Notes: a model not told the origin generated them from the letters alone. DNA of 64,000 nucleotides from Chitinophagales bacterium (GCA_025057275.1 JANWXQ010000004.1:1-64000); one strand, 5' to 3'. Shown: positions 1 through 64,000, counted from the stretch's first letter. Program-made: numbers and translations.

Positions 1-708
1 GGTGCCTTCCGGGTAGAATCTCGGGGTCATCCCCGGGCCATAGAGGCCGATGAAGGTTACGTTAGCCCCTTCGCCTGCACCACCGAATGAAGGGTAACCA
101 TATTCCGGCGTCAGCTGATCCAGCGAATCGGCGCTGCCATCGGTGCACAGATACATAAAAACATGATGCACAACGGCAGGATTTCCTGCCACAAACTCGA
201 CGGCTTTCAGTTGCTTGTCTTCCAAAGTGTTGGAGGGTAGCACAAAAACCTGATAACGGTCCTGATTGTCACCCGGAATAAAGTAGGGGACCTGCATCTT
301 CAGGGTCAGGTCGGGAACGCCCAGTGCAGAACCAGAGGGAAAATCCGGAGGCGGTGGCGCCAGAGTGGTATCGCCGGCCGGATGACCGTTGCTGATCCAT
401 TTGGAGATAAGCTCTATGTCCTGCTGGGCCAACAGGCGCTCATTCAGGTACCGGACATAACTCGGGTCGGCCGGCCAGGGAGGCATGGTGCGCGTCTGGA
501 TGGCCTGAGGAATGGAGTAGAAATACGGGCTTTGGGTCAGCGCCGTATAGCCCATGGCATTGAGGTAAGTCTCACCAATCTGACCGGGACGGTGGCAACT
601 GGCGCAGTGCTGGTAAAACACAGGTGCTACATCCTTCCACTCCTGAGCCCGTGCCCAGAGGGGAGAGAGGCACAAAGCAAACAGGCTTACCCAAAGCCTC
701 AACTGCAT
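1..708 (-). CDS. Heme c / copper monooxygenase-like secreted protein, partial
   Basis: The N-terminal 236 residues are in the window; the C-terminus lies beyond base 1. A signal peptide ending near ARAQ (residues 19-22) is followed by EWKDVAP and a heme c site CASCH (C35, C38, H39). Further on come the pattern PPWPADPSYV, a proline-rich PPPPDF linker and VVHHVFMY. This double-His motif resembles a copper site of ascorbate-dependent type II copper monooxygenases (peptidylglycine hydroxylase family). It is a close paralogue of the complete gene at 1328-2923, whose order of motifs is the same. A TAnnTTTG element lies 16 bases upstream of the ATG. The substrate cannot be read from the sequence. 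Export is inferred from the signal peptide; a T9SS tail, if present, is outside the window. Confidence 0.85.
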   Translation of the reverse strand, partial: MQLRLWVSLFALCLSPLWARAQEWKDVAPVFYQHCASCHRPGQIGETYLNAMGYTALTQSPYFYSIPQAIQTRTMPPWPADPSYVRYLNERLLAQQDIELISKWISNGHPAGDTTLAPPPPDFPSGSALGVPDLTLKMQVPYFIPGDNQDRYQVFVLPSNTLEDKQLKAVEFVAGNPAVVHHVFMYLCTDGSADSLDQLTPEYGYPSFGGAGEGANVTFIGLYGPGMTPRFYPEGT

Positions 709-724
709 AACTTTTGATTTGATA

Positions 725-732
725 CAAAAGTA
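725..732 (-). promoter_or_regulatory. -7 promoter element (TACTTTTG)
   Basis: This matches the Bacteroidota primary sigma -7 consensus TAnnTTTG on the minus strand and ends 16 bases before the ATG at 708. No clear -33 TTG is visible. Confidence 0.6.
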
Positions 733-835
733 AATTACCTGGCTGTAGCGGCTGCAGGGAGCTTGTTCACAACACCAGAGAAACTGTAAGCGCCACCCAT
801 CACCAGACAAACTTCCGGCCTGCAAGCAGGCACAG

Positions 836-843
836 TACCTTTG
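836..843 (+). promoter_or_regulatory. -7 promoter element (TACCTTTG)
   Basis: TAnnTTTG match ending 17 bases before the ATG at 861, which implies a leader of about ten bases for the cytochrome gene. Confidence 0.6.
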
Positions 844-860
844 ACGGCAAGCCAACGGGA

Positions 861-1298
861 ATGAAAATCAAAATCATCGTGGTACTGCTGGCGATCGTTG
901 CTGCGGCCTGTGGCGGAGGAAAAAAGGAAACAGTACCTCCGTCCACAACGGCCACGCCACCGACATATCCTGATGCTTACCCGCTGCCCATCAACGAACT
1001 GCGCGCCGATCGGGGAAAAACACTTTTCCAAAGCAAATGCACTACCTGTCATGACCTGGACCGCAAAGTAATCGGGCCACCGTTGCGCGGCGTCACCCAG
1101 CGACGCACGTATAACTGGATGATGAATATGATCTTGTACCCGGATCGTTGGGTGAAAACCGATTCCGTAGCCAAGGCCCTTCACAAGGAGTACAACTACG
1201 TGCAAATGATTATTCCCGGCGGCATTACGGAAGATCAGGCTATGGCCGTGATTGCCTATTTGCAGCGGGAAGATGCCCAATCCATGTCGCAGCCCTGA
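861..1298 (+). CDS. c-type cytochrome lipoprotein
   Basis: A 145-residue exported monoheme cytochrome. The N-terminus is a lipoprotein signal with the lipobox VAAAC (C17), followed by a short low-complexity Thr/Pro linker. The heme attachment site CTTCH is at residues 60-64. A candidate axial methionine lies in the C-terminal half, in the region with VQMIIPGG, before the final helix ITEDQAMAVIAYL. It is probably anchored to a membrane on the periplasmic side and carries electrons. It sits between two secreted proteins that each have their own heme c site, so it may be their electron partner; this is inferred from position only. The start is supported by the promoter element 17 bases upstream. 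Confidence 0.88.
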   Translation: MKIKIIVVLLAIVAAACGGGKKETVPPSTTATPPTYPDAYPLPINELRADRGKTLFQSKCTTCHDLDRKVIGPPLRGVTQRRTYNWMMNMILYPDRWVKTDSVAKALHKEYNYVQMIIPGGITEDQAMAVIAYLQREDAQSMSQP

Positions 1299-1334
1299 GG
1301 CACACCGCTGAGGCACACCGCTCCCACTCAGGGC
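1292..1334. terminator. Inverted repeat at a convergent junction, weak terminator candidate
   Basis: GCCCTGAG (1292-1299) and CTCAGGGC (1327-1334) are perfect inverse complements enclosing 27 bases. They lie over the stop of the cytochrome (1298) and the stop of the converging gene (1328). Only a short GATTTT follows on the plus strand, so termination is possible but weak. Confidence 0.3.
1295..1320. repeat. 13-bp tandem duplication
   Basis: CTGAGGCACACCG occurs twice without a gap (1295-1307, 1308-1320). The first copy contains the TGA stop of the cytochrome gene. It looks like a small slippage duplication in the convergent junction. Confidence 0.8.
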
Positions 1335-2923
1335 GATTTTGCGATAACGATCTTGTTGATCCGGCGCCGGTGGCCGTCATCCACCACGAGCAGCCAGCAG
1401 CCCTCCGCCACATCAGCAAGCTGCAGGGCAATTTGCTGCCAACCTGCGCCCGCTGTTTGCTGATGACGCCATACAGGGCGGCCCATGAAATCGACAAGTA
1501 AAAACGTCAGGCTGGCGGCCTGATTCAGGTACAAGCGCATCTTAACCGCTCCGTCCGTCGGGTTGGGAAAGACGTGCATCCATTGCAGTGCATTCGCTGA
1601 GCTTTCAGAGACATTAACCGGTACCCAGGAACTGTCCAGAACCAACGTTTCATCACCGGGTTCGTAATCCATATACATCAGCAGATATTTAAACATTTCA
1701 TCTTCCGACGATTCGCCGTAGGTTACCTTTTTCGGTGGATTGTTAGGATTGTTCGGATTCAGTGAGGTATTGTCATAGACGGCCTGAGCTATCACATTGG
1801 TGCCCTGAGGCAGCTTGATCATGAACGGATAATGATACAGCAACTGCCAGTTGAAATCCCATTGCGGCACATGGATGAGCGGCAACGTATCTCCCTGCGG
1901 AGTAATGGCCCAGATTTTAAATGACTTTCCGAGCAAATGCTGATGGGGCGCTATGGCAAATAAGGATTTGTCCTTGGGTATGGGAAAAGTGGAGTAAAAA
2001 GTGTCAACGGTTTCGGGAAAAATGGTAAACGGGGGGTTGGTAATGTAACCTTCGCCCACACGTTTGGCGGTGATTTTACGGGGAGTAACGGGACTATTGT
2101 AGAAAAACAGATTAACCGAAGAAGAGTCCGAAGCAGCGTAGGTAAGCGGGGCATAGTGCATCTGAATAATGAAAAAGCTGTTTTTCTTCATCAGAATGGC
2201 TCCGTTGGAGGGGTAAAGGCGCGGAATCATTCCCGGTCCATAAAGTCCCAGAAAAGTGGCGTTCACGTCCTGTCCGGCACCGCCGAATGAAGGATATCCG
2301 TATTCCGGAGTGGCCAGGTCGGCATAATAGGCAGAACTGTCGTCACAGACATACAAAAAAACATGATGCACAGCGGCGCGGTTGCCGGGGCGGAATTCAA
2401 TGCCTTTGATGTAGGTATCGGCCGGCAGATCGGTGGGCAACACAAAGCATACGTATCGGTCCAGGCCGTCGCCCGGCAGGGCATAGGATTGCTTCATGCT
2501 CAGTACCAGATCGGGGGTGCCCAGTTGGGAGCCGGCGGCAAAGGTGGGCGGTGGCGGGGCCAGGGTGGTATCGCCCGCCGGCCAGCCGGCATTGACCCAG
2601 TCGTTGATGGCCTGCTTTTCGGCAGAGGTCAAAATCCGTTCATCCAGAAAATGCACATACGAAGGATCTGCTTTCCAGGGGGGCATTTTGCCCGAGTTGA
2701 TCTGAACCAGGCAAGACCAGAGCGTAGCGCCTCCATCGTGGGTAAGATCATGATAACTCATAATGGGGAAAGGCCCGATTTCTCCGCTGCGGTGACAAGG
2801 AGAACAGTTCTTGTAAAAAATCGGCGCTACGTCTTTCCATTCCTGACCAACGGACTGGTCAGGGAAAACCAGTATGCTCACAGAAGCAAGTGCACCAAAG
2901 ATGAATGGGAGCTTTTGCTTCAT
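1328..2923 (-). CDS. Heme c / copper monooxygenase-like protein with T9SS sorting domain
   Basis: A 531-residue secreted protein. The start is the ATG at 2923, which gives the signal peptide MKQKLPFIFGALASVSILVF; a longer reading frame upstream has no such signal. A heme c site CSPCH lies at residues 40-44. It is followed by AAVHHVFLYVC, HQHLLG and QMHY segments, which resemble the histidine copper ligands of ascorbate-dependent type II copper monooxygenases. The C-terminal 80 residues begin with VFPNPTDG, typical of a type A T9SS sorting domain, so the protein is probably exported across the outer membrane. It is a paralogue of the gene at 1-708. Activity and substrate are unknown; the copper assignment is from motifs only. 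Confidence 0.85.
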   Translation of the reverse strand: MKQKLPFIFGALASVSILVFPDQSVGQEWKDVAPIFYKNCSPCHRSGEIGPFPIMSYHDLTHDGGATLWSCLVQINSGKMPPWKADPSYVHFLDERILTSAEKQAINDWVNAGWPAGDTTLAPPPPTFAAGSQLGTPDLVLSMKQSYALPGDGLDRYVCFVLPTDLPADTYIKGIEFRPGNRAAVHHVFLYVCDDSSAYYADLATPEYGYPSFGGAGQDVNATFLGLYGPGMIPRLYPSNGAILMKKNSFFIIQMHYAPLTYAASDSSSVNLFFYNSPVTPRKITAKRVGEGYITNPPFTIFPETVDTFYSTFPIPKDKSLFAIAPHQHLLGKSFKIWAITPQGDTLPLIHVPQWDFNWQLLYHYPFMIKLPQGTNVIAQAVYDNTSLNPNNPNNPPKKVTYGESSEDEMFKYLLMYMDYEPGDETLVLDSSWVPVNVSESSANALQWMHVFPNPTDGAVKMRLYLNQAASLTFLLVDFMGRPVWRHQQTAGAGWQQIALQLADVAEGCWLLVVDDGHRRRINKIVIAKSP

Positions 2924-3022
2924 CACTCTTTGCACAAGACAAATAACGGGCAATTTGCCTTGCTGCCCACTGACAAAAATCAGTTCATCCGTGGCTTTTT
3001 TCAGGCCTTTGCCTTGTTCAGG

Positions 3023-4189
3023 CTACTGGCTGCGCGGTTTGAACTCCAGCAGGGCACAAGGCAAGGCGCCGTTAAAAACCTGGCGCCGGGCGGCGGGTCG
3101 AAGCCCAAGATGAGGGATCAGATCCTGGGCAGCGGTCAGCAGCAAAACCCGGTAGTCTGCAGCCTGATGCCTGAGGTAAGAGCCAATTGAAGCATATAAC
3201 CTGATCAATTCGCGCCGATCTCCCTGCCGGATACCATAAGGCGGATTGAGCAGCATGACCCCGGGCTTTCCTTTCGGCAGGGGTGTTTGCTCAAAAGGGC
3301 AATGATAAAAAGTGATGTGCTCGCCGATGCCGGCACGCCGCGCATTTTCGCGGGCACGGCTCAGCACGGCTGAATCGGCATCGCTGGCCACGATGACCGG
3401 CCGGACAGTGACCTTTTTTTGTATTAAATTGTTTTTAATTTCTTGATAAATATCTTCATTAAATCCGCAGAGATGCCTGAAGCTGTACCGGTCATGCAAC
3501 AGGCCGGGAGCTGTTCCGGTGGCCAGCAGGGCGGCTTCTATAGCCAGTGTGCCGCTGCCGCACAGGGGTACGATCAGTGGCTCATCAACCGACCAGCCCG
3601 AAGCCAGCACCATCGCTGCTGCCAGCGTTTCTTCCATGGGGGCCTGACCTGCCGAAAGCCGGTAGCCCCGCCGGTGCAGGGAACTGCCTGCCAGATCCAC
3701 ATAAATGCCTGCCTGACTTTTGTGCCAGTGCACGTAAAGCACAACGGCTTTTTTTTCGGAACCGGAATCAGGGCGGGGCATCTTCTTTTCACGAAACCGA
3801 TCCACCACGGCGTCTTTAACGCGTTGGTTCAGAAACATGGAATTGCGTATCTGAGGCATGTCGCTCCAGGAAGCCACACTGAAGTAACCCGTTGTAGGAA
3901 TCAGCTGTTCCCAGGGCAGGCGAACCAGCCGGGCATATAGTGTGTTCAGGTCATTTGCCGGAAAGACGGCCAGTTCCCACCGCACGAAGTTTGCGGTTCG
4001 CACCGATAAACAGATACGAATGGCATCGCGGAAGGTAGCTGACGTACGCACGGCAGTTGGGCTGATCACTTGAGCAGAAAAGCCCATGCTTTTCAGTTCG
4101 CCAGCCAGCAGATCAGTCAGGTTGGGTTTGCAACTCAACACCACAGCTGAAGCAACGGAGGAAGATAGGGAAGGCAACTGTTCCAGCAT
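3023..4189 (-). CDS. THUMP-domain class I SAM-dependent RNA methyltransferase (RlmL-like)
   Basis: A 388-residue protein of the family that contains the N-terminal half of E. coli RlmL and the B. subtilis YpsC type. These proteins make N2-methylguanosine in 23S rRNA. The N-terminal third carries a ferredoxin-like/THUMP region (VLSCKPNLTDLLAGEL onward). The C-terminal Rossmann methyltransferase has PLCGSGTLAIEA (SAM loop), VIVASDADS and the catalytic LLNPPYG motif of N-methylating enzymes. The length fits a single methyltransferase rather than the RlmL-RlmK fusion. A -7 element lies 16 bases upstream of the ATG. The modified base itself is inferred from the family. Confidence 0.9.
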   Translation of the reverse strand: MLEQLPSLSSSVASAVVLSCKPNLTDLLAGELKSMGFSAQVISPTAVRTSATFRDAIRICLSVRTANFVRWELAVFPANDLNTLYARLVRLPWEQLIPTTGYFSVASWSDMPQIRNSMFLNQRVKDAVVDRFREKKMPRPDSGSEKKAVVLYVHWHKSQAGIYVDLAGSSLHRRGYRLSAGQAPMEETLAAAMVLASGWSVDEPLIVPLCGSGTLAIEAALLATGTAPGLLHDRYSFRHLCGFNEDIYQEIKNNLIQKKVTVRPVIVASDADSAVLSRARENARRAGIGEHITFYHCPFEQTPLPKGKPGVMLLNPPYGIRQGDRRELIRLYASIGSYLRHQAADYRVLLLTAAQDLIPHLGLRPAARRQVFNGALPCALLEFKPRSQ

Positions 4190-4205
4190 GACCAGGCCGG
4201 CCGAT

Positions 4206-4213
4206 CAAAATTA
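4206..4213 (-). promoter_or_regulatory. -7 promoter element (TAATTTTG)
   Basis: TAnnTTTG match on the minus strand ending 16 bases before the ATG at 4189. The divergent kinase gene starts at 4309, so the two share a 119-base control region. Confidence 0.6.
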
Positions 4214-4308
4214 ACCGGAGTGGCTCTGGTGTTTGCAGTGCAATAAAACCGCTTATGGTTGTTTACCAAGAGACTTCAGTAAAATATTGGCTATATTTTT
4301 ATACTGAA

Positions 4309-6351
4309 ATGAAGCTTTGTAGCATGGTGTTCTTGTTGTTGGCCGTGTTTCCGTGGCAGTCTTTTGCCCAGGTGCCGGACACTGTGCCATTTAGCGCTTC
4401 AACAGCGATGTACGACACCATGCACCTGAATCGCCTGCTGGCAATGGCTGAGGAGGCCCTGGATGAAAAACCGGAGCAGGCGCTTGAATGGGCGCAGGAA
4501 GCGCATCAAATGGCCGAACGGCGAAGCCTGCTTCATGCCCTGGCAAAGGCCGAATTGCTCATCGGCGATTACCACAAGCGAAAAGGAAAATGTCAGCAGG
4601 CGCTTGAATATTACAACCGGTCGAGGGAGTTGTATGCACAGGTAAACTACCAGGAGGATGCTGCGCTTGGCACACTGCAGGTAGCTGCCTGCCGCATTGA
4701 CCTGTCGCAGTTTGAGGAAGCAAAAAGCCTGCTAAACTGGAGCCTGAAAGAAGGCGAACGCCTGAACAGCAACCGGGTCCGGCTTCGGGCCAACATCTTA
4801 TACTCCGCCTTGCTGCAGAAACAGGGAGCGCTGGATCAGGCCATGCAGCATCTGCTTGCAGCAATGGCTCTGGCAGAAACATCCCAGGACCACCGGCAGC
4901 TGGGCATTATCTATACCAACATGGGCTCGTTGTTTCTGGAGGCGGACGATTTGGACAATGCGCAGAAGTATCTGATGCGGGCAGCCGAACAGCGGGAACG
5001 CGTTAATGACCGCCATGGTTTGTCCAAGGTCTATACCATGATGGGCGTTTTGTTTAAGGAGGCAGGTAATCTTCCTCAGTCGTTGCGCTATTACGAACGG
5101 GCATACGCCATTCAAAAGGAACTTAACAATCGAAGCGGTATGGCCCAGTCGCTGCAGAATATGGGAATCATCTACCGTAACCAAAAACTGCCGGAGAAAG
5201 CGTTGCAGCATTATGAGCGCGCCTTGCAGATCCGCAGGGAGAATGGGGATCAGCGAGGCATGGCCATCACCCAATACAATATGGCCCTGTGTTATCTGGA
5301 TCTGGGGCAGCCGCATCAGGCTTTGCGCTTACTGGAAAGCTGCGAGGAACTGGCAAATCATAACAGTCTGCGTGAACTACTGGCCCTTCTGCCTGAGGCA
5401 AGGGCAGAAGCGCTGGCCATGACAGGCCAGCAGGATGCGGCATTGTCCAGCCTGCGGGAGGCCTTGCAGGCCCGGGACAGCCTCTATCAGGCAGAGCGCC
5501 TGCGGCAGTTTGATGAATTGCATGCGCGGTATGAAACCGAAAAAAAAGACAAGGAATTGCTGCAACGAAAACTGGAATTGGAGCAAAAGAATGCCGAGTT
5601 GCAGCGCCAGCGGTTAACCAACTACCTGCTGTATGGTGGGCTGGCCTCGTTTTTCCTCATCGCTTTACTGACCGCAGGTTTTCTGTGGCAGCGACACAAA
5701 CTGGAGCGGCAGCGTGCCATTGAACAAACCCGCGCTGGCATTGCCCGCGATCTCCATGACGATATCGGCGCCACCCTCAGCACAGTAACCATTTTCAGTA
5801 CGCTGGCATTGAAAAAACTGGAAACCGATTCGGCAGGGGCACTGGCCTTGCTCCAACGCATCCGGTCCGTTTCGGAAAAGATGATGTCGGATATGTCGGA
5901 TGTGATCTGGATGGTAAAACCGGAAAACGACTCGGCAGAAAAGCTTTCCTCCCGTATTCATGCGCTGGCCAGGCAACTGCTGGAACCGATGCAAATCCGT
6001 TATGAGCTGCATTTGAACGGGGGCGAGGAAAAGCTGTCCATGAAAGCAAGAAGAAATATTTATTTGATCATTAAGGAAGCATTAGCGAATGCGGCCAAAC
6101 ACAGCCAGGCTAAAGTGGTGGAAGTTCAGTTGCAATCGCAGAATGGTCAGCTGTTGCTTCGAATAACTGATGACGGAAAAGGAATGAGTGGCAGAAGCAG
6201 TTTCGGCAACCGCTATCTTGGCGGCAACGGATTAGGGCATATGAAAAACCGTGCAGCGCAGTTGGGAGGGATGTTGCAGGCCTATGCCAATTCCCCCAGC
6301 GGCACGGTCATTGAAGCTACTTTCAAGCTGTCGGATGTAAGTAAAAGCTGA
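4309..6351 (+). CDS. TPR-containing sensor histidine kinase (HisKA_3 type)
   Basis: A 680-residue membrane sensor kinase. The ATG at 4309 gives a clean signal peptide (MKLCSMVFLLLAVFPWQSFAQ minus its last residue); the frame stays open 18 codons further up. Residues about 35-400 are tetratricopeptide repeats of roughly 40 residues in the periplasm. A charged coiled coil and one transmembrane helix (YLLYGGLASFFLIALL) follow. The dimerisation/phosphoacceptor helix has ARDLHDDIGATLS with His483. The C-terminal ATPase domain has the N-box KEALANAAKHS and the G-box DDGKGMSG. Its stop overlaps the start of the NarL-type regulator by one base (TGATG), so the two form a two-component pair. The signal sensed is not apparent. 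Confidence 0.93.
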   Translation: MKLCSMVFLLLAVFPWQSFAQVPDTVPFSASTAMYDTMHLNRLLAMAEEALDEKPEQALEWAQEAHQMAERRSLLHALAKAELLIGDYHKRKGKCQQALEYYNRSRELYAQVNYQEDAALGTLQVAACRIDLSQFEEAKSLLNWSLKEGERLNSNRVRLRANILYSALLQKQGALDQAMQHLLAAMALAETSQDHRQLGIIYTNMGSLFLEADDLDNAQKYLMRAAEQRERVNDRHGLSKVYTMMGVLFKEAGNLPQSLRYYERAYAIQKELNNRSGMAQSLQNMGIIYRNQKLPEKALQHYERALQIRRENGDQRGMAITQYNMALCYLDLGQPHQALRLLESCEELANHNSLRELLALLPEARAEALAMTGQQDAALSSLREALQARDSLYQAERLRQFDELHARYETEKKDKELLQRKLELEQKNAELQRQRLTNYLLYGGLASFFLIALLTAGFLWQRHKLERQRAIEQTRAGIARDLHDDIGATLSTVTIFSTLALKKLETDSAGALALLQRIRSVSEKMMSDMSDVIWMVKPENDSAEKLSSRIHALARQLLEPMQIRYELHLNGGEEKLSMKARRNIYLIIKEALANAAKHSQAKVVEVQLQSQNGQLLLRITDDGKGMSGRSSFGNRYLGGNGLGHMKNRAAQLGGMLQAYANSPSGTVIEATFKLSDVSKS

Positions 6352-6998
6352 TGAAGGCTTCCTCTGCTTCCCCGGTACGCATCTGCATCTACGACGACAA
6401 CGAATTGCGTTGTGAAGCACTGGCTATGTTGCTCGGCGATGACGACCGGTATCAGGTAGTCGGCTCCTTCAGCAATTGTGCGAACGTGGTGGAGGACATG
6501 AGGGAGCTTTCCCCCGATGTGGTGCTCATGGATATTGAAATGCCTCCCCCCGACGGGTTAACCGGATTGAAGCTGATCAAACAACAGTTTCCGCATATTA
6601 AGGTCATTATGCAAACGGTGCATGAAGAGGATGATAAGATTTTCATGGCCGTTTGCTACGGGGCAAACGGATATGTGCTCAAAAAGTCATCACCGGAATC
6701 ACTGCTGACAGCCATTCAGGATGTGTTGGAGGGTGGAGCGCCCATGTCGCCCTACATAGCTTCCCGGGTGATGAAAATGCTTACCGGCGAGGTGCGCATT
6801 ACGGCGCCTGACCTAAACCTTTCCAGCCGGGAATTGCAGATTCTGGAGTTACTCGCCAAAGGCAATACCTACAAACAGGTTGCAGAGCTGTGCCACATCA
6901 GCTACAACACAGTGAATGCCCATGTGCGCAACATTTACGAAAAGCTGCAGGTGCATTCCATACGCGAAGCGCTGGAACGCTTAAAAGGCAAAGCGTAG
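6351..6998 (+). CDS. NarL/LuxR-family response regulator
   Basis: A 215-residue DNA-binding regulator and partner of the kinase just upstream, with translational coupling (TGATG). The receiver domain has the acidic pair DD at residues 15-16, the phosphoacceptor D61 in VVLMDIEMPPPDG and the conserved Lys in YVLKKSS. The C-terminal LuxR-type helix-turn-helix starts near residue 150 (LSSRELQILELLAKGNTYKQVA) and ends with a typical EKLQVHSIREAL. It probably controls genes elsewhere; no binding site could be assigned. Confidence 0.95.
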   Translation: MKASSASPVRICIYDDNELRCEALAMLLGDDDRYQVVGSFSNCANVVEDMRELSPDVVLMDIEMPPPDGLTGLKLIKQQFPHIKVIMQTVHEEDDKIFMAVCYGANGYVLKKSSPESLLTAIQDVLEGGAPMSPYIASRVMKMLTGEVRITAPDLNLSSRELQILELLAKGNTYKQVAELCHISYNTVNAHVRNIYEKLQVHSIREALERLKGKA

Positions 6999-7014
6999 CT
7001 GGTGTGCCCGTTCG

Positions 7015-7251
7015 CTACAGATGCCGGTGCGAACCATCGCAAAAGGGTTTCTTGTTGCTGTGTTTGCACGCACACCAGGCTACTTTTTTCGGTTCGCTGA
7101 AGACGATTTCTACCGGCACAAACCCTGTGGAACGATGAGATCCGTCACAAAAGGGTTGCGTCTTACTTAATCCGCAGGCACACCAATAATACGTTCCGGG
7201 CTGCACTTCCATCACCAGGGGTGCTGTGCCTGCAATGTGGGGCTCATTCAT
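7015..7251 (-). CDS. Tandem CDGSH iron-sulfur domain protein
   Basis: A 78-residue protein with two CDGSH-type [2Fe-2S] sites, CACGLSKTQPFCDGSH and CACKHSNKKPFCDGSH, each with the three-Cys one-His pattern. It resembles the small two-cluster bacterial relatives of the mitochondrial MiNT/Miner2 protein. It has no signal peptide or membrane segment, so it is probably cytosolic and takes part in redox or cluster transfer. It is transcribed away from the oligopeptidase gene; a -7 element lies 21 bases upstream of its ATG. Confidence 0.92.
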   Translation of the reverse strand: MNEPHIAGTAPLVMEVQPGTYYWCACGLSKTQPFCDGSHRSTGFVPVEIVFSEPKKVAWCACKHSNKKPFCDGSHRHL

Positions 7252-7272
7252 GACGCATCAGGTTGATGCAGG

Positions 7273-7280
7273 CAAAATTA
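7273..7280 (-). promoter_or_regulatory. -7 promoter element (TAATTTTG)
   Basis: TAnnTTTG match on the minus strand ending 21 bases before the ATG of the CDGSH gene. Confidence 0.6.
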
Positions 7281-7361
7281 GGCTCCCCAGATTCAGTCAA
7301 AACACCAACACTGCATTCAGGCGAAGCGCCGAGTATCTTTACGGCCCTTATGCTTTTGAAC

Positions 7362-9467
7362 ATGCGCTTAGTCGTTGCCTGTTGCCTGCTGCTCAACGCA
7401 TCCCTTGCAGCATTAGCCCAGAAAATTACCTACCCCCAAACCCGCAAGACGGACGTCACTGATGTCTATTTCGGCACCCCTGTTGCCGATCCCTATCGTT
7501 GGCTGGAAGATGATCATGCGGAAGAAACCAAAGCCTGGGTTCAGGAACAGAACAAGGTCACCTTCGGCTATCTGGAACAAATTCCGTATCGCGACAAAAT
7601 ACGCCAGCGTATTACCGAGCTGTACAATTACCCCCGTATGTCGGTGCCGTTCCGGGCCGGTTCGTATTACTTCTTTTCGCGAAACGATGGATTGCAGCCG
7701 CAAAGCGTGTATTACATTCAGAAAGGACTTAGCGGCACGCCTGAGGTATTCATTGATCCCAACAAAATGAATGAAAAGGGTACTTCGGCCGTAAGCCTCA
7801 GTGGTTTTTCCAAAGATCGCCGGTTTGTGTGCTACAACGTCAGCGAAAGCGGCAGCGACTGGCAAACCATGTACGTCAAGGAAGTAGCCACCGGCAAAGT
7901 GCTGCAGGATGAGTTGAAATGGATCAAGTTTTCAGGAGCTTCCTGGTACCGCGACGGATTTTTCTACAGTGGCTATCAGCAGCCCGAAAAAGGGCAGGAG
8001 CTCAAAGGGCAGAACCGCTTTCATCGCGTGTACTACCACAAGCTGGGCACACCCCAAAGCGAGGACATGGTGGTGTGGGAAGACCGGGAACGCCCGCTGC
8101 GTTACGTGCAGGCGCAGGTAACCGAAGACGAGCGCTACCTGATCATTTACATCAGCGAGGGTACGGATGGCACAGAGGTGTGGTACATGGATTTACGTAA
8201 TAAACATGCCGGCTTTCGCCGCGTGTTTGAAGGCTTTGCTTACAACTATGAGGTTATTGACAATGAAGGCGACGATCTGTTGGTGCACACCAACTTTGGA
8301 GCCAAGAACTACCGCCTTATCCGGCTGCATCCGCAACAGCCGCAAACTACCCTGAAAGAGGTCATTGCCGAACGGCCGGAGCTGCTACAAGGCGTTCAGG
8401 CTACCGGCGGCAGGCTCTTTGCCACCTACCTGAAAGATGCCACCTCGCAGGTGGTGCAGTTTGCCCGCGACGGCCGTCAGGAACGGGTCATCGCCCTGCC
8501 CTCGCTGGGCACCGTTAGCGGATTTGCCGGAGAAAAAGACGATACCCTCGTGTTTTACTCCTTGACTTCGTTTACTACCCCCTCCACTTTGTACCAATAC
8601 AGCATTCGCACCGGCCAGTCCAAACTGTACCGGCAGCCGGAAGTGCGGTTCAATCCGGACCAATACGAAACCAAACAGATTTTTTACTCCTCAAAAGACG
8701 GCACAAGAGTTCCGATGTTTATTGTATATAAAAAAGGTTTAAAACGAAACGGCCGCAATCCTACGTTGCTTTATGGTTATGGCGGCTTCAATATTGCCCT
8801 GACCCCCTCGTTCAGCCCCACGCGCATGGCCCTGCTGGAGCAGGGTGCGGTGTTTGCCCTGGCCAATCTGCGGGGCGGAAGCGAGTACGGCGAAGCCTGG
8901 CATGAGGCCGGTATGCTGCTGAAAAAACAAAACGTGTTTGACGACTTCATTGCTGCAGCAGAATACCTGATCCGGGAGCGCTATACTTCGCGCGACTATC
9001 TGGCCATTATCGGACGTTCCAACGGAGGCCTGCTGGTGGGAGCGGTGATAAACCAGCGGCCTGATCTGTTTCAGGTGGCTTTTCCCGGCGTGGGGGTTAT
9101 GGACATGTTGCGCTTCCACAAGTTCACCGTAGGCTGGGGCTGGGTGGTGGAGTACGGCTCCAGCGACGATTCGGTGCATTTCAGAAATCTGTATTCGTAT
9201 TCCCCTTTGCACAACCTGAAGAAGGGCGTTTGCTACCCGGCTACTTTGATTACCACCGCCGACCACGACGATCGGGTGGTGCCTGCCCATTCGTTCAAGT
9301 ACGCGGCCACCCTGCAGGAAGTGCAGGCCTGCCAGCGGCCGGTGCTCATCCGGATTGACGTGCAGGCCGGCCACGGCGGCGGGCGCCCCGTCAGCAAGGT
9401 GATCGAAGAAGATACCGATATCTATGCCTTCATGTTCTGGAACATGGGCATTCGTCAATGGAAATAA
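7362..9467 (+). CDS. Prolyl oligopeptidase family serine peptidase (S9A)
   Basis: A 701-residue exported peptidase that cleaves short peptides after proline. The ATG at 7362 starts a good signal peptide (MRLVVACCLLLNASLAALAQ less its end); an alternative ATG at 7350 adds four residues. A TATCTTTA element at 7334-7341 marks the likely promoter. The N-terminal part has DPYRWLEDD and the seven-bladed propeller region. The C-terminal alpha/beta hydrolase carries the nucleophile GRSNGGLLVGA (Ser553), the acid in DHDDRVVP and the His in QAGHGGG. The length matches the family (about 700). It stands alone in its transcript. Confidence 0.94.
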   Translation: MRLVVACCLLLNASLAALAQKITYPQTRKTDVTDVYFGTPVADPYRWLEDDHAEETKAWVQEQNKVTFGYLEQIPYRDKIRQRITELYNYPRMSVPFRAGSYYFFSRNDGLQPQSVYYIQKGLSGTPEVFIDPNKMNEKGTSAVSLSGFSKDRRFVCYNVSESGSDWQTMYVKEVATGKVLQDELKWIKFSGASWYRDGFFYSGYQQPEKGQELKGQNRFHRVYYHKLGTPQSEDMVVWEDRERPLRYVQAQVTEDERYLIIYISEGTDGTEVWYMDLRNKHAGFRRVFEGFAYNYEVIDNEGDDLLVHTNFGAKNYRLIRLHPQQPQTTLKEVIAERPELLQGVQATGGRLFATYLKDATSQVVQFARDGRQERVIALPSLGTVSGFAGEKDDTLVFYSLTSFTTPSTLYQYSIRTGQSKLYRQPEVRFNPDQYETKQIFYSSKDGTRVPMFIVYKKGLKRNGRNPTLLYGYGGFNIALTPSFSPTRMALLEQGAVFALANLRGGSEYGEAWHEAGMLLKKQNVFDDFIAAAEYLIRERYTSRDYLAIIGRSNGGLLVGAVINQRPDLFQVAFPGVGVMDMLRFHKFTVGWGWVVEYGSSDDSVHFRNLYSYSPLHNLKKGVCYPATLITTADHDDRVVPAHSFKYAATLQEVQACQRPVLIRIDVQAGHGGGRPVSKVIEEDTDIYAFMFWNMGIRQWK

Positions 9468-9485
9468 AAAGGATCGCTCAGCCGC

Positions 9486-10796
9486 TCAGCTGATGGCATC
9501 GGCGTATTGACCGGCCTGACTTAGGTGACGGCGGATCACCACAGCCGGCGGGTTGAAATAGCCAAAGGCAAGGGTGGGGAATTCGGAACGGATGCGTTGC
9601 AGCAGTTGCCGCATACCCAGCACAGGGCCTGTTCCGGAATAATTTACCTTTTCCAAATACCAGTCCGGATCAATGTTGAAGTTGCGCCATTGAATCATGT
9701 TCAGGCCGGTTGCCCGAATCAGCCGGCGCAGGGCTTCATATTCCGCTACAGAATCGGTGACACCGGGAAACACGAAATAATTGATGGAGGACCAGCCGCC
9801 GTAATGCCGCACGGTCTTTAAGGTTTCCACAAGGTGGTGGAATGAATAATTGTTGGGACGATAATAGGCTTCGTACAGCTCAGGCTGTGCGCTGTTCATG
9901 CTGACGCGGATGCTGTTGAGTCCTGCCCGGCATAACTGATCCACGGCATGGGGAAGGCTGCCGTTGGTATTCAGGTTGATGATGCCGCGGCGGGTATGCT
10001 GACGGATCTTTTTTATGCTTTCGCGAATCAATTCCCACATGAGCAGCGGTTCACCTTCGCAGCCCTGACCAAAGCTGACCACCGGCCGCGGAGCGCTTTG
10101 CAGATGGGCAACCGCTATAGACACAACTTCATCAACAGTGGGTTTGAAGGTGAGGCGTTCCTGACTGGGGCGAACGGATTCCTGTTCGGGCTGAAAGGAA
10201 ATGCAGCCGATGCAGTTGCTGTTGCAGCCGGCAGAAACAGGCAGGGGCGCTTCGTAACGGCCGAGAAAAAAGTTTCGCGCTGCAGGGCAACAATAACGCA
10301 TGGCACAGTTTTCTGCCAGATGCATGACTAGCCGGTTGGCGGGATGGGCGTTTCTCCAGCGATGTATTCCTCGTTCAATAGCCTTGCGGTCAAATCCGGA
10401 AGGTTCCTGCCGCCGGTCGGCATCAATGCGGGTGGCCGCTACGTAAAAGCGACCTCTTTTCCATCCTACCGCGCCGTAGGCATACAGCGGAAGCGTAGGC
10501 GCTTCGGGTTGGCGAACGAAGGCTGACAGGTAAAACAGCGTGTGTGCAGGGGCCACATGCGCTGCAACGGCATAACCTTTATCGCAGACCCGCATTGTAC
10601 CGGTTTCGGGATGAAAGCCGATGGGCTGACGTCCCGGCAGGAAGAACAAATCACTGCCCTCAGGCAAGGGCATGAGGTCGTCGGCAGAAAGCATGACGGC
10701 ATCCCAACCGGATCGGCCTGCCATGAGCAGTTGCCGGTCTTCACGGATATCGCCCGATTCGGTGGCATACAGCAGATAGGGAAGAGGGGTGCTCAT
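9486..10796 (-). CDS. Radical SAM protein of unknown substrate
   Basis: A 436-residue protein. A cluster motif CNSNCIGC (C191, C195, C198) is of the CxxxCxxC radical SAM type and is preceded by a family-specific 180-residue N-terminal domain. Three further cysteines (C164, C169, C170) lie shortly before it in AENCAMRYCC and could hold a second cluster. GQGCEGEPLL and INLNTNGS fit the radical SAM barrel. It contains no obvious substrate-defining domain. It converges on the oligopeptidase gene with 18 bases between stops. It is probably conserved in Bacteroidota, but I cannot name the reaction. Confidence 0.85.
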   Translation of the reverse strand: MSTPLPYLLYATESGDIREDRQLLMAGRSGWDAVMLSADDLMPLPEGSDLFFLPGRQPIGFHPETGTMRVCDKGYAVAAHVAPAHTLFYLSAFVRQPEAPTLPLYAYGAVGWKRGRFYVAATRIDADRRQEPSGFDRKAIERGIHRWRNAHPANRLVMHLAENCAMRYCCPAARNFFLGRYEAPLPVSAGCNSNCIGCISFQPEQESVRPSQERLTFKPTVDEVVSIAVAHLQSAPRPVVSFGQGCEGEPLLMWELIRESIKKIRQHTRRGIINLNTNGSLPHAVDQLCRAGLNSIRVSMNSAQPELYEAYYRPNNYSFHHLVETLKTVRHYGGWSSINYFVFPGVTDSVAEYEALRRLIRATGLNMIQWRNFNIDPDWYLEKVNYSGTGPVLGMRQLLQRIRSEFPTLAFGYFNPPAVVIRRHLSQAGQYADAIS

Positions 10797-10864
10797 ACCG
10801 ATTGTTGCGGCTAAGCTAAAACAGGCAGGTGCTGTGGGGAATAGCCGCTTGAAGAGTCCTTAGG

Positions 10865-10872
10865 TAACTTTG
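10865..10872 (+). promoter_or_regulatory. -7 promoter element (TAACTTTG), leaderless context
   Basis: TAnnTTTG match ending only four bases before the ATG at 10877. Transcription would then begin at or just inside the start codon. Confidence 0.6.
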
Positions 10873-10876
10873 AACC

Positions 10877-11557
10877 ATGCGCCAGCCCTGGCTTGTTGCA
10901 CTTAGTATGCTGCTTCTTACAGCGTGCCGGCAAAGCCATCTGGATCCGTTGGCCATCGACCGAAGCTATTTTCCCCTGGAAACCGGCCGCTACTGGGTGT
11001 ATGATGTGGATTCCATAGGCTATTGGGGTTTTGCCGATTCGGTAGTCGTTTCATCGTATCAGATCCGCGAGGAGCTGGACTCTGCCTACACCGATGCCGG
11101 CGGCAGGCAGTCGTTCCGTATTGTGCGCAGCTTCCGCCGTTCAGAGCAGGATGCCTGGGTGGCAACGGACGTCTGGTCGGCTAACTATACGCCAACCACG
11201 GCGGAGAAAGTGGAAGAGAATCTGCGCTTCATCAAACAGGTGTATCCGATTGCCGAAGGGCGCAAGTGGTACGGAAACAATTATATCCAAGCGGATAGCC
11301 CGCTCACCGATCTGCAGGACTGGCTGTACCGCTACCGAAACGTGCATCGCCCGTTTGCGGTAAATGGCTTTGAGTTTGATTCCACGATTACGGTTGTGCA
11401 GCATGACCAGCAGAACGTGATTGAACAGATTTACTACGAAGAAAAATATGCCCGTGGCATCGGACTGATCTACAAAATAGAGCGAAACATCAGCGCGCAG
11501 CCTGATAAACCTTGGGATGGTTTTGACATCACCTACCGGCTGCGGGACTATCAGTAG
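10877..11557 (+). CDS. Hypothetical lipoprotein
   Basis: A 226-residue putative lipoprotein with lipobox LLTAC (C17). The mature part begins with FPLETGRYWVYDVDSIGYW, a motif I recognise only from other uncharacterised Bacteroidota lipoproteins. It is rich in aromatic residues and predicted beta structure. The gene overlaps the converging subtilase gene by seven bases at the stop codons. The promoter element lies four bases before the ATG. No function can be assigned. Confidence 0.8.
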   Translation: MRQPWLVALSMLLLTACRQSHLDPLAIDRSYFPLETGRYWVYDVDSIGYWGFADSVVVSSYQIREELDSAYTDAGGRQSFRIVRSFRRSEQDAWVATDVWSANYTPTTAEKVEENLRFIKQVYPIAEGRKWYGNNYIQADSPLTDLQDWLYRYRNVHRPFAVNGFEFDSTITVVQHDQQNVIEQIYYEEKYARGIGLIYKIERNISAQPDKPWDGFDITYRLRDYQ

Positions 11558-13236
11558 GGGCGCGTAGCCATTTTCACGGCCGGCAACACGACTTCGTGTC
11601 CATCTCTTCGCAGCACAATCCAATAGGTGCCGTTGGCAGCATGACGTAAGGCGTCAACAATGAGGTAATTGTAGCCCTCCGAAAACGCCAGACTCGCTGA
11701 GGCGGTTCTTCGTCCACTGATATCATAGATTTCTAAATTTATGCTGTGGGGTATCGTGTCGTAGCTTAAGATGCCGAACGATTCCGTAAACGGGTTGGGA
11801 TACAACAGAGGCTGGTTCCGTTCGAGGTTATTTGGCGTTTGTCCGGAAAGGATAAGGTCGGCGACGGTAAAATGGGGAAGGCCATATCCGAAAGAATCGT
11901 CCGGGGCAAAGTAGCGGCTTGCGGAGCGCCGCAGGGCATCCAGAATATCGGCCGGCGGCCGTTGGCGGTGTTTTTGCCAGAGGCAGGCCACCAGACCCGC
12001 TACTACAGGATTGCTGAACGACGTGCCGCTGCCCCGATAGGTCTGGCTGTTCGTTCCGTTCACCGACGGATCCTGCAAGGCAGGGTCTACGATACGCACT
12101 TTTATTCCTTGCGCCACGACATCGGGCTTAATGCGTCCGTCAGCACTGGGCCCGTGCGAGCTGAATGCCGTAACCGTTGCCGTGCTGTCGGTGGCGCCAA
12201 CGGCAAGGATGCCTAACGCATCGGCCGGAGCGGTAATGTAGTACCAGGGTTGCTGGCCCGCATTGCCGGCACTGCTGCACACGATGATGCCACGGGTGGC
12301 AGCCATCGAGGCGGCACGGCTGGATAATGCTGTCTGACCGTTCATATCGCTGTAATCGTAATCAAAGGCCGGGTCATCAAACAGGCTGTATCCAAGGGAT
12401 GAAGAAATGATGTCCACGCCCAGACTGTCGGCGCGTTCGGCAGCAACAGCCCAGTTGTGTTCTTCTATCGGGTATTCGGAATACACATCTTCGGTCAGGA
12501 ACAGATAAACGGAAGCTTCAGGAGCCGTACCCGTCATCACGCCCGGCAGGTTTGCGGAAATGGCAGACAAAACACTGGTGCCGTGTGTGGATCGGAGGTA
12601 AACCGAATCGTTGAAATCCACAAAGTTCCAGACACCCAACAACCGCTGCTTCGCGTAAAGGGAGTCAAACACATCCAGGTACTGCGTGTTGTACCAGCCG
12701 GCATCCATCAGGGCAATGTGCATGTCGTTACCGCGAAAGCCTTCCTGATGCAACAGTTGCCCGTGAAGCATCTGAAGTTGATGCCAGGCTAAACCGTAAC
12801 GGTCAGCAGAGTAATCGTTCAGGGCCAATTGTTCTTTGGTCGGGAAGGGCCGTGAAGCTTTTCGCGCCGCAACCGGTTGCGCCGATTTGACAAAAGGCAG
12901 AGCGCGCACGGCAGCCAGAGCCATTGAGTCGTCGGTTTGAATGCAGACGGAATTCAGCCATTTGCTGGCATAGCCCAGGCGCACTCCGGTCTGGGCGATC
13001 TGCGCCAGGTAGTGCGGATTGACCGGCAGGTCGTGTTCGTCAATGGCGATACCGTAACGTTGCCGCCGTTCCAGTGCCCGGGGCGACAAATAGTGCTCCG
13101 GCTGGTCGAGGGAAAACGGCGAATCGTTTTTGTCGGTAAGCTCGACTATGTACTTGTGGTATTGCGTGGTTTGCGCACCTGCTTCCGCAGCAGATAGCAA
13201 GGCAACGAGCAGCAGAAACAGGCATCGCCCCGGCAT
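11551..13236 (-). CDS. S8 family subtilisin-like peptidase with T9SS sorting domain
   Basis: A 561-residue secreted serine protease. The ATG at 13236 opens a signal peptide (MPGRCLFLLLVALLSAAEA); the frame runs 54 codons further upstream without one, and the promoter element at 13241-13248 excludes those codons. A propeptide-like region (YIVELTDKNDSPF) precedes the catalytic triad: Asp in IALMDAGWYN, His in RSTHGTSVLSAI, and Ser in SGTSFSNPVVAG. The C-terminal 80 residues start with LLYPNPFTESFG, a type A T9SS sorting domain. It is probably attached to or released from the cell surface and degrades extracellular protein. Confidence 0.93.
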   Translation of the reverse strand: MPGRCLFLLLVALLSAAEAGAQTTQYHKYIVELTDKNDSPFSLDQPEHYLSPRALERRQRYGIAIDEHDLPVNPHYLAQIAQTGVRLGYASKWLNSVCIQTDDSMALAAVRALPFVKSAQPVAARKASRPFPTKEQLALNDYSADRYGLAWHQLQMLHGQLLHQEGFRGNDMHIALMDAGWYNTQYLDVFDSLYAKQRLLGVWNFVDFNDSVYLRSTHGTSVLSAISANLPGVMTGTAPEASVYLFLTEDVYSEYPIEEHNWAVAAERADSLGVDIISSSLGYSLFDDPAFDYDYSDMNGQTALSSRAASMAATRGIIVCSSAGNAGQQPWYYITAPADALGILAVGATDSTATVTAFSSHGPSADGRIKPDVVAQGIKVRIVDPALQDPSVNGTNSQTYRGSGTSFSNPVVAGLVACLWQKHRQRPPADILDALRRSASRYFAPDDSFGYGLPHFTVADLILSGQTPNNLERNQPLLYPNPFTESFGILSYDTIPHSINLEIYDISGRRTASASLAFSEGYNYLIVDALRHAANGTYWIVLRRDGHEVVLPAVKMATRPY

Positions 13237-13240
13237 AATG

Positions 13241-13248
13241 CAAACATA
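13241..13248 (-). promoter_or_regulatory. -7 promoter element (TATGTTTG), leaderless context
   Basis: TAnnTTTG on the minus strand ending four bases before the ATG at 13236. It decides the start of the subtilase gene and implies an mRNA with almost no leader. Confidence 0.6.
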
Positions 13249-13333
13249 GTTCACGGGGCAACATCGGCCGGTTTCATGCAGTGCTCTCCAGTCAGGATAG
13301 TATGTACCTTTCCTCAGCGAAAGCCAATCATCC

Positions 13334-15166
13334 ATGAAACTGATTTTTCTGAGCGTTCTGGCGGCAGGAGTGATGAGCAGCGCAGCTTCCCAGCACATGA
13401 TGGTCGTTCCCCGTGCAGGGACGTGGAATTACGATCCGAATGCGGAAGACTATTTTCCCACATTGGTACGTCATGGGCAAATCAGTGACGAAGCGGGGCG
13501 CAGCGGTCAGATGGAACAGCTCAAGACAGAAGCCGAACGTCGCTGGCCCTTGCGGCAGAGCAAAACCGCATCCCTTCGCAACACGCTGGATAGCCTTCAT
13601 GTGTGGAAGGGTTTCCAGGGAAATGTGATGGGCAACAGCGTGCCCAACGACAACGATATTGCTGTAAGTACAACCGGTTATCTGATTTCCGTGATGAATA
13701 CCAGCATTTTCCGGTACGATCTGAATAAGGATTCTGCATTAGGAACCATCTCGCTGAACTTTTTTGCCAATCCGCTGGGCATAACGGCCGGCAAATACGA
13801 TCCCAAGGTGATTTACGATCCGGCAGCCAACCGATTTATCATTGCTTTTCTGGCAGGCTTCAAGCACGACAACACGCACATTATTCTCGGCTTTTCTTCA
13901 TCCGATCATCCCAACGATCCCTGGTATTTATACAGCCTGCCGGGCAATCCGCTCAATGATGATTTGTGGAGCGACTTTCCCATGTTTGCCCTCTCAGAGC
14001 ATGAATTGTTTTTCACCATCAACCATCTGGTGGATGACAGTTCCTGGCAAACGGGCTGGCGCCGCACCGTTATCTGGCAGATCCGCAAGAGCGATGGCTT
14101 TGCCGGCGATTCCCTTCATGTGATGCTGCACGATACCATACAGTACAATGGCAGGCTCATCCGCAATCTGTGCCCGGTTAAAGGTAGTACCGGTTTCTAC
14201 GGCAGGGAAATGTATTTCCTCAGCCAGCGCAATATGGACGCTGCGAACGACACGTTTTTCCTGGTGCGCATCACCGATACCATCGGCTCGCCGCAGCAGC
14301 AACTGGAAGTTCGCGCCGTTCAAAGCCCGGGGGCCTACTTTTTCCCTGTAAACGCCGTACAGCCTCACGTTACCAAACTGGCTACCAACGATTCGCGCGT
14401 GTTGGGCGCCATGATGCATGAGGGAACCATTCAGTTTGTCGGCAACACCACTGACACCTTAACAGGACGCAGTGCTTTTTACCACGGCGTGCTGCGCGGT
14501 GTTCCCGATTCGCTGAAGCTGGATTTTCGGATTATCGGTCACGATGATCTGTGTTTCGGCTATCCTAATTTGGCCTACATCGGAGATGGCACTCCTGAAG
14601 ACCATCGGGCTGTGATCATTACCCTGCGCAGCTCATCAACCGTTTATCCCGCCTTCAGTGTGCTGCTTACCGACGGCAACGGCGCATACTCTGAACTGAC
14701 GCCGGTGGTCAATGGCCAGAGTTATCACTACGTGATTGCCGGCACGCAGCGTTGGGGCGATTACACCGGTGCGCAACGGAATTACGTTACAGGCAACCGG
14801 GTCTGGGTCAACGGCTCTTTCGCCACATCATCGCACAAAATCAACACCTGGATTGCCGATATCGGCCTGCAACCGCCGCCTTCGGGCGTGGCTTCGCTAT
14901 CGGGCACGAACACTGGCATCAAAATACTTCCCAATCCTACTGACCAGTGGGTTTCGGTGTGGGTGGATACCGATAAACCGCAGTTTGCCTCGTTTGAATT
15001 GCTGGGAACTGACGGGCGATTCTACCGGCTGCTGCTTCAGGACTATCTGAGGCCGGGGCGCAATCAGTTCACCTGTTCGATGCATCCGTTGCCAAAAGGC
15101 ATGTATGTGCTCCGGGTGACCACCGCCCAGGGTGTGCTGGCCAAAGAAAAGATTGTTAAGCAGTAA
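13334..15166 (+). CDS. Secreted protein with T9SS type A sorting domain
   Basis: A 610-residue protein with a signal peptide (MKLIFLSVLAAGVMSSAAS). The middle has the pattern of a large beta-propeller-like secreted protein (DNDIAVSTTGYLISVMN, DPKVIYDPAANRFIIAF, DDLWSDFPMFALSEH), similar to uncharacterised Bacteroidota surface proteins. The C-terminus begins with KILPNPTDQWVSVWV and ends with GVLAKEKIVKQ, a type A sorting domain. It diverges from the subtilase. A TACCTTTC element at 13305-13312 is the likely promoter. Its stop abuts the aroA stop with no gap. No enzymatic motif was recognised. Confidence 0.85.
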   Translation: MKLIFLSVLAAGVMSSAASQHMMVVPRAGTWNYDPNAEDYFPTLVRHGQISDEAGRSGQMEQLKTEAERRWPLRQSKTASLRNTLDSLHVWKGFQGNVMGNSVPNDNDIAVSTTGYLISVMNTSIFRYDLNKDSALGTISLNFFANPLGITAGKYDPKVIYDPAANRFIIAFLAGFKHDNTHIILGFSSSDHPNDPWYLYSLPGNPLNDDLWSDFPMFALSEHELFFTINHLVDDSSWQTGWRRTVIWQIRKSDGFAGDSLHVMLHDTIQYNGRLIRNLCPVKGSTGFYGREMYFLSQRNMDAANDTFFLVRITDTIGSPQQQLEVRAVQSPGAYFFPVNAVQPHVTKLATNDSRVLGAMMHEGTIQFVGNTTDTLTGRSAFYHGVLRGVPDSLKLDFRIIGHDDLCFGYPNLAYIGDGTPEDHRAVIITLRSSSTVYPAFSVLLTDGNGAYSELTPVVNGQSYHYVIAGTQRWGDYTGAQRNYVTGNRVWVNGSFATSSHKINTWIADIGLQPPPSGVASLSGTNTGIKILPNPTDQWVSVWVDTDKPQFASFELLGTDGRFYRLLLQDYLRPGRNQFTCSMHPLPKGMYVLRVTTAQGVLAKEKIVKQ

Positions 15167-16393
15167 TCAGCACGGCATAACGGAAAAACCTGCCTGCTGC
15201 AGGTCGCGCCAGTAATTCGGATAAGACTTGTTGACCACATCCGGCTCATGAATGATAACCTGCCCGCAGCGCAGGCACAGGGGCGCCAATGCCATGGCGA
15301 GGCGATGGTCGTTGTAGGTGTAGAAAGCCGGTGTATCGGCCTGAAAAGTGCCGCTTAGCTTGAGTGCTTCGCCTTCAGGCTGAAGTACAATCTGGCAGCG
15401 CTGCAACTCGGTGGCAAAGGCTTCGGCCCGGTTGCTTTCCTTGTACCTCAGGTGAGACAAGCCGAAAAACCGTGCAGGTCGGGAGCAACCTGCCGCAGTA
15501 GCAAACAGGGCAGGGGCCAGGTCGGGATGGTCTGATAACGAAAGGGTCAGTTCGGTTGACTGCTCTGCCTGCACCTTGCGTAAGCGGATGCCATGCGGTA
15601 TGGGTTCAGTATGCACGCCAAAGGTGGTCATGAAGTCTGCAATGCGGGCATCACCCTGCAATGAAGGAATGGTAAGCCCCGGCAGCACAATTTCAGCGGC
15701 ACCGGAAAGGGCAGCGATTTCGTACCAGTAAGAGGCAGAGCTCCAGTCGGGTTCAATGAAAAAATCGGATATGCGATACGGCTGATTCGGAACAGTGATT
15801 GTCAAACCCTGCTGGTGCACGTTAATGCCAAAGCGCTGCATCAGGCTGACCGTCATTTGCAGGTAAGGAGCAGAAACCGGCGGCTCGTTCAACACCAGCG
15901 TCAGACCTTTGGGCAGAACGGGACCGATGAGCAGCAGCGCCGAGGCAAACTGGCTGCTGATGCGGGTATTCACCGTAACGGTGCCGCCGGCCATTTGGCT
16001 TCCGCGGATGCGCAGGGGTGGAAACCCATGGCGACCGGCATACGTTATGTCAGCACCCAGTGCAAGCAAGGCATCTACCAAATCACCAATGGGGCGTTGC
16101 AGCATACGCGAAGTGCCGGTGAGCACGTATTCGCCTTCCTGCACCGATAAAAAAGCAGTAAGGAAGCGGTAAACAGTACCGGCGTCGCGGGCATCTACGG
16201 TGGACGACCGCTCCCGCAGCAGGTGTTGCAGGAGCTGGCTGTCGCCGGCATCGGGAAAGTTATGCAGTTGCGCAGCGGAGCCGGCCAAAGCCTGCATGAT
16301 TAACACGCGGTTGGCAATGCTTTTGGAACCGCTTAACGCTACCCGGGATATTACAGGGCCTTGTGGTGCAATAAGGCGAATGCGCCGGCTCAT
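15167..16393 (-). CDS. aroA: 3-phosphoshikimate 1-carboxyvinyltransferase (EPSP synthase)
   Basis: A 408-residue enzyme that joins shikimate 3-phosphate and phosphoenolpyruvate, the sixth step to chorismate. The sequence has SGSKSIANRVLIMQAL (the family's KS binding segment), DAGTVYRFLTAFL, SSQFASALLLIGP, DHPDLAPALFATAAG, and YNDHRLAMALAPL near the end. It is slightly short for the family (about 430) but complete. Its ATG overlaps the aroB stop by four bases (ATGA), so it is the last gene of the aromatic operon. Confidence 0.95.
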   Translation of the reverse strand: MSRRIRLIAPQGPVISRVALSGSKSIANRVLIMQALAGSAAQLHNFPDAGDSQLLQHLLRERSSTVDARDAGTVYRFLTAFLSVQEGEYVLTGTSRMLQRPIGDLVDALLALGADITYAGRHGFPPLRIRGSQMAGGTVTVNTRISSQFASALLLIGPVLPKGLTLVLNEPPVSAPYLQMTVSLMQRFGINVHQQGLTITVPNQPYRISDFFIEPDWSSASYWYEIAALSGAAEIVLPGLTIPSLQGDARIADFMTTFGVHTEPIPHGIRLRKVQAEQSTELTLSLSDHPDLAPALFATAAGCSRPARFFGLSHLRYKESNRAEAFATELQRCQIVLQPEGEALKLSGTFQADTPAFYTYNDHRLAMALAPLCLRCGQVIIHEPDVVNKSYPNYWRDLQQAGFSVMPC

Positions 16394-17472
16394 GTTACAG
16401 GCTTCGGCTGCGGATCGGGTGGCGATACGAGGAAATCCAGCGCTTCCAGAATTTGCTCTTCCGTTACTGTTACATCGAGCACTGCCTTGCCGGCCTTGCG
16501 CAAAAGCACAAAGCGTACCTCACCCTCGCGGTTCTTTTTGTCCTGCCTGAGGAAGCCAAGCACTTCGGCAAAATCTGCTTCCGAGATGAGCGGATCGGGA
16601 AAGTGCCTTCGTAAGAGGGAAACAGCCTGGATAAAGGTCTTTTCTTTCAAACCGCAGCAGTGATGGCTCAGGTAGAGCTCGGCGATCATTCCGGCAGCCA
16701 CACAAAGCCCATGCAGGGGATTGGCCTTGCGATGCAGCAGCAGCCCCTCAATGGCATGTCCGATGGTATGGCCGAAGTTGAGCACTTTGCGATCGTGACG
16801 CTCAAAGGGGTCTGCTTCGGTTACCTTGAGTTTGGCCTTAACGGAACGAGCGATAAATGGCGACCAATCGACCTCCTGCAGATGCTGAATTTCGGACAGG
16901 TGGAGCAACGCTTTTTTTCCGTCCAGCAAAGCATGTTTGATGATTTCGGCAAAGCCACTCCGCACCTGATCGGCGGGTAAGGTTTTGAGAAACTGACGAT
17001 CGCTGATGACGGCCACAGGAAAACCAAAAACGCCGATGTGGTTTTTGTAATTCATGAAGTCAATGGCCAGTTTTCCGCCGTAGGCGGCATCGGCCTGGGC
17101 CAACAGCGTGGTAGGCAGGTGCAAAAAGGCAATGCCCCTTTTGTAGGTTGCGGCAGCGAAGCCGCCCAGGTCGCAGATCATGCCGCCGCCCAGATTGATG
17201 AGCAGGGCATGACGGTCAGCGCCTTTAAGGGTGAGTTGCTGCCAGATGTACTCAGCGGCCTGCAGGGTTTTGTTCTGCTCACCGGCATAAACCTTGATTT
17301 CGTGCAGCGGCCGGTCAGCAGGCCAGCCCTGCAGCAACACGGGCAGGCAATGCTGGGACGTGTTGTCGTCAGTAAGGATGAAACACTTACTGTAGGCCTG
17401 GCGGCTCAGCCATTGCAACAACAGTTCGGGTGCGGGGCCAAACCAATATCGGGTTTTCGATGCGGGAATCAT
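16390..17472 (-). CDS. aroB: 3-dehydroquinate synthase
   Basis: A 360-residue NAD-dependent and metal-dependent cyclase that converts DAHP to 3-dehydroquinate, the second shikimate step. Visible motifs are LINLGGGMICDLGGFAAATYKRG (read in pieces: GGGMICDLGGF, ATYKRG), PTTLLAQADAAYGGK, and the metal ligands in RKVLNFGHTIGHAIE and PLHGLCVAAGM. It follows the DAHP synthase/chorismate mutase gene by 25 bases and overlaps aroA by four, so it is part of one transcript. Confidence 0.96.
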   Translation of the reverse strand: MIPASKTRYWFGPAPELLLQWLSRQAYSKCFILTDDNTSQHCLPVLLQGWPADRPLHEIKVYAGEQNKTLQAAEYIWQQLTLKGADRHALLINLGGGMICDLGGFAAATYKRGIAFLHLPTTLLAQADAAYGGKLAIDFMNYKNHIGVFGFPVAVISDRQFLKTLPADQVRSGFAEIIKHALLDGKKALLHLSEIQHLQEVDWSPFIARSVKAKLKVTEADPFERHDRKVLNFGHTIGHAIEGLLLHRKANPLHGLCVAAGMIAELYLSHHCCGLKEKTFIQAVSLLRRHFPDPLISEADFAEVLGFLRQDKKNREGEVRFVLLRKAGKAVLDVTVTEEQILEALDFLVSPPDPQPKPVT

Positions 17473-17497
17473 AACTGCAATGATAGCAGTCGGCCGC

Positions 17498-18607
17498 CTA
17501 AACTTTCACCTGCTCAGTCTGGTTCATGACCTGTTCCTGCGTGCGGATGGATTCCTCATGAACCAATTCATAGATCTTTTTTATAAACTCTTTGTTCAGA
17601 TCGGTTTGTTCCGCCAGGTTTTGTACACGGGTCAGGATTTCTTCCCAACGCTTGCGCTGAAAGACGACCACGTGGTGGTCTCTTTTCCATTCGCCGATTT
17701 GCCGGGCCAGTTGCATACGTCGGGCCAGGAACTGCACGAGTTCATCGTCGATTTCGTTTATGGCGCCGCGCAGTTCCTTCAGCCGCGACTGGCCGTCATC
17801 GGTCAACGGGCGGCGGATGACCAGCTGCGAAACAATTTCGAAAAGTCGTTCGGGAGTAACCTGCTGGCGGGCATCGCTCAGGGCGCGCAACGGTTCGTGG
17901 TGCGTTTCAATCATCAGTCCGTCGTAGTGCAGGTCCATGGCCCGCTGAGCGACGTGAAAGGTCAGACGGGTGTTGCCGCAGATGTGGCTGGGGTCGCAGA
18001 TGATGGGCAGGCCGGGTATCATGGTTTTAAGCTCCAGGGCCAGATCCCATTCGGGTTGATTGCGGTAAGCGGTAACCTGATAGGAGTGAAAGCCGCGGTG
18101 AATAGTGGCCAGCTTGCGCACACCGGCACGGTGAATGCGTTCCAGGGCACCGATCCACAGTTGCAGGTCAGGAAAAGCGGGATTTTTCACCAGCACAGGC
18201 ACGTCGGTACCGCGCAGCGCTTCTGCCAGTTCCTGAACGGAAAACGGATTTACGGTAGTGCGTGCGCCGATCCACAGCAAGTCGATACCGGCCTTCAGGG
18301 CCTTTTCCACGTGCATGGGCATGGCCACTTCTGTGGTGAGCAGGGCGCCGGTTTCTTCTTTGACGCGCTTCATCCAGTCCAAACCAATCACGCCTACTCC
18401 CTCGAAGGTTCCGGGTCGGGTGCGGGGTTTCCAAAGGCCGGCACGGAAAATGAAGCGGTCAAAATAGGTGCGTATGCCCCGAGCGGTGCGCAGCAGTTGC
18501 TCTTCGGATTCGGCGCTGCACGGTCCGGCAATAAGCAGGGGTCGGTCATATCCCGGCAGCCATTCTTCCAAGGGAATCAGGTCTAATTCCAGTTTTGAGC
18601 TTTTCAT
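17498..18607 (-). CDS. Bifunctional DAHP synthase / chorismate mutase
   Basis: A 369-residue fusion that starts aromatic amino acid synthesis (phosphoenolpyruvate plus erythrose 4-phosphate to DAHP) and also converts chorismate to prephenate. The DAHP synthase domain covers about residues 15-265, with LIAGPCSAESEEQLL, FRAGLWKPRTRPGTFEG, IGARTT and IICDPSHICG. The AroQ-type helical mutase covers about residues 275-360 (LRGAINEIDDELVQFLARRM). The chosen ATG at 18607 overlaps the pheA stop (ATGA). The longer upstream frame lies inside pheA. The fusion lets mutase products regulate the synthase, as in other Bacteroidota and Firmicutes; this regulation is inferred. Confidence 0.95.
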   Translation of the reverse strand: MKSSKLELDLIPLEEWLPGYDRPLLIAGPCSAESEEQLLRTARGIRTYFDRFIFRAGLWKPRTRPGTFEGVGVIGLDWMKRVKEETGALLTTEVAMPMHVEKALKAGIDLLWIGARTTVNPFSVQELAEALRGTDVPVLVKNPAFPDLQLWIGALERIHRAGVRKLATIHRGFHSYQVTAYRNQPEWDLALELKTMIPGLPIICDPSHICGNTRLTFHVAQRAMDLHYDGLMIETHHEPLRALSDARQQVTPERLFEIVSQLVIRRPLTDDGQSRLKELRGAINEIDDELVQFLARRMQLARQIGEWKRDHHVVVFQRKRWEEILTRVQNLAEQTDLNKEFIKKIYELVHEESIRTQEQVMNQTEQVKV

Positions 18608-19443
18608 AGATAAGCGTTGGTCATCGTTCCTTTTTTGTACGTACCCAGCAACGAAAAACTGAAGGTCTGTGGCATGGCAAGCGCCAAGGCTGCCTGAAAG
18701 GCTGCAGCGTCTTGCCATTCCAGATCCACAAGAAAAGTGTATTGATCCGGTCTGCCGATGATGGGTACAGACTGGATTTTGCTGATGGCCACGTCGTGTG
18801 CGCTGAAGGCATCCACTACGCGCTTGAGGCTGCGGGGGGAATGGTCTAACTGAAAACTTATTGAAGCTTTGTTTGCCTGCGCGATGGCGTGCTGCTCTTC
18901 ACCCAAAATAAGAAAGCGGGTGTAGTTGCGGCGGTGGGTTTCAATATGATGATGCAAGATGGAAAGCCCGAAATGACGGGCTGTCTGCGGGCCAGCGACC
19001 ACGGCCACATGCAAGAGTTGCTGCTCAACCACACTTCGGGCGCATTCGGCCGTGTCGCTCAGGGCGACCAATCGTACGCCATTGAGGCTTAACAAAAAAT
19101 CTTCGCATTGCCGCAGCGCCATCGGATGGGAATGAATTTCGCGAATTTGCTCCAGCGTGGCGCCGGTCAATGCGAGCAGATGCAGTTCAATCTGCATGTA
19201 CACTTCACCAACGATACGCAAGCGGGCCTCATGGATGATGTGGTAGTTGGTCAGAATGCTGCCGGCAATGGAATTTTCTATGGCCATAACGCAGTAGTCG
19301 GCTTCGCCGCTCTGCACCTTTTCGCACGATTGCCGGAATGTGGCGCAGGGTACCAGATGTACTTCGTTGCCAAAGAATTTACGTGCCGCCACATCGTGGA
19401 AGGAAGAGGCGATGCCCTGAATGGCGATGCGTTTGGCCTGCAT
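18604..19443 (-). CDS. pheA: Prephenate dehydratase
   Basis: A 279-residue enzyme that turns prephenate into phenylpyruvate for phenylalanine synthesis. The catalytic domain has IQGIASSFHDVAA, DYCVMAIENSIAGSI and SHPMALRQCEDFL. It ends in an ACT regulatory domain (about residues 190-270) with SISFQLDHSPRSLKRV and the ESRP-like region around IQSVPIIGRPDQYTFLVDLE, which normally binds phenylalanine. It is the first gene of the operon pheA, DAHP synthase/mutase, aroB, aroA. The tyrA and aminotransferase genes that often accompany it in this phylum are not here. Confidence 0.94.
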   Translation of the reverse strand: MQAKRIAIQGIASSFHDVAARKFFGNEVHLVPCATFRQSCEKVQSGEADYCVMAIENSIAGSILTNYHIIHEARLRIVGEVYMQIELHLLALTGATLEQIREIHSHPMALRQCEDFLLSLNGVRLVALSDTAECARSVVEQQLLHVAVVAGPQTARHFGLSILHHHIETHRRNYTRFLILGEEQHAIAQANKASISFQLDHSPRSLKRVVDAFSAHDVAISKIQSVPIIGRPDQYTFLVDLEWQDAAAFQAALALAMPQTFSFSLLGTYKKGTMTNAYL

Positions 19444-19461
19444 GGCAAAGAATACGTAATC

Positions 19462-19502
19462 CTGCCTGCCAAAGTTATGGCCGGCAAAGCCACTGCAGGC
19501 AG
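19462..19502. promoter_or_regulatory. Inverted repeat spanning the aromatic operon promoter
   Basis: CTGCCTGC (19462-19469) and GCAGGCAG (19495-19502) are perfect inverse complements 25 bases apart. The -7 element (19470-19477) begins right beside the first arm. It could be a split operator, or an artefact of a GC-rich region. Confidence 0.35.
19470..19477 (-). promoter_or_regulatory. -7 promoter element (TAACTTTG) of the aromatic operon
   Basis: TAnnTTTG match on the minus strand ending 26 bases before the pheA ATG. Confidence 0.6.
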
Positions 19503-19547
19503 AACTTACATTAAAATTTTTTTACTAACAATAGTTAGTTAGCTGCA

Positions 19548-22379
19548 TCAGTGGATGACCAGCTTTTCCTGATGGCGCCAAGCGGCGTTGCTGCAATCCA
19601 GCAGGTAGGTTCCGGTGGGCAGGTCGGGCAGATCCAGTTGTACGGTTTGTGTGCCGGGTTGCAGATGCACGGTGCGGGAAAGAAGCAAAGCCCCTGACGC
19701 CGACAACAATCGCAGCGTTACCTCCGTTGCTTCATGCAGGGAACAGGAAACTGTGACCACACGGCTGGCGGGATTAGGGAAGACGTCCAGTTCTATCCTA
19801 CCCTTTTCAGTATGGAAGGTCAGCGTATTGCGCACAGGCTGACCGAGATAGGGAGTGCTGCGCACCCATGCGCGCAAACGGTAGCAGATAACGCTGTCAA
19901 ACGTGTTGGCATCATGCTGCACCAGCAGATAATAGGTCTTTTTCTTGTTGTGATTATACACAAGGGTTTGACCGCCTGCCGGATCGGCATAGGAGGTGGC
20001 CAGAAGGCTTCCGCTGGAATTGTATAAAGCCAGCGTGTAGTTTTTGGTCATGTCGGTCAGCCGGATTTTTAAATTGGTATTCGGTGCAGTGGTCTTGACT
20101 TTGAACCAGTCCTGGTCGGTGCCGGTTTTGATGGAAGCCGTATACCCGTAGATGGTAGTGTCGGTGGTGACTGCAAGAGAATAAGCGGCATTGAGGGTTT
20201 CATTGGGCTCCAGTTCATCCAGGCAGTTGGCACCTATGTGGAAGCGGATGAGCCAGTTATCTACGTTGCCGGAGGGAGAGGGCTGCCAAACATCCGGCCG
20301 GGAATAAATGCCGGCTGTAGCAGTACCCACCATGTAGATCAGCTTATTGGGGCCGGCGGTAATGTCTTCCATACGGTCGTCGCCAATGCCGCCCAGGAAA
20401 CTGCCGTAGGTAAGGGCACCTTTCAGAGAGTCAAATAAGGCAAAACAGCCGTCGTTGTTGGTGCCATAGCGGTGTTTCTGAAAGGCACTGGCGGTAGAAA
20501 TGCTGTCGGTGCTGGCAGTAACACCACTGACGTAAATGGAACGGTCGCCGTCCCAGTCCACACCGGTGATCTGATCGTCTCTTCCCCCTCCATAATAGGA
20601 TCCCCAGATGCGTTGGCCGTTGTAATTAAACTTTGCTATAAATCCGTCGTAGGTGTAAGCACCGTTAGGTTGCTTTTTGCTGTTAATGTTTTTCTGATAA
20701 GAACCCGGGGTGCCAAAAACGCCGGCGCTGTTGCCGTAACCGCCGACATAAATGTGGGCTTTCCTGTTGCATAAGATGCCGCGGCCGTGATCGTCGCCGG
20801 TGCCGCCATAATAGGTAACCCACAGTTCATTGCCGGTAGAATCCAATTTGGCAATAAAGGCATCTTCCGTGCCGCCGTATGTGGTTTGGTGTGCTCCCGG
20901 AGTGGCCAGGCCGGAGGGGCTTTCGGTGGTTCCGATGACATAAATGTTACCAAACTGATCCAATGCGATGCCATGGGCGCGGTCCATGCCGTTACCTCCC
21001 ACATAAGCCGACCAGGAGGGAAATCCGTTTGGAGAAAATTTAACGACAAATGCATCGCCATTGCCTTCGTAGTAGCTGGGGTTCTTATTGCTGATTTTCA
21101 AACTGTCTGCGCCGGTATAGCCGCAGGCATAGATGTTGGCTTTATCGTCGCAGACCGCCGTTCGGAAGTGTTCGGAGGATAATTCCCCAAGCAGGGTGCA
21201 CCAGGTCAGGATGCCATCTTTGTTGAATTTGGCTATGCAGTTATCCCCCAGCCCGCCTCCTTCCGTCTGATAGGCGCCTGGCGTGGTGATCTGGTTTCCG
21301 CTCTGACTTTTGCCGAGCAGGATCACGTTGTTGTTCTTATCAGTGGTTACGCCGTAGCCGATTTCGTCGTTGGTGCCTCCCAGATAGGTGGCCCATTCCA
21401 TTTTGCCATTGCTTTTTAGTTTGGCTAAAAACATATCGTCATTTCCTTTATAAACGGTCTGGTGGGCTCCTGAGGTAGCGATATTGGAGCTGCTGCTGGT
21501 GGAGCCGGCTATCAGTAGTTTGTCTTGTTTGTCGGTAGCCACTTCCCCGATGGATTCGGCTTGCGGACCCCCGTAAAGGGTTCCCCAGAGCAGATTGGGA
21601 TCAATAATGATTTCGTCAGCATAGTCAGCAAGCCGAAAGCCGGAGCGATGACCCTGCAGGGTTCGGCGTACGGGCACGGTTTCTCCGCTGGAAGCATAAA
21701 AAGCGAGCGGGGGTGTTTCCCGCACCCAACCCAGGCTGCCTTCGACCGATAACATGCCATCAGCAGATAAGTGCATTTGATGCAGCCCATCGTACCGCAT
21801 GCGGATCTGACGGGCATCGGCGCCTTTTTTGATTCGGAAGTAATAGCGCAGAGGAGAAACTGCATGATGTTCATCATAACGCACGACCAGATCTATGCCC
21901 TCATACAGGTTGACATAGGTAATTTGCTGCACAACGGGTGCATGCAAGGGTTGGACAGGCTGTGCCGGAGGAGTGTAGTAGTGGATCCGGGTTTCAGCTG
22001 GTTGCGAGGACACCACCACAGGGTTCCTGTTGCTTCCTTCAAAATGTACATCCACCCGGTCGCTGGTTATTATTGACTCAAACCATTCGTCATCAGCAAA
22101 ATCCAAACCCGGACCGACAATGGGGGAGGGCCGCGGCTGGCGGTCTACCCGGACCCATTCGTAAGAAAACCCGTCTTTGCGCAGGTGCAGACGAAAGCCC
22201 TGCTTCTGAAAAACATACAGTACGCTGGTATTGGGTTGACCGTACTGATCGATGAATTGGCCTACCTGTTGAATGAATCCTTGCGGGGAATAATCCAACT
22301 GCTGGACAGGCTGAGCGGTTGCCGCTGTGAAAAATGCTGCACCGCACAGGATGAGCATCCAGGATTTTTTAATGTTCAT
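19548..22379 (-). CDS. SBBP-repeat protein with T9SS sorting domain
   Basis: A 943-residue secreted protein. The ATG at 22379 opens a signal peptide (MNIKKSWMLILCGAAFFTAA), and a TAAGTTTG element lies 15 bases upstream. An N-terminal beta domain (about 250 residues) is followed by about nine SBBP (seven-bladed propeller) repeats with the recurrent pattern WATYLGGTNDEIGYGVTTD / GAHQTTYGGTEDAFIAKLDSTG. A PPC-like domain comes next (LDELEPNETLNAAYSLAV ... YYLLVQHDANTFDSVICY). The last 80 residues start with LDVFPNPASRVVTVSC, a type A sorting domain. It is probably a surface adhesin or binding protein; the ligand is unknown. Confidence 0.9.
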   Translation of the reverse strand: MNIKKSWMLILCGAAFFTAATAQPVQQLDYSPQGFIQQVGQFIDQYGQPNTSVLYVFQKQGFRLHLRKDGFSYEWVRVDRQPRPSPIVGPGLDFADDEWFESIITSDRVDVHFEGSNRNPVVVSSQPAETRIHYYTPPAQPVQPLHAPVVQQITYVNLYEGIDLVVRYDEHHAVSPLRYYFRIKKGADARQIRMRYDGLHQMHLSADGMLSVEGSLGWVRETPPLAFYASSGETVPVRRTLQGHRSGFRLADYADEIIIDPNLLWGTLYGGPQAESIGEVATDKQDKLLIAGSTSSSSNIATSGAHQTVYKGNDDMFLAKLKSNGKMEWATYLGGTNDEIGYGVTTDKNNNVILLGKSQSGNQITTPGAYQTEGGGLGDNCIAKFNKDGILTWCTLLGELSSEHFRTAVCDDKANIYACGYTGADSLKISNKNPSYYEGNGDAFVVKFSPNGFPSWSAYVGGNGMDRAHGIALDQFGNIYVIGTTESPSGLATPGAHQTTYGGTEDAFIAKLDSTGNELWVTYYGGTGDDHGRGILCNRKAHIYVGGYGNSAGVFGTPGSYQKNINSKKQPNGAYTYDGFIAKFNYNGQRIWGSYYGGGRDDQITGVDWDGDRSIYVSGVTASTDSISTASAFQKHRYGTNNDGCFALFDSLKGALTYGSFLGGIGDDRMEDITAGPNKLIYMVGTATAGIYSRPDVWQPSPSGNVDNWLIRFHIGANCLDELEPNETLNAAYSLAVTTDTTIYGYTASIKTGTDQDWFKVKTTAPNTNLKIRLTDMTKNYTLALYNSSGSLLATSYADPAGGQTLVYNHNKKKTYYLLVQHDANTFDSVICYRLRAWVRSTPYLGQPVRNTLTFHTEKGRIELDVFPNPASRVVTVSCSLHEATEVTLRLLSASGALLLSRTVHLQPGTQTVQLDLPDLPTGTYLLDCSNAAWRHQEKLVIH

Positions 22380-22394
22380 TAGCAAACCTTTTTT

Positions 22395-22402
22395 CAAACT
22401 TA
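22395..22402 (-). promoter_or_regulatory. -7 promoter element (TAAGTTTG)
   Basis: TAnnTTTG on the minus strand ending 15 bases before the ATG at 22379; it supports that start. Confidence 0.6.
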
Positions 22403-22488
22403 GGCAAAACCTCCGACTGCATAAGCAATTTGGGAATTCCATTGAACACCAGACGATCAGTTCAATCCATATGGATAGGGTGAGCAAT

Positions 22489-22496
22489 TAATTTTG
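22489..22496 (+). promoter_or_regulatory. -7 promoter element (TAATTTTG)
   Basis: TAnnTTTG ending 19 bases before the ATG of the Rieske oxygenase gene. Confidence 0.6.
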
Positions 22497-22515
22497 TGCA
22501 GGTAAGAGCAAGCAG

Positions 22516-23604
22516 ATGAGTCTTCATTTTTCCGTAGACCAGGACATCCGCAAGGCCTATACACCGCCGGGAGTCCTGTACACCAGCGAAGCGGTTTTTG
22601 AAGCCGCACGGGAACGCATTTTTGCTTCCAGCTGGCAGTATGCTGTGCCGGAGCGCGATGTAAGAACGCCCGGACAAACATTGCCCTTTACGCTATTGCC
22701 CGGCTTCCTGGATGAACCCCTGCTGTTTACGCGCGATTACGACGATCAACTGCATTGCCTGAGTAATGTGTGCACCCACCGCGGCAATCTGGTCTGCGAG
22801 CAGGGCGGCGTAGAAAAGAACCTGCGTTGCCGGTACCATGGCCGGCGTTTTGATCTGTGCGGTCGCATGCTGGGCATGCCGGAGTTTGAAGGAGTGGAAA
22901 ATTTCCCCTCGGAAGAAGACCATTTGCCGCAAGTGCCTTTTGCGCGCTGGGCGGGTATGCTGTTTGTATCCCTGAAGCCTGCGTTCACCTTTGAGGAAGC
23001 ATTCGGTCCGATGCAGGAGCGGCTTCATTGGTTGGATCCGTCTCTGTTTCGCTTTAGTCCGGAACATTCCAAAGAGTACCTGATTCAGGCCAACTGGGCG
23101 CTGTATTGCGAAAATTACCTGGAAGGGTTTCATATTCCTTATGTGCATGCTTCGCTGAATGCTGTGCTGGATTACGGCAACTACACGACGGAAATTTACC
23201 GCTACAGCAATCTGCAGCTCGGCTATGCACGCGATGGCGAGCCCTGCTTTGACCTGCCGCCATCTTCGGTAGATTTTGGAAAACAGATTGGCGCTTATTA
23301 CTATTGGATTTTTCCAAATCTGATGTTTAACTTTTATCCGTGGGGATTGAGTGTTAATGTAGTCAAGCCATTATCCGTCAGCCAGACCAAAGTTTCTTTT
23401 CTGACGTTCATCGGCGATGAAAGACTGTTTGGTAACGGCGCCGCAGCCATGCTGGATCGCGTGGAGCGGGAGGATGAGGCCGTGGTGGAGAATGTGCAAC
23501 GCGGTATCCGGTCGCGGCTGTATCGCAAAGGCCGTTATTCACCCCGCAGGGAACAAGGCACGCATCATTTTCATCAACTGCTGGCCGAACGGCTAAATGG
23601 CTAA
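22516..23604 (+). CDS. Rieske non-heme iron oxygenase, alpha subunit type
   Basis: A 362-residue ring-hydroxylating or demethylating type oxygenase. The Rieske [2Fe-2S] ligands are C86 and H88 in CTHRGN and C105 and H108 in CRYHGR. The catalytic iron ligands are H206 and H211 in ENYLEGFHIPYVHASL, with a carboxylate expected from VEREDEAVVENVQRG. That last motif resembles choline/glycine-betaine type monooxygenases more than aromatic dioxygenases. No reductase or ferredoxin gene is adjacent, so electrons must come from elsewhere. The substrate is not predicted. Confidence 0.9.
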   Translation: MSLHFSVDQDIRKAYTPPGVLYTSEAVFEAARERIFASSWQYAVPERDVRTPGQTLPFTLLPGFLDEPLLFTRDYDDQLHCLSNVCTHRGNLVCEQGGVEKNLRCRYHGRRFDLCGRMLGMPEFEGVENFPSEEDHLPQVPFARWAGMLFVSLKPAFTFEEAFGPMQERLHWLDPSLFRFSPEHSKEYLIQANWALYCENYLEGFHIPYVHASLNAVLDYGNYTTEIYRYSNLQLGYARDGEPCFDLPPSSVDFGKQIGAYYYWIFPNLMFNFYPWGLSVNVVKPLSVSQTKVSFLTFIGDERLFGNGAAAMLDRVEREDEAVVENVQRGIRSRLYRKGRYSPRREQGTHHFHQLLAERLNG

Positions 23605-24377
23605 AAGCGAAGCGTCAGAAACAACAGCGGATAAACAGGCGTAAAGCCAAAATACTTGCGCTCCTGATTAACGCTGCTGCTGAACTGGCTGCTGCTGGAC
23701 CCTAAGGTTACCGAGTTAAACACTACTTCTCCGCCTACCCGGGTGTACTGAAAAGCCGATCCTACTTCCAGTCCCGCAGCCAGATTGCGGGTGAAGTAGT
23801 ACTGGACGCCCGCAAAAGCGCCCACACCGATAGCTGTTCCTCCGGGAATGGTGGTCGTCTTAAAGGTTTCTGTGCTGACCGAGTCGGCGAGTTGTTGGTT
23901 CACCAGGCGTTCGGTGAACGTCCAGTCGCCGTACACGGTTATGGGCAATTCCAGACCACCGAAAAAAGACAGGTGCTCGTCAAAGTACGTCCATTGAACC
24001 CCCGGAGCCACTTTATACGAGAGCTGATCGTACTGCCGCTCTGTGGCCACATAAGTTCCGTTGGTCGTATCGGAAACTTCCACATTATCCCTCATGGTTC
24101 GTTGCATATAGGTCAGTTTGAGCCGGATGGCCACTCGGGGTTCAACAAAATATTTGAATGCAATTCCCGGTGCCAGGCTTTGATTTTCAAACAGGCCGCC
24201 TGCCAGCACCGGAGCCCGTTCTGCATCCTCAACGATTGCATGGGTTTCGGGAAACGTCAGAAAAGGGGTGATTTCAATCCGGTCGTAGCCTCCGTAACGG
24301 GAAAAAGTCGGGCAATTCATCTGTCCCAGTGCCCATACGGGGAGCATCAGGAAAAGTGACGTTACCGCAAGCTTCAT
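23601..24377 (-). CDS. Outer membrane beta-barrel protein
   Basis: A 258-residue exported protein that starts with a signal peptide (MKLAVTSLFLMLPVWALG). The rest is made of alternating hydrophobic/polar strands (IAFKYFVEPRVAIRLKLTYM, FAGVQYYFTRNLAAGLEVG) and ends in an aromatic residue (LLFLTLRF), as expected for an eight- to ten-stranded outer membrane barrel. The ATG at 24377 was chosen over one seven codons upstream because it opens the signal peptide directly. Its stop overlaps the Rieske gene's stop by four bases. The function is unknown. Confidence 0.8.
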   Translation of the reverse strand: MKLAVTSLFLMLPVWALGQMNCPTFSRYGGYDRIEITPFLTFPETHAIVEDAERAPVLAGGLFENQSLAPGIAFKYFVEPRVAIRLKLTYMQRTMRDNVEVSDTTNGTYVATERQYDQLSYKVAPGVQWTYFDEHLSFFGGLELPITVYGDWTFTERLVNQQLADSVSTETFKTTTIPGGTAIGVGAFAGVQYYFTRNLAAGLEVGSAFQYTRVGGEVVFNSVTLGSSSSQFSSSVNQERKYFGFTPVYPLLFLTLRF

Positions 24378-24515
24378 GAACGTCAGGATTGGGGGCAAAA
24401 CAAGAAATTAATGGCGATAAAGTTCTGCAAACTTTTCAAGATTCACGATGAGACGGGCTCAGGTTTCCTTCCGTGAACAAGCCGATTTTCCCTGACGGGT
24501 TTGTCTGGCGGTCGC

Positions 24516-24523
24516 TATGTTTG
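24516..24523 (+). promoter_or_regulatory. -7 promoter element (TATGTTTG)
   Basis: TAnnTTTG ending 15 bases before the ATG at 24539; it excludes the longer upstream frame of the PspC gene. A TTTG lies 12 bases further up. Confidence 0.6.
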
Positions 24524-24538
24524 TCGAAAAGATTCATT

Positions 24539-24733
24539 ATGCAAAAGCGTCTGTACCGGGGTTCTGAAAAAAAGCTTTTCGGGGTTTGCAGTGGCCTGTC
24601 GGAATATTTTGGAGTGGATCCGACCTTAATTCGTGCGGTGTTTGTAGTGGCTTTTCTGTTGTTTGGCACCGGACTGTTGGTTTATCTGGTCCTTGCCATC
24701 CTGATGCCGGAAAAACCTTCGACAACGGGTTGA
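24539..24733 (+). CDS. PspC domain membrane protein
   Basis: A 64-residue protein consisting of a PspC domain: KRLYRGSEKKLFGVCSGLSEYFGVD in two parts (KLFGVCSGLSEYF; DPTLIRAVFVV) and a hydrophobic hairpin (FLLFGTGLLVYLVLAILMP). PspC proteins act in envelope stress signalling in Proteobacteria; in this phylum the role of the stand-alone domain is not settled. The start at 24539 follows the promoter. The next gene begins three bases after its stop, so the two are probably co-transcribed. Confidence 0.9.
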   Translation: MQKRLYRGSEKKLFGVCSGLSEYFGVDPTLIRAVFVVAFLLFGTGLLVYLVLAILMPEKPSTTG

Positions 24734-24736
24734 ATT

Positions 24737-25933
24737 ATGAAATGCATTCGTTGGGTTGTTCAGGCCGGTTTACTGGGCTGGATGATGACCGGCCTGCCGC
24801 TGGAATCCAAGGCACAACCCTGCAGCGACCTGTTCATCTCTGAATACATTGAAGGCACCAGCTTTAACAAAGCCATTGAGATTTACAATCCGACCTCCGG
24901 CACCTTGACGCTCGATGGCTACCGGCTGTACACGTTTAACAACGGAAGTCCGGTGGCGTTATTCACGCACGGGCTGCATGGACAGTTGGGCCCCGGCCAG
25001 GTGTATGTGGTTTGTCACCCTCAGGCTGACTCATTGGGCATCAAGGTAAAGGCCGATACCATCAGTCTGGTTTGCAACTGGAACGGCAACGATGCCGTGG
25101 CGCTGGTGAACACCTATACCGGCGATACCATAGATGTGATTGGCATCATTGGTGAAGATCCGGGAACTTCCTGGCCTGTGGATGTCGGTTCTACTCAAAA
25201 CAGCACGCTGGTTCGCAAGCCCGGTGTTCAGGCGGGCACTACCAACTGGGCTCAGGCGCAATACGAGTACTTGGCTTATGGAACGAATGACTTCAGTTTT
25301 TTGGGCGCTCATCAAATGGATCCCTGCCCGTTTGTTCCTCCCTCCATCCTTTTTCTGAGCGACACCGTCATGGTTTCTGAATCCGACGGCATAGCAGAAA
25401 TCATTGTCGGCATCGTCAATCCCAATGCAAACGTTACCGGCTTTTCCCTTCTGGCAGCCGGCGGCACGGCCACATCGGGCGACGATTTCAGCCTTCCTGC
25501 CTATATCGCTTTTCCCGGAAATTCCTCCCAGCCGCTTCCGGTTGGCATTGCCATTGTAAACGACAACACGACGGAACCCGATGAAACAGTTTACCTGGAG
25601 TTGATCAATCCCACCAACGGAGCTTCTGTAATCGGTGGGCAAATGCTGCTCATTATTCAGGACGACGATGCCCTGGGCATGGTTCCCGCCAATAACAGTG
25701 AATACCGGCTGTTTCGCATGGATAACAGCAACAGATACCGTTTGTATTTGCCCGACGAAGCATCGGTGCAGATTGCCGATGCTGGAGGTTCATTGCGGCT
25801 GGGGCGTGTACTGAATGCCGGGTTTCATGTGTTGGACCTCGATGGCTGGGCTGATGGTATTTACCTGCTGGCGGTAACCGGCCAAAGGGGTCGCATGGTG
25901 GAACGCATAGCCGTTGTTGCCCAGCGACCTTAG
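24737..25933 (+). CDS. Secreted lamin-tail / Calx-beta domain protein
   Basis: A 398-residue protein with a signal peptide ending in SKAQ. A lamin-tail (LTD) domain covers about residues 30-190 (LFISEYIEGTSFNKAIEIYN, then GYRLYTFNNG). A Calx-beta domain covers about residues 205-310 (SDTVMVSESDGIAEIIVG, GTATSGDDFSL, NDNTTEPDETVYLELINP). The last 70 residues (YRLYLPDEASVQIAD ... GIYLLAVTGQRGRM) look like a divergent T9SS type A sorting domain. It is probably a calcium-binding surface protein. It lies directly after the PspC gene. Confidence 0.82.
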   Translation: MKCIRWVVQAGLLGWMMTGLPLESKAQPCSDLFISEYIEGTSFNKAIEIYNPTSGTLTLDGYRLYTFNNGSPVALFTHGLHGQLGPGQVYVVCHPQADSLGIKVKADTISLVCNWNGNDAVALVNTYTGDTIDVIGIIGEDPGTSWPVDVGSTQNSTLVRKPGVQAGTTNWAQAQYEYLAYGTNDFSFLGAHQMDPCPFVPPSILFLSDTVMVSESDGIAEIIVGIVNPNANVTGFSLLAAGGTATSGDDFSLPAYIAFPGNSSQPLPVGIAIVNDNTTEPDETVYLELINPTNGASVIGGQMLLIIQDDDALGMVPANNSEYRLFRMDNSNRYRLYLPDEASVQIADAGGSLRLGRVLNAGFHVLDLDGWADGIYLLAVTGQRGRMVERIAVVAQRP

Positions 25934-25951
25934 CGTGTTTCTCAAACCGAT

Positions 25952-27619
25952 GTGAGAACCAGGCCTGTCACAAAGCCCTCATTGACCCGCCCGCAGTGGT
26001 TGCTGAATGAGCTAAGCCGCATTCTTTATGATGGTTCTCCTTCTGCCTGTCGGAAGAAACTGCATTTGCTTGACCAACTGGATGGTGCTCACCTCCGGAC
26101 CGCAACATCCTTCCGGCAGCTTCACCGCCTGTGTTTGTTTCTGATGGCTTATCCCTGTAGCCTTCAGCATTACCGGAAAGCTGAACAGGTGTTGCGGGGG
26201 TTGGCCGGCCGGATTCCCAATCTGCCGGCAACCTTGCGTCTCCGGCTGGAAAACAGCGCTTTACCGGGCAGCACCTGCACAGTAAGCTTGAGCTATCATC
26301 TTGTGAGCCGATTCAATAGGGAGGCAACGCTTTCCCTCCGATTGTTTAGTGTAGATGCCTCGGCAGAAGAAACGGAATCGGCGCTAAGCGTTGTTCTGCC
26401 GCCCCTGTTGTTTGCTGCAGTTGCCGATCGGCATCTGTCGGCGCGTCGGCAGTTGCAGTTGCTGCTGACCCATGGCAAGGATGCGCTGGGGCAATTGCTG
26501 TCCTGGTTTGAAGCTGCTGAACTTCCTGCGTCGCATAAGGAACTGGTGTGGCAGCAACTGAAAGTGTACGTTCACTTTGCCGTGCCGGGAAGCGCCTATC
26601 TGCCGTTAAACCGCCAGGCGCCGGTGTATCTGCACAGGCAGGGTTTGTTGCGGCAGGCTGCCACCGGCAGGCAGTCCCGCTTGGTGAAGATACCGCTGAC
26701 TGCGGCCCAACAAGACGAACTCGTCTTTCGTGCCAGGCTGGCTTTAGCCAGCCGTCAGCGGGAAACGGACCCTATAACCTATGCCGATGTTCGGAAAACG
26801 GAACTCTTTGATGCCGGCCGCGGCCTTCACATAGCCTTGTTTTACATGCTGCACGAGCACAGGTTGCCGCTGGAAACCTATGTGGGCTATCTTATAGTAA
26901 AAAATGAAATCCCTATGGCTTACGGGGGAAGTTGGATGTTTCAGTGGCGCGCACGCACGGGCATTCATGTGTTTTCTGAATTCCGTGGCGGTGAGTCGGC
27001 ATGGGCTTTTTTTCGTGTGCTCCGGTTGTATCATCAGCGGTTTGGCGTTACGCAGTTTGTGGCCGACCCTTTTCAGCTCGGTTACGGAAATGCCGATGGC
27101 ATTCGTTCGGGAGCGTACTGGTTTTACCATCGGCTGGGCTTTCGGCTAACCGATCCAGGGCTACGCCGTCTGGCTGAACTGGAAGAGGAAGCCATCAGCC
27201 GGGACCGCCGGCACCGGACCGCTGCTGCCGTGCTCCGGCGGTTTGCTGCCTCTTCTGTGGAGTTGAGGCTTCACGCAAGAAAAAAATCTCCTGATCCCCG
27301 GCAATTTGCCGAGCGATTGCTGCAGGGTGGGCAACGGCAGGCTGGCGCAGCGGCATCACCTCGCCTGCTGCATCGCAGGCTAATCGGGCAGTTGGGAGAA
27401 AGAAACTTGCGCCGTTGGCCTGATGCGGAGCGTGAGGCTTTCTATCGGATGGCTCCCTTATTGCGTGTAGTAAACTGGCAGTTGTTTTCACCAAAGGAAA
27501 AAGGGGAAATTTTGCAGCTGATCAGGCGTAAAGGCAGCGACGACGAAGCCGCTTTTGTCACTGGCACTCAGGAATCACCAGCCTGGCAAAAGCTTTTGGA
27601 TCACCTGCTCAGCCAATAG
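25952..27619 (+). CDS. Hypothetical protein, 555 residues, GNAT-like C-terminal motif
   Basis: An unrecognised, probably cytosolic protein rich in Leu, Arg and Gln, with no signal peptide and no membrane segment. The start is a GTG. The N-terminal half is helical. The part near residue 300-420 has GGSWMFQWRARTGIHVFSEF, FFRVLRLYHQRFGVTQFVADP and RSGAYWFYHRLGFRLTD. The YHRLGF pattern is reminiscent of the end of acetyltransferase folds, but I do not claim acetyltransferase activity. The gene begins 18 bases after the previous stop and overlaps the typA stop by 11 bases. Confidence 0.75.
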   Translation: MRTRPVTKPSLTRPQWLLNELSRILYDGSPSACRKKLHLLDQLDGAHLRTATSFRQLHRLCLFLMAYPCSLQHYRKAEQVLRGLAGRIPNLPATLRLRLENSALPGSTCTVSLSYHLVSRFNREATLSLRLFSVDASAEETESALSVVLPPLLFAAVADRHLSARRQLQLLLTHGKDALGQLLSWFEAAELPASHKELVWQQLKVYVHFAVPGSAYLPLNRQAPVYLHRQGLLRQAATGRQSRLVKIPLTAAQQDELVFRARLALASRQRETDPITYADVRKTELFDAGRGLHIALFYMLHEHRLPLETYVGYLIVKNEIPMAYGGSWMFQWRARTGIHVFSEFRGGESAWAFFRVLRLYHQRFGVTQFVADPFQLGYGNADGIRSGAYWFYHRLGFRLTDPGLRRLAELEEEAISRDRRHRTAAAVLRRFAASSVELRLHARKKSPDPRQFAERLLQGGQRQAGAAASPRLLHRRLIGQLGERNLRRWPDAEREAFYRMAPLLRVVNWQLFSPKEKGEILQLIRRKGSDDEAAFVTGTQESPAWQKLLDHLLSQ

Positions 27620-29444
27620 GCCGCAGGGTCTTGTCATTCTTTTCTTTTTTCATCAGGCGTTCGCGCTCACTGGCATCCAAAACCTTTTTGCGCAGGCGAA
27701 TCTGAGCCGGCGTGACTTCCACATATTCATCTTCATTGATGAACTCCAGGCATTGTTCCAGACTCATTTCTTTTCGTGGAGAAAGCCGCAGGGTTTCCTC
27801 GCTGCCGGAGGCCCGCATGTTGGTGAGCTTTTTGGTTTTTACCACATTGACGATGAGATCGCCAGACCGGATGTGTTCGCCAACGAGTTGACCGGCATAC
27901 ACTTCGTCGCCGGGTGCAACGAAAAAAGTGCCCCGGTCTTGCAGGTGTTCCAAGGCATAGGCCGTAACGCGTCCCCCTTCCATGGCAATCAGGGCGCCTG
28001 TATAGCGTGAACGCAGATCGCCTTTCCAGGGAACATAATGGGAGAAGCGATGGGCCATAACGGCTTCGCCACCGGTAGCGGTAAGCAACTGATTGCGAAG
28101 ACCCACCATACCCCGTGAAGGAATGATGAATTCCAGATATTGCCTGTCGCTGCGGTGGTGCACGGCAAGCAGCTCCCCTTTTCGTGACGTAACCAAATCA
28201 ATGACCTTTCCACCCAACGCAGACGGCACATGCACAGTCAGTTCCTCGGCAGGCTCCAGCAACACATCGTTTTCGGTTTGGGTGAGTACCTGGGGCTGGC
28301 CTACCTGCAATTCGAAGCCTTCGCGGCGCATGGTTTCAATAAGCACGGACAGGTGGAGAATGCCTCGTCCGTGCACCAGAAACACATCAGGAGAGGCCGT
28401 TTCTTCCAACTGCATGGCCAGGTTTTTTTCCATTTCTCGTTCCAGGCGCTCGCGCAGATGACGTGAGGTTACGTAACGCCCTTCACGACCCATAAATGGT
28501 GAATTGTTGATCGTAAACACCATGGCCATGGTCGGTTGTTCAATGGTTAGCGGGGCCAGTGCTTCGGGTTGTTCGGCATCGGTTATGGTATCGCCGATAT
28601 CAAAAGCATCCAAGCCGGTCAGTGCGGCAATGTCGCCGCAGGGCACCTGTTCAGCCGGCTTTCGCTCCAGACCTTCGAAAGTGAACAAGTCGCGAACCAC
28701 GGCAGGAGCTCCCATTTGACCGTTTTGACGGAACAGGCGAACAGACATGCCCCGGCTGAGGCAACCGCGACTGATTCGGCCAATGGCAATGCGTCCCACG
28801 TAGGAAGAGTAATCAATATTTGTAATCTGTAACTGCACGCTGCCTGGTTGGATTGCAGGGGGCGGAATGTGCGCCACGATAGCATCGAGCAGCGGCGCAA
28901 GACTGCCGGAGGGCTGCCGCCAATCGGTGCTCATCCAACCCTGTCGGGCAGATCCATAGAGCACCGGAAAATGCAGTTGCTGTTCCGTGGCATGGAGCTG
29001 ACAGAACAGATCAAACACCTGCTCGTGAACCACCTCCGGATGGCTGTCGGCCTTGTCCACCTTATTGACGACCACCACGGCCGGCTTGCCCAGTTCCAGA
29101 GCTTTTCTCAGCACGAAGCGGGTCTGAGGCATGGGGCCTTCCGTAGCATCCACCAGGAGCAGCACACCGTCGGCCATATTGAGCACGCGTTCCACTTCGC
29201 CGCTGAAGTCGGCATGACCCGGGGTGTCAATGATGTTGATTTTCACATCGCGGTAGCGGACCGACACATTTTTGGCCAAAATGGTGATGCCGCGTTCGCG
29301 CTCTAACGGATTGCTGTCCAGAATGAGCTCTTCCACCTGCTGGTGGGTGCGAAACAGGTTAGATTGATGGAGGATACCATCTACCAGTGTGGTTTTGCCA
29401 TGATCTACGTGGGCGATGATGGCAACGTTACGGATGGAATGCAT
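27609..29444 (-). CDS. typA: Translational GTPase TypA/BipA
   Basis: A 611-residue ribosome-binding GTPase of the elongation-factor family that assists large-subunit assembly and adaptation to stress. The GTPase domain carries AHVDHGKTTLVD, the switch region ERGITI, DTPGHADFSGEVER and NKVDK. Domain II and the characteristic C-terminal region (GTFFVAPGDEVYAGQLVGEH, SPRKEMSLEQCLEFINEDE, VTPAQIRLRKKVLD) are all present. It is the last gene of a run with comEC and an enoyl-CoA hydratase, 24 bases after the latter; a TATTTTTC element at 29448-29455 could give it its own promoter. Confidence 0.97.
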   Translation of the reverse strand: MHSIRNVAIIAHVDHGKTTLVDGILHQSNLFRTHQQVEELILDSNPLERERGITILAKNVSVRYRDVKINIIDTPGHADFSGEVERVLNMADGVLLLVDATEGPMPQTRFVLRKALELGKPAVVVVNKVDKADSHPEVVHEQVFDLFCQLHATEQQLHFPVLYGSARQGWMSTDWRQPSGSLAPLLDAIVAHIPPPAIQPGSVQLQITNIDYSSYVGRIAIGRISRGCLSRGMSVRLFRQNGQMGAPAVVRDLFTFEGLERKPAEQVPCGDIAALTGLDAFDIGDTITDAEQPEALAPLTIEQPTMAMVFTINNSPFMGREGRYVTSRHLRERLEREMEKNLAMQLEETASPDVFLVHGRGILHLSVLIETMRREGFELQVGQPQVLTQTENDVLLEPAEELTVHVPSALGGKVIDLVTSRKGELLAVHHRSDRQYLEFIIPSRGMVGLRNQLLTATGGEAVMAHRFSHYVPWKGDLRSRYTGALIAMEGGRVTAYALEHLQDRGTFFVAPGDEVYAGQLVGEHIRSGDLIVNVVKTKKLTNMRASGSEETLRLSPRKEMSLEQCLEFINEDEYVEVTPAQIRLRKKVLDASERERLMKKEKNDKTLRPIG

Positions 29445-29468
29445 AGAGAAAAATACAATGGCAAGTGG

Positions 29469-30251
29469 TTACCATTTTACCGGCTGACGGTTGAGAAAGC
29501 CGGCAATACCCTTTCGGAAATCGTCGGTTGTGCGCATGTGGGCATTGCGCTGAGCGGCTAATTCCCAGGCAGAAAGCAGATCCATGCCTGGTAGCTTCCA
29601 CAGCAGCTCCTTAGTTAGGGCCAGCGACTGGCCCGAGCAGTTTTCCAGGAGCTCAGTGGCAAATGCTTCCACCCGGCGGCTTAACTGTTCGGAGGCAACC
29701 ACTTCATGAATCAAGCCTGCTGTTTTGGCTTCCTCAGCCGATATGAGCCGTCCGGTAAGCAACAGGTCGCGGGCTATGGATCCGTTGGTGCGGCGAAGCA
29801 GCAGTACGCTGACCAGCGCAGGAACAAAGCCGATGCGCGCTTCGGTGTAACCAAACTGCGCTTCGGGCACGGCAAAAGCAAAATCGCAGGCAGTTATCAG
29901 TCCGCAGCCGCCGGCCAGAGCGTGTCCCTGCACTTCGGCAAGAACCACTTTGCTGCTGGTGTATACGGTGCGCAGCAACTGTTCAAACCTGCGGCTATCC
30001 GCGAGATTTTCTTCATAAGAAAAATGCTGTAACTGTTGCAGGTAAGCAATATCGGCCCCGGCGCTGAACACAGTTCCTTCGGCGCGCAGAATAATGATCC
30101 GGACTTCATTACTTTGTTCGGCCTGCAGAAACGTTTCAGTCAGTTCGCTGATGAGCTGCGGCGATAAGGCATTCTTTTTTTCTGGACGGCAAAGCGTAAT
30201 GTGCGCAATGCGCTGTGCCACCTGCAGTCGTACCAGGGAATCGGAATTCAT
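29469..30251 (-). CDS. Enoyl-CoA hydratase/isomerase family protein
   Basis: A 260-residue crotonase-fold enzyme. It has the oxyanion-hole segment GTVFSAGADIAYLQQL, the helix AEVQGHALAGGCGLITACDFAFA and the catalytic Glu region FGYTEARIGFVPA. The position of the second catalytic Glu of mitochondrial enoyl-CoA hydratase is occupied by Asp in ARDLLLTG, as in methylglutaconyl- or other crotonase subfamilies, so the exact substrate is open. Its ATG overlaps the comEC stop by four bases. Confidence 0.9.
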   Translation of the reverse strand: MNSDSLVRLQVAQRIAHITLCRPEKKNALSPQLISELTETFLQAEQSNEVRIIILRAEGTVFSAGADIAYLQQLQHFSYEENLADSRRFEQLLRTVYTSSKVVLAEVQGHALAGGCGLITACDFAFAVPEAQFGYTEARIGFVPALVSVLLLRRTNGSIARDLLLTGRLISAEEAKTAGLIHEVVASEQLSRRVEAFATELLENCSGQSLALTKELLWKLPGMDLLSAWELAAQRNAHMRTTDDFRKGIAGFLNRQPVKW

Positions 30252-32386
30252 GGATGAGCGCCAAATTTAGCCCGACTTTGGGTGAGCTGCACGATAGCGG
30301 CATGGGCCTGGGTATGGTGGAAATCAATCTGGTCTTGTCTGCACCAATGGCGCAGCGCCCTAACAACAGCGCCATGCGTGGCTCGGTCTGCAATCACGGT
30401 TTCGGGTTTCAGGCGTTTCACAAAAGAGAGAGCGTCGGGCTGCCTCAAGCCAGTCACGACCAAAATGTCCACATCCAATGCCTTTGGCGGAAAACGGGAA
30501 TCCTGCCCTTCCCAACAAACGTATCCTGTAATGCGGCCCCACCGAAAATATCCGCTGTTGTAAGCCAGCCCGGAATAGATGCCGCTAAGCTGGGAAAAAT
30601 GCTCCAGGGGAAGCATGGCAGGTTGTTCACGACCCTGCAAACAATGTAGGGTATTCAGGTAATGCGCTTCCTGCGGCGTGGCTTGTGCCGAAGAGGCCAG
30701 CCGAAGGGTTTTTCTTCCTAACTGCAGATCCACACAACTTTTTTGACGGAGGGAATACACAACGAGTTGCGGCTGACGCCAGGAAGCAAACAGGAAATGG
30801 CCCTGTATGACAAGCATGAGCAAAAGGGCCGTAAGCGATGCAATAAGCAGCGAAGGTGCGGCATGTTTGAAATACCCAATCAATCCAATCAAAGCCACTG
30901 CGAGAAACACTACGGAAGCCACAGGCAGATAAGGGACCATCCAAACGGCCCCGGGCAACAGGTATATGCTGTAGATGTATTCATTAAGCAGCCACGATAA
31001 CTTTTCGGCAGCAAAACCCAACGCCCAGGCTGCAGGCGGAATAAACTGCAGCACAATAAGCAGCAGACTGATGTTCAGCAACAAAGCCGCCAAAGGAATC
31101 AACGGAACATTGGCCAAAAGAAAATAGACGGGAAACTGATGAAAGTAAAACAGCGTCAGCGGCAGGGTGCCCACCTGGGCGGAAATGCTTACAGCAGAAA
31201 TTTTCCAGATATGATCCACAAGCCGGTTCGTTCGCGGGAGCAGGCGGTTCAACCCACTATACAGCGACTGGATGCCCACCATGGCCCCGTAGCTCAGTTG
31301 CATGCCAATGTCAAGCATCTGTCGCGGTTCCGCAATCAGAATGATTAAAGCCGATGCGGCCAGCAGGTTGTAGGTGTTGGTTTTTTGAGCCGTTGTATTT
31401 CCGATCAGCAGCAGGCTGAACATGGTGCTGGCCCGCCATACCGATGCCGGCAACCCGCATACCAGAGCAAACAGCCAGATGGTAGCAAGCACCAATACAA
31501 CCAACAGCACCTTGCCGTTGCTGTAGCGCTTTAAAAATCCAAGAAGGGCCAACAACGAAGCATACAGAATGCCTACATGTAATCCCGATACAGCCAATAA
31601 ATGAATGACCCCGGCATGGGAGTACATCTGCCGTAACGTATAGGCCATGTTTTCCCGATAACCAATGGACAATGCCTGAACAACAGAGGCCTCCCGCTGG
31701 CTGGAAATATGGCGTTCAATTCCCTTTAACGCCAACGCTTGCAGCCGGAAGATGGCAGCTTTCAACCCGTTTTCGCGACGCAACGGCAACAGCTGCCATT
31801 GACCGTCACGCAGCAACGCAAGGGAATGGATCTGCTGCGTGCGTAAATAGCGGGAAAAATCAAAGGCCATCGGATTGCGGGGACCCGAAGGCGGTTGAAA
31901 CGTGTTCATTATTCGTAACAGGTCACCGTATCGAATGGAAGGAGCCGGATCCTCCGGTAACAGATAAACTAACGTGCGACCAAAGGATGGTATCCACAGG
32001 CTGTCGCACCGAATAGCTAAAACTTTTCCGTGAATCTCCAGGTTTTTGCCCTTGGATTGCGGGGGCTTTTGCACATGCACGATGGCCTGGTCAAACCGGC
32101 TTAGTAAATGGGTAAAATGGTTGCTTCGTGCCAATTCGTCAGAAGCATGCGCCAGCGCATTACCTGATGCGAACAAAGCGAGGTGAATCAGAAGGCCGGT
32201 CCAGGGCAGCAGCCTGCTGTAACGCAGCATGCTGTGGTTTAGCGCAACAGTAGCCAGAAGGGCACCGCTAAAAAAAATTACGGCTGCGGGCGGCCACACG
32301 ACCAGCACGCCGGACATATACAGGCCCATACCCGCCGTGATACTGATAAATGGGCGGACAAGCGGCAGGGTCGCCCAATAATTCAC
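30248..32386 (-). CDS. comEC: ComEC/Rec2 family competence protein
   Basis: A 712-residue inner membrane protein of the DNA-uptake channel family. The N-terminal DUF4131-like region (residues about 30-200) is followed by the competence domain with the signature HLLAVSGLHVGILYA and about eight transmembrane helices. The C-terminal 150 residues correspond to the place of a metallo-beta-lactamase domain, but no HxHxDH metal motif is visible, which is common in Bacteroidota. The start is GTG, 30 bases after the stop of the upstream T9SS gene. Natural transformation is inferred, not shown. Confidence 0.9.
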   Translation of the reverse strand: MNYWATLPLVRPFISITAGMGLYMSGVLVVWPPAAVIFFSGALLATVALNHSMLRYSRLLPWTGLLIHLALFASGNALAHASDELARSNHFTHLLSRFDQAIVHVQKPPQSKGKNLEIHGKVLAIRCDSLWIPSFGRTLVYLLPEDPAPSIRYGDLLRIMNTFQPPSGPRNPMAFDFSRYLRTQQIHSLALLRDGQWQLLPLRRENGLKAAIFRLQALALKGIERHISSQREASVVQALSIGYRENMAYTLRQMYSHAGVIHLLAVSGLHVGILYASLLALLGFLKRYSNGKVLLVVLVLATIWLFALVCGLPASVWRASTMFSLLLIGNTTAQKTNTYNLLAASALIILIAEPRQMLDIGMQLSYGAMVGIQSLYSGLNRLLPRTNRLVDHIWKISAVSISAQVGTLPLTLFYFHQFPVYFLLANVPLIPLAALLLNISLLLIVLQFIPPAAWALGFAAEKLSWLLNEYIYSIYLLPGAVWMVPYLPVASVVFLAVALIGLIGYFKHAAPSLLIASLTALLLMLVIQGHFLFASWRQPQLVVYSLRQKSCVDLQLGRKTLRLASSAQATPQEAHYLNTLHCLQGREQPAMLPLEHFSQLSGIYSGLAYNSGYFRWGRITGYVCWEGQDSRFPPKALDVDILVVTGLRQPDALSFVKRLKPETVIADRATHGAVVRALRHWCRQDQIDFHHTQAHAAIVQLTQSRAKFGAHP

Positions 32387-32416
32387 TAAGGAAAGCTAAC
32401 AAAAAGCTTCCAATGC

Positions 32417-34321
32417 TCAGCGGGAAATAACCAGCAACGATCGTTTCGTTATCTGACCGTTTTTCAGGCGGATTATGTAAGTGCCGCACGGAAGGCTTTT
32501 CAGGTCAAGGGTCAATGGAAAAGAATCCTGAACCGGCTTTCGCAATATCACAGCGCCGGATAGCGCGGCCATTTCCAGAATTGCCGGCGGGTGGAACGAT
32601 TCTTCCGGTTGCACCGTTACGGTGGTGAAAGCGGGGTTGGGAAAAACCTTCAGTGTCGCCTGCGACATGGGGTCGGGAGGAAGGGCCGAAAGAATCTCAC
32701 TGGCGGGAGCTTCCACATAAACTATGGTATTCATCTTACCGGCATTGCAGGGATCGGGAAATCCATACATCAGCGAAATGCCGGCGCAATAATCTTTCTG
32801 ATAAATAAGGCGCACATTGAAATCGTTGCTTCGGCTCACTTTAGCATATACCGCTTCCGCGTTTACCTCAGGAACCACGGCATACGGGTAGCTCCAGTTT
32901 TGGCCGCCGTAAGCAGATCCGATTAAATAGGTGTGGCGCACCGATTTGCCATCGCTGTCGCGACCGGATTCATTGACGGCGCTGAACGACAACCACAGGT
33001 TCCCCTGTGCATCGGTGCCTGCCGAAGGATGAGTGGCCAGCCCTGAGTTAAAAAATCCCAGAGGCCCGATGGAAAGGGAGTCGTCCCCATTCTGATCCAA
33101 TGCACCGGCGATGATTTTCATGGGCTGATTTAACATGGTGGTATTCCAGTAAAGAATACCGTTTGCATAGGGATTGAAACTAAAGGTATTGTCGGTGGTG
33201 TCGTCGTTAAAGATCTGGGCATAGCCGGCCCAGACGTGAACGATTCCGCCTTTGTCAATCAGCACGGCCAACGAGCCGTCGTTAGTGTCCAGCCACTCGG
33301 CCATGCCGTCCCCGTTGGTGTCGGTAATCTGATCGTCAAAGCGTGCAATGGGAAAATGCTGAACGATGAATTTGTTCCAGTTCAGGCCGTTGTCAGGCGA
33401 CAGCAAAAGGATCAGGTCGTTGCCGTAGCCGCCCACCACAATGGCTACGTTGTTCTGATGGGCATCCATAGCATAGCAATCGGGCCTGATGCGTGCATAC
33501 TGGGTGCTGTCAATTGCGGGGATCAGCACATGGGTTTTATCCCACGAGGCGCCATTATCCTTGGAACGGTAGTACAGCAAAGCGCCGTCCAAACCTTTGT
33601 AGGGTTTGCCACCTTGCAAACGGGGAAGGGTTAGGGCAAGAGCATGCAGATAGCGGTTGCCGAACAGGTTGTCGCCCCGTATGAGTCGGGGCCACCACAC
33701 TTTGTGGCCATCAGGGCCTGAAAACGGCGCTAACTGTTCGGTCCAGGTTCCTGTGATGATTGGGCTGCGCGATGTTTTTTGAATGAGCCCCAAGGAAAGA
33801 TTGTGGGTGAGGACCCATTCGCTTTCCGAATCGTGCGTCAGGAGGATGTTTGGCCAGCCTGTGGCAAAACTTTCCAACCGTTGTTGAGGCATGGCCTGCC
33901 AAACGCCGTTGGCAAAATAGTTATATCCGGTGCCGCGCTGCGAAAGCTGAGGGTCTATAGAGGGAACAAAATTCCATACGGCAAAAAGCCTTCCCTGAAT
34001 CTCGTCACGCCACAGGGTTTGGGCTATCGAGGCGTTGGTTTGCAAATCAAAATAGGTAAAACCGATGTCGGCGGTGGTGTAACCGCGGACCTGAGCCTGC
34101 TCCTGAATGGCAGGGGACGAAGGATCAGCGTCAAGGGCCATCGGCGGAACTGCGTCAGGCGGTGGCTCCGGCAGAAACTTGGGGGCCCTGATCAGTTCAG
34201 GAACTGCCGGAGGGATAAACTGAAACGAATTCGACGGCAGGGAGGTAATCTGGTGCTGAGCTGCTGCTGGCCTGGCCAGCAGAATGCACAGGCATGCTAA
34301 GCGCGTTAAATAACGATTCAC
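32417..34321 (-). CDS. Secreted protein with T9SS type A sorting domain
   Basis: A 634-residue protein. I place the start at the GTG at 34321, which yields the signal peptide MNRYLTRLACLCILLARPAAAQ less its last residues. The frame continues to a TTG at 34333, but that codon lies inside the predicted -7 element (34331-34338), so it would not be transcribed. The body contains blocks like sialidase-type propellers (LTHDSESEWVLTHNLS, YYRSKDNGASWDKTHVL, LLLSPDNGLNWNKFIVQ; Asp-box-like SxDxGxxW). The C-terminus begins LKVFPNPAFTTVTVQP and is a sorting domain. No catalytic residues of sialidases were found; the function is open. Confidence 0.85.
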   Translation of the reverse strand: MNRYLTRLACLCILLARPAAAQHQITSLPSNSFQFIPPAVPELIRAPKFLPEPPPDAVPPMALDADPSSPAIQEQAQVRGYTTADIGFTYFDLQTNASIAQTLWRDEIQGRLFAVWNFVPSIDPQLSQRGTGYNYFANGVWQAMPQQRLESFATGWPNILLTHDSESEWVLTHNLSLGLIQKTSRSPIITGTWTEQLAPFSGPDGHKVWWPRLIRGDNLFGNRYLHALALTLPRLQGGKPYKGLDGALLYYRSKDNGASWDKTHVLIPAIDSTQYARIRPDCYAMDAHQNNVAIVVGGYGNDLILLLSPDNGLNWNKFIVQHFPIARFDDQITDTNGDGMAEWLDTNDGSLAVLIDKGGIVHVWAGYAQIFNDDTTDNTFSFNPYANGILYWNTTMLNQPMKIIAGALDQNGDDSLSIGPLGFFNSGLATHPSAGTDAQGNLWLSFSAVNESGRDSDGKSVRHTYLIGSAYGGQNWSYPYAVVPEVNAEAVYAKVSRSNDFNVRLIYQKDYCAGISLMYGFPDPCNAGKMNTIVYVEAPASEILSALPPDPMSQATLKVFPNPAFTTVTVQPEESFHPPAILEMAALSGAVILRKPVQDSFPLTLDLKSLPCGTYIIRLKNGQITKRSLLVISR

Positions 34322-34330
34322 GATTTTATG

Positions 34331-34338
34331 CAAATGTA
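34331..34338 (-). promoter_or_regulatory. -7 promoter element (TACATTTG)
   Basis: TAnnTTTG on the minus strand ending nine bases before the GTG at 34321. It overlaps the TTG that would otherwise be the first codon and therefore decides the start. Confidence 0.6.
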
Positions 34339-34417
34339 AACCCGCCTGCTTTGCAGCAAAAATTCTTACAGGCGCTTTACAAGATAGCGCATTACAGACA
34401 TCTTGCCTTCAGGCTGC

Positions 34418-34425
34418 TAATTTTG
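34418..34425 (+). promoter_or_regulatory. -7 promoter element (TAATTTTG) of pyrR-pyrB
   Basis: TAnnTTTG ending 15 bases before the GTG at 34441; it excludes upstream ATG codons in the pyrR frame. A TTG lies 12 bases upstream (34403-34405). Confidence 0.6.
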
Positions 34426-34440
34426 CCGCAAACGCCTCAA

Positions 34441-34986
34441 GTGCAACCTCGGCTGATTCTGGACAAGCGCAAACTGCAACTCACACTGGAGCGACTTTGT
34501 TATCAGCTGATTGAAAATCATCACGATTTTTCCGAAACGGTCCTGATCGGCGTACAGCCCAGAGGCATTCACCTGAGTAACCGCCTGGTTCAGCTGCTGG
34601 AGCAGATCACCGGTCGAGCCATGGCTTACGGATTTATTGATCCCACTTTTTTCCGGGATGATTACCGGATGACGGGAAAAAAATTTTCTCCCCGACAAAC
34701 CGAACTGCCCGTAAGCATTGAAGGCAAAAAGGTGGTTTTGATTGATGACGTGCTTTTCTCCGGTCGTACGGTGCGCGCTTCGCTGGATGCCCTTATGAGT
34801 TTCGGGCGGCCGCAAAAAGTGGAATTGCTTGTGCTTATTGACCGCCGCTTTACCCGGGAATTACCGATACAGCCTGACTATGTGGGCATGGTAGTGGATT
34901 CGCTTCCTTCCGAGAAAGTTACCGTAAAATGGGAGCAACTGGACGGTGACGACCAAATCTGGATTACCCCTTTAGCTTCAGGTTGA
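34441..34986 (+). CDS. pyrR: PyrR: uracil phosphoribosyltransferase / pyrimidine regulator
   Basis: A 181-residue protein, the normal family length, when started at the GTG at 34441; the frame is open 49 codons further up, but those lie upstream of the promoter and do not resemble PyrR. Motifs are LERLCYQLIENHHDF, IGVQPRGIHLS, the phosphoribosyl-diphosphate site VVLIDDVLFSGRTVRA, and LIDRRFTRELPIQPDYVG. In Bacillus PyrR binds pyr mRNA and controls attenuation. Here only about ten leader bases are expected, so no attenuator can lie upstream of this operon. The stop overlaps the pyrB start (TGATG). Confidence 0.94.
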   Translation: MQPRLILDKRKLQLTLERLCYQLIENHHDFSETVLIGVQPRGIHLSNRLVQLLEQITGRAMAYGFIDPTFFRDDYRMTGKKFSPRQTELPVSIEGKKVVLIDDVLFSGRTVRASLDALMSFGRPQKVELLVLIDRRFTRELPIQPDYVGMVVDSLPSEKVTVKWEQLDGDDQIWITPLASG

Positions 34987-35906
34987 TGGCCGGATTGCAG
35001 GTCACGCATCTCACAGGTATACGCGAGCTGAGCCTCAGCGATCTGCAACAGATTTTATCAACAACCGATCAATTTGCTGAAGTGCTCCAGCGGTCCGTCA
35101 AACAGGTGCCCAGCCTGCGCCATCTGACCGTCCTGAATCTGTTTTATGAATCTTCCACCCGAACGCGAATTTCCTTTGAACTGGCAGCCCGACGCCTTTC
35201 GGCTCAGGTGGTCAATTTTTCTGTAGCCGGATCGTCTGTGTCCAAAGGAGAAACACTGCTGGACACGGCACGCAATCTGGAAGCCATGCAAATGGATTTG
35301 GTGGTGGTACGTCATCAGGCCAGCGGAGCCGCCCACTTTCTTGCACAACAACTGCGTGCATCGGTAATCAATGCCGGCGACGGCATCAACGAACACCCCA
35401 CCCAAGCTTTGCTCGATGCCTACACGCTGCGCCAGTTTGCAGGCTCGCTGACGGGACTTAAAGTTGCCCTCATCGGCGATATCCGTCATTCGCGCGTGGC
35501 GCGGTCTAACATTTTTTGTTTGGGAAAACTGGGAGCACAGGTAGCCGTTTGCGGTCCTCCTTCGCTGATACCGCAGGCCATTGAAACCCTTGGCGTCACC
35601 GTTTTGCCAGATGTGGTTGAAGCTTTGCGCTGGTGCGACGTGGCATATGTGCTTCGTATTCAGCGCGAGCGCCAACAGGCAGGCTACTTTCCCTCATTGC
35701 AGGAATATGCTGCCTGGTTTGGCGTGCATGAGCGTGCCTTGCAGCAAGCCGGAAAAAAAGTGCCTATCATGCATCCGGGTCCGGTGAACCGGGACGTAGA
35801 GCTGGCTGCCGTTTTGGCCGATTCCGGACATTCCTTGATTCTGCAACAGGTTAAAAACGGCGTTGCAGTGCGCATGGCCGTATTGTTTTTGCTGGGGCAA
35901 CGCTAA
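34986..35906 (+). CDS. pyrB: Aspartate carbamoyltransferase, catalytic subunit
   Basis: A 306-residue enzyme that makes carbamoyl aspartate in pyrimidine synthesis. The carbamoyl-phosphate site FYESSTRTRISFELAARRL and the Lys-containing SVSKGETLLDT loop are present, as are HPTQALLDAYTLR and MHPGPVNRDVEL. The ATG at 34986 is one codon below an in-frame TTG and overlaps the pyrR stop. No regulatory pyrI gene is adjacent, which fits the ATCases that act as catalytic trimers. It is the last protein gene before tmRNA. Confidence 0.97.
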   Translation: MAGLQVTHLTGIRELSLSDLQQILSTTDQFAEVLQRSVKQVPSLRHLTVLNLFYESSTRTRISFELAARRLSAQVVNFSVAGSSVSKGETLLDTARNLEAMQMDLVVVRHQASGAAHFLAQQLRASVINAGDGINEHPTQALLDAYTLRQFAGSLTGLKVALIGDIRHSRVARSNIFCLGKLGAQVAVCGPPSLIPQAIETLGVTVLPDVVEALRWCDVAYVLRIQRERQQAGYFPSLQEYAAWFGVHERALQQAGKKVPIMHPGPVNRDVELAAVLADSGHSLILQQVKNGVAVRMAVLFLLGQR

Positions 35907-35924
35907 CCGGCCTTCTTTTTGCTG

Positions 35925-35932
35925 TATTTTTA
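35925..35932 (+). promoter_or_regulatory. -7-like element (TATTTTTA) of ssrA
   Basis: One mismatch to TAnnTTTG. It ends eight bases before the 5' end of the mature tmRNA, the right distance for a promoter. Confidence 0.45.
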
Positions 35933-35940
35933 CGCTTCCC

Positions 35941-36309
35941 GGGGCTGACCGGAATTGACAGCATTGTTCTTTGAATGTAAGCATGCCGAGCATTGGAAGT
36001 CACGCTCGATAATCTCCAACTTCCGACGCCATAATTGGCAACTCTTCTTACGCAATGGCCGCTTAATCGTTCAGGAACGATTAGCAGCCGGTTTCCGGCA
36101 GGTGGTGCGCTGCAGCCTGCCAGCGAAGCCTCATCGCGCAGCGCTGGTTGTCTGATGCCGGTTGCAGACAACGAGAGATTATACCGGCTACGTTGCGGCA
36201 GTGGCTGTTGTGCGCCAGGCCGCAGCGGAATCCCTAAGCGCAACTAAGCATGTAGAAAGCATTCACTGACTATGTCTGGACCAGGGTTCGAATCCCTGCA
36301 GCTCCACCA
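35941..36309 (+). ncRNA. ssrA: tmRNA
   Basis: A 369-base transfer-messenger RNA that rescues stalled ribosomes. The 5' end GGGGCTGACCGGAATTGACA and the 3' end with the T-arm GGTTCGAATCC and CAGCTCC-ACCA form the tRNA-like domain; GGGGCTG pairs with CAGCTCC with one G-U. The 3' CCA is encoded. The tag reading frame is at 36037-36063 (GGC AAC TCT TCT TAC GCA ATG GCC GCT, stop TAA at 36064-36066) and encodes GNSSYAMAA. The tag start is inferred from the alignment with other Bacteroidota tags of the form GxxxYA(L/M)AA. The RNA ends one base before the GH31 stop codon on the other strand. Confidence 0.93.
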
Positions 36310-36310
36310 C

Positions 36311-38740
36311 TTACCAACGTAACCGCAGTTGCCGAGAGCCCCCGGCAAACGCAACGGTTACTTCCAATACCTCTTCTTCCGCTTTCCATTTCCATCCGCC
36401 TGATAGTTGCCGGTTGTCCAGATACAACCGTTTAGGGCGTGTTTTTAACCCGTAAACCCTGAAGCGTAGGTTGAGGGTGTCAGCCATACCGGGATAACGA
36501 CCCGCTGATGCGCTGATGCTCAATTGCAAACTTTTGGCTTCGGGCCGGGCCTGGAAAGACAATAGACGGAAGGCTCCTGTTTCCCAGGTGCGATTGGTGA
36601 GGCCGTCATCCTGAAAGCATTCGTAGCTGCTGGCGGTATCAGCAACGTAGTAGTCCACGGTGAGTTCGGTTTGATTGTTGGCCTGGGTGTGGGGTATGGG
36701 TGCGGCCTGGGGAATGAAGCTGCCGGACCGGGCAAAAACGGGAAGCTCTTCCAACTTTACTGGTACAGTGATGAACTGATCTCCGTTAAGCCTTGTTGAG
36801 GAAAACAAGGGGTACCAAAGCCCTGGTGGCAGATAAATCCGCCGTTCACAGGCTTGGGCTTCCCAAACCGGAGCGATAAGCAACGCATCGCCGAGCAAGA
36901 ACTGATCGTCAGCTTGCAGCAAATTGGGATTAGAGAAATCATCATACCACAACGGGCGCATCAGGGGGTCGCCCTGTTGCCAGTGCCGGAAACTCAATGT
37001 ATACAAATAAGGCATTAAGGCATAACGCAGCTGGTAATAGCGGCGAAGGACCGAGCGGTAGGGCTCCGGATACAATGCCGGCTCGGAGGGGATGCTTTTT
37101 ACCTCGGGCACCAAATCTTCGAGCGCTGTGCCATGCGGTCGAAGAATAGGCGTAAATACCGAAAACTGCACCCAGCGGGTAAACAGTTCGGGGTCGAAGT
37201 CGCCCATGGCAAATCCCCCGGCATCGGAGTGAATGTAGGGGATGCCGCACAGACTCAGGCTGAGCAGAATCGGCAACTGAGCCCGCAGACCACTCCAGCT
37301 CCGGCTGACGTCGCCAGTCCATGGAAACACCCGATAACGCTGACTTCCGGCAAAGCCGGCCCGGTTGAGATGAAACAGCCGAACGTCAGGATAGGTCCGA
37401 TCATAGAAGTCGCTGAGCATCTTACTCCACCAATGGCCGTACAGGTTATGCACTTCATCGGCAGCAAATTTTCGGGTATGCCCAAGGTCGCTGAGGTCAT
37501 GATACAGGTCGGGAGGATGCTTTTCCGGTTCGCCCAGATCGCCCCACCAACCGGCTACGCCATGGCGGATTTGTTTTTGGTAATGGGACAGAAACCAGGC
37601 TTGGGCATCGTTGCGGAACAAATCGAGCAGACCCCCGCGGCCGAAATAGAAATCGGTAAGCACGTAAGGCTTTCCGCTGCTGTCGGTGGCGTGGTAGGGC
37701 AGAGAGGCACGGTAATTACTTGACGTTTCCACAACGAAAGGCTCTGTAATCAGAACGGTGCGAACACCCTGTCGGGCAAAATCGCGAATCATGCCCGGCG
37801 GATCCGGCCAGCGTTCGGCATTGACCCAGTCCAGATTACCCAACGTTCCCTGAATGCTGTCACCAAACCAGAACAAATCCAGAACTACTGCATCAAAAGG
37901 AAATCGTTCCTCCTGCATTTTTTTTACTATGAATTCGGTCTGCTGCCGGCTGCGATAACCAAAACGGCTGACAAAAGCCCCCAGAGCCCATAGCGGTGGC
38001 AATGGCTGGCGGCCGGTCAGGCTGGTGTAGCGTTGAACAAGTTGCTGCGCATTCTTTCCGAAGAAAACATAAACATTTAGCTCGCCGCTGACGAAAGCCA
38101 CATCCAGAAATCGTGAATTGGCCGCGCCGGCATCGGCATAGCCCCGGGAACCATTATCAAAAAACAAAGCATAACCGCGGTTGGAGAAAAACAGCGGCAC
38201 CGAAAAGTTCAGGTTGACAGCCCCTTCTGCATAGCCGTAATGTGGCTGGTTGTATAATTCCATGCGATACCCTCTGCGATTCATCGGAATCGCACGTCCG
38301 CCGCCGCCAAAAAGCTGTTCCTCCGGTTGCAGAAAAAAGCGAAAGCCATGATACGATCCGTCATGCAGTGCAAGCGGCAACGGCAATTGGGTTCCTGTAC
38401 CGTCTTGAACAAACCACTGCCGGCGGCTCAGATGCAGGCTCAGGTCATTGAGCTGAACGATGGTGTCGGTTCCGGTTTGGACAGAAACGGCTACCCTGCG
38501 AATGGGCAGCACAACGGCATCTGAAATCTGCTCATTTGTTCGGTAAAAATCGGGTCGGTACACCACGTGAAGTATGCCGGAAGCCGGAGAGGAAAAACGC
38601 CAGGTAGCATCGGCAGTTCGCCACACCACTACCTCGGCGGAATCGCTCTGAACCTTGCAGCAAATCAGTTCCTGCCCTGAGCCGGCATGCCACAGCACAC
38701 AGGGCACAAGGGACAGCAGCAAAATTTTTTTCCTCCACAT
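36311..38740 (-). CDS. Glycoside hydrolase family 31 protein (alpha-glucosidase/xylosidase type)
   Basis: An 809-residue exported glycosidase with signal peptide MWRKKILLLSLVPCVLWHAG. It has the N-terminal beta-sandwich (GGGGRAIPMNRRGYRMEL) and a TIM barrel with VVLDLFWFGDSIQG. The predicted nucleophile Asp lies in GWWGDLGEPEKHPPD and the acid/base in the region RYRVFPWTGDVSRSWSGL, with HSDAGGFAMGDFDPELFTRW. C-terminal beta domains follow (QDDGLTNRTWETG). It cleaves terminal alpha-linked glucose or xylose; which one cannot be said. It stands alone, without SusC/SusD neighbours. Confidence 0.93.
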   Translation of the reverse strand: MWRKKILLLSLVPCVLWHAGSGQELICCKVQSDSAEVVVWRTADATWRFSSPASGILHVVYRPDFYRTNEQISDAVVLPIRRVAVSVQTGTDTIVQLNDLSLHLSRRQWFVQDGTGTQLPLPLALHDGSYHGFRFFLQPEEQLFGGGGRAIPMNRRGYRMELYNQPHYGYAEGAVNLNFSVPLFFSNRGYALFFDNGSRGYADAGAANSRFLDVAFVSGELNVYVFFGKNAQQLVQRYTSLTGRQPLPPLWALGAFVSRFGYRSRQQTEFIVKKMQEERFPFDAVVLDLFWFGDSIQGTLGNLDWVNAERWPDPPGMIRDFARQGVRTVLITEPFVVETSSNYRASLPYHATDSSGKPYVLTDFYFGRGGLLDLFRNDAQAWFLSHYQKQIRHGVAGWWGDLGEPEKHPPDLYHDLSDLGHTRKFAADEVHNLYGHWWSKMLSDFYDRTYPDVRLFHLNRAGFAGSQRYRVFPWTGDVSRSWSGLRAQLPILLSLSLCGIPYIHSDAGGFAMGDFDPELFTRWVQFSVFTPILRPHGTALEDLVPEVKSIPSEPALYPEPYRSVLRRYYQLRYALMPYLYTLSFRHWQQGDPLMRPLWYDDFSNPNLLQADDQFLLGDALLIAPVWEAQACERRIYLPPGLWYPLFSSTRLNGDQFITVPVKLEELPVFARSGSFIPQAAPIPHTQANNQTELTVDYYVADTASSYECFQDDGLTNRTWETGAFRLLSFQARPEAKSLQLSISASAGRYPGMADTLNLRFRVYGLKTRPKRLYLDNRQLSGGWKWKAEEEVLEVTVAFAGGSRQLRLRW

Positions 38741-38823
38741 GATTGGTTTGATCTTTTTCTCTAATGCATCAGGCTAAAGGCCCGGCCCGAAAACCAGGAA
38801 AAATGCAAGCCGACGTTCGTAGC

Positions 38824-38831
38824 TAACTTAG
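38824..38831 (+). promoter_or_regulatory. -7-like element (TAACTTAG)
   Basis: One mismatch to TAnnTTTG, 29 bases before the thiolase ATG. The same variant form (TAGCTTAG) occurs upstream of the radical SAM gene on the minus strand at 10811-10818. Confidence 0.35.
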
Positions 38832-38860
38832 CCACCGGTTTTTGAATTCAGGACCTAAAA

Positions 38861-40039
38861 ATGAAAGCCGTTTATCTGTTGAGTATTGCCCGAACGCCCA
38901 TTGGCAGTTTGGGAGGATCGCTGGCATCGGTTCCGGCCACGGAACTGGGGGCTATTGCCGTGCGGGGCGCCCTGGAGCGTTCCGGACTGGAGCCTAAAGA
39001 TGTGCAGGAGGTGTACATGGGCAATGTGCTCAGCGCCAATCTGGGGCAGGCTCCGGCCCAGCAGGTATCCATTGCTGCGGGCATACCTACCCATGTTCCC
39101 TGCACCACGGTGAACAAGGTGTGCGCATCTGGTATGAAGGCCATCATGCTGGGAGCGCAGAGCATCATGACGGGAATCAACGAAGTTGTGGTATGCGGCG
39201 GCATGGAGAGCATGAGCAATGCACCGTATTATTTGGCCAAGGCACGATTCGGCTACCGGTACGGAAACAGCGAGGTCATTGACGCTATTGTGCGCGATGG
39301 ACTTCAGGATCCATACAGCTTGAAAATGATGGGTAATGCCGGAGAACTGTGTGCACGTACGCATGGAATCAGCCGCGAAGAACAGGACCAGTATGCGCGG
39401 CTTTCCTACGAACGGGCCCAGCAGGCCATGCGATCCGGTGCGTTTCATGAAGAGATTGTGCCGGTAGAAGTTACTTCGGGCAAGGAGCGTATGAAAGTGA
39501 CGGAAGACGAAGAACCCGGAAAGGTGAAGTACGACAAGATACCCACGCTCAAGCCTGCCTTCGAAAAGGATGGAACCATCACCGCTGCCAATGCCTCCAA
39601 AATCAACGACGGTGCAGCGGCCGTGGTGCTGGCAGGAGAAGAGGTGGTTAAACGATTGAATCGAAAACCGCTGGCCCGCATTCTGGGCTTTGCCGATGCT
39701 TCGCAGGAACCGGACTGGTTCACCACCACTCCGGCGCTGGCCATGCCTAAGGCCATGAAAATGGCCGGCCTGAAACCCGAAGAGGCCGACCTGTACGAAA
39801 TCAATGAAGCCTTCTCCGTGGTGGCGCTGATCAACGCCCGCTTGTTGAACATTGATACAGAGAAGCTGAATGTGTTTGGCGGGGCTGTGGCCCTGGGTCA
39901 TCCGATAGGCTCTTCCGGCGCCCGCATCATCGTAACGCTGACCAATGCCCTTCGCCAAAAGGGTAAGCGCATCGGACTGGCCGGAATTTGCAACGGGGGA
40001 GGCGGGGCCAGCGCCCTGGTGCTGGAAAGCCACAGTTAA
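38861..40039 (+). CDS. Acetyl-CoA C-acetyltransferase (thiolase)
   Basis: A 392-residue thiolase that joins or cleaves acyl-CoA units. The nucleophile is C88 in VNKVCASGMKAI. The GGMESMSNAPY segment, NEAFSVVALI, the His of GGAVALGHPIGSSGARI and the second Cys of GICNGGGGASALV are all in place. The biosynthetic (acetoacetyl-CoA) type is most likely from length and the GHPIGSSGAR motif. No other beta-oxidation gene is next to it. The opposite strand is open over the same length, which is a codon-use shadow. Confidence 0.95.
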   Translation: MKAVYLLSIARTPIGSLGGSLASVPATELGAIAVRGALERSGLEPKDVQEVYMGNVLSANLGQAPAQQVSIAAGIPTHVPCTTVNKVCASGMKAIMLGAQSIMTGINEVVVCGGMESMSNAPYYLAKARFGYRYGNSEVIDAIVRDGLQDPYSLKMMGNAGELCARTHGISREEQDQYARLSYERAQQAMRSGAFHEEIVPVEVTSGKERMKVTEDEEPGKVKYDKIPTLKPAFEKDGTITAANASKINDGAAAVVLAGEEVVKRLNRKPLARILGFADASQEPDWFTTTPALAMPKAMKMAGLKPEEADLYEINEAFSVVALINARLLNIDTEKLNVFGGAVALGHPIGSSGARIIVTLTNALRQKGKRIGLAGICNGGGGASALVLESHS

Positions 40040-40093
40040 TCCGTGCGGCCGCCCAATTTTTTCAGGCCGGTATCGTTAGTCCGTTAGCAGCGC

Positions 40094-41017
40094 ATGAAAT
40101 CCGCCGCTTTTCGGCTGCTGTTCCTGCTCCTGCCTGCTGTGGTTCCGGCAACAGCAAAGGAAACCGGGACGCCTGCTGCAGATTCACTAATTGCCCTGAT
40201 GGAAGACAGTCTGGCCGGTTTGTCCGACTCCATGGTATTGGCGCGTGATCAGTTGGTCAGGCAAAATGCCTGTTACACGTTTATTCCCTTGCTGGTGCGG
40301 GCCTTGCGTCAGCCGGGTTCTTTCGATTATCCTTTTTCCCGCCTGCGCAGCATTTCCATTCTCTATCCGGACGATCGCAGCTTCCGCATCTTCACCTGGG
40401 CCCTGCGGTTCGACGACTTCTCGTACCGCTACTATGGGGCCATTCAGATGAACCAGCGCGATGAACTGAAGCTGTTTCCGCTATACGATGCCCGGGCACT
40501 GATTCGCAAACTCGCCGATACGGTTACCGACCACCAACGCTGGCCGGGGGCCGTGTATTACAAGCTGAAAACCATTACCACCCCTTCCGGCAAGACGTAC
40601 CACCTGTTGTTCGGCTGGGATGGCCACACGGCACAGAGCAACCGCAAGGTGATTGAGGTTTTGTCGTTTGTGAAGGGAAAGCCGGTGTTTGGTGCAGCCC
40701 TTTTTGATTTTGGCCCGCAGGACAGCAGAAACCGCATCAAAAGATACATCGTGGAGTACAAGGAAAACGCCGTAGTTACCCTCAACTATGACCCCGATCT
40801 GCAAATGATCATCACCGATCATTTGCAGCCGGAAGCGCCACAGCTCAGGGGGGATTATCGCTATTATGTCCCTGATGGTACTTACGAAGGGTTTCAATGG
40901 GAAGGCAAAAAGCTTCGCTATGTGGAACAGGTTTTTACCTCCACACAGGCCGAACCGCCGTTTGAGCGTCCTGTGGATTTCCGCAAGCGAAAAAAGTGGT
41001 ACGATCCCCAACGCTGA
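40094..41017 (+). CDS. Conserved hypothetical secreted protein
   Basis: A 307-residue protein with a signal peptide (MKSAAFRLLFLLLPAVVPATA). A central block, GKTYHLLFGWDGHTAQSNRKVIEVL, and the preceding LPLYDARALIR-like segment recall hypothetical proteins found across Bacteroidota, for which I know no function. The final segment YYVPDGTYEGFQWEGKKLRYV is strongly conserved in that group from memory. It is 54 bases after the thiolase and 71 bases before the UMF1 transporter gene. It is probably periplasmic. Confidence 0.78.
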   Translation: MKSAAFRLLFLLLPAVVPATAKETGTPAADSLIALMEDSLAGLSDSMVLARDQLVRQNACYTFIPLLVRALRQPGSFDYPFSRLRSISILYPDDRSFRIFTWALRFDDFSYRYYGAIQMNQRDELKLFPLYDARALIRKLADTVTDHQRWPGAVYYKLKTITTPSGKTYHLLFGWDGHTAQSNRKVIEVLSFVKGKPVFGAALFDFGPQDSRNRIKRYIVEYKENAVVTLNYDPDLQMIITDHLQPEAPQLRGDYRYYVPDGTYEGFQWEGKKLRYVEQVFTSTQAEPPFERPVDFRKRKKWYDPQR

Positions 41018-41088
41018 AAGCCGGCAAGGAAACCTGGCGGCTGTGCGGGAAGAGCAATCCAGATCTGGCGAACCGTTAACTTGCCGCC

Positions 41089-42426
41089 ATGCGCAAATCG
41101 CGCTATCAGCGCAATTCGCCGGCGCTCATCCGCGCATGGGCTTTTTATGACTGGGCCAACTCTGTTTATTCCCTGAGCATTGCCACGGCGGTATTCCCTT
41201 TGTACTATGCCCAGGCCACGGCTGCAGCAAACGATGGCTTGGTTACTCTGCTGGGGCGAACCTACACCAACGATGCGCTTTATTCCTACACCGTATCGCT
41301 GTCTTTTCTGGCTGTAGCGCTTGCAGCTCCCTTGCTGGCACCCCTGGCCGACCAGAGGCGAAACAAGCTGGCCTTTATGCAGTTTTTCTGTTATCTGGGA
41401 TCGATCAGTTGTTGCCTGCTGTATTTTTTCAATGGTGCAAATGTGGGCTGGGGGCTGCTGTTTTTCGGAATGGCTTCGTTTGGTTTTGCATCCAGCCTGG
41501 TGTATTACAATGCTTTTCTCAAAGAAATTGCCGATGAACGCCATCACGACCGGATCAGCTCCCTCGGTTTTTCCCTGGGATATGCCGGAAGTGTGCTGCT
41601 GCTGATCCTCAATCTGGTGATGGTCATGCAGCCTGCGTGGTTTGGCATCCGCGATGCGGCTCATGCAAGCCGCATCAGTTTTGTTACAGTAGGACTGTGG
41701 TGGATGCTTTTTGCGCAGATCCCTTTTTATGCGCTGCGGCGGTTTGAACGCAGCCGAAGCAGCAGGCCACTTGCCTCGGGGCTGCTCGCCGGAGGCTATC
41801 GGAGGCTCAGGCATGTGCTGGGCGAGATGAAGCATCATCCGGAGCTGCGCCAATATCTTATAGCCTTTTTTTTGTTTAATGCCGGAGTGCAAACCATCAT
41901 GTATCTGGCTTCGTTATTTGGGGCGGAAGTCATTTTTCACAACGATCCGAACGGAACGGCCAAGCTGATTGCCTGCGTATTGATCATTCAGTTGGTAGCC
42001 ATTGGAGGTGCGCAGTTGTTCTGGCGCGTTTCGGCAAGGCACGGCAACGCAAAAGCCCTGTCAGCAAGCCTTCTGATCTGGATGCTCATCTCTGTACTGG
42101 CCTATATCATTACCACGGAGTATGAATTTTATGTAGTGGCCGTGCTGGTGGGTTTGGTGATGGGCGGCACCCAGGCGTTGGCGCGGTCTACCTACGCCAA
42201 GTTGCTTCCCACCCGCTCCGATTCGGCATCCTTCTTCAGTTTTTTTGATGCCACGGAAAAGCTGGCTACGGTAACCGGAACGGCTTTGTTTGGGCTGGTG
42301 GCTGAACTTACCGGTTCCATGCGGCATGTGGCCTGGCTGCTGCTGCTGTTGTTTGCCCTGGGATGGCTGCTGCTGTGGCCGCTGCAACGGGCAACGGCCC
42401 TCCAGCCTGAAGCGAATGTAGGATGA
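41089..42426 (+). CDS. MFS transporter, UMF1/Atg22-like
   Basis: A 445-residue integral membrane protein with about 12 helices. The N-terminus RAWAFYDWANSVYSLSIAT and the later LPTRSDSASFFSFFDATEKL are typical of the UMF1 group, related to the yeast vacuolar effluxer Atg22. The substrate in bacteria is not established; efflux of small metabolites such as amino acids is possible. A TAACTTG element ends five bases before the ATG. A Fe-S oxidoreductase-like gene follows 64 bases later. Confidence 0.9.
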   Translation: MRKSRYQRNSPALIRAWAFYDWANSVYSLSIATAVFPLYYAQATAAANDGLVTLLGRTYTNDALYSYTVSLSFLAVALAAPLLAPLADQRRNKLAFMQFFCYLGSISCCLLYFFNGANVGWGLLFFGMASFGFASSLVYYNAFLKEIADERHHDRISSLGFSLGYAGSVLLLILNLVMVMQPAWFGIRDAAHASRISFVTVGLWWMLFAQIPFYALRRFERSRSSRPLASGLLAGGYRRLRHVLGEMKHHPELRQYLIAFFLFNAGVQTIMYLASLFGAEVIFHNDPNGTAKLIACVLIIQLVAIGGAQLFWRVSARHGNAKALSASLLIWMLISVLAYIITTEYEFYVVAVLVGLVMGGTQALARSTYAKLLPTRSDSASFFSFFDATEKLATVTGTALFGLVAELTGSMRHVAWLLLLLFALGWLLLWPLQRATALQPEANVG

Positions 42427-42490
42427 TGCAGCATGGCCGCCGCAAAAGGGTTTGCTGCTTGGCTGTTAATTTCGCCGGAACTGCAACCAG

Positions 42491-43210
42491 GTGCGAGTCA
42501 GACTGTTTGTGCCGTGTTTTGTGGATCAATTATTCCCGCAAACGGCTTTTAATACGGTTAAAGTCCTGCGCAAAGCAGGTTGTGAAGTAGACTATTATCC
42601 GGAGCAAACCTGTTGTGGCCAACCGGCATTTAATGCCGGTTTCTGGGATGAAGCCAGACCTGTATGCGAAAAATTCATCCAGGACATGGCCGATGCGGAA
42701 TACGTGGTGGCGCCCAGCGGCAGTTGTGTGGGGTTTGTACGTAATTTTTATCAGGAGTTATTTGAAAATTCTGCCCTGCACAATGAAAGCCGGCAATTGG
42801 GCCGCCGGATCTATGAGCTGTCGGAGTTTTTGGTGGATGTATTGCAGCTCAGCGATCTGGGAGCACGGCTTCACGGCGTAGCCACTTACCACGATGCCTG
42901 CGGGGCTTTACGCGAATGCCGGATCCGCGAAGCGCCGCGACGATTGTTGGCTCATGTTCAGGGCCTGGAACTGCGCGAAATGAACGACAGCGAAAGCTGC
43001 TGCGGCTTTGGAGGCACTTTTGCGGTCAAGTTTGATGAAATATCTGCCGCTATGGCGCATCAGAAAATGGAGCAGGCCGCAGCCACCGAAGCACAGTTTG
43101 TGATTTCCACCGACTACAGTTGTCTGATGCACCTGGACGGGTATTTTAAAAAACAGGGCAGTAGGTTGCAGGTCATGCATCTGGCCGATGTACTGGCCAG
43201 CGGCTGGTAA
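42491..43210 (+). CDS. CCG-domain Fe-S oxidoreductase subunit (LutA/YkgE-like)
   Basis: A 239-residue protein with two cysteine-rich CCG motifs: YYPEQTCCGQPAFNAG near residue 37 and NDSESCCGFGGTFAVKF near residue 170. It also has MRVRLFVPCFVDQLFP. This is the pattern of LutA/YkgE, one of three subunits for lactate oxidation. The partners LutB and LutC are not next to it. The start is GTG, preceded by a TAATTTCG element at 42467-42474. It may act with proteins encoded elsewhere. Its stop is three bases from that of the converging DUF2490 gene. Confidence 0.9.
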   Translation: MRVRLFVPCFVDQLFPQTAFNTVKVLRKAGCEVDYYPEQTCCGQPAFNAGFWDEARPVCEKFIQDMADAEYVVAPSGSCVGFVRNFYQELFENSALHNESRQLGRRIYELSEFLVDVLQLSDLGARLHGVATYHDACGALRECRIREAPRRLLAHVQGLELREMNDSESCCGFGGTFAVKFDEISAAMAHQKMEQAAATEAQFVISTDYSCLMHLDGYFKKQGSRLQVMHLADVLASGW

Positions 43211-43213
43211 TCA

Positions 43214-43885
43214 TTATAGATCTACCTCATAACTCAGGACCAGACAGATGGCCCGGAAAGGCGGAGCCTGATTGAATTCGTATTCGTACTGAAGATGTCC
43301 CTTCAGGGTATGATCTTTATTGATGAGCCAGTCGGTACCGGCCTGCAAACGGATTTCATCGAACTCATTTCCTTCAAAATGAAAAATGTGGTAAAAAAAT
43401 TCGGCGTTGATGTTGGGCCGCCATTTTTTGTTGATCCGGTAGCCTGAGGCTATCCGGGTGCGGATGTAGGTCTGGTCAGGGCCGGGACGGAACTCATGCT
43501 GCAGCCGCAGCCTGAGTCCAAAGTCCAGGTCGGAGGGTCGCCAGCGGAAATTGGTTTCTTCGTAGATACGATGGCTGATCCCGGACGGCCGGATCAGCAA
43601 ACGGTAATGAGCGGCAGTTGCCACCCAGTCAGCCGGGCGGAATCGGGCAGCAGCATCGGTGTACAACACGCGCAACCTGGAAGAATTGTCGCGCAGGCGC
43701 AATTCTTCCTCTACCTGCAGACGCCAGCGGGAAGAAAGGTCTTTTCGCAGTGTAATGCTGTGCCACGTCTGAAAATCGGGAGGCTGGCCCTGAGCTGATG
43801 CTGACAGAACCCATAAGGCAAAAAGAACACAGCGCACCACGCATGCACTCCGACGTTTGCCGTTGCCTGCTCCAGAGCCACTCAT
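43214..43885 (-). CDS. DUF2490 outer membrane barrel-like protein
   Basis: A 223-residue protein. The ATG at 43885 gives a long charged n-region (KRRSACVVRC) and then VLFALWVLSASAQ as signal peptide. Mature DUF2490 features are DFQTWHSITLRKDLSSRWRLQVEEELRL (in pieces: WHSITLRKDLSSRW; VEEELRLRDN), YEETNFRWRPSD and an even series of amphipathic strands ending in CLVLSYEVDL. It is probably a porin-like barrel. It is the last gene of the six-gene operon, 31 bases after DUF4956. The longer frame would overlap that gene. Confidence 0.85.
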   Translation of the reverse strand: MSGSGAGNGKRRSACVVRCVLFALWVLSASAQGQPPDFQTWHSITLRKDLSSRWRLQVEEELRLRDNSSRLRVLYTDAAARFRPADWVATAAHYRLLIRPSGISHRIYEETNFRWRPSDLDFGLRLRLQHEFRPGPDQTYIRTRIASGYRINKKWRPNINAEFFYHIFHFEGNEFDEIRLQAGTDWLINKDHTLKGHLQYEYEFNQAPPFRAICLVLSYEVDL

Positions 43886-43916
43886 AACACACGAGTCAAC
43901 TGGTGCGGAGCGGCTT

Positions 43917-44537
43917 CTACTCAAAATAAAAAATGCGGATGCGGGCGATGTCGCGCATAAAATCAATGCGACCGATTTCCACCCGGTGCACATTCAGACC
44001 GGTGCGCTCCTTCAGATCGGCCAGTAACTTTTCGTAGTTTTCCGGTCTGATGTTTTCTATTTTTTCGTAAAGTATAACCTTGCTGGATGCATGCCGTACC
44101 AGCCAGATGCGTTCCATGACAAAGGTCATGATCACCACCGAAAGGTTGGCGATGATTACTTCCAACACACTGACGTGTTCGGTACTTAATGCGTTGATGA
44201 CGGCAATGCTAATGACCAGAAACAGATAGGTCATATCCATCACCGCCACATTCATAGTGCGGTAGCGAAGTATGGAAAATACCGCAAACAAGCCAAAGGC
44301 CACCCCCAGTTGCAGATGGGTGTTTTTCAGCATATAGCACAAAACAAAAATGATGATATTGAAGAGAAAATATGTAAAAAAATAATCTTTGTTTTTGTGA
44401 ACCGGATAATAAATCCAGCGAATAACCACATAGGCGATAAGCAGGTTAAACAGAAAACGAATAAGAAAATCTGCAAGTGCCGGTGCGTTCACCAGCGTTG
44501 GCACTGTATAGCTCTCAAGCAACAGCATCATGGGCAA
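43917..44537 (-). CDS. DUF4956 integral membrane protein
   Basis: A 206-residue inner membrane protein with four to five helices (FLIRFLFNLLIAYVVIRWIYY, FFTYFLFNIIIFVLCYML, GVAFGLFAVFSILRYRTM, MTYLFLVISIAVINAL). The conserved DUF4956 core is FAVFSILRYRTMN, followed by a cytosolic tail (LKERTGLNVHRVEIGRIDF). DUF4956 genes often sit next to VTC-type polyphosphate-polymerase-like genes; here the start overlaps the VTC gene by 23 bases. The role is unknown; an involvement in polyphosphate or product export is inference. Confidence 0.9.
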   Translation of the reverse strand: MPMMLLLESYTVPTLVNAPALADFLIRFLFNLLIAYVVIRWIYYPVHKNKDYFFTYFLFNIIIFVLCYMLKNTHLQLGVAFGLFAVFSILRYRTMNVAVMDMTYLFLVISIAVINALSTEHVSVLEVIIANLSVVIMTFVMERIWLVRHASSKVILYEKIENIRPENYEKLLADLKERTGLNVHRVEIGRIDFMRDIARIRIFYFE

Positions 44538-45318
44538 AGCGGCCGTTTAGCAGTTTGCGAATATAGAGGAGCCTTGGCTTGAACCGGTTATGCTTTATCC
44601 CCGGATGGGTCAGCACAATGCCCATGCAGTATTTGCTGAAGGTGGTGGGAAAAATGCGCTGCCGCAGCATCAGCGAGCGGAAGGGACTATGGTAGGCGTG
44701 ATGTTCCTGCTTGATTTCGGCAATTACCAGATCGGACATGGGCCGTTCGTGTCCGTTGCCGGAATAGCCAAGCCCAAAATCAATGGTAATCCGTTCCGTA
44801 TAATCCGGACAAACCAATGTGATGCGTTGAAACTGCACCAGCAGGGACGGCTCCAGCTTGCGGGCAACGGCAATTCCGCTGCGATGCAAAAAACCAATCT
44901 GTTCGTTGTCCAATGTCACATCCATCCGGTCGGCAGGCAGGCGCAACTTATAGGTGTGTCCCTTATTGGACTTTTTTTTCACCTCCAGAAAACAATGTCC
45001 GGTGTTTTCGTAGCGGCGAAAACGCACCTTAAAACGCTGACCGCGATCGGTAAGGTGCATGACGTAACAATCCAGTTCCGGCGTATCATAATATAAGTTA
45101 TCGTAGCGGCAACTGCGCTGAAGTCCCGTTTGCAACACGCGATAGTGAGCCTGTAGCCGGGGCAGGCAACGCATCAACTGATTAAACGAAAACAAATACT
45201 TTTCATCAAACCGGTTCAGCATATGCAATGAGCCCAGCTCCGTAAGGCTGAGCATGGCATAAGGCTCCAGCTGCTGCCGTACCGCATCGATCAAGCGCTC
45301 TTCAGCGATAATACTCAT
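44515..45318 (-). CDS. VTC-domain protein (polyphosphate-polymerase-like)
   Basis: A 267-residue cytosolic protein of the triphosphate-tunnel fold, related to the catalytic domain of yeast Vtc4, which builds polyphosphate from ATP. Visible tunnel elements are NRFDEKYLFS, YDTPELDCYVMHLTDRGQ, KVRFRRYE, the FLEVKKKSNKG strand, TIDFGLGY and DLVIAEIKQEH. The charged E/K/R strands match the family. Enzyme activity was not shown for most bacterial members. It overlaps its neighbours by 17 and 23 bases, so it is in a tight operon with DUF4956. Confidence 0.9.
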   Translation of the reverse strand: MSIIAEERLIDAVRQQLEPYAMLSLTELGSLHMLNRFDEKYLFSFNQLMRCLPRLQAHYRVLQTGLQRSCRYDNLYYDTPELDCYVMHLTDRGQRFKVRFRRYENTGHCFLEVKKKSNKGHTYKLRLPADRMDVTLDNEQIGFLHRSGIAVARKLEPSLLVQFQRITLVCPDYTERITIDFGLGYSGNGHERPMSDLVIAEIKQEHHAYHSPFRSLMLRQRIFPTTFSKYCMGIVLTHPGIKHNRFKPRLLYIRKLLNGRFAHDAVA

Positions 45319-45700
45319 ACGTTATCTTTTTTTCCGATTTGATCCGGCCTGATCCGTCGGTAACGACTCTGCGGGTGCGGTTGCCGTTGGCGTCGTATTC
45401 GTAGGTTCGGATTTCGCTGACTTTGCCGTCGGCACCGAAGTGAGTTTCCTTGGTTTTGAGACCTTGCGGGTTGTACTCGTACACCATGCGGTTTTTCAGC
45501 TTGCCGTCGCTATCGTACTCCTCTTCTTCCAGGAGCCAACCTTGTTCGTTGAACAGACGCTGGGCAGCCAACAGTTCCTGCCCTTTGCCGGTGATCTGAT
45601 ATTCGGTTATGCGCCGGATCGGGCGGTCGCTTGCAGTTTGGGCATCAGCGGCGGCTGCGAGTAACAACACGAGCAGAATCGGCCAGTAACGTCGGATCAT
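45302..45700 (-). CDS. Small secreted protein with YD/YwqK-like repeats
   Basis: A 132-residue protein with signal peptide MIRRYWPILLVLLLAAAADA. The mature part consists of three to four short beta-hairpin repeats of the form EYDSDGKLKNRMVYEYNPQG / YDANGNRTRRVVTDGSG, like those of YD/RHS or the MORN-type YwqK antitoxin family. It probably lies in the periplasm. It overlaps the gene before it by four bases and the VTC gene by 17. I know no function for it. Confidence 0.82.
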   Translation of the reverse strand: MIRRYWPILLVLLLAAAADAQTASDRPIRRITEYQITGKGQELLAAQRLFNEQGWLLEEEEYDSDGKLKNRMVYEYNPQGLKTKETHFGADGKVSEIRTYEYDANGNRTRRVVTDGSGRIKSEKKITYEYYR

Positions 45701-46104
45701 TTTCGGATAATAAGGTCGGGCAGTTCAAGCACGGAGCGGTTTCGCGTAATTTCTCCGCTGACAAACACGGCAGTAATCTGGCCGGGACAGGTGTCGCATT
45801 CCGAATAGGCAAATACGGTATACCGTCCTTTTTTCAGGTAGCGGAATTCGTAAGAGCCATCGTAGCTGGTGCGCACGTCATCGCTGTAGAAGGCATCATC
45901 ACCGTAAACCAGGTATACACGCTCTTCAGGAACGTAATATTCCCGGATGAATTGATCTCCGGAATAATCGCGGGCCAACACCTTGCCGCGCAGGGTACTG
46001 GTGCCGCCTTCGCCCGCCTCGGGCTCGCAACCGGTCAGCACCAACGCAACAAAAATGCCTAATCCAACTGTTGCCAGGACGAAGCGGCTTGGATGACCCA
46101 TCAA
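45697..46104 (-). CDS. Hypothetical lipoprotein with beta-sandwich (carboxypeptidase regulatory-like) domain
   Basis: A 135-residue putative lipoprotein with lipobox VLTGC (C26). After an acidic linker it has LRGKVLARDYSGDQF ... SYDGSYEFRYLKKGRYTVFAYS, the pattern of a CarboxypepD_reg/CNA-B-like beta-sandwich. Four cysteines or fewer lie in the mature part (CDTC). It overlaps both neighbours by four bases (ATGA), so translation is coupled. The role is unknown. Confidence 0.83.
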   Translation of the reverse strand: MMGHPSRFVLATVGLGIFVALVLTGCEPEAGEGGTSTLRGKVLARDYSGDQFIREYYVPEERVYLVYGDDAFYSDDVRTSYDGSYEFRYLKKGRYTVFAYSECDTCPGQITAVFVSGEITRNRSVLELPDLIIRK

Positions 46105-47384
46105 CGCATCAGTTTTATGGTTTGCATTCCTGCACTTCCGCTGGCCTGTATGAAGTAAATACCTGATGAAAGATGAAGAATAGGAATCTGATGCTGACCG
46201 GTGGTGAGCAACCGGGAATGGAGTACGGCACCGTCAGTGCGGATCAGGCGCAGCAAAAGGTGCTCTCCTGCAGGAATGCTGACGTCCAACACTCCATTAG
46301 GTAGCAGCTGCATGAGCGTAGAAGAAGAGGATGGGTTGGGTATGGCGGTTATGCAGTCCGGGTCGTAAGCATAACCGGGTGAACCCCCCGGGCAGCCCTG
46401 AAACCAGGCTTTGGGATTGTTCACATTCCAGGTGGTGTCCGAAAACTCCAGCGTATAGCTTCCTCCGTCAGGACCCTTGGGCCAATCGCCGGCATCGTTA
46501 TAAACCATAGAAAACCGCAATGTGCCGGTGAAATCAAACAAGCGAATGAGTTCGCCGTCGTTGCTCAGGTTGAAGTTGAAATTGCCATAGCGGTTAGGTG
46601 TACCGGGATGCTGCGCATCAAACAAGGTGGTGTCGCCCACCAGCACCACACGCCCCTGAGGTGGCAGTTGCAGGTTCTGCGGCAGGTAAAAGGCATTGCT
46701 TTCTTTACTGTCTTTGAAACTCCAGGTGCTCAGGTTTACGTAGGTAGGCCCGCGGTTGTACACTTCCACCCATTCGCCTGCATTGAGCAGCGGATTGGGG
46801 TTGTAATTGATTTCAGAAAAAATAATTTGTTCGGAACAGGGAGTAAATGGCATTCCGGGTGAGCCGAACATGCAGCCTACAAACCAGCTGTTCGGGTCGT
46901 TGGGATTCAGCGCCACGCTGCGTAACTCCAGCGTTCGCCCGCTGCCGTCGGCGGCAGGATGCCAGGGCAGACTGTCGGCGTATTCGAAGAATACCATCTG
47001 ATTGCCCTGCGCATCGTAAAGGCGAACCTGGTCGCCGTCGTTGCCCAGTCCGAAATTGAAGGTGCCGATGTAGTTGCTGATGAATGGATGGCGATTCTTG
47101 AATTTCTGACTGTCGTTGACGACCACCAGCCGGGCCCCCGGAGCCAGTTGGACAGTGGCCGGAAATACAAATTGATGCTGGTTATTGTCGTCTTTAAACA
47201 CCCAGTTGGCCAGGGAAATCGTAGTGGAGCCGTAATTGTACAGTTCAAACCAGTCGCCTGATGTGGTCGTGGAATCGGAGTTGAAATTGACTTCAGTTAC
47301 GGCTATGCTTTGCGCACCCGCATTCAACCACAGACAAAAGGCGACTAACTCAATTACGGTCCGGAAAATACCCCTCAACGACAA
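46101..47384 (-). CDS. Secreted protein with two lamin-tail domains and T9SS sorting domain
   Basis: A 427-residue protein with a signal peptide ending near NAGAQ. Two lamin-tail (LTD) domains cover about residues 30-175 (VTEVNFNSDSTTTSGDWFELYN ... in part WFELYNYGSTTISLANW) and 180-340 (FSEINYNPNPLLNAGEWVEVYN, in part EWVEVYNRGPTYVNL). The end (IPNPSSSSTLMQLLPNG ... LSSGIYFIQASG) is a type A sorting domain. It is the first gene of the operon with the VTC and DUF4956 genes. LTD domains are known beside CotH-type surface proteins; the start is the ATG at 47384, 23 bases after the -7 element. Confidence 0.88.
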   Translation of the reverse strand: MSLRGIFRTVIELVAFCLWLNAGAQSIAVTEVNFNSDSTTTSGDWFELYNYGSTTISLANWVFKDDNNQHQFVFPATVQLAPGARLVVVNDSQKFKNRHPFISNYIGTFNFGLGNDGDQVRLYDAQGNQMVFFEYADSLPWHPAADGSGRTLELRSVALNPNDPNSWFVGCMFGSPGMPFTPCSEQIIFSEINYNPNPLLNAGEWVEVYNRGPTYVNLSTWSFKDSKESNAFYLPQNLQLPPQGRVVLVGDTTLFDAQHPGTPNRYGNFNFNLSNDGELIRLFDFTGTLRFSMVYNDAGDWPKGPDGGSYTLEFSDTTWNVNNPKAWFQGCPGGSPGYAYDPDCITAIPNPSSSSTLMQLLPNGVLDVSIPAGEHLLLRLIRTDGAVLHSRLLTTGQHQIPILHLSSGIYFIQASGSAGMQTIKLMR

Positions 47385-47391
47385 GCAGCAG

Positions 47392-47411
47392 TTTGAACGT
47401 CAGCGTTCAAA
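47392..47411. promoter_or_regulatory. Perfect 8+8 bp palindrome, operator candidate
   Basis: TTTGAACG-TCAG-CGTTCAAA. The right arm overlaps the -7 element of the operon (47408-47415, minus strand), and the expected start of transcription lies in the spacer. A dimeric repressor here would block the operon. The divergent HU-like gene starts 45 bases away. Confidence 0.55.
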
Positions 47412-47415
47412 GTTA
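47408..47415 (-). promoter_or_regulatory. -7 promoter element (TAACTTTG) of the VTC operon
   Basis: TAnnTTTG on the minus strand ending 23 bases before the ATG at 47384. A TTG lies 13 bases upstream (47429-47431 on the minus strand). Confidence 0.6.
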
Positions 47416-47443
47416 TAGAATTTAACATCAACTTAACCTATGT

Positions 47444-47451
47444 TAGTTTTG
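47444..47451 (+). promoter_or_regulatory. -7 promoter element (TAGTTTTG), leaderless context
   Basis: TAnnTTTG ending four bases before the ATG at 47456. Together with the element at 47408-47415 it shows a divergent promoter pair. Confidence 0.6.
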
Positions 47452-47455
47452 GCTC

Positions 47456-47941
47456 ATGCAATGGGAACGGTGGTTTCAAGAGGCGTGGGATGAAGGGGTT
47501 ACCGTATCGTTGCCGCAGATTGGCGATTTCATTCCGGAGCGTCAGCCGGCAAGTGCTCATCCGGTGGAGCATGTTTTTCGTCCTCCGGGTGTGCGCATCC
47601 GCTTTTCACCCCAGTCCTGTGCATCAGAGGATTTTGCAACCTGGTTAGCCCGACGGGAGGGGATTCATGTGGAAATTCTTACCCAACACTTGAAGCAGGA
47701 AGCTAATAGGTTGCTGGAATGTTTGGATCAGGAAGGCAGTGCCCGTCTGTTTCATTGGGGCACCTTGAGGCGAAACGTGGAGCAGGAAGTGGTTTTTGAC
47801 AGTGCCGGATTTTTTTGCCCATCTCCCAGTTTCGGGCTTCCGGTTTTTTTCTGTCCTCCCTTGCGGGAAGCTGTTTCTCAGACACCGGCTCTCCAAACAA
47901 ACAAACGCAAGCCGCGACGGTTTCTTTGGATTCGTCTGTAA
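47456..47941 (+). CDS. HU-CCDC81-like domain protein
   Basis: A 161-residue cytosolic protein. The pattern VTVSLPQIGDFIPERQ, the HPVEHVFRPPGVRIRF segment and the later helix TQHLKQEANRLLECLD followed by FHWGTLRRN resemble the HU-CCDC81 fold known from Bacteroidota, an HU-like domain. In this phylum such domains often precede a membrane segment and SPOR domain; here the protein ends about 45 residues after the domain with a basic tail (NKRKPRRFLWIRL) and has no SPOR domain. DNA binding is not proven. It is divergent from the VTC operon and its stop is one base from the PorP/SprF gene's stop. Confidence 0.7.
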   Translation: MQWERWFQEAWDEGVTVSLPQIGDFIPERQPASAHPVEHVFRPPGVRIRFSPQSCASEDFATWLARREGIHVEILTQHLKQEANRLLECLDQEGSARLFHWGTLRRNVEQEVVFDSAGFFCPSPSFGLPVFFCPPLREAVSQTPALQTNKRKPRRFLWIRL

Positions 47942-47942
47942 G

Positions 47943-48953
47943 CTAATTGCCGAATCTGGGGTTGTAAATGCGCCCCGAAGAGATGCCTTTGAGTTTTCCT
48001 TTATAGGAAAGGGTTAGTTCCATGGCCCCTTGCCTGCTGTCCTGCCCGGCAAGCGGACCCATCATCAGGTCGTAACTCAGGCCGACGTCCAGGTCGCCCA
48101 TTCGGATGCCGATGGCAGGAATCAATGCATTACCGTAGCGCAGGTAGAGCGCACCGGCCAAGGCATAATTTGCTTCCAGCAGTGAGGCAAACGAATAACG
48201 GAGCTGACCTCCGGCCAGCAATTGACGTGAGGGTCCCTGAAAGGTTACAATGGCCACGGGAGTAAATTCCAGCTGCGGCCGCAACAGATAAGAGTAGCTT
48301 GCGGCCAAAACGGCTTTGGGTCGAATGGAAGAACGCCCATCGGAAGTAAATGCCAGATCCGGGGAGTTGGCATGAAAGAGAGCGAATCCTACATGGAGAT
48401 GAGAGGTGTCGCTGAGCAGGTGGTAAGCCAGGCCAAACGACAGGTCGGAGAAGTTTGTTTTCTCAAAACCGATGGCCTCGGAAGTGCCGCCGGTAGTAAA
48501 CGTTTCGTCCGTAGTCACTGATGCCAAATCCAGAGCGGTGTTGCCGGCGCCAAAGGAAACGGCAGCACCCATATAGTGTTGAAAGGCATGGCCAAAATTG
48601 TAATGAAAGGCACCGGTCAACGCAAAGGCAGAGGTGGTAAATTGTACAGCGCCTGCTTTATCGGCATTTCCGCTCAATGCCAGGCCGACGATATGGTTCT
48701 TGTTTTTGCCGGCAGGCAGGCTGGTGTTCAAGTGGGCGGCAATCGTTTTGAAGGGGTCGGTGAGCGTTTGCCACTGGCTCCGGTACATGCCGTTGAGCTG
48801 ATAGGTTCCGTCATGAAATCCTGCCCAGGCGGGGTTGATTTGCAGGGGCGTTTGAAACGGCTGCGACAGAAGCGCGTCCTGAGCGACGGCATCAGGCAAT
48901 GGCAGGCGTAGCAGCAGGGCGGCAAGCAGCGGTGGGAACAAATTTTTTTTCAT
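47943..48953 (-). CDS. PorP/SprF family T9SS outer membrane protein
   Basis: A 336-residue outer membrane barrel of the PorP/SprF family, which helps to secrete or anchor type B T9SS substrates. The start is the ATG at 48953 with signal peptide MKKNLFPPLLAALLLRL. The family hallmark QDALLSQPFQTPLQINPAWAGFHDG lies at the mature N-terminus (in part QINPAWAGFHDGTYQLN), and YRSQWQTL follows. It overlaps the type B adhesin gene by four bases (ATGA). The longer frame upstream lies inside that gene. Confidence 0.94.
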   Translation of the reverse strand: MKKNLFPPLLAALLLRLPLPDAVAQDALLSQPFQTPLQINPAWAGFHDGTYQLNGMYRSQWQTLTDPFKTIAAHLNTSLPAGKNKNHIVGLALSGNADKAGAVQFTTSAFALTGAFHYNFGHAFQHYMGAAVSFGAGNTALDLASVTTDETFTTGGTSEAIGFEKTNFSDLSFGLAYHLLSDTSHLHVGFALFHANSPDLAFTSDGRSSIRPKAVLAASYSYLLRPQLEFTPVAIVTFQGPSRQLLAGGQLRYSFASLLEANYALAGALYLRYGNALIPAIGIRMGDLDVGLSYDLMMGPLAGQDSRQGAMELTLSYKGKLKGISSGRIYNPRFGN

Positions 48954-51826
48954 CGCAGCAGGGTTACATTTCCAAAGCGATGGAGCACTTCTCCGTTCAG
49001 GCAACGGGCCTGCCATTCGTACAGATAGGTGCCGGCGGGCATGTCGGTTCCGTTGTAGCGGCCATCCCATCCCTTCCCGATACTGCCGGTTTCGAATATG
49101 CGCTTGCCCCAGCGGTCATACACCCTGAAATAAATCAGATCGTCCAGGCCAGTGCTGCGTACGTACAGCACATCGTTCTGACCGTTGCCGTTTGGGGTAA
49201 ATACATTAGGAACAAAAATAATGTGTTCATCGCAGCCCACAGTAACGGTAACTGTGTCGCTGGCCGTGCAGCCCAGGCTGTCGGTAACGGTGAGAGTAAA
49301 AACCGTGGTCTCCAGCAGGGTGGCCTCGGGATTCAGGCAATCGGCGCAGGACAGCACGTCATGAGGCGACCAGCTGTAGCTTCCCGGGCTGGCCACTGCC
49401 TGCAGATGAATCGGCGTGCCGGCAATGGCCTGAAGGTCCGGTCCTGCATTCACCAAGGGGGGAGGTTGTACCACCACAGTTACGGCCAAAGTGTCTGCTG
49501 CGCATAAATCGCTTACAACCACCTGATAGGTCGTGGTCATGTTTGGTGAGGCTGCGGGATCAGGCACCTGCGTGGCGCTCAGAGATTCCGATGGCCACCA
49601 CAGGTATTGCTGCCCCCCAACGGCCCACAGCTGCGCGCTGTCTCCCTGGCAGATAGCAGTGTCGGAGCACACGCTGGCCTGAAGCGGTGGATGCAGTTGG
49701 AGATGGACCTGAGCCGTATCCGAACAGAAATACTCGTTGCTGACGGTAACTGTGTAGGTGGTGTTGGAGTACACTGTGGCAACCGGATTGCTGATGTAGG
49801 CGTTGTTCAGTCCGGCCGAAGGCTGCCACGTGTAGTACAGGCCGCCGCTGGCCATAAGTTGGGCCGGCTGACCCGCGCATACCAGCGGAGGACCGGTGGC
49901 TATGGCCAGGGGTTTCGGATAGACGGAAACTTTATGCGTAGCAGTGTTCAGGCAGCCTTTGAAATCCATAACCGTTACGGTGTAGGTAGTGGTTTGCACG
50001 GGGAAGGCCAGTGTACTGAAGTTCAAAGGCATGTTGAGGCTTCCCGCCGGCTGCCAGCTGTAGTACAGGCCGCCAGTGGCATACATGACGATGGTGTCAC
50101 CGGCACACAGGGATGAATCAGCAAAAATGTAGGGCTGGGGCAGCGGCAGAACGATCACCAGAATGCTGTCTGTGTTCTGACAGCCGGAAACATCCGTTCC
50201 GGTTACGTAATACCATGTCGTGTCCACAGGAAAAGCCAGGGGGGCAGCGCTATTGGGATTGCTTAGGTAGGCACCGGGAGTCCAGAGGTAGAAAGAAGCG
50301 CCCGTGGCCGTGAGCTGTGCGGTATCACCCAGACATACATTGAGCAAGGGAGGGCCTGCGTCCACTGGTGGCAGATTGGTGACAGTAACGGTTAGCTGAT
50401 CGCTGAACGAACAACCGGAAAGCGATGCGGTCAGCGTGTAAGTGGTAGTCGCTGCGGGCGCCGCCTCCGGATTGGCAATAAAAGCATTGTCCAAGGAATT
50501 AGCCGGAGCCCAGGAGTAGGTGTCTGCTGCTGCGGCAGCCAATTGTACCGTATTGCCCTTGCACAAAGAAGTGTCGTTAGTCAGTATCAGATTCGGTGTG
50601 GCCACATAGCTGATCCAGACCGAATCGGTAGCGGCGCAGCCGTTGAAATCGGTTCCGGTAACGTAGAGCCATGTAGCCGCAGTACCGGTGAATTGAGTGA
50701 GCGCCTGGTTGGGCTGACTTACCCACGCCGTGGGATACCATTCATATTGTTCGGCTCCTGATGCCTGAAGCAGCAAAGGAGTGCCTTCGCAGGCTGTGGT
50801 ATCGTTACCGGCAGATACCTGGGGCAAGGGAAATACTTCCAGCCGAACCGAATCCGTAACAGAACAAAGCCCATTGCTTCCGGTAACGTAAAAAACCGTT
50901 GTTGATTGAGGCCAGGCCTGCGGAGCGAGGCTGGCGGTATCGCTGAGTCCTTCGGCGGGCCACCAAGTAGCTGAAACAACGTTTTGAACCCACAGCGAGA
51001 CGGTGTCGCCGGCGCAGAGGGAAGTATCCTCTGAAACGATCAGCTCAGGTAGTGCAAAAACCTGGGCAACAGAAGTGTCGGTTGCCGTGCATCCCAGCGA
51101 ATCAGTAACCTGGTATTGCAATAAAAAAGTTCCGGGCCCTGCCTGCTGGGCAAGAAACAAGCCTTGCTGAGTGACGGCGGTTCCCGAAAAAAAACCGCCG
51201 TCCGGTATGCCGGTTAATTGCACTGGCCCTTCGTTGCTGCAGATGCTGATGGCGTTTGGAAGAAGCGTGACTGACGGCAGGGGCTGAACGGTTACCTTCA
51301 GCGTGTCGCTGGACGTGCACCCGATGCTATCGGTAGCGGTAAGCACATATAGGGTAGTTGCATCGGGAAAGCACAGTGTTACCGGACTTTCGGGATCGCT
51401 CAGACCTACAGCGGGCTGCCAGGTGACGGTGCCCGGAGCTATAGCTGCAAGCGCGAGGGTGTCGCCCAAACACAGTGCAGTATCGTGACCGGCAAAAACG
51501 GTCGGTGGACAATACACAGTGAGCAGCAGCGAAGCGGTATCCTGCAGTCCGCCAGAATCGCTGACCACCACGGTGATATCATACAGGTTGCATTCGGCAG
51601 CCCAGAAGGTGAGGTGAAAGCTGGTGTCGCTCAGCGGTTCCTGATTGACGAACCAGGAAACCGTCAGCGGGCCGTTGCCCTGCGACAGGTTGTGCACCGC
51701 CACCGAATCCGGAGCACAAAAGGGCCCGCCGCTGATACTTAAGGAAGCTACCGGCTGGCTCCGGCAGGGCCACGCCGCAACCAGTATCGCAGCCAACGGC
51801 ACGAACAGGCGAATAGGTCCGCACAT
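48950..51826 (-). CDS. SprB-like repeat adhesin with T9SS type B sorting domain
   Basis: A 958-residue secreted protein built from about ten Ig/PKD-like units of some 75 residues, each with a core like DTSLCAGDTV.L.A.G...Y.W.PA..LS and ending TTTYTVTVTD..GC..TDTV.VTV.PLP. The C-terminal type B (gliding motility-associated) domain begins IIFVPNVFTPNGNGQNDVLYV and contains FRVYDRWGKRIFET and WDGRYNGTDMPAGTYLYEW. The signal peptide starts at the ATG at 51826 (MCGPIRLFVPLAAILVAAW); a TTG 14 codons up is the alternative. It pairs with the PorP/SprF gene. It resembles SprB-type surface adhesins in design but is much shorter. Confidence 0.92.
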   Translation of the reverse strand: MCGPIRLFVPLAAILVAAWPCRSQPVASLSISGGPFCAPDSVAVHNLSQGNGPLTVSWFVNQEPLSDTSFHLTFWAAECNLYDITVVVSDSGGLQDTASLLLTVYCPPTVFAGHDTALCLGDTLALAAIAPGTVTWQPAVGLSDPESPVTLCFPDATTLYVLTATDSIGCTSSDTLKVTVQPLPSVTLLPNAISICSNEGPVQLTGIPDGGFFSGTAVTQQGLFLAQQAGPGTFLLQYQVTDSLGCTATDTSVAQVFALPELIVSEDTSLCAGDTVSLWVQNVVSATWWPAEGLSDTASLAPQAWPQSTTVFYVTGSNGLCSVTDSVRLEVFPLPQVSAGNDTTACEGTPLLLQASGAEQYEWYPTAWVSQPNQALTQFTGTAATWLYVTGTDFNGCAATDSVWISYVATPNLILTNDTSLCKGNTVQLAAAAADTYSWAPANSLDNAFIANPEAAPAATTTYTLTASLSGCSFSDQLTVTVTNLPPVDAGPPLLNVCLGDTAQLTATGASFYLWTPGAYLSNPNSAAPLAFPVDTTWYYVTGTDVSGCQNTDSILVIVLPLPQPYIFADSSLCAGDTIVMYATGGLYYSWQPAGSLNMPLNFSTLAFPVQTTTYTVTVMDFKGCLNTATHKVSVYPKPLAIATGPPLVCAGQPAQLMASGGLYYTWQPSAGLNNAYISNPVATVYSNTTYTVTVSNEYFCSDTAQVHLQLHPPLQASVCSDTAICQGDSAQLWAVGGQQYLWWPSESLSATQVPDPAASPNMTTTYQVVVSDLCAADTLAVTVVVQPPPLVNAGPDLQAIAGTPIHLQAVASPGSYSWSPHDVLSCADCLNPEATLLETTVFTLTVTDSLGCTASDTVTVTVGCDEHIIFVPNVFTPNGNGQNDVLYVRSTGLDDLIYFRVYDRWGKRIFETGSIGKGWDGRYNGTDMPAGTYLYEWQARCLNGEVLHRFGNVTLLR

Positions 51827-51987
51827 ACCTGAGGCAGGAAATTTACGGCAACGGGCCGCAAACATCAAAAAGACAAAGGCCAGGAGAGCTGTTAGGGCTT
51901 TTCAAATAACATGAAAAGTAATAATATAAATGTTTTTTTCGTTGCCCTGTTGTTGTCCGTTAGGGCAGGTATATTCCCTTCCGTTGC

Positions 51988-51995
51988 TATCTTTG
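51988..51995 (+). promoter_or_regulatory. -7 promoter element (TATCTTTG)
   Basis: TAnnTTTG ending 19 bases before the ATG at 52015. Confidence 0.6.
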
Positions 51996-52014
51996 CGCCA
52001 CGGTGGCTCGTAAC

Positions 52015-52464
52015 ATGATTGCGTCGCTGAAGATTGCCAGTGAAGCATTCAAGCATAACTCATTCATTCCTTCCAAATTCACCTGCGACGGCGAGAATAT
52101 CAATCCGTCATTGATCATTAGCGGTTTGCCCATGCACACCAAGACCCTGGTGCTGATCATGGAAGATCTGGACGGGCCTAAAGGCTCGGTGGTGCATTGG
52201 ATTTTGTGGAACATTCCCCCCACCAATAAAATTCTGGCCAACAGCGTCCCGGGTGAAGCAGGAATAAACGATTTTCGAAAACGCAAATATCAGGGACCTT
52301 GTCCCACGTCGGGTGTTCACCGCTATGCGTTCAAAGTTTACGCATTAGACAATTTTCTTCATTTGGATTCCAAAGCCACACGCGCTGATCTCCAACCTTT
52401 GCTGGACGACCATGCCATCGGCTTCGGGGAAATCATCGGCCTCTACAAGCGCCGTAACTCCTGA
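52015..52464 (+). CDS. YbhB/YbcL family Raf kinase inhibitor-like protein
   Basis: A 149-residue protein of the phosphatidylethanolamine-binding fold. It has FIPSKFTCDGENINPSLIISG, LVLIMEDLDGPKGSVVHWILWNIPP and the GPCPTSGVHRYAFKVYALD segment, with the ligand-binding Asp and His residues. There is no signal peptide, so it is cytosolic like E. coli YbhB. The ATG at 52015 matches the usual N-terminus; a GTG four codons upstream is possible. The physiological role of these bacterial proteins is unknown. Confidence 0.93.
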   Translation: MIASLKIASEAFKHNSFIPSKFTCDGENINPSLIISGLPMHTKTLVLIMEDLDGPKGSVVHWILWNIPPTNKILANSVPGEAGINDFRKRKYQGPCPTSGVHRYAFKVYALDNFLHLDSKATRADLQPLLDDHAIGFGEIIGLYKRRNS

Positions 52465-52498
52465 CGGCTGGCTGTCACTGAAAACTTACCAGGCGCTG

Positions 52499-52714
52499 CT
52501 ACTGCGTTTTGAATCGGTTGGTAGCTATGCCCAGCAGTCGATACAACGGGCAAAATCCGAAAACGGCAGACGCCAGCAGACCGACGGCAAATACCAGCAG
52601 CACAATTCCTCCTGGACCACTGATCTGATGATGAAAAAAGGAAACCACAATGACGATGGCCGTAATCACCCGCAACAAGCGGTCCAACGTGCCTACATTC
52701 TCCAAATAGCTCAT
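52499..52714 (-). CDS. DUF2892 small inner membrane protein
   Basis: A 71-residue membrane protein when started at the ATG at 52714. It has the DUF2892 pattern: a short helix (YLENVGTLDRLLRVITAIV), two membrane segments (IVIVVSFF; IVLLVFAVGLLASAVFGF) and the end FCPLYRLLGIATN. This is the family of the membrane part of YgaP-like rhodanese proteins, but there is no rhodanese domain here. A longer frame of 84 residues begins 13 codons upstream. It converges with the YbhB-type gene with 34 bases between stops. Confidence 0.88.
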   Translation of the reverse strand: MSYLENVGTLDRLLRVITAIVIVVSFFHHQISGPGGIVLLVFAVGLLASAVFGFCPLYRLLGIATNRFKTQ

Positions 52715-52798
52715 GACGGATTTTTGTACAAAACTCACCGGCAAGGCAGGCATTGACTATGACCGGCCTCATGACGGCAGCTGATTGGCGTCAGCCAT

Positions 52799-54874
52799 TC
52801 AGAACCGAACACGCAATTCGGCCTTGATTTCGCTCTTTACCGGTCCGTCTATTTCCGATAGTCCGCTCCCGATGGTCTTCAAGTTGCTGTAATACGTTGC
52901 GGCCAGACGCAGCCACAAGTCCAGGGCACGTGAAAAACTGTAGCGTGCCAGCAGGTAACTGCGGATACCCCGGTTGTAAAATGCAGGAACGCTGTACACA
53001 TAAAGCACATCGTTTTCGTAGGCATAAATCCGGGCATCGTAATCGTCAGCATCAAAAAGGGCAAACCGGCCGGTAAGCTGCAACGGACTGCCTAGTTGTT
53101 TCCAGATCACGTCCTGATAGATAAGCCATCCGCGGTGTGGCCCCTGAGGCAGATGGCGGTAGCGAACGGCTTCCAGCCGGCTGCGCAAGGTTACCGAAGC
53201 CGTAATCGCATAGGATAAGTGCAGGCGTAAAGAATGTCGTTGCGCTTCGGTAAGCACATCGTGCGGCATGTCAGCAACGTCGGCATTGCTCAGCTCTGTT
53301 TCGTTGCGCCAGCGTACATATGCCTCCATTCGCTTGCTGGGTTTAAAGGTGAGCTGAAGCAGGTAATCCTGACCCTGCGAAGGGGCATCGGCCCGGAATT
53401 GCAACCAGGGATGTTGGTACAGATCGCAATAGGCGCTAAGGGAAAGGGTGGAGCTTAAGCGGAAAACCAGTCCGCTGTAGACCCCCTGCTCGTTTTTCGG
53501 AGTTGTGTTTTCGGAAAATGCCGTAGGAAAAAACGTAGTAAAATCCCGGCTGTAGCTGCGCAAGAGCAGAACGGCATCCACCCGTGGATGCAGGCTGGCC
53601 AGCACACCGCTTAACCACGCCGTAGCCGAAGGGGAGCTGTAAGCCCATTCGCCGAACCAGTTAAAATTTTTATAGCTCCAGTCAAAGTGCAGAGTAGCCT
53701 GGGTCAGATCGGTGCCGCGAAAGTAAAACGTGTTGTACGGTGCATAGGTGGGTGATAAGGGCACACTAAACCGGTTGTGCACAACGGCTGCTCCAACGGA
53801 AAAGGTGGGAACGCCGTACTGCAGATGCAGCCCGCCACATTGAAAGCCTACGGCATTGCGGTCGGCCAGTTCGCTGGGCGTACGGTGCAAGCCATCGCCG
53901 CCAATGGAAGTCACGATGCGGTTCTCATCCAACGTATCGGTAACGATGACATTGCCATCGGTACGGCGCGATGATGCAAAGGCCGTCAGTTGCCAGGAGC
54001 GCCAGCCTGCCGTTGCCGCTGCACCGCGTAAAAAACGGTATTCGTCGGCGCTGGTATAAGGCCACAGTATCCTGCCGCTGTTTTTTACGGAAGTCACATA
54101 CGAGCTCTTGGCCACCCCAAAGCCTGCTCCCATAACCAGGCCTTGTCCCAGATTCACTGCGTAATCGCCAATGGCCGCTGAGCGTACGATACCGCGCCCA
54201 CGGTAGAATGCATGGGCGCTGTAAAAGTCGAATCCCTGCTGTTGCGAACCGCGAAAGAATTCCTCACCGGCATCTTTCTGACCGGTAATACCCCAACTGA
54301 ATTTGGTCCCGTAGCTGTACCGATAACGCGCATAAAGGCTGTAAGGACTGCCCAGGTAATGCGATGCAGAGTCCTCCGCCGATCGGCGATACCCCAACTC
54401 CGGTTGCATGACGTAGGAACTACGCACCAGCAGCATGGATTGCCCCTGCGTAAGCAATTCACGTGCAGTAATCTGGGACTGGCTTAAGTCGTCCGAGACA
54501 AACACATACGGCAGGATCTGCCGGATAGATGGAATATCCAGATAAGGCACTGCCTGCAATTCATAAATAGAAGTAAACGTTCCGAGCTGCCTTCGGTATT
54601 CCAGCAGGGAGGTGGCTTGTGCAGGCGTAAGCAATTGCAAGGAAACCAGCAACTGCAGGTCATCTTCATCAGCCCGGTTGAGGTTGATGGGCCGTCGGCG
54701 AAGTCCCTGCTCCAAATCCACGAGCGTTTCAAAATCCAGTTGGCGGGTCTCATCGCTGCTGAGCCGGTCTTCCAATAAAATGGAGACCTTTTCTTCCGTA
54801 GGATCGGGTTGCTGGGCGAAGGCGGAAAGGCAGCAGCCCAGACAGACATTCGCGACCAGCAGCCTGCGCAACAT
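52799..54874 (-). CDS. Helix-hairpin-helix plus outer membrane barrel protein
   Basis: A 691-residue exported protein (signal peptide MLRRLLVANVCLGCCLSAFA). Residues about 55-130 contain two ComEA-like helix-hairpin-helix units (PINLNRADEDDLQLLVSLQLL; LLEYRRQLGTFTSIYELQAV). The remaining 550 residues are amphipathic beta strands ending in EIKAELRVRF, a barrel signature. The HhH unit in DNA-repair or uptake proteins binds DNA backbones, but here it is periplasmic. The family is widespread in Bacteroidota and uncharacterised. It begins six bases after the PorV-like gene. Confidence 0.86.
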   Translation of the reverse strand: MLRRLLVANVCLGCCLSAFAQQPDPTEEKVSILLEDRLSSDETRQLDFETLVDLEQGLRRRPINLNRADEDDLQLLVSLQLLTPAQATSLLEYRRQLGTFTSIYELQAVPYLDIPSIRQILPYVFVSDDLSQSQITARELLTQGQSMLLVRSSYVMQPELGYRRSAEDSASHYLGSPYSLYARYRYSYGTKFSWGITGQKDAGEEFFRGSQQQGFDFYSAHAFYRGRGIVRSAAIGDYAVNLGQGLVMGAGFGVAKSSYVTSVKNSGRILWPYTSADEYRFLRGAAATAGWRSWQLTAFASSRRTDGNVIVTDTLDENRIVTSIGGDGLHRTPSELADRNAVGFQCGGLHLQYGVPTFSVGAAVVHNRFSVPLSPTYAPYNTFYFRGTDLTQATLHFDWSYKNFNWFGEWAYSSPSATAWLSGVLASLHPRVDAVLLLRSYSRDFTTFFPTAFSENTTPKNEQGVYSGLVFRLSSTLSLSAYCDLYQHPWLQFRADAPSQGQDYLLQLTFKPSKRMEAYVRWRNETELSNADVADMPHDVLTEAQRHSLRLHLSYAITASVTLRSRLEAVRYRHLPQGPHRGWLIYQDVIWKQLGSPLQLTGRFALFDADDYDARIYAYENDVLYVYSVPAFYNRGIRSYLLARYSFSRALDLWLRLAATYYSNLKTIGSGLSEIDGPVKSEIKAELRVRF

Positions 54875-54880
54875 GTTTCT

Positions 54881-55762
54881 TTATTGTGCTGCTTTGGATT
54901 TGGCCGGAAGCACCAACCAAACCGATGCTGCCGGGGTAATGCCCAACACCTGATGATACTGTGCGGAAAAATCCAGTTGCATGCGGCCCAGTCGCAGGCC
55001 GGCTCCGGCACAGAAGACGGCGGGATTCGTTAGCAGACCTGCCCGCAGGAATAGGGGATCAGCAGGCTGATATTCCACACCTGTTTTGATGCGTCCGGGC
55101 TGATCAATATCTTTTTCAACCTCTGCATTGATCAACAGCGGTTCTGCCGGCCGATAAGCAAGGCCCATCCGAAACACCGTAGGTACTTTTTGCTCGCCGA
55201 AGCCCCAGTTTATTGGATAAGGGTTGAACACATGTGCTGCCAGGCGCAATTGGGAAGATATAGCGACCAACGTGCCTACGTCGCCCGTGAATGTATGGCT
55301 GGTGCCGTATTCGCTGACCGCTGTCTGAATGTAATCCAGCTGGATACCCAGTGAGATAAATTCGGTGATGGAGCGTCCGTAAGACAAAGCCGCCTTTTTC
55401 TGATTAAAAGCTTCATAACCCGAATAGGTAAGCGCCAGACCCCAGCCCGCATGCCGGATGGGAATGGCGGCAGCCACGTTGTAGGTGCCCAGTTCAGCCA
55501 GCATATACGGTTGATGAGCCGATGCCAATAGGGTGGTTGCTTCCTGTCCGGCAAGGGCAGCGGGATTTAGCAGCACTCCGGTAACATCGCTGAGATCCAA
55601 ACCGGTGTTTCCCATGCCTGATGAACGTGCCGAGTAGCTTAGCCACTGTCCATAGCCGTTTTGTATCAGCAACAGCAGATGCAAAACGATTACAGCAAGG
55701 CGCGACCGACTGAAGCTTTTAAAGAATCGGAGAAGCAGAAAGTGGCTTGGAGGGGCGGGCAT
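54881..55762 (-). CDS. PorV/FadL-like outer membrane barrel protein
   Basis: A 293-residue protein with a long basic N-terminus and a hydrophobic segment (LAVIVLHLLLLIQNGYG) as signal peptide. The mature start GQWLSYSARSSGMGNTGLDLSDVTGVLLNPAALAG (in part SSGMGNTGLDLSD; LLNPAALAG) is the family hallmark of PorV, PorQ and related FadL-like barrels. The rest has regular strands. It lies directly upstream of the HhH-barrel gene, so both probably work together in the outer membrane. It is shorter than PorV and not clearly a T9SS component. Confidence 0.83.
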   Translation of the reverse strand: MPAPPSHFLLLRFFKSFSRSRLAVIVLHLLLLIQNGYGQWLSYSARSSGMGNTGLDLSDVTGVLLNPAALAGQEATTLLASAHQPYMLAELGTYNVAAAIPIRHAGWGLALTYSGYEAFNQKKAALSYGRSITEFISLGIQLDYIQTAVSEYGTSHTFTGDVGTLVAISSQLRLAAHVFNPYPINWGFGEQKVPTVFRMGLAYRPAEPLLINAEVEKDIDQPGRIKTGVEYQPADPLFLRAGLLTNPAVFCAGAGLRLGRMQLDFSAQYHQVLGITPAASVWLVLPAKSKAAQ

Positions 55763-55890
55763 AAAATCAACGGCGAACCAATAAGACCTGACTGTAATTG
55801 CACCGAAAGCTAAGCGGATTCTGGGACTGCAAAAAACAAGAAATCATGAATTTATCTTTTGGGGCGCCCTTGGCCAACGGCTGCGGGATC

Positions 55891-56538
55891 CTAAAACAGG
55901 CCCATCAGATTGGCGCGCACCTTATTGACTACCTCACCCAGGTGTTCCGGATTTTCGGCGAAGTTGTACTTATCTACGTCAATAACCAGCAGTTTGCCTT
56001 CTTTATAGCTTGCCGACCAGTTTTCGTAATATTCGTTGAGGCGCCGCAGATAATCCAGCCGAAGGTTGTCTTCGTATTCGCGGCCACGTTTCTGGATGTT
56101 GGAAACCAAAGCGCCGATGGAAGCCTTAAGGTAAATAACCAGATCCGGCGGCTTGATCAGCGAGCTGATGGTCTTGAACAATTGCGAATAATTTTCAAAA
56201 TCACGGCGGGTCATCAGACCCATGGCATGCAGGTTGGGCGCAAAAATCTGGGCATCTTCATAAATGGTGCGATCCTGAATAACGGTTTTGTCGCCCTGCT
56301 GAATTTTTATGATCTGGCTGAATCGCGAGTTGAGAAAATAGATCTGGAGGTTAAAGCTCCAGCGCGGCATGTTTTCATAAAAATCGTATAAGTAAGGATT
56401 GTTCTCCAGATCCTCAAATTGGGGTGTCCAGCCGAATTGTTTGGCCAGCAGAGTGGTCAATGTGGTTTTGCCTGAGCCGATATTTCCGGCAACGGCAATG
56501 TGCTTGACCGGAGGCAACTTGGGTTCTTTTTTGGCCAT
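55891..56538 (-). CDS. Deoxynucleoside kinase
   Basis: A 215-residue salvage kinase that phosphorylates deoxynucleosides. P-loop GNIGSGKTT at residues 18-26, FEDLENNPYLYDFYENMPRW, the DR motif QDRTIYEDAQIF and the LID-region Arg-rich RGREYEDNLRL are all present. The specificity (deoxyadenosine/deoxyguanosine or broad) cannot be decided. It is a single gene, with the start supported by a TAGCTTCG element at 56542-56549. The 128 bases behind it (55763-55890) show nothing recognisable. Confidence 0.93.
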   Translation of the reverse strand: MAKKEPKLPPVKHIAVAGNIGSGKTTLTTLLAKQFGWTPQFEDLENNPYLYDFYENMPRWSFNLQIYFLNSRFSQIIKIQQGDKTVIQDRTIYEDAQIFAPNLHAMGLMTRRDFENYSQLFKTISSLIKPPDLVIYLKASIGALVSNIQKRGREYEDNLRLDYLRRLNEYYENWSASYKEGKLLVIDVDKYNFAENPEHLGEVVNKVRANLMGLF

Positions 56539-56617
56539 GAGCGAAGCTATCGGGGTTGACTAAAGATTCACACAACAGTTAAGCATCGGGAGCGGTCAGC
56601 AGTGAAGATAGAAGGAA

Positions 56618-57613
56618 TTAAAATTTTCGAAAGCCAATCAGTCGCCGCACTTCGGCAACAGTAGCAGAAGCACTGGCGCGGGCCTGTTCCTGACCTTGTT
56701 CCAAAATGTCGCGCAGCAGGGAATCGTTGTTCAGGTAGTAGGCGATGCGCTCGCGAATGGGTGCAGTGAAAGCGGCCATATCAGCAGCAAGCTGTTTTTT
56801 CATGTCGCCATAGCGGATGGTGCAGGCCCGGTATGCCTCCTCATAATGGCTTACTGTTTCCGGCGGCGACACCAGCTTCATTAACGCAAACAGATTCTGA
56901 ACGGGCTCCGACATGGGTTGGTTCGGTGTCGTAGGTCCGGAGTCGGTGACGGCGCGCATCACCTTGCGACGAATTTCTTCTTCCGTATCCGAAAGAAAAA
57001 CCGCATTTCCCTCGCCCTCACTTTTACCCATTTTTCCGCTTCCGTCCAAACCGGGAACCTTAACGAGTGTGCCACCTGTTCCCAGCGCCTGCGGCAGAGG
57101 AAAAAAATCTTCGCCATATAACCGGTTGAAGCGCTCGGCAAAGTTGCGCGCCATCTCCAAATGCTGCGTCTGATCCTTACCAACGGGTACCTTATGGGCG
57201 CGATGAATGATGATGTCGGCAGTCATCAACACCGGATAGGTGAGCAGGCCGGCGTTGACGTTATCGGGTTGGCTGCGCACCTTCTCTTTGAATGAAGCGC
57301 TGCGCTCCAACTCACCCACGTAAGCAAGCATGTTCAGAAACAAATACAGCTCAGCCGTTTCGGGCACATCGCTTTGACGATACAGCACGCAGCGTTTCGG
57401 ATCCACGCCGCAAGCCAGGTATTCTGCCAGAACCTGACGAACGGTGCCGTGCAGATCGGCCGGATGCGGATGGGTAGTAAGCGAATGGTAATCGGCAATG
57501 AAAAAGTAGCAACGATATTGCTCCTGCAGCCTGACGAAATTGGCCACGGCGCCGAAATAGTTGCCCAGATGCAGACGGCCCGTGGGTCGAATACCCGAAA
57601 CGACAATTTCCAT
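56618..57613 (-). CDS. trpS: Tryptophanyl-tRNA synthetase
   Basis: A 331-residue class I synthetase that charges tRNA-Trp. GIRPTGRLHLGNYFGA holds the HIGH-type site, and KMGKSEGN the KMSKS-type site. DQTQHLEMARNFAERFN and FFPLPQAL are typical too. The ATG at 57613 matches the normal N-terminus (MEIVVSGIRPTG); the frame continues 17 codons up. It follows folC by 55 bases on the same strand. Confidence 0.97.
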   Translation of the reverse strand: MEIVVSGIRPTGRLHLGNYFGAVANFVRLQEQYRCYFFIADYHSLTTHPHPADLHGTVRQVLAEYLACGVDPKRCVLYRQSDVPETAELYLFLNMLAYVGELERSASFKEKVRSQPDNVNAGLLTYPVLMTADIIIHRAHKVPVGKDQTQHLEMARNFAERFNRLYGEDFFPLPQALGTGGTLVKVPGLDGSGKMGKSEGEGNAVFLSDTEEEIRRKVMRAVTDSGPTTPNQPMSEPVQNLFALMKLVSPPETVSHYEEAYRACTIRYGDMKKQLAADMAAFTAPIRERIAYYLNNDSLLRDILEQGQEQARASASATVAEVRRLIGFRKF

Positions 57614-57668
57614 CCGGCGGGCAAAGAAACAAAATCGTTCTGCTATTCTGACGTGAGGGAGCAATACA

Positions 57669-58958
57669 TCAGATGACTTCAGCTACCACAAACGTGCTGC
57701 CCCCGACAAAAATCACTTCATCCGTTCGGCAGGCCTTGCGGGCTGCTTTTAACGCTTCACGCACAGAAGGGTAGGGGCGACCCTGCAGTCCGGCTGCAGT
57801 CGCCTTTTCGGTCAGCAGGTCGGTATGCATTCCGCGCGGCACATCGGGACGGCAGAAGTAATAGCGGGCATCCCGGGGAAAAAGGGCAAGGAGTTTATCC
57901 ACCTCCTTATCGGCCACGAATCCCAAAACGAAGTGCACCGGTCTCTGCAGTTGATCCAACAGGTGAAGCACATAGCGAAGTCCTGCTTCGTTGTGCGCTA
58001 CGTCGGCTATGATCATGGGCTTTTTACTGAGCAACTGCCAGCGTCCCCGGATGCCGCTGTGGTGCACAACCTTTTGCAATCCGTCTTTGATGTGCCGTTG
58101 CCGGATGGGTAAACCCAGTCGTTGAAGCACCACGGCAGCAGCGCAGGCCGTAATCAGATTGCGCACCTGATGCGGTCCGCACAGCGGGCAGCGAACCTGC
58201 ATCGTCTTGCCCGGCAAGGACAGGCGGTACGTCCAGCAAAAGTCTGCAGCATGGCCTTTAATCACTTCAGCTTTGCAGACCGTGTCGGCAAATGTGAGCG
58301 GACTTTTTGCTGTGGCAGCTGTCTGCACAAAAACCGCATCAACGGAAGACTGCTCATGGCGCTCACCCACCACAACAGGAACGCCCGGCTTGATGATGCC
58401 GGCCTTTTCGTATGCTATTTTCTCTAAGGTATCTCCCAACACGTCCTTATGATCCCATGAAATGTTGGTGATCACACTCAAAACCGGAAGAATAATGTTG
58501 GTAGAATCCAGCCGGCCCCCCAGGCCTGTTTCGATGATGGCTATGTCCGCTTTGCTTCGGGCAAAATAGTCCAGAGCCATGGCAGTGGTTGCTTCAAAAA
58601 AAGATGCCTGGATGCGTTCCACCGCTTCGCCGTATTGTGAAACAAAGCGGACTACTTCTCGGCGGGGAATTTTTTTTCCGTTGATCCGAATGCGCTCCCG
58701 GAAGTCGGTCAGATGAGGCGAGGTGTACAGGGCAGTTCGCATGCCCGCTTCCCTGCAAATGGAGGCCAGCATGGCGCTTACGGACCCTTTGCCGTTGGTG
58801 CCGGCCACATGAACGGCCACCAGGGCATGTTGCGGGTTACCCAACAGCTCACACAGTCGGCTGATGTGTTCCAGTCCCGGCCGCAAGGCTGCTTTTCCAA
58901 TTCGGGAAAACATGGGCAGCCGCGAATACAACCACGACAAGGCTTCCCGGTATTTCAT
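57669..58958 (-). CDS. folC: Bifunctional folylpolyglutamate / dihydrofolate synthase
   Basis: A 429-residue ligase that adds glutamate to dihydropteroate and folates. The P-loop VAGTNGKGSVSAML, TSPHLTDFRERIRING, ETGLGGRLDSTN, SWDHKDVLGDTLEKIAYEKAGIIK (in part WDHKDVLG; IAYEKAGIIK) and the C-terminal DVAHNEAG are in place. The ATG at 58958 (MKYREALSWL) was chosen because the 64 upstream codons in frame are a low-complexity shadow of the start of porQ on the other strand. It is divergent from porQ with 83 bases between starts. Confidence 0.96.
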   Translation of the reverse strand: MKYREALSWLYSRLPMFSRIGKAALRPGLEHISRLCELLGNPQHALVAVHVAGTNGKGSVSAMLASICREAGMRTALYTSPHLTDFRERIRINGKKIPRREVVRFVSQYGEAVERIQASFFEATTAMALDYFARSKADIAIIETGLGGRLDSTNIILPVLSVITNISWDHKDVLGDTLEKIAYEKAGIIKPGVPVVVGERHEQSSVDAVFVQTAATAKSPLTFADTVCKAEVIKGHAADFCWTYRLSLPGKTMQVRCPLCGPHQVRNLITACAAAVVLQRLGLPIRQRHIKDGLQKVVHHSGIRGRWQLLSKKPMIIADVAHNEAGLRYVLHLLDQLQRPVHFVLGFVADKEVDKLLALFPRDARYYFCRPDVPRGMHTDLLTEKATAAGLQGRPYPSVREALKAARKACRTDEVIFVGGSTFVVAEVI

Positions 58959-59041
58959 AGGCTTCAAGGTCAAAGCTATATTTTCGCTGCCGGCCTGTAC
59001 TGTTTCCTCCTGTTGCTGCGTTTCATCCTGTGAACCGACCC

Positions 59042-60091
59042 ATGAAGCTTTTACTTCAGGCGCTGATGCTTGCCCTTCCTGCTGCCCAACTGTTTGCGCA
59101 GCCGGGCGGACAGTCGGTGTTTCATCTGCTTGACATGCCCGCTTCGGCACGGGCTACAGCCATGGGTGGAGATTTTATTTCTGTTTTTGATGACGATGGC
59201 GCCTCAGGTCAGTTAAATCCTTCGCTGTTGAATGCATCCATGAACGGCAGGGTTTCGCTGAATTACATCAACTACCTGACCGATGCACGCATCGGTTATG
59301 TAGGTTTGGTTAAGCATGCCCCGGCATGGAATACCACTTTTCTTGGGGGCATCATGTTTCAGGATTACGGAACGTTTGAATACACCGATGCTTACGGAAA
59401 CCTGCTGGGCAGCTTTGAAGGAGCCGAGTATAGTGTCACGCTCGGAGCAGCACGGCATTTTAATGAACGGTTTCATTACGGCGTTAACCTGACCTGGCTG
59501 CAGTCCCGGCTGGAATCCTATACGGCCAACGGACTTGCTGCCACACTGGCAGCCTCCTACCACGATACCACCAACGGGCTGACGGCTACGGTGCAGTTCC
59601 GCAATGTGGGCGTTCAACTGGATTCCTACACCTCCGGTCAACGCGAGCCCTTGCCTTTTGATCTGCAGGCCGGCATTTCTCAGCGATTGCCGCATACGCC
59701 CTTTTTGTTGTCGCTGGTGCTTCACGACCTGCACCGGTGGAATCTGCGGTACGTCGATCCGAAAGCCACAGGTGCCACTTCATTACTCGGGGACACAGTC
59801 AGCAGGCAGAATGGAATCCAAACGGCCGTGAAGGAACTGATGCTGCACGTTGTTGCCGGCGTGGAAGTGCATATCAGTAACGTCGTCCGGCTGAGCGTCT
59901 CCTATCACGGGCAGCGCCGGCAGGAGCTGGCCTATGCCTTTCTGCCCCGCTTTGCCGGCTTCAGCTATGGAATCGGCGTGCGCATCAGCAGGTTTCATTT
60001 GGGCTATGCCCGCAGTGTGTTCAACACGGCTGCCGGGTTCAACAATTTTTCTTTGGCCCTGAATCTGAACGACCTGATGGGAAACCGGTAA
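59042..60091 (+). CDS. porQ: Type IX secretion protein PorQ
   Basis: A 349-residue outer membrane protein of the PorQ group, which works with PorU, PorV and PorZ at the cell surface in T9SS attachment. Signal peptide MKLLLQALMLALPAAQLFAQ less its last residue. Family features are FHLLDMPASARATAMGGDFIS, GQLNPSLLNASMNGRVSLNY (in part NPSLLNASMNG) and an even run of beta strands, ending FNNFSLALNLNDLM. A GTG four codons upstream is a possible start but lies before the signal peptide. It is followed 40 bases later by cmk. Confidence 0.92.
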   Translation: MKLLLQALMLALPAAQLFAQPGGQSVFHLLDMPASARATAMGGDFISVFDDDGASGQLNPSLLNASMNGRVSLNYINYLTDARIGYVGLVKHAPAWNTTFLGGIMFQDYGTFEYTDAYGNLLGSFEGAEYSVTLGAARHFNERFHYGVNLTWLQSRLESYTANGLAATLAASYHDTTNGLTATVQFRNVGVQLDSYTSGQREPLPFDLQAGISQRLPHTPFLLSLVLHDLHRWNLRYVDPKATGATSLLGDTVSRQNGIQTAVKELMLHVVAGVEVHISNVVRLSVSYHGQRRQELAYAFLPRFAGFSYGIGVRISRFHLGYARSVFNTAAGFNNFSLALNLNDLMGNR

Positions 60092-60118
60092 GCAACTGCA
60101 GCCGCCGGATGCCCGGTT

Positions 60119-60126
60119 TATCTTTG
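60119..60126 (+). promoter_or_regulatory. -7 promoter element (TATCTTTG), leaderless context
   Basis: TAnnTTTG ending five bases before the ATG of cmk at 60132. A start at the ATG at 60141 (codon 4) would leave a short leader instead. Confidence 0.55.
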
Positions 60127-60131
60127 CAAGA

Positions 60132-60824
60132 ATGAAGCGCATGCGTATTGCCATTGACGGTCCTTCATCCAGTGGCAAAAGCACCCTGGCGCGCGAGGTG
60201 GCTCAGGCCCTGCACTTCCGCTACATTGATTCCGGCGCTTATTACCGCGCCTTTACCTGGCACCTGATGGCTAACGGCATCAACTGGTCGGATGAGCGTA
60301 GCGTTGAAAAGGCACTGCAGAACATTCATATGGAATTTCTTTATGATTCCGAAACCGGCCAGTGCCGCATGATGCTGAACGGTGTAGATGTGGAAAACCG
60401 GATTCGCACCCCGCAGGTGTCGCAGGCAGCCAGCGAGGTAAGCGCCCTGCCGGCGGTGCGTCGGTTTATCACGGAGGAACTGCGTCGGGCAGCCGCCGGT
60501 GGAGGCGTGGTCATGGATGGCCGCGACATCGGTACAGTAGTGCTTCCTGATGCCGATGTAAAAATTTTTATGACTGCTGACGAACGGGTTCGTCTGCAAC
60601 GGCGCCTGAAACAATTGAAGCAGCAAGGCGTAACCACCGATGAGACTGATCTTGCCAGTGAAATGCGGCAACGGGATCGCCAGGACAGTGCCCGTGCTCT
60701 CGCTCCTTTAAGAAAAGCCCCCGATGCCATTGAGCTGGACAACAGCAACATGACTTACGAACAACAGCGACGGTTTGTATTGCGTTTGGCACGCAAGGCG
60801 TTGAGAAAAACTCCCTCCCCATGA
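60132..60824 (+). CDS. cmk: (d)CMP kinase
   Basis: A 230-residue kinase that phosphorylates CMP and dCMP. P-loop IAIDGPSSSGKSTLA, IDSGAYYRAFTWHL, the NMP-binding region VDVENRIRTPQVSQAASEV (in part RTPQVSQAASEVS), MDGRDIGTVVLPDADVKIF (in part DGRDIGTVVLPDA) and the LID arginines RQRDRQDSARALAPL are all present. It lies between porQ and ispH and overlaps ispH by four bases, so cmk and ispH are translationally coupled. The second ATG (60141) is an alternative start. Confidence 0.96.
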   Translation: MKRMRIAIDGPSSSGKSTLAREVAQALHFRYIDSGAYYRAFTWHLMANGINWSDERSVEKALQNIHMEFLYDSETGQCRMMLNGVDVENRIRTPQVSQAASEVSALPAVRRFITEELRRAAAGGGVVMDGRDIGTVVLPDADVKIFMTADERVRLQRRLKQLKQQGVTTDETDLASEMRQRDRQDSARALAPLRKAPDAIELDNSNMTYEQQRRFVLRLARKALRKTPSP

Positions 60825-61690
60825 CGGTAACCATTGACCCCGGCAGTGGCTTTTGTTTTGGCGTGGTGTACGCCATTCAGATGGCTGAAGACGAACTGGA
60901 GGCCAGTGGTCAGTTGTATTGCCTTGGCGATATCGTCCACAATGACGTGGAGGTGCAACGCTTAAAGCAGAAAGGATTGCGGATCATCAATCACGAAGAC
61001 CTTTCGCGACTGCGCGACTGCAAGGTGCTCATCCGGGCACATGGGGAACCTCCGGAAACGTACCAGACGGCGCTGGCCAACAACATTGAATTGCTGGATG
61101 CTTCCTGCCCGGTTGTGCTGAAGTTGCAACAACGCTTCCGGGCCGCCTCCGAAGCCATGCCTGATGCACAGCTGGTTTTGCTGGGCACGCCCGGACATGC
61201 AGAAGTCAACGGGCTTATGGGGCAGGTGCAGCATCAGGCCATTATCATTACCGGCGAAGAGGACCTGGAGAAGATTGATTTCAGCAAACCGGTGGCCTTC
61301 TTTTCCCAAACCACCAAAAGCACCGAAAAATTCTATCGCCTCAAGGCCCTGATTGAGGAACGTGCTGCGGCCTACGGTACGCCGGTGACCGCCAACGACA
61401 CCATCTGCCGCCAGGTGTCCAACCGGGAGCCTCAGCTGCGGCAGTTCGCCGCAGCTCATGAGGTCATACTGTTTGTCAGTGGGCCGAAAAGCTCCAACGG
61501 AAAAGTGTTGTATGCCGTCTGCAAGCAGGTCAATCCCAATAGTTATTTCGTCACCGGACCTGAAGACGTGCAAGAGGACTGGCTGATTGGCAGGAACAGC
61601 GTCGGTATCTGCGGGGCCACGTCAACCCCGCTATGGCTAATGCAGCAGGTTCGTCGGTCAGTGTTGGATCGATTGGGTGAAACAGACTAA
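60821..61690 (+). CDS. ispH: 4-hydroxy-3-methylbut-2-enyl diphosphate reductase
   Basis: A 289-residue [4Fe-4S] enzyme, the last step of the MEP isoprenoid pathway. The cluster Cys in PGSGFCFGV (C12), DASCPVVLKLQ and NDTICRQVSNRE are present, with the substrate His in DIVHNDVEV and GTPGHAEVNG and the catalytic Glu region TGEEDLEKID. It overlaps cmk (ATGA). A tRNA pair follows with its own promoter. Confidence 0.96.
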   Translation: MTVTIDPGSGFCFGVVYAIQMAEDELEASGQLYCLGDIVHNDVEVQRLKQKGLRIINHEDLSRLRDCKVLIRAHGEPPETYQTALANNIELLDASCPVVLKLQQRFRAASEAMPDAQLVLLGTPGHAEVNGLMGQVQHQAIIITGEEDLEKIDFSKPVAFFSQTTKSTEKFYRLKALIEERAAAYGTPVTANDTICRQVSNREPQLRQFAAAHEVILFVSGPKSSNGKVLYAVCKQVNPNSYFVTGPEDVQEDWLIGRNSVGICGATSTPLWLMQQVRRSVLDRLGETD

Positions 61691-61703
61691 GGGATGCATG
61701 TGC

Positions 61704-61711
61704 TATATTTG
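61704..61711 (+). promoter_or_regulatory. -7 promoter element (TATATTTG) of tRNA-Gly
   Basis: TAnnTTTG ending 12 bases before the 5' end of the tRNA-Gly gene. Confidence 0.6.
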
Positions 61712-61723
61712 CACGACTCAATC

Positions 61724-61796
61724 GCGGGAGTAGCTCAGTTGGTAGAGCACAACCTTGCCAAGGTTGGGGTCGCGGGTTCGAGTCTCGTCTCCCGCT
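61724..61796 (+). tRNA. tRNA-Gly (anticodon GCC)
   Basis: A complete cloverleaf: acceptor GCGGGAG with CTCCCGC, D-arm GCTCAGTTGGTAGAGC, anticodon arm CAACC-TTGCCAA-GGTTG with anticodon GCC, T-arm GCGGG-TTCGAGT-CTCGT. The base after the acceptor stem is U, and no CCA is encoded. Confidence 0.97.
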
Positions 61797-61804
61797 CATC
61801 GTAT

Positions 61805-61855
61805 CGTCAATCCGGATTCGCCGGGCAGCGGCGCTCAGGATTGACGATTTTTTTT
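61805..61855 (+). terminator. Rho-independent terminator-like hairpin
   Basis: CGTCAATCC (61805-61813) pairs perfectly with GGATTGACG (61838-61846) around a 24-base loop, followed by A and eight T (61848-61855). It should end the tRNA-Gly transcript. The T tract ends exactly at the first base of tRNA-Leu. Confidence 0.8.
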
Positions 61856-61941
61856 GCCCTGGTGGTGGAACTGGTAGACACGCAGGACTTAAAATCCTGT
61901 GGCCCGAAAGGGCCGTGCGGGTTCAACTCCCGCCTGGGGCA
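61856..61941 (+). tRNA. tRNA-Leu (anticodon TAA)
   Basis: A class II tRNA with a long variable arm. Acceptor GCCCTGG with CTGGGGC, anticodon arm CAGGA-CTTAAAA-TCCTG with anticodon TAA, variable arm GGCCC-GAAA-GGGCC, T-arm GCGGG-TTCAACT-CCCGC. No CCA is encoded. Confidence 0.97.
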
Positions 61942-62063
61942 CCTGCATCAGAGGATTTCTTAACCCGTTTTGCAGAAGATCCCGGCATCGCACCACTGCA
62001 TGTTTTTGTTCTCATCAGCAGTGGTTATGTTCGTGCCTCACACTTCACCTGTCAACGGCCTTT

Positions 62064-63260
62064 ATGCCTCACCTGTCCGAGCGGGGACGACTCATGCCGG
62101 CTTCACCGATACGTAAGCTGGTTCCGTATGCCGAGGCGGCGAAGCGCAGAGGGATTCGGGTGTATCACCTCAATATCGGTCAACCCGATATTGAAACGCC
62201 GGATATCGTACGGCAGGCTATAAGAAACTGGGATCAGCGGGTTTTGGAGTACAGCCATTCTGCCGGAAACGAATCTTACCGTCGTAAGTTGGCCGCCTAT
62301 TACGCCCGGTATGGAATCGAGCTTTCCTGGGAAGACTTGCTCATTACCACCGGCGGCTCAGAAGCCATTACGTTCGGCATGATGGCTACGCTGGATGCCG
62401 GAGATGAAATCATCGTTCCGGATCCGCTTTATGCCAATTACAATGGTTTTGCCCTAAGCGGAGGCATACGGATCAGGCCGCTGACCTCCCGCATTGAAAC
62501 CGGATATGCCTTGCCCCCTATAAGCGAATGGGAACAATCGATAACGCCGCGCACCAGGGCGATACTGATTTGCAATCCCAACAACCCCACCGGCTACCTC
62601 TATTCTTTGCAGGAACTGGAACAACTGCGCGATATCGTGTTGCGGCATGATTTGTTTCTGTTTGCCGATGAAGTTTACCGCGACTTTGTTTACGATGGCA
62701 GAAAGCACGTCAGTGTGCTTCAGTTACCGGGTCTGGAAGCACATGCCATTGTTATAGACTCGGTATCCAAGCGGTTCAGCATGTGCGGCGCCCGGGTGGG
62801 CTGTCTGATTTCGCGAAACCGGTCGGTTTTGGATGCTGTGTTGCGGCTGGCGCAGGCCCGGCTGAGTCCGCCGACTTTGGGGCAGATTGCAGCCGAAGCC
62901 GCCCTGGAAGTAGGTGCGGACTATTTTCAAGCGGTTGCTGCGGAATACGAGGCACGCCGCAACTTTTTGGTCAGCCGCCTGCAGCAAATGGAGGGCGTAC
63001 TCTGCCCTAAGCCGGGCGGCGCATTTTATGCCATGGCTCGTTTGCCGGTGGCCGATAGCGATCACTTCTGTCAGTGGCTGCTCGAATCCTTTGATTACAA
63101 CAAGCAAACCGTAATGCTCGCACCGGCTTCGGGCTTTTACTCCACACCGGGTCAGGGCCGTGATGAAGTTCGGCTGGCCTATGTACTGAACCGGGATGCC
63201 CTGGCTGCTGCCATGGACTGTTTGCAGATGGCGCTGCAACAGTATGTTGCACATCAATGA
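62064..63260 (+). CDS. Pyridoxal phosphate-dependent aminotransferase
   Basis: A 398-residue class I/II aminotransferase. The N-terminus MPHLSERGRLMPASPIRKL and YHLNIGQPDIETPD are typical of a group of aspartate/aromatic-type enzymes. TTGGSEAITFGMMATLD, PNNPTGYLYS and the cofactor Lys in VIDSVSKRFSMCGARVG are all present, with RLAY near the end binding the substrate carboxylate. The long frame upstream runs through tRNA-Leu and is not coding. A TATGTTCG element lies at 62026-62033. It might supply the aminotransferase step missing from the aromatic operon, but this is inference. Confidence 0.93.
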   Translation: MPHLSERGRLMPASPIRKLVPYAEAAKRRGIRVYHLNIGQPDIETPDIVRQAIRNWDQRVLEYSHSAGNESYRRKLAAYYARYGIELSWEDLLITTGGSEAITFGMMATLDAGDEIIVPDPLYANYNGFALSGGIRIRPLTSRIETGYALPPISEWEQSITPRTRAILICNPNNPTGYLYSLQELEQLRDIVLRHDLFLFADEVYRDFVYDGRKHVSVLQLPGLEAHAIVIDSVSKRFSMCGARVGCLISRNRSVLDAVLRLAQARLSPPTLGQIAAEAALEVGADYFQAVAAEYEARRNFLVSRLQQMEGVLCPKPGGAFYAMARLPVADSDHFCQWLLESFDYNKQTVMLAPASGFYSTPGQGRDEVRLAYVLNRDALAAAMDCLQMALQQYVAHQ

Positions 63261-63344
63261 TCCGTTGCGGGGCTTTGTCGTATTTTGTTGACAAGTGAAA
63301 AAAGAATGTGCCGCACATGCTATTTTTCGCCCAAATCATAAATC

Positions 63345-63755
63345 ATGAAAATTCTTAAAGAGTTTAAGGAGTTCGCTCTCCGGGGCAACCTCATTGACAT
63401 TGCCGTCGGTTTTGTCATGGGCGCCGCCTTTGGTAAACTGACCTCCGCTTTTATTGACGGCATGGTCATGCCGTTGGTCGGACTGATTCAGGGCAAGGAC
63501 CTCAGCGATTGGGAGTGGGTCGTCAAGCAGCCTGTCGTGGAAAACGGGGTGGTAACGGCTCCTGCAGTTACCGTTAAATACGGTGCTTTCATCAGTGTCG
63601 CTATAGAGTTTTTGCTGATAGCCTGGGTCATGTTTATAGTGGTCAAGGCGATTAACGCCATTCGGCGCAAGCAGGAAGCTGAGCCGGCAGCTCCGCCTGA
63701 GCCCTCAGCACAGGAAAAGCTGCTGATGGAAATCCGGGATTTGCTTAAGAAATAG
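63345..63755 (+). CDS. mscL: Large-conductance mechanosensitive channel
   Basis: A 136-residue inner membrane channel that opens on hypo-osmotic shock. The N-terminal amphipathic helix KEFKEFALRGNLIDIAVG and the pore helix GFVMGAAFGKLTSAFIDGMVMPLVG are conserved. The second helix is FISVAIEFLLIAWVMFIVVKAIN, and a charged C-terminal helix (EKLLMEIRDLLKK) ends the protein. A TATTTTTC element at 63321-63328 precedes the gene. Confidence 0.97.
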   Translation: MKILKEFKEFALRGNLIDIAVGFVMGAAFGKLTSAFIDGMVMPLVGLIQGKDLSDWEWVVKQPVVENGVVTAPAVTVKYGAFISVAIEFLLIAWVMFIVVKAINAIRRKQEAEPAAPPEPSAQEKLLMEIRDLLKK

Positions 63756-63779
63756 AAAAAAATTTTATAATACAACGGC

Positions 63780-64000
63780 ATGAAACCCAATTCCATTTTT
63801 CAATTTTTTCTTGCTGGAGGGGGTATTTTGTTTATCCTTTCGCAACAGTTGAGCGCACAGACAGTCGGGGCAGACACCTCTTGGAAAAAAGGCGGATACG
63901 GCTCACTGCAATTTAACCAGGTGGCATTTTCCCATTGGGCAGCCGGCGGTGAAAACAGCCTGAGCCTGACCACCCTCGGATATGCTTATGCCAACTACAC
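63780..64000 (+). CDS. DUF3078 family protein, partial
   Basis: Only the first 73 codons are in the window; the gene runs off at base 64000. A signal peptide (MKPNSIFQFFLAGGGILFIL ... LSAQ) is followed by WKKGGYGSLQFNQVAFSHWAAGGENSLSL (in part FNQVAFSHWAAGGENS), the hallmark of DUF3078, a predicted outer membrane barrel of Bacteroidota. It follows mscL by 24 bases. The function is unknown. Confidence 0.85.
   Translation, partial: MKPNSIFQFFLAGGGILFILSQQLSAQTVGADTSWKKGGYGSLQFNQVAFSHWAAGGENSLSLTTLGYAYANY

Follow-up and report, generated by a model that had tools for sequence, protein, structure and literature searches.

A six-gene VTC-DUF4956 operon as a possible envelope version of the CotH-VTC-DUF4956 system in Bacteroidota

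What would a polyphosphate-polymerase-like VTC enzyme make, and for which partner, when its gene sits in one operon with those of a DUF4956 membrane protein, a DUF2490 barrel and a secreted LTD protein? The question was raised by a stretch of 64,000 nucleotides from a Chitinophagales bacterium (GCA_025057275.1 JANWXQ010000004.1:1-64000), called the window here.

Gene order and conservation of the six-gene set

Six minus-strand open reading frames were present at 43214-47384 (Table 1); their computed junctions, in gene order, were overlaps of 4, 4, 17 and 23 bases followed by a gap of 31, the overlap between the VTC and DUF4956 genes spanning 44515-44537. TTG was the start codon of three genes (LTD, lipoprotein and DUF4956), and these starts are uncertain, being either TTG or a near ATG; with the alternative ATGs at 46101 (lipoprotein) and 44531 (DUF4956), the overlaps would become 1 and 17 bases. 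A putative Bacteroidota-type -7 element, TAACTTTG, lies just upstream of the first gene (slot 1); the TAnnTTTG motif occurs nowhere else on the minus strand between 43000 and 47700, and the congener G001 reads TACTTTTG at the aligned position. Because about one such match is expected by chance, the element was used as supporting evidence only. Sigma-70-like promoters did not exceed the shuffle background. Terminator-like matches fell at scattered sites within genes and were uninformative.

Table 1. Features of the operon, in gene order; positions are counted from the first base of the window.
Feature	Position	Strand	Basis
Putative Bacteroidota-type -7 promoter element TAACTTTG (TAnnTTTG)	47408..47415	-	Motif match, congener alignment
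Slot 1, secreted LTD-LTD protein with T9SS type A C-terminal tail, 427 aa	46101..47384	-	Pfam, TIGR04183, CotH C-terminus alignment
LP, small lipoprotein, 135 aa, lipobox Cys26	45697..46104	-	Alignment of 31 homologues, weak Pfam matches, gene position
YD/RHS-repeat protein, apparent signal peptide, 132 aa	45302..45700	-	Pfam RHS_repeat, recurring slot
VTC-domain protein, polyphosphate-polymerase-like TTM enzyme, 267 aa	44515..45318	-	Pfam VTC, Vtc4 match, tunnel residues
DUF4956 membrane protein, 206 aa	43917..44537	-	Pfam, AlphaFold2 model, VTC adjacency
DUF2490 protein, 223 aa, signal peptide and predicted beta-barrel	43214..43885	-	Pfam, model, Foldseek, lumen conservation

VTC was carried by 36 of 61 close-relative genomes, the window genome included. 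When 37 order-level loci (again with the window) were compared, VTC and DUF4956 were adjacent in 35, the lipoprotein lay upstream of VTC in 29 and DUF2490 was nearby in 25, while the flanking genes differed. Four further members of the family (G001, G003, G004 and G008, the LTD gene of G004 being cut by the contig end) had the full order LTD-LP-YD-VTC-DUF4956-DUF2490, and six more had the set lacking YD only. When 84,980 species genomes were scanned with a DUF4956 alignment, the best 80 loci were kept; the labels of their records were Flavobacteriales, Bacteroidales, Chitinophagales and Kapabacteria. Among these best scanned loci VTC immediately preceded DUF4956 in 66 of 69 and DUF2490 was at most four genes away in 40 of 64; the lipoprotein was present in 33 of 69 and the YD protein in 16 of 69, in the same slot. 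In several Bacteroidota orders the VTC-DUF4956 pair is again accompanied by the lipoprotein, the YD protein and DUF2490. That the arrangement is kept across further genera and orders, with different genes on its flanks, indicates that it is not due to chance.

The earlier note on this DNA had proposed the six-gene minus-strand order, which the reading frames, domains and junctions confirmed; its view of the genes as a coupled set is supported. The pairing of VTC with DUF4956, which it had taken from general knowledge, was borne out at the scanned loci, and the same order did recur elsewhere in Bacteroidota, in full within the family and in parts across several orders.

The VTC enzyme and the membrane proteins

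The window VTC protein matched Pfam VTC (PF09359) at 1.5e-27 as its sole family match. A phmmer search of the PDB with this single protein gave no match; Vtc4 (3g3q) was found by the VTC family profile instead (E 1e-10). Nine Vtc4 tunnel positions were checked, of which those other than R264, R266 and E426 are residues that we take from general knowledge to line the tunnel, and all nine were identical in the window protein. K200, R264, R266, K281 and K294 of Vtc4 correspond to K40, R99, R101, K114 and K124, and R361, R373, E426 and K458 to R165, R176, E201 and K229. A VTC complex with R264A/R266A/E426N in Vtc4 is described as catalytically impaired (PMC9911596). Because the nine tunnel residues are kept, including the equivalents of R264, R266 and E426, the window protein is likely to be catalytic. 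The Lys/Arg/Glu residues by which the earlier note had suggested judging the enzyme against Vtc4 are all in place, and its placing of the components from the cytosol to the surface is supported as a prediction.

The DUF4956 protein matched its Pfam family at 3.7e-52. Its AlphaFold2 model (pLDDT 86.6) predicted five membrane helices and a C-terminal beta-alpha-beta-beta domain. The stretch linking helices 3 and 4 holds R91, invariant in the homologue alignment, and the nearly invariant R93; both would face the cytosol if that is also where the C-terminal domain lies. Foldseek found no solved relative of this model (best E 0.1) and none that was channel-like, so a channel is not established by the fold; the C-terminal domain gave weak ACT-like matches only. 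When 48 homologues were compared with the MgtC family (PF02308), three matched weakly (best E 0.0015) and the window protein did not match.

The DUF2490 protein matched PF10677 at 4.2e-26 and was modelled as a confident beta-barrel (pLDDT 94.0, 11 strands listed). NanC and KdgM, to which this predicted fold was closest among PDB structures, are porins for acidic sugars (Foldseek 2.8e-5 for NanC, 2wjq; 6.1e-4 for KdgM, 4fqe). However, identity to the two was low, at about 11-14 percent, with a TM-score of about 0.5. Arg/Lys residues assigned to the lumen by strand alternation were strongly conserved on several strands (R63, R95, R106, R125, R142, R144 and R179, together with E162). This predicted basic lumen suits an anion pore, and is compatible with more than one product and either direction of passage. 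DUF2490 carries the entry TC 1.B.81 as no more than a putative porin family (PMC4827864); the window protein has both the family match and the predicted barrel fold. For the DUF4956-DUF2490 pair of B. thetaiotaomicron, regulation by iron was also considered and set aside, as it was not significant in the cited table.

Among the remaining parts, the lipobox Cys26 of the lipoprotein was invariant in 31 aligned homologues; a GxGG motif was present, and weak Pfam matches indicated a carboxypeptidase-regulatory-like similarity. The YD protein matched Pfam RHS_repeat at 1.5e-6.

CotH kinases and the slot-1 protein

When 393 genomes of the phylum were sampled (62 with VTC, 331 without), DUF4956 was found in 62 of 62 VTC genomes, and CotH kinase genes were found in 60 of these 62 compared with 86 of the 331 lacking VTC (p = 1e-27; p = 3e-12 with relatedness corrected at genus level only). 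All 36 close relatives with VTC had CotH, and VTC occurred in none of the 18 CotH-less ones. In each of the genera g12 and g15, one genome had both VTC and CotH and the other had neither. CotH was not detected in G291 and in the control Bacteroides ihuae, both with VTC and DUF4956, showing that CotH is not obligatory. No association between PPK1 and VTC was observed (p = 0.73), and on this value the idea that genomes carry VTC because they lack PPK1 was rejected.

CotH also lies inside the cluster at loci L108-L112, L119, L040 and L050. Of the 50 scanned loci with long flanks, 15 had it there too, compared with roughly 2 percent expected by chance if a genome has about four CotH genes in 3 Mb. 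Two loci (L150 and L152) had the order CotH-LP-YD-VTC-DUF4956-DUF2490, which matches the window operon except that slot 1 is CotH. In the window VTC adjoins DUF4956, as in a CotH-VTC-DUF4956 cluster, and the only CotH gene of the genome lies outside the cluster on another contig (C57:28856-29848). That protein (920 aa, LTD-CHB_HEX-CotH) keeps two Asp (NCDW and WDQD) at conserved CotH motif positions. Through alignment to 5jd9 we equate them, by motif and not by computed residue numbering, with D228 and D251 of B. subtilis CotH, the residues named in PMC7821199.

The slot-1 protein matched Pfam LTD with two domains (1.7e-34). Its type A sorting domain scored 34.5 bits with TIGR04183 (NCBIfam; cut-off 23), which marks it as T9SS cargo, and 19.4 with Pfam's own model (cut-off 27). 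The Pfam scan found the LTD domains and the T9SS tail only, with no kinase domain (PF08757). When whole genomes were searched with this protein, orthologues, a few stand-alone LTD-LTD genes and large CotH-carrying proteins were recovered. From residue 25 onward it aligned over its full length with the final 400 residues of the 1342-1353-aa CotH proteins of G055 and G043, at 33-38 percent identity. Because its LTD-LTD-T9SS architecture aligns with these CotH ends, slot 1 is, by homology, the CotH C-terminal region as a protein in its own right, with either order of origin compatible. Stand-alone LTD-LTD genes also occur away from VTC (G002, G028 and G043). Since a broader LTD profile picked up T9SS tails and kelch and SBBP proteins as well, the LTD assignments given here rest on Pfam and an LTD-only profile. 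Neither the CotH link nor the homology of slot 1 to CotH had been noticed in the earlier note.

A proposed route for polyphosphate and its alternatives

Grouping of these genes is already known, and the window operon is a variant of that CotH-VTC-DUF4956 association. CotH, a polyphosphate polymerase, DUF4956 and DUF4832 occur as accessory genes beside pel clusters in streptococci and clostridia (PMC7112168), and C. perfringens NELoc-2 holds VTC and CotH genes (PMC2879425). These Gram-positive sets share with the window the grouping of a VTC-type polymerase, DUF4956 and CotH; however, their hosts have no outer membrane, and the window set differs in its lipoprotein, YD protein, DUF2490, detached LTD-LTD-T9SS slot 1 and CotH in trans, and in having no DUF4832 among its six genes. 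No description of a Bacteroidota form with LP, YD, DUF2490 and LTD was found in the literature searched, the coverage of which was incomplete. The eukaryotic VTC complex, in which the Vtc4 TTM domain is joined by the membrane domains of Vtc1, Vtc3 and Vtc4, resembles the window pair in its cytosolic TTM domain, identical tunnel residues and membrane partner, and in yeast polyphosphate synthesis is coupled to translocation (PMC9911596). By contrast, the window VTC protein has no SPX domain, and its membrane partner is a separate gene of an unrelated family, DUF4956. As for the CotH kinases (B. subtilis CotH, 5jd9), large Bacteroidota members end in an LTD-LTD-T9SS region of the slot-1 type, whereas the slot-1 protein has no kinase domain and the CotH of the window genome lies outside the window.

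Our preferred reading, held tentatively and at somewhat less than even probability, is that the operon is a Bacteroidota envelope version of the CotH-VTC-DUF4956 system, in which polyphosphate would be made, exported and used in the service of surface CotH and LTD proteins. The cytosolic VTC enzyme would polymerise polyphosphate from ATP, and DUF4956 would partner it at the inner membrane and pass the chain out. The lipoprotein and the YD protein would have periplasmic or outer-membrane roles; the DUF2490 barrel may pass the anionic product, or shorter pieces of it, across the outer membrane, and T9SS-secreted LTD proteins and CotH kinases would use the product at the surface. In the window genome the kinase would be supplied in trans from another contig, slot 1 being the LTD-LTD-T9SS part only. 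Most simply, CotH would take phosphoryl groups from polyphosphate in a place that has no ATP. That exported polyphosphate is the donor for extracytoplasmic CotH kinases is the least certain step and, by itself, doubtful: 86 genomes have CotH with no VTC, and the donor for CotH in vitro is ATP (PMC7821199). The lack of a channel-like relative of DUF4956 in Foldseek also speaks against the preferred reading. Secreted kinases require a phosphate donor outside the cytoplasm, and for spore-coat CotH the source of ATP has been called an unanswered question (PMC7821199). The occurrence of VTC-DUF4956 almost only with CotH points to a concrete and testable candidate route for such a donor; if correct, polyphosphate export would explain how secreted kinases work where ATP is absent. 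DUF4956, DUF2490, the small lipoprotein family and the LTD proteins also gain a common context.

The same enzyme and membrane evidence would fit polyphosphate that is made and exported for display, metal binding, adhesion or storage beyond the inner membrane, with CotH sharing the setting and not consuming the product. The VTC-DUF4956-DUF2490 locus of G291 (L114) and the VTC-DUF4956 pair of Bacteroides ihuae, both found without CotH, agree with this, and a YHYH/EF-hand protein encoded between CotH and VTC at L110 hints at a calcium-rich surface. We consider it rather unlikely, however, as the very strong VTC-CotH association, the shared operons and the CotH-derived slot-1 protein would each need another reason. 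An active tunnel enzyme with a product other than polyphosphate, some other phosphorylated group being carried by CotH or LTD proteins, is unlikely. In its favour, the TTM fold supports several reactions (PMC4641920), the window VTC protein and Vtc4 are distant relatives only, and the window genome also encodes PPK1, which usually makes polyphosphate in bacteria; the identity at every tunnel position checked and the sole match to Pfam VTC speak against such a product.

It is improbable that VTC and DUF4956 form the sole functional unit, with LTD, LP and YD as passengers of a compact genome and DUF2490 as a separate porin. The absence of LTD, LP and YD from many loci and the LTD-LTD genes found away from VTC would be expected of passengers, but the lipoprotein lies directly before VTC or YD-VTC across orders with differing flanks, DUF2490 accompanies the pair at most of the loci scored for it, and slot 1 is repeatedly CotH, CotH plus LTD or LTD-LTD.

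CotH and other neighbours of VTC

A second, diverged set was found in genome G020 (L064:2284-6520), with the order DUF4956, beta-helix/CotH protein (978 aa) and VTC; because the CotH protein lies between DUF4956 and VTC, the CotH link extends to this paralogous set. Between CotH and VTC in genome G426, a protein with a YHYH domain and EF-hands was encoded (L110:7180-8280), a hint of calcium at this system's surface.

When VTC belonged to the longer subtype of the phylum (loci L124-L142), it was usually adjoined by a gene of about 350-390 aa. The single adjoining gene scanned (L124:3966-5012) matched HlyD_3 weakly (7e-4), suggesting that the product may be a periplasmic adaptor.

DUF4956 without VTC, and a locus labelled archaeal

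No VTC match was detected in 33 of the 95 DUF4956-bearing genomes of the Bacteroidota sample (e.g., G083, G104, G244 and G239), indicating either a partner too diverged for PF09359 or a different DUF4956 partner. In G239, the neighbourhood of DUF4956 (L123) contained no VTC hit. A VTC-DUF4956 locus of Bacteroidota type was present in PBNL01000005.1 (L171), labelled Euryarchaeota archaeon and probably a mislabelled MAG.

Genes flanking the operon

The CCDC81-like gene shared a short intergenic region with the operon; the congener, unlike other genera, also keeps this gene beside the operon. The PorP/SprF-like gene and the secreted repeat protein form a pair common in Bacteroidota.

Features flanking the operon in the window
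Feature	Position	Strand	Arrangement
Gene with bacterial CCDC81-like HU domains	47456-47941	+	divergent from operon
PorP/SprF-like gene and 972-aa secreted repeat protein with gliding/T9SS-type C-terminus	47943-51868	-	adjoining pair
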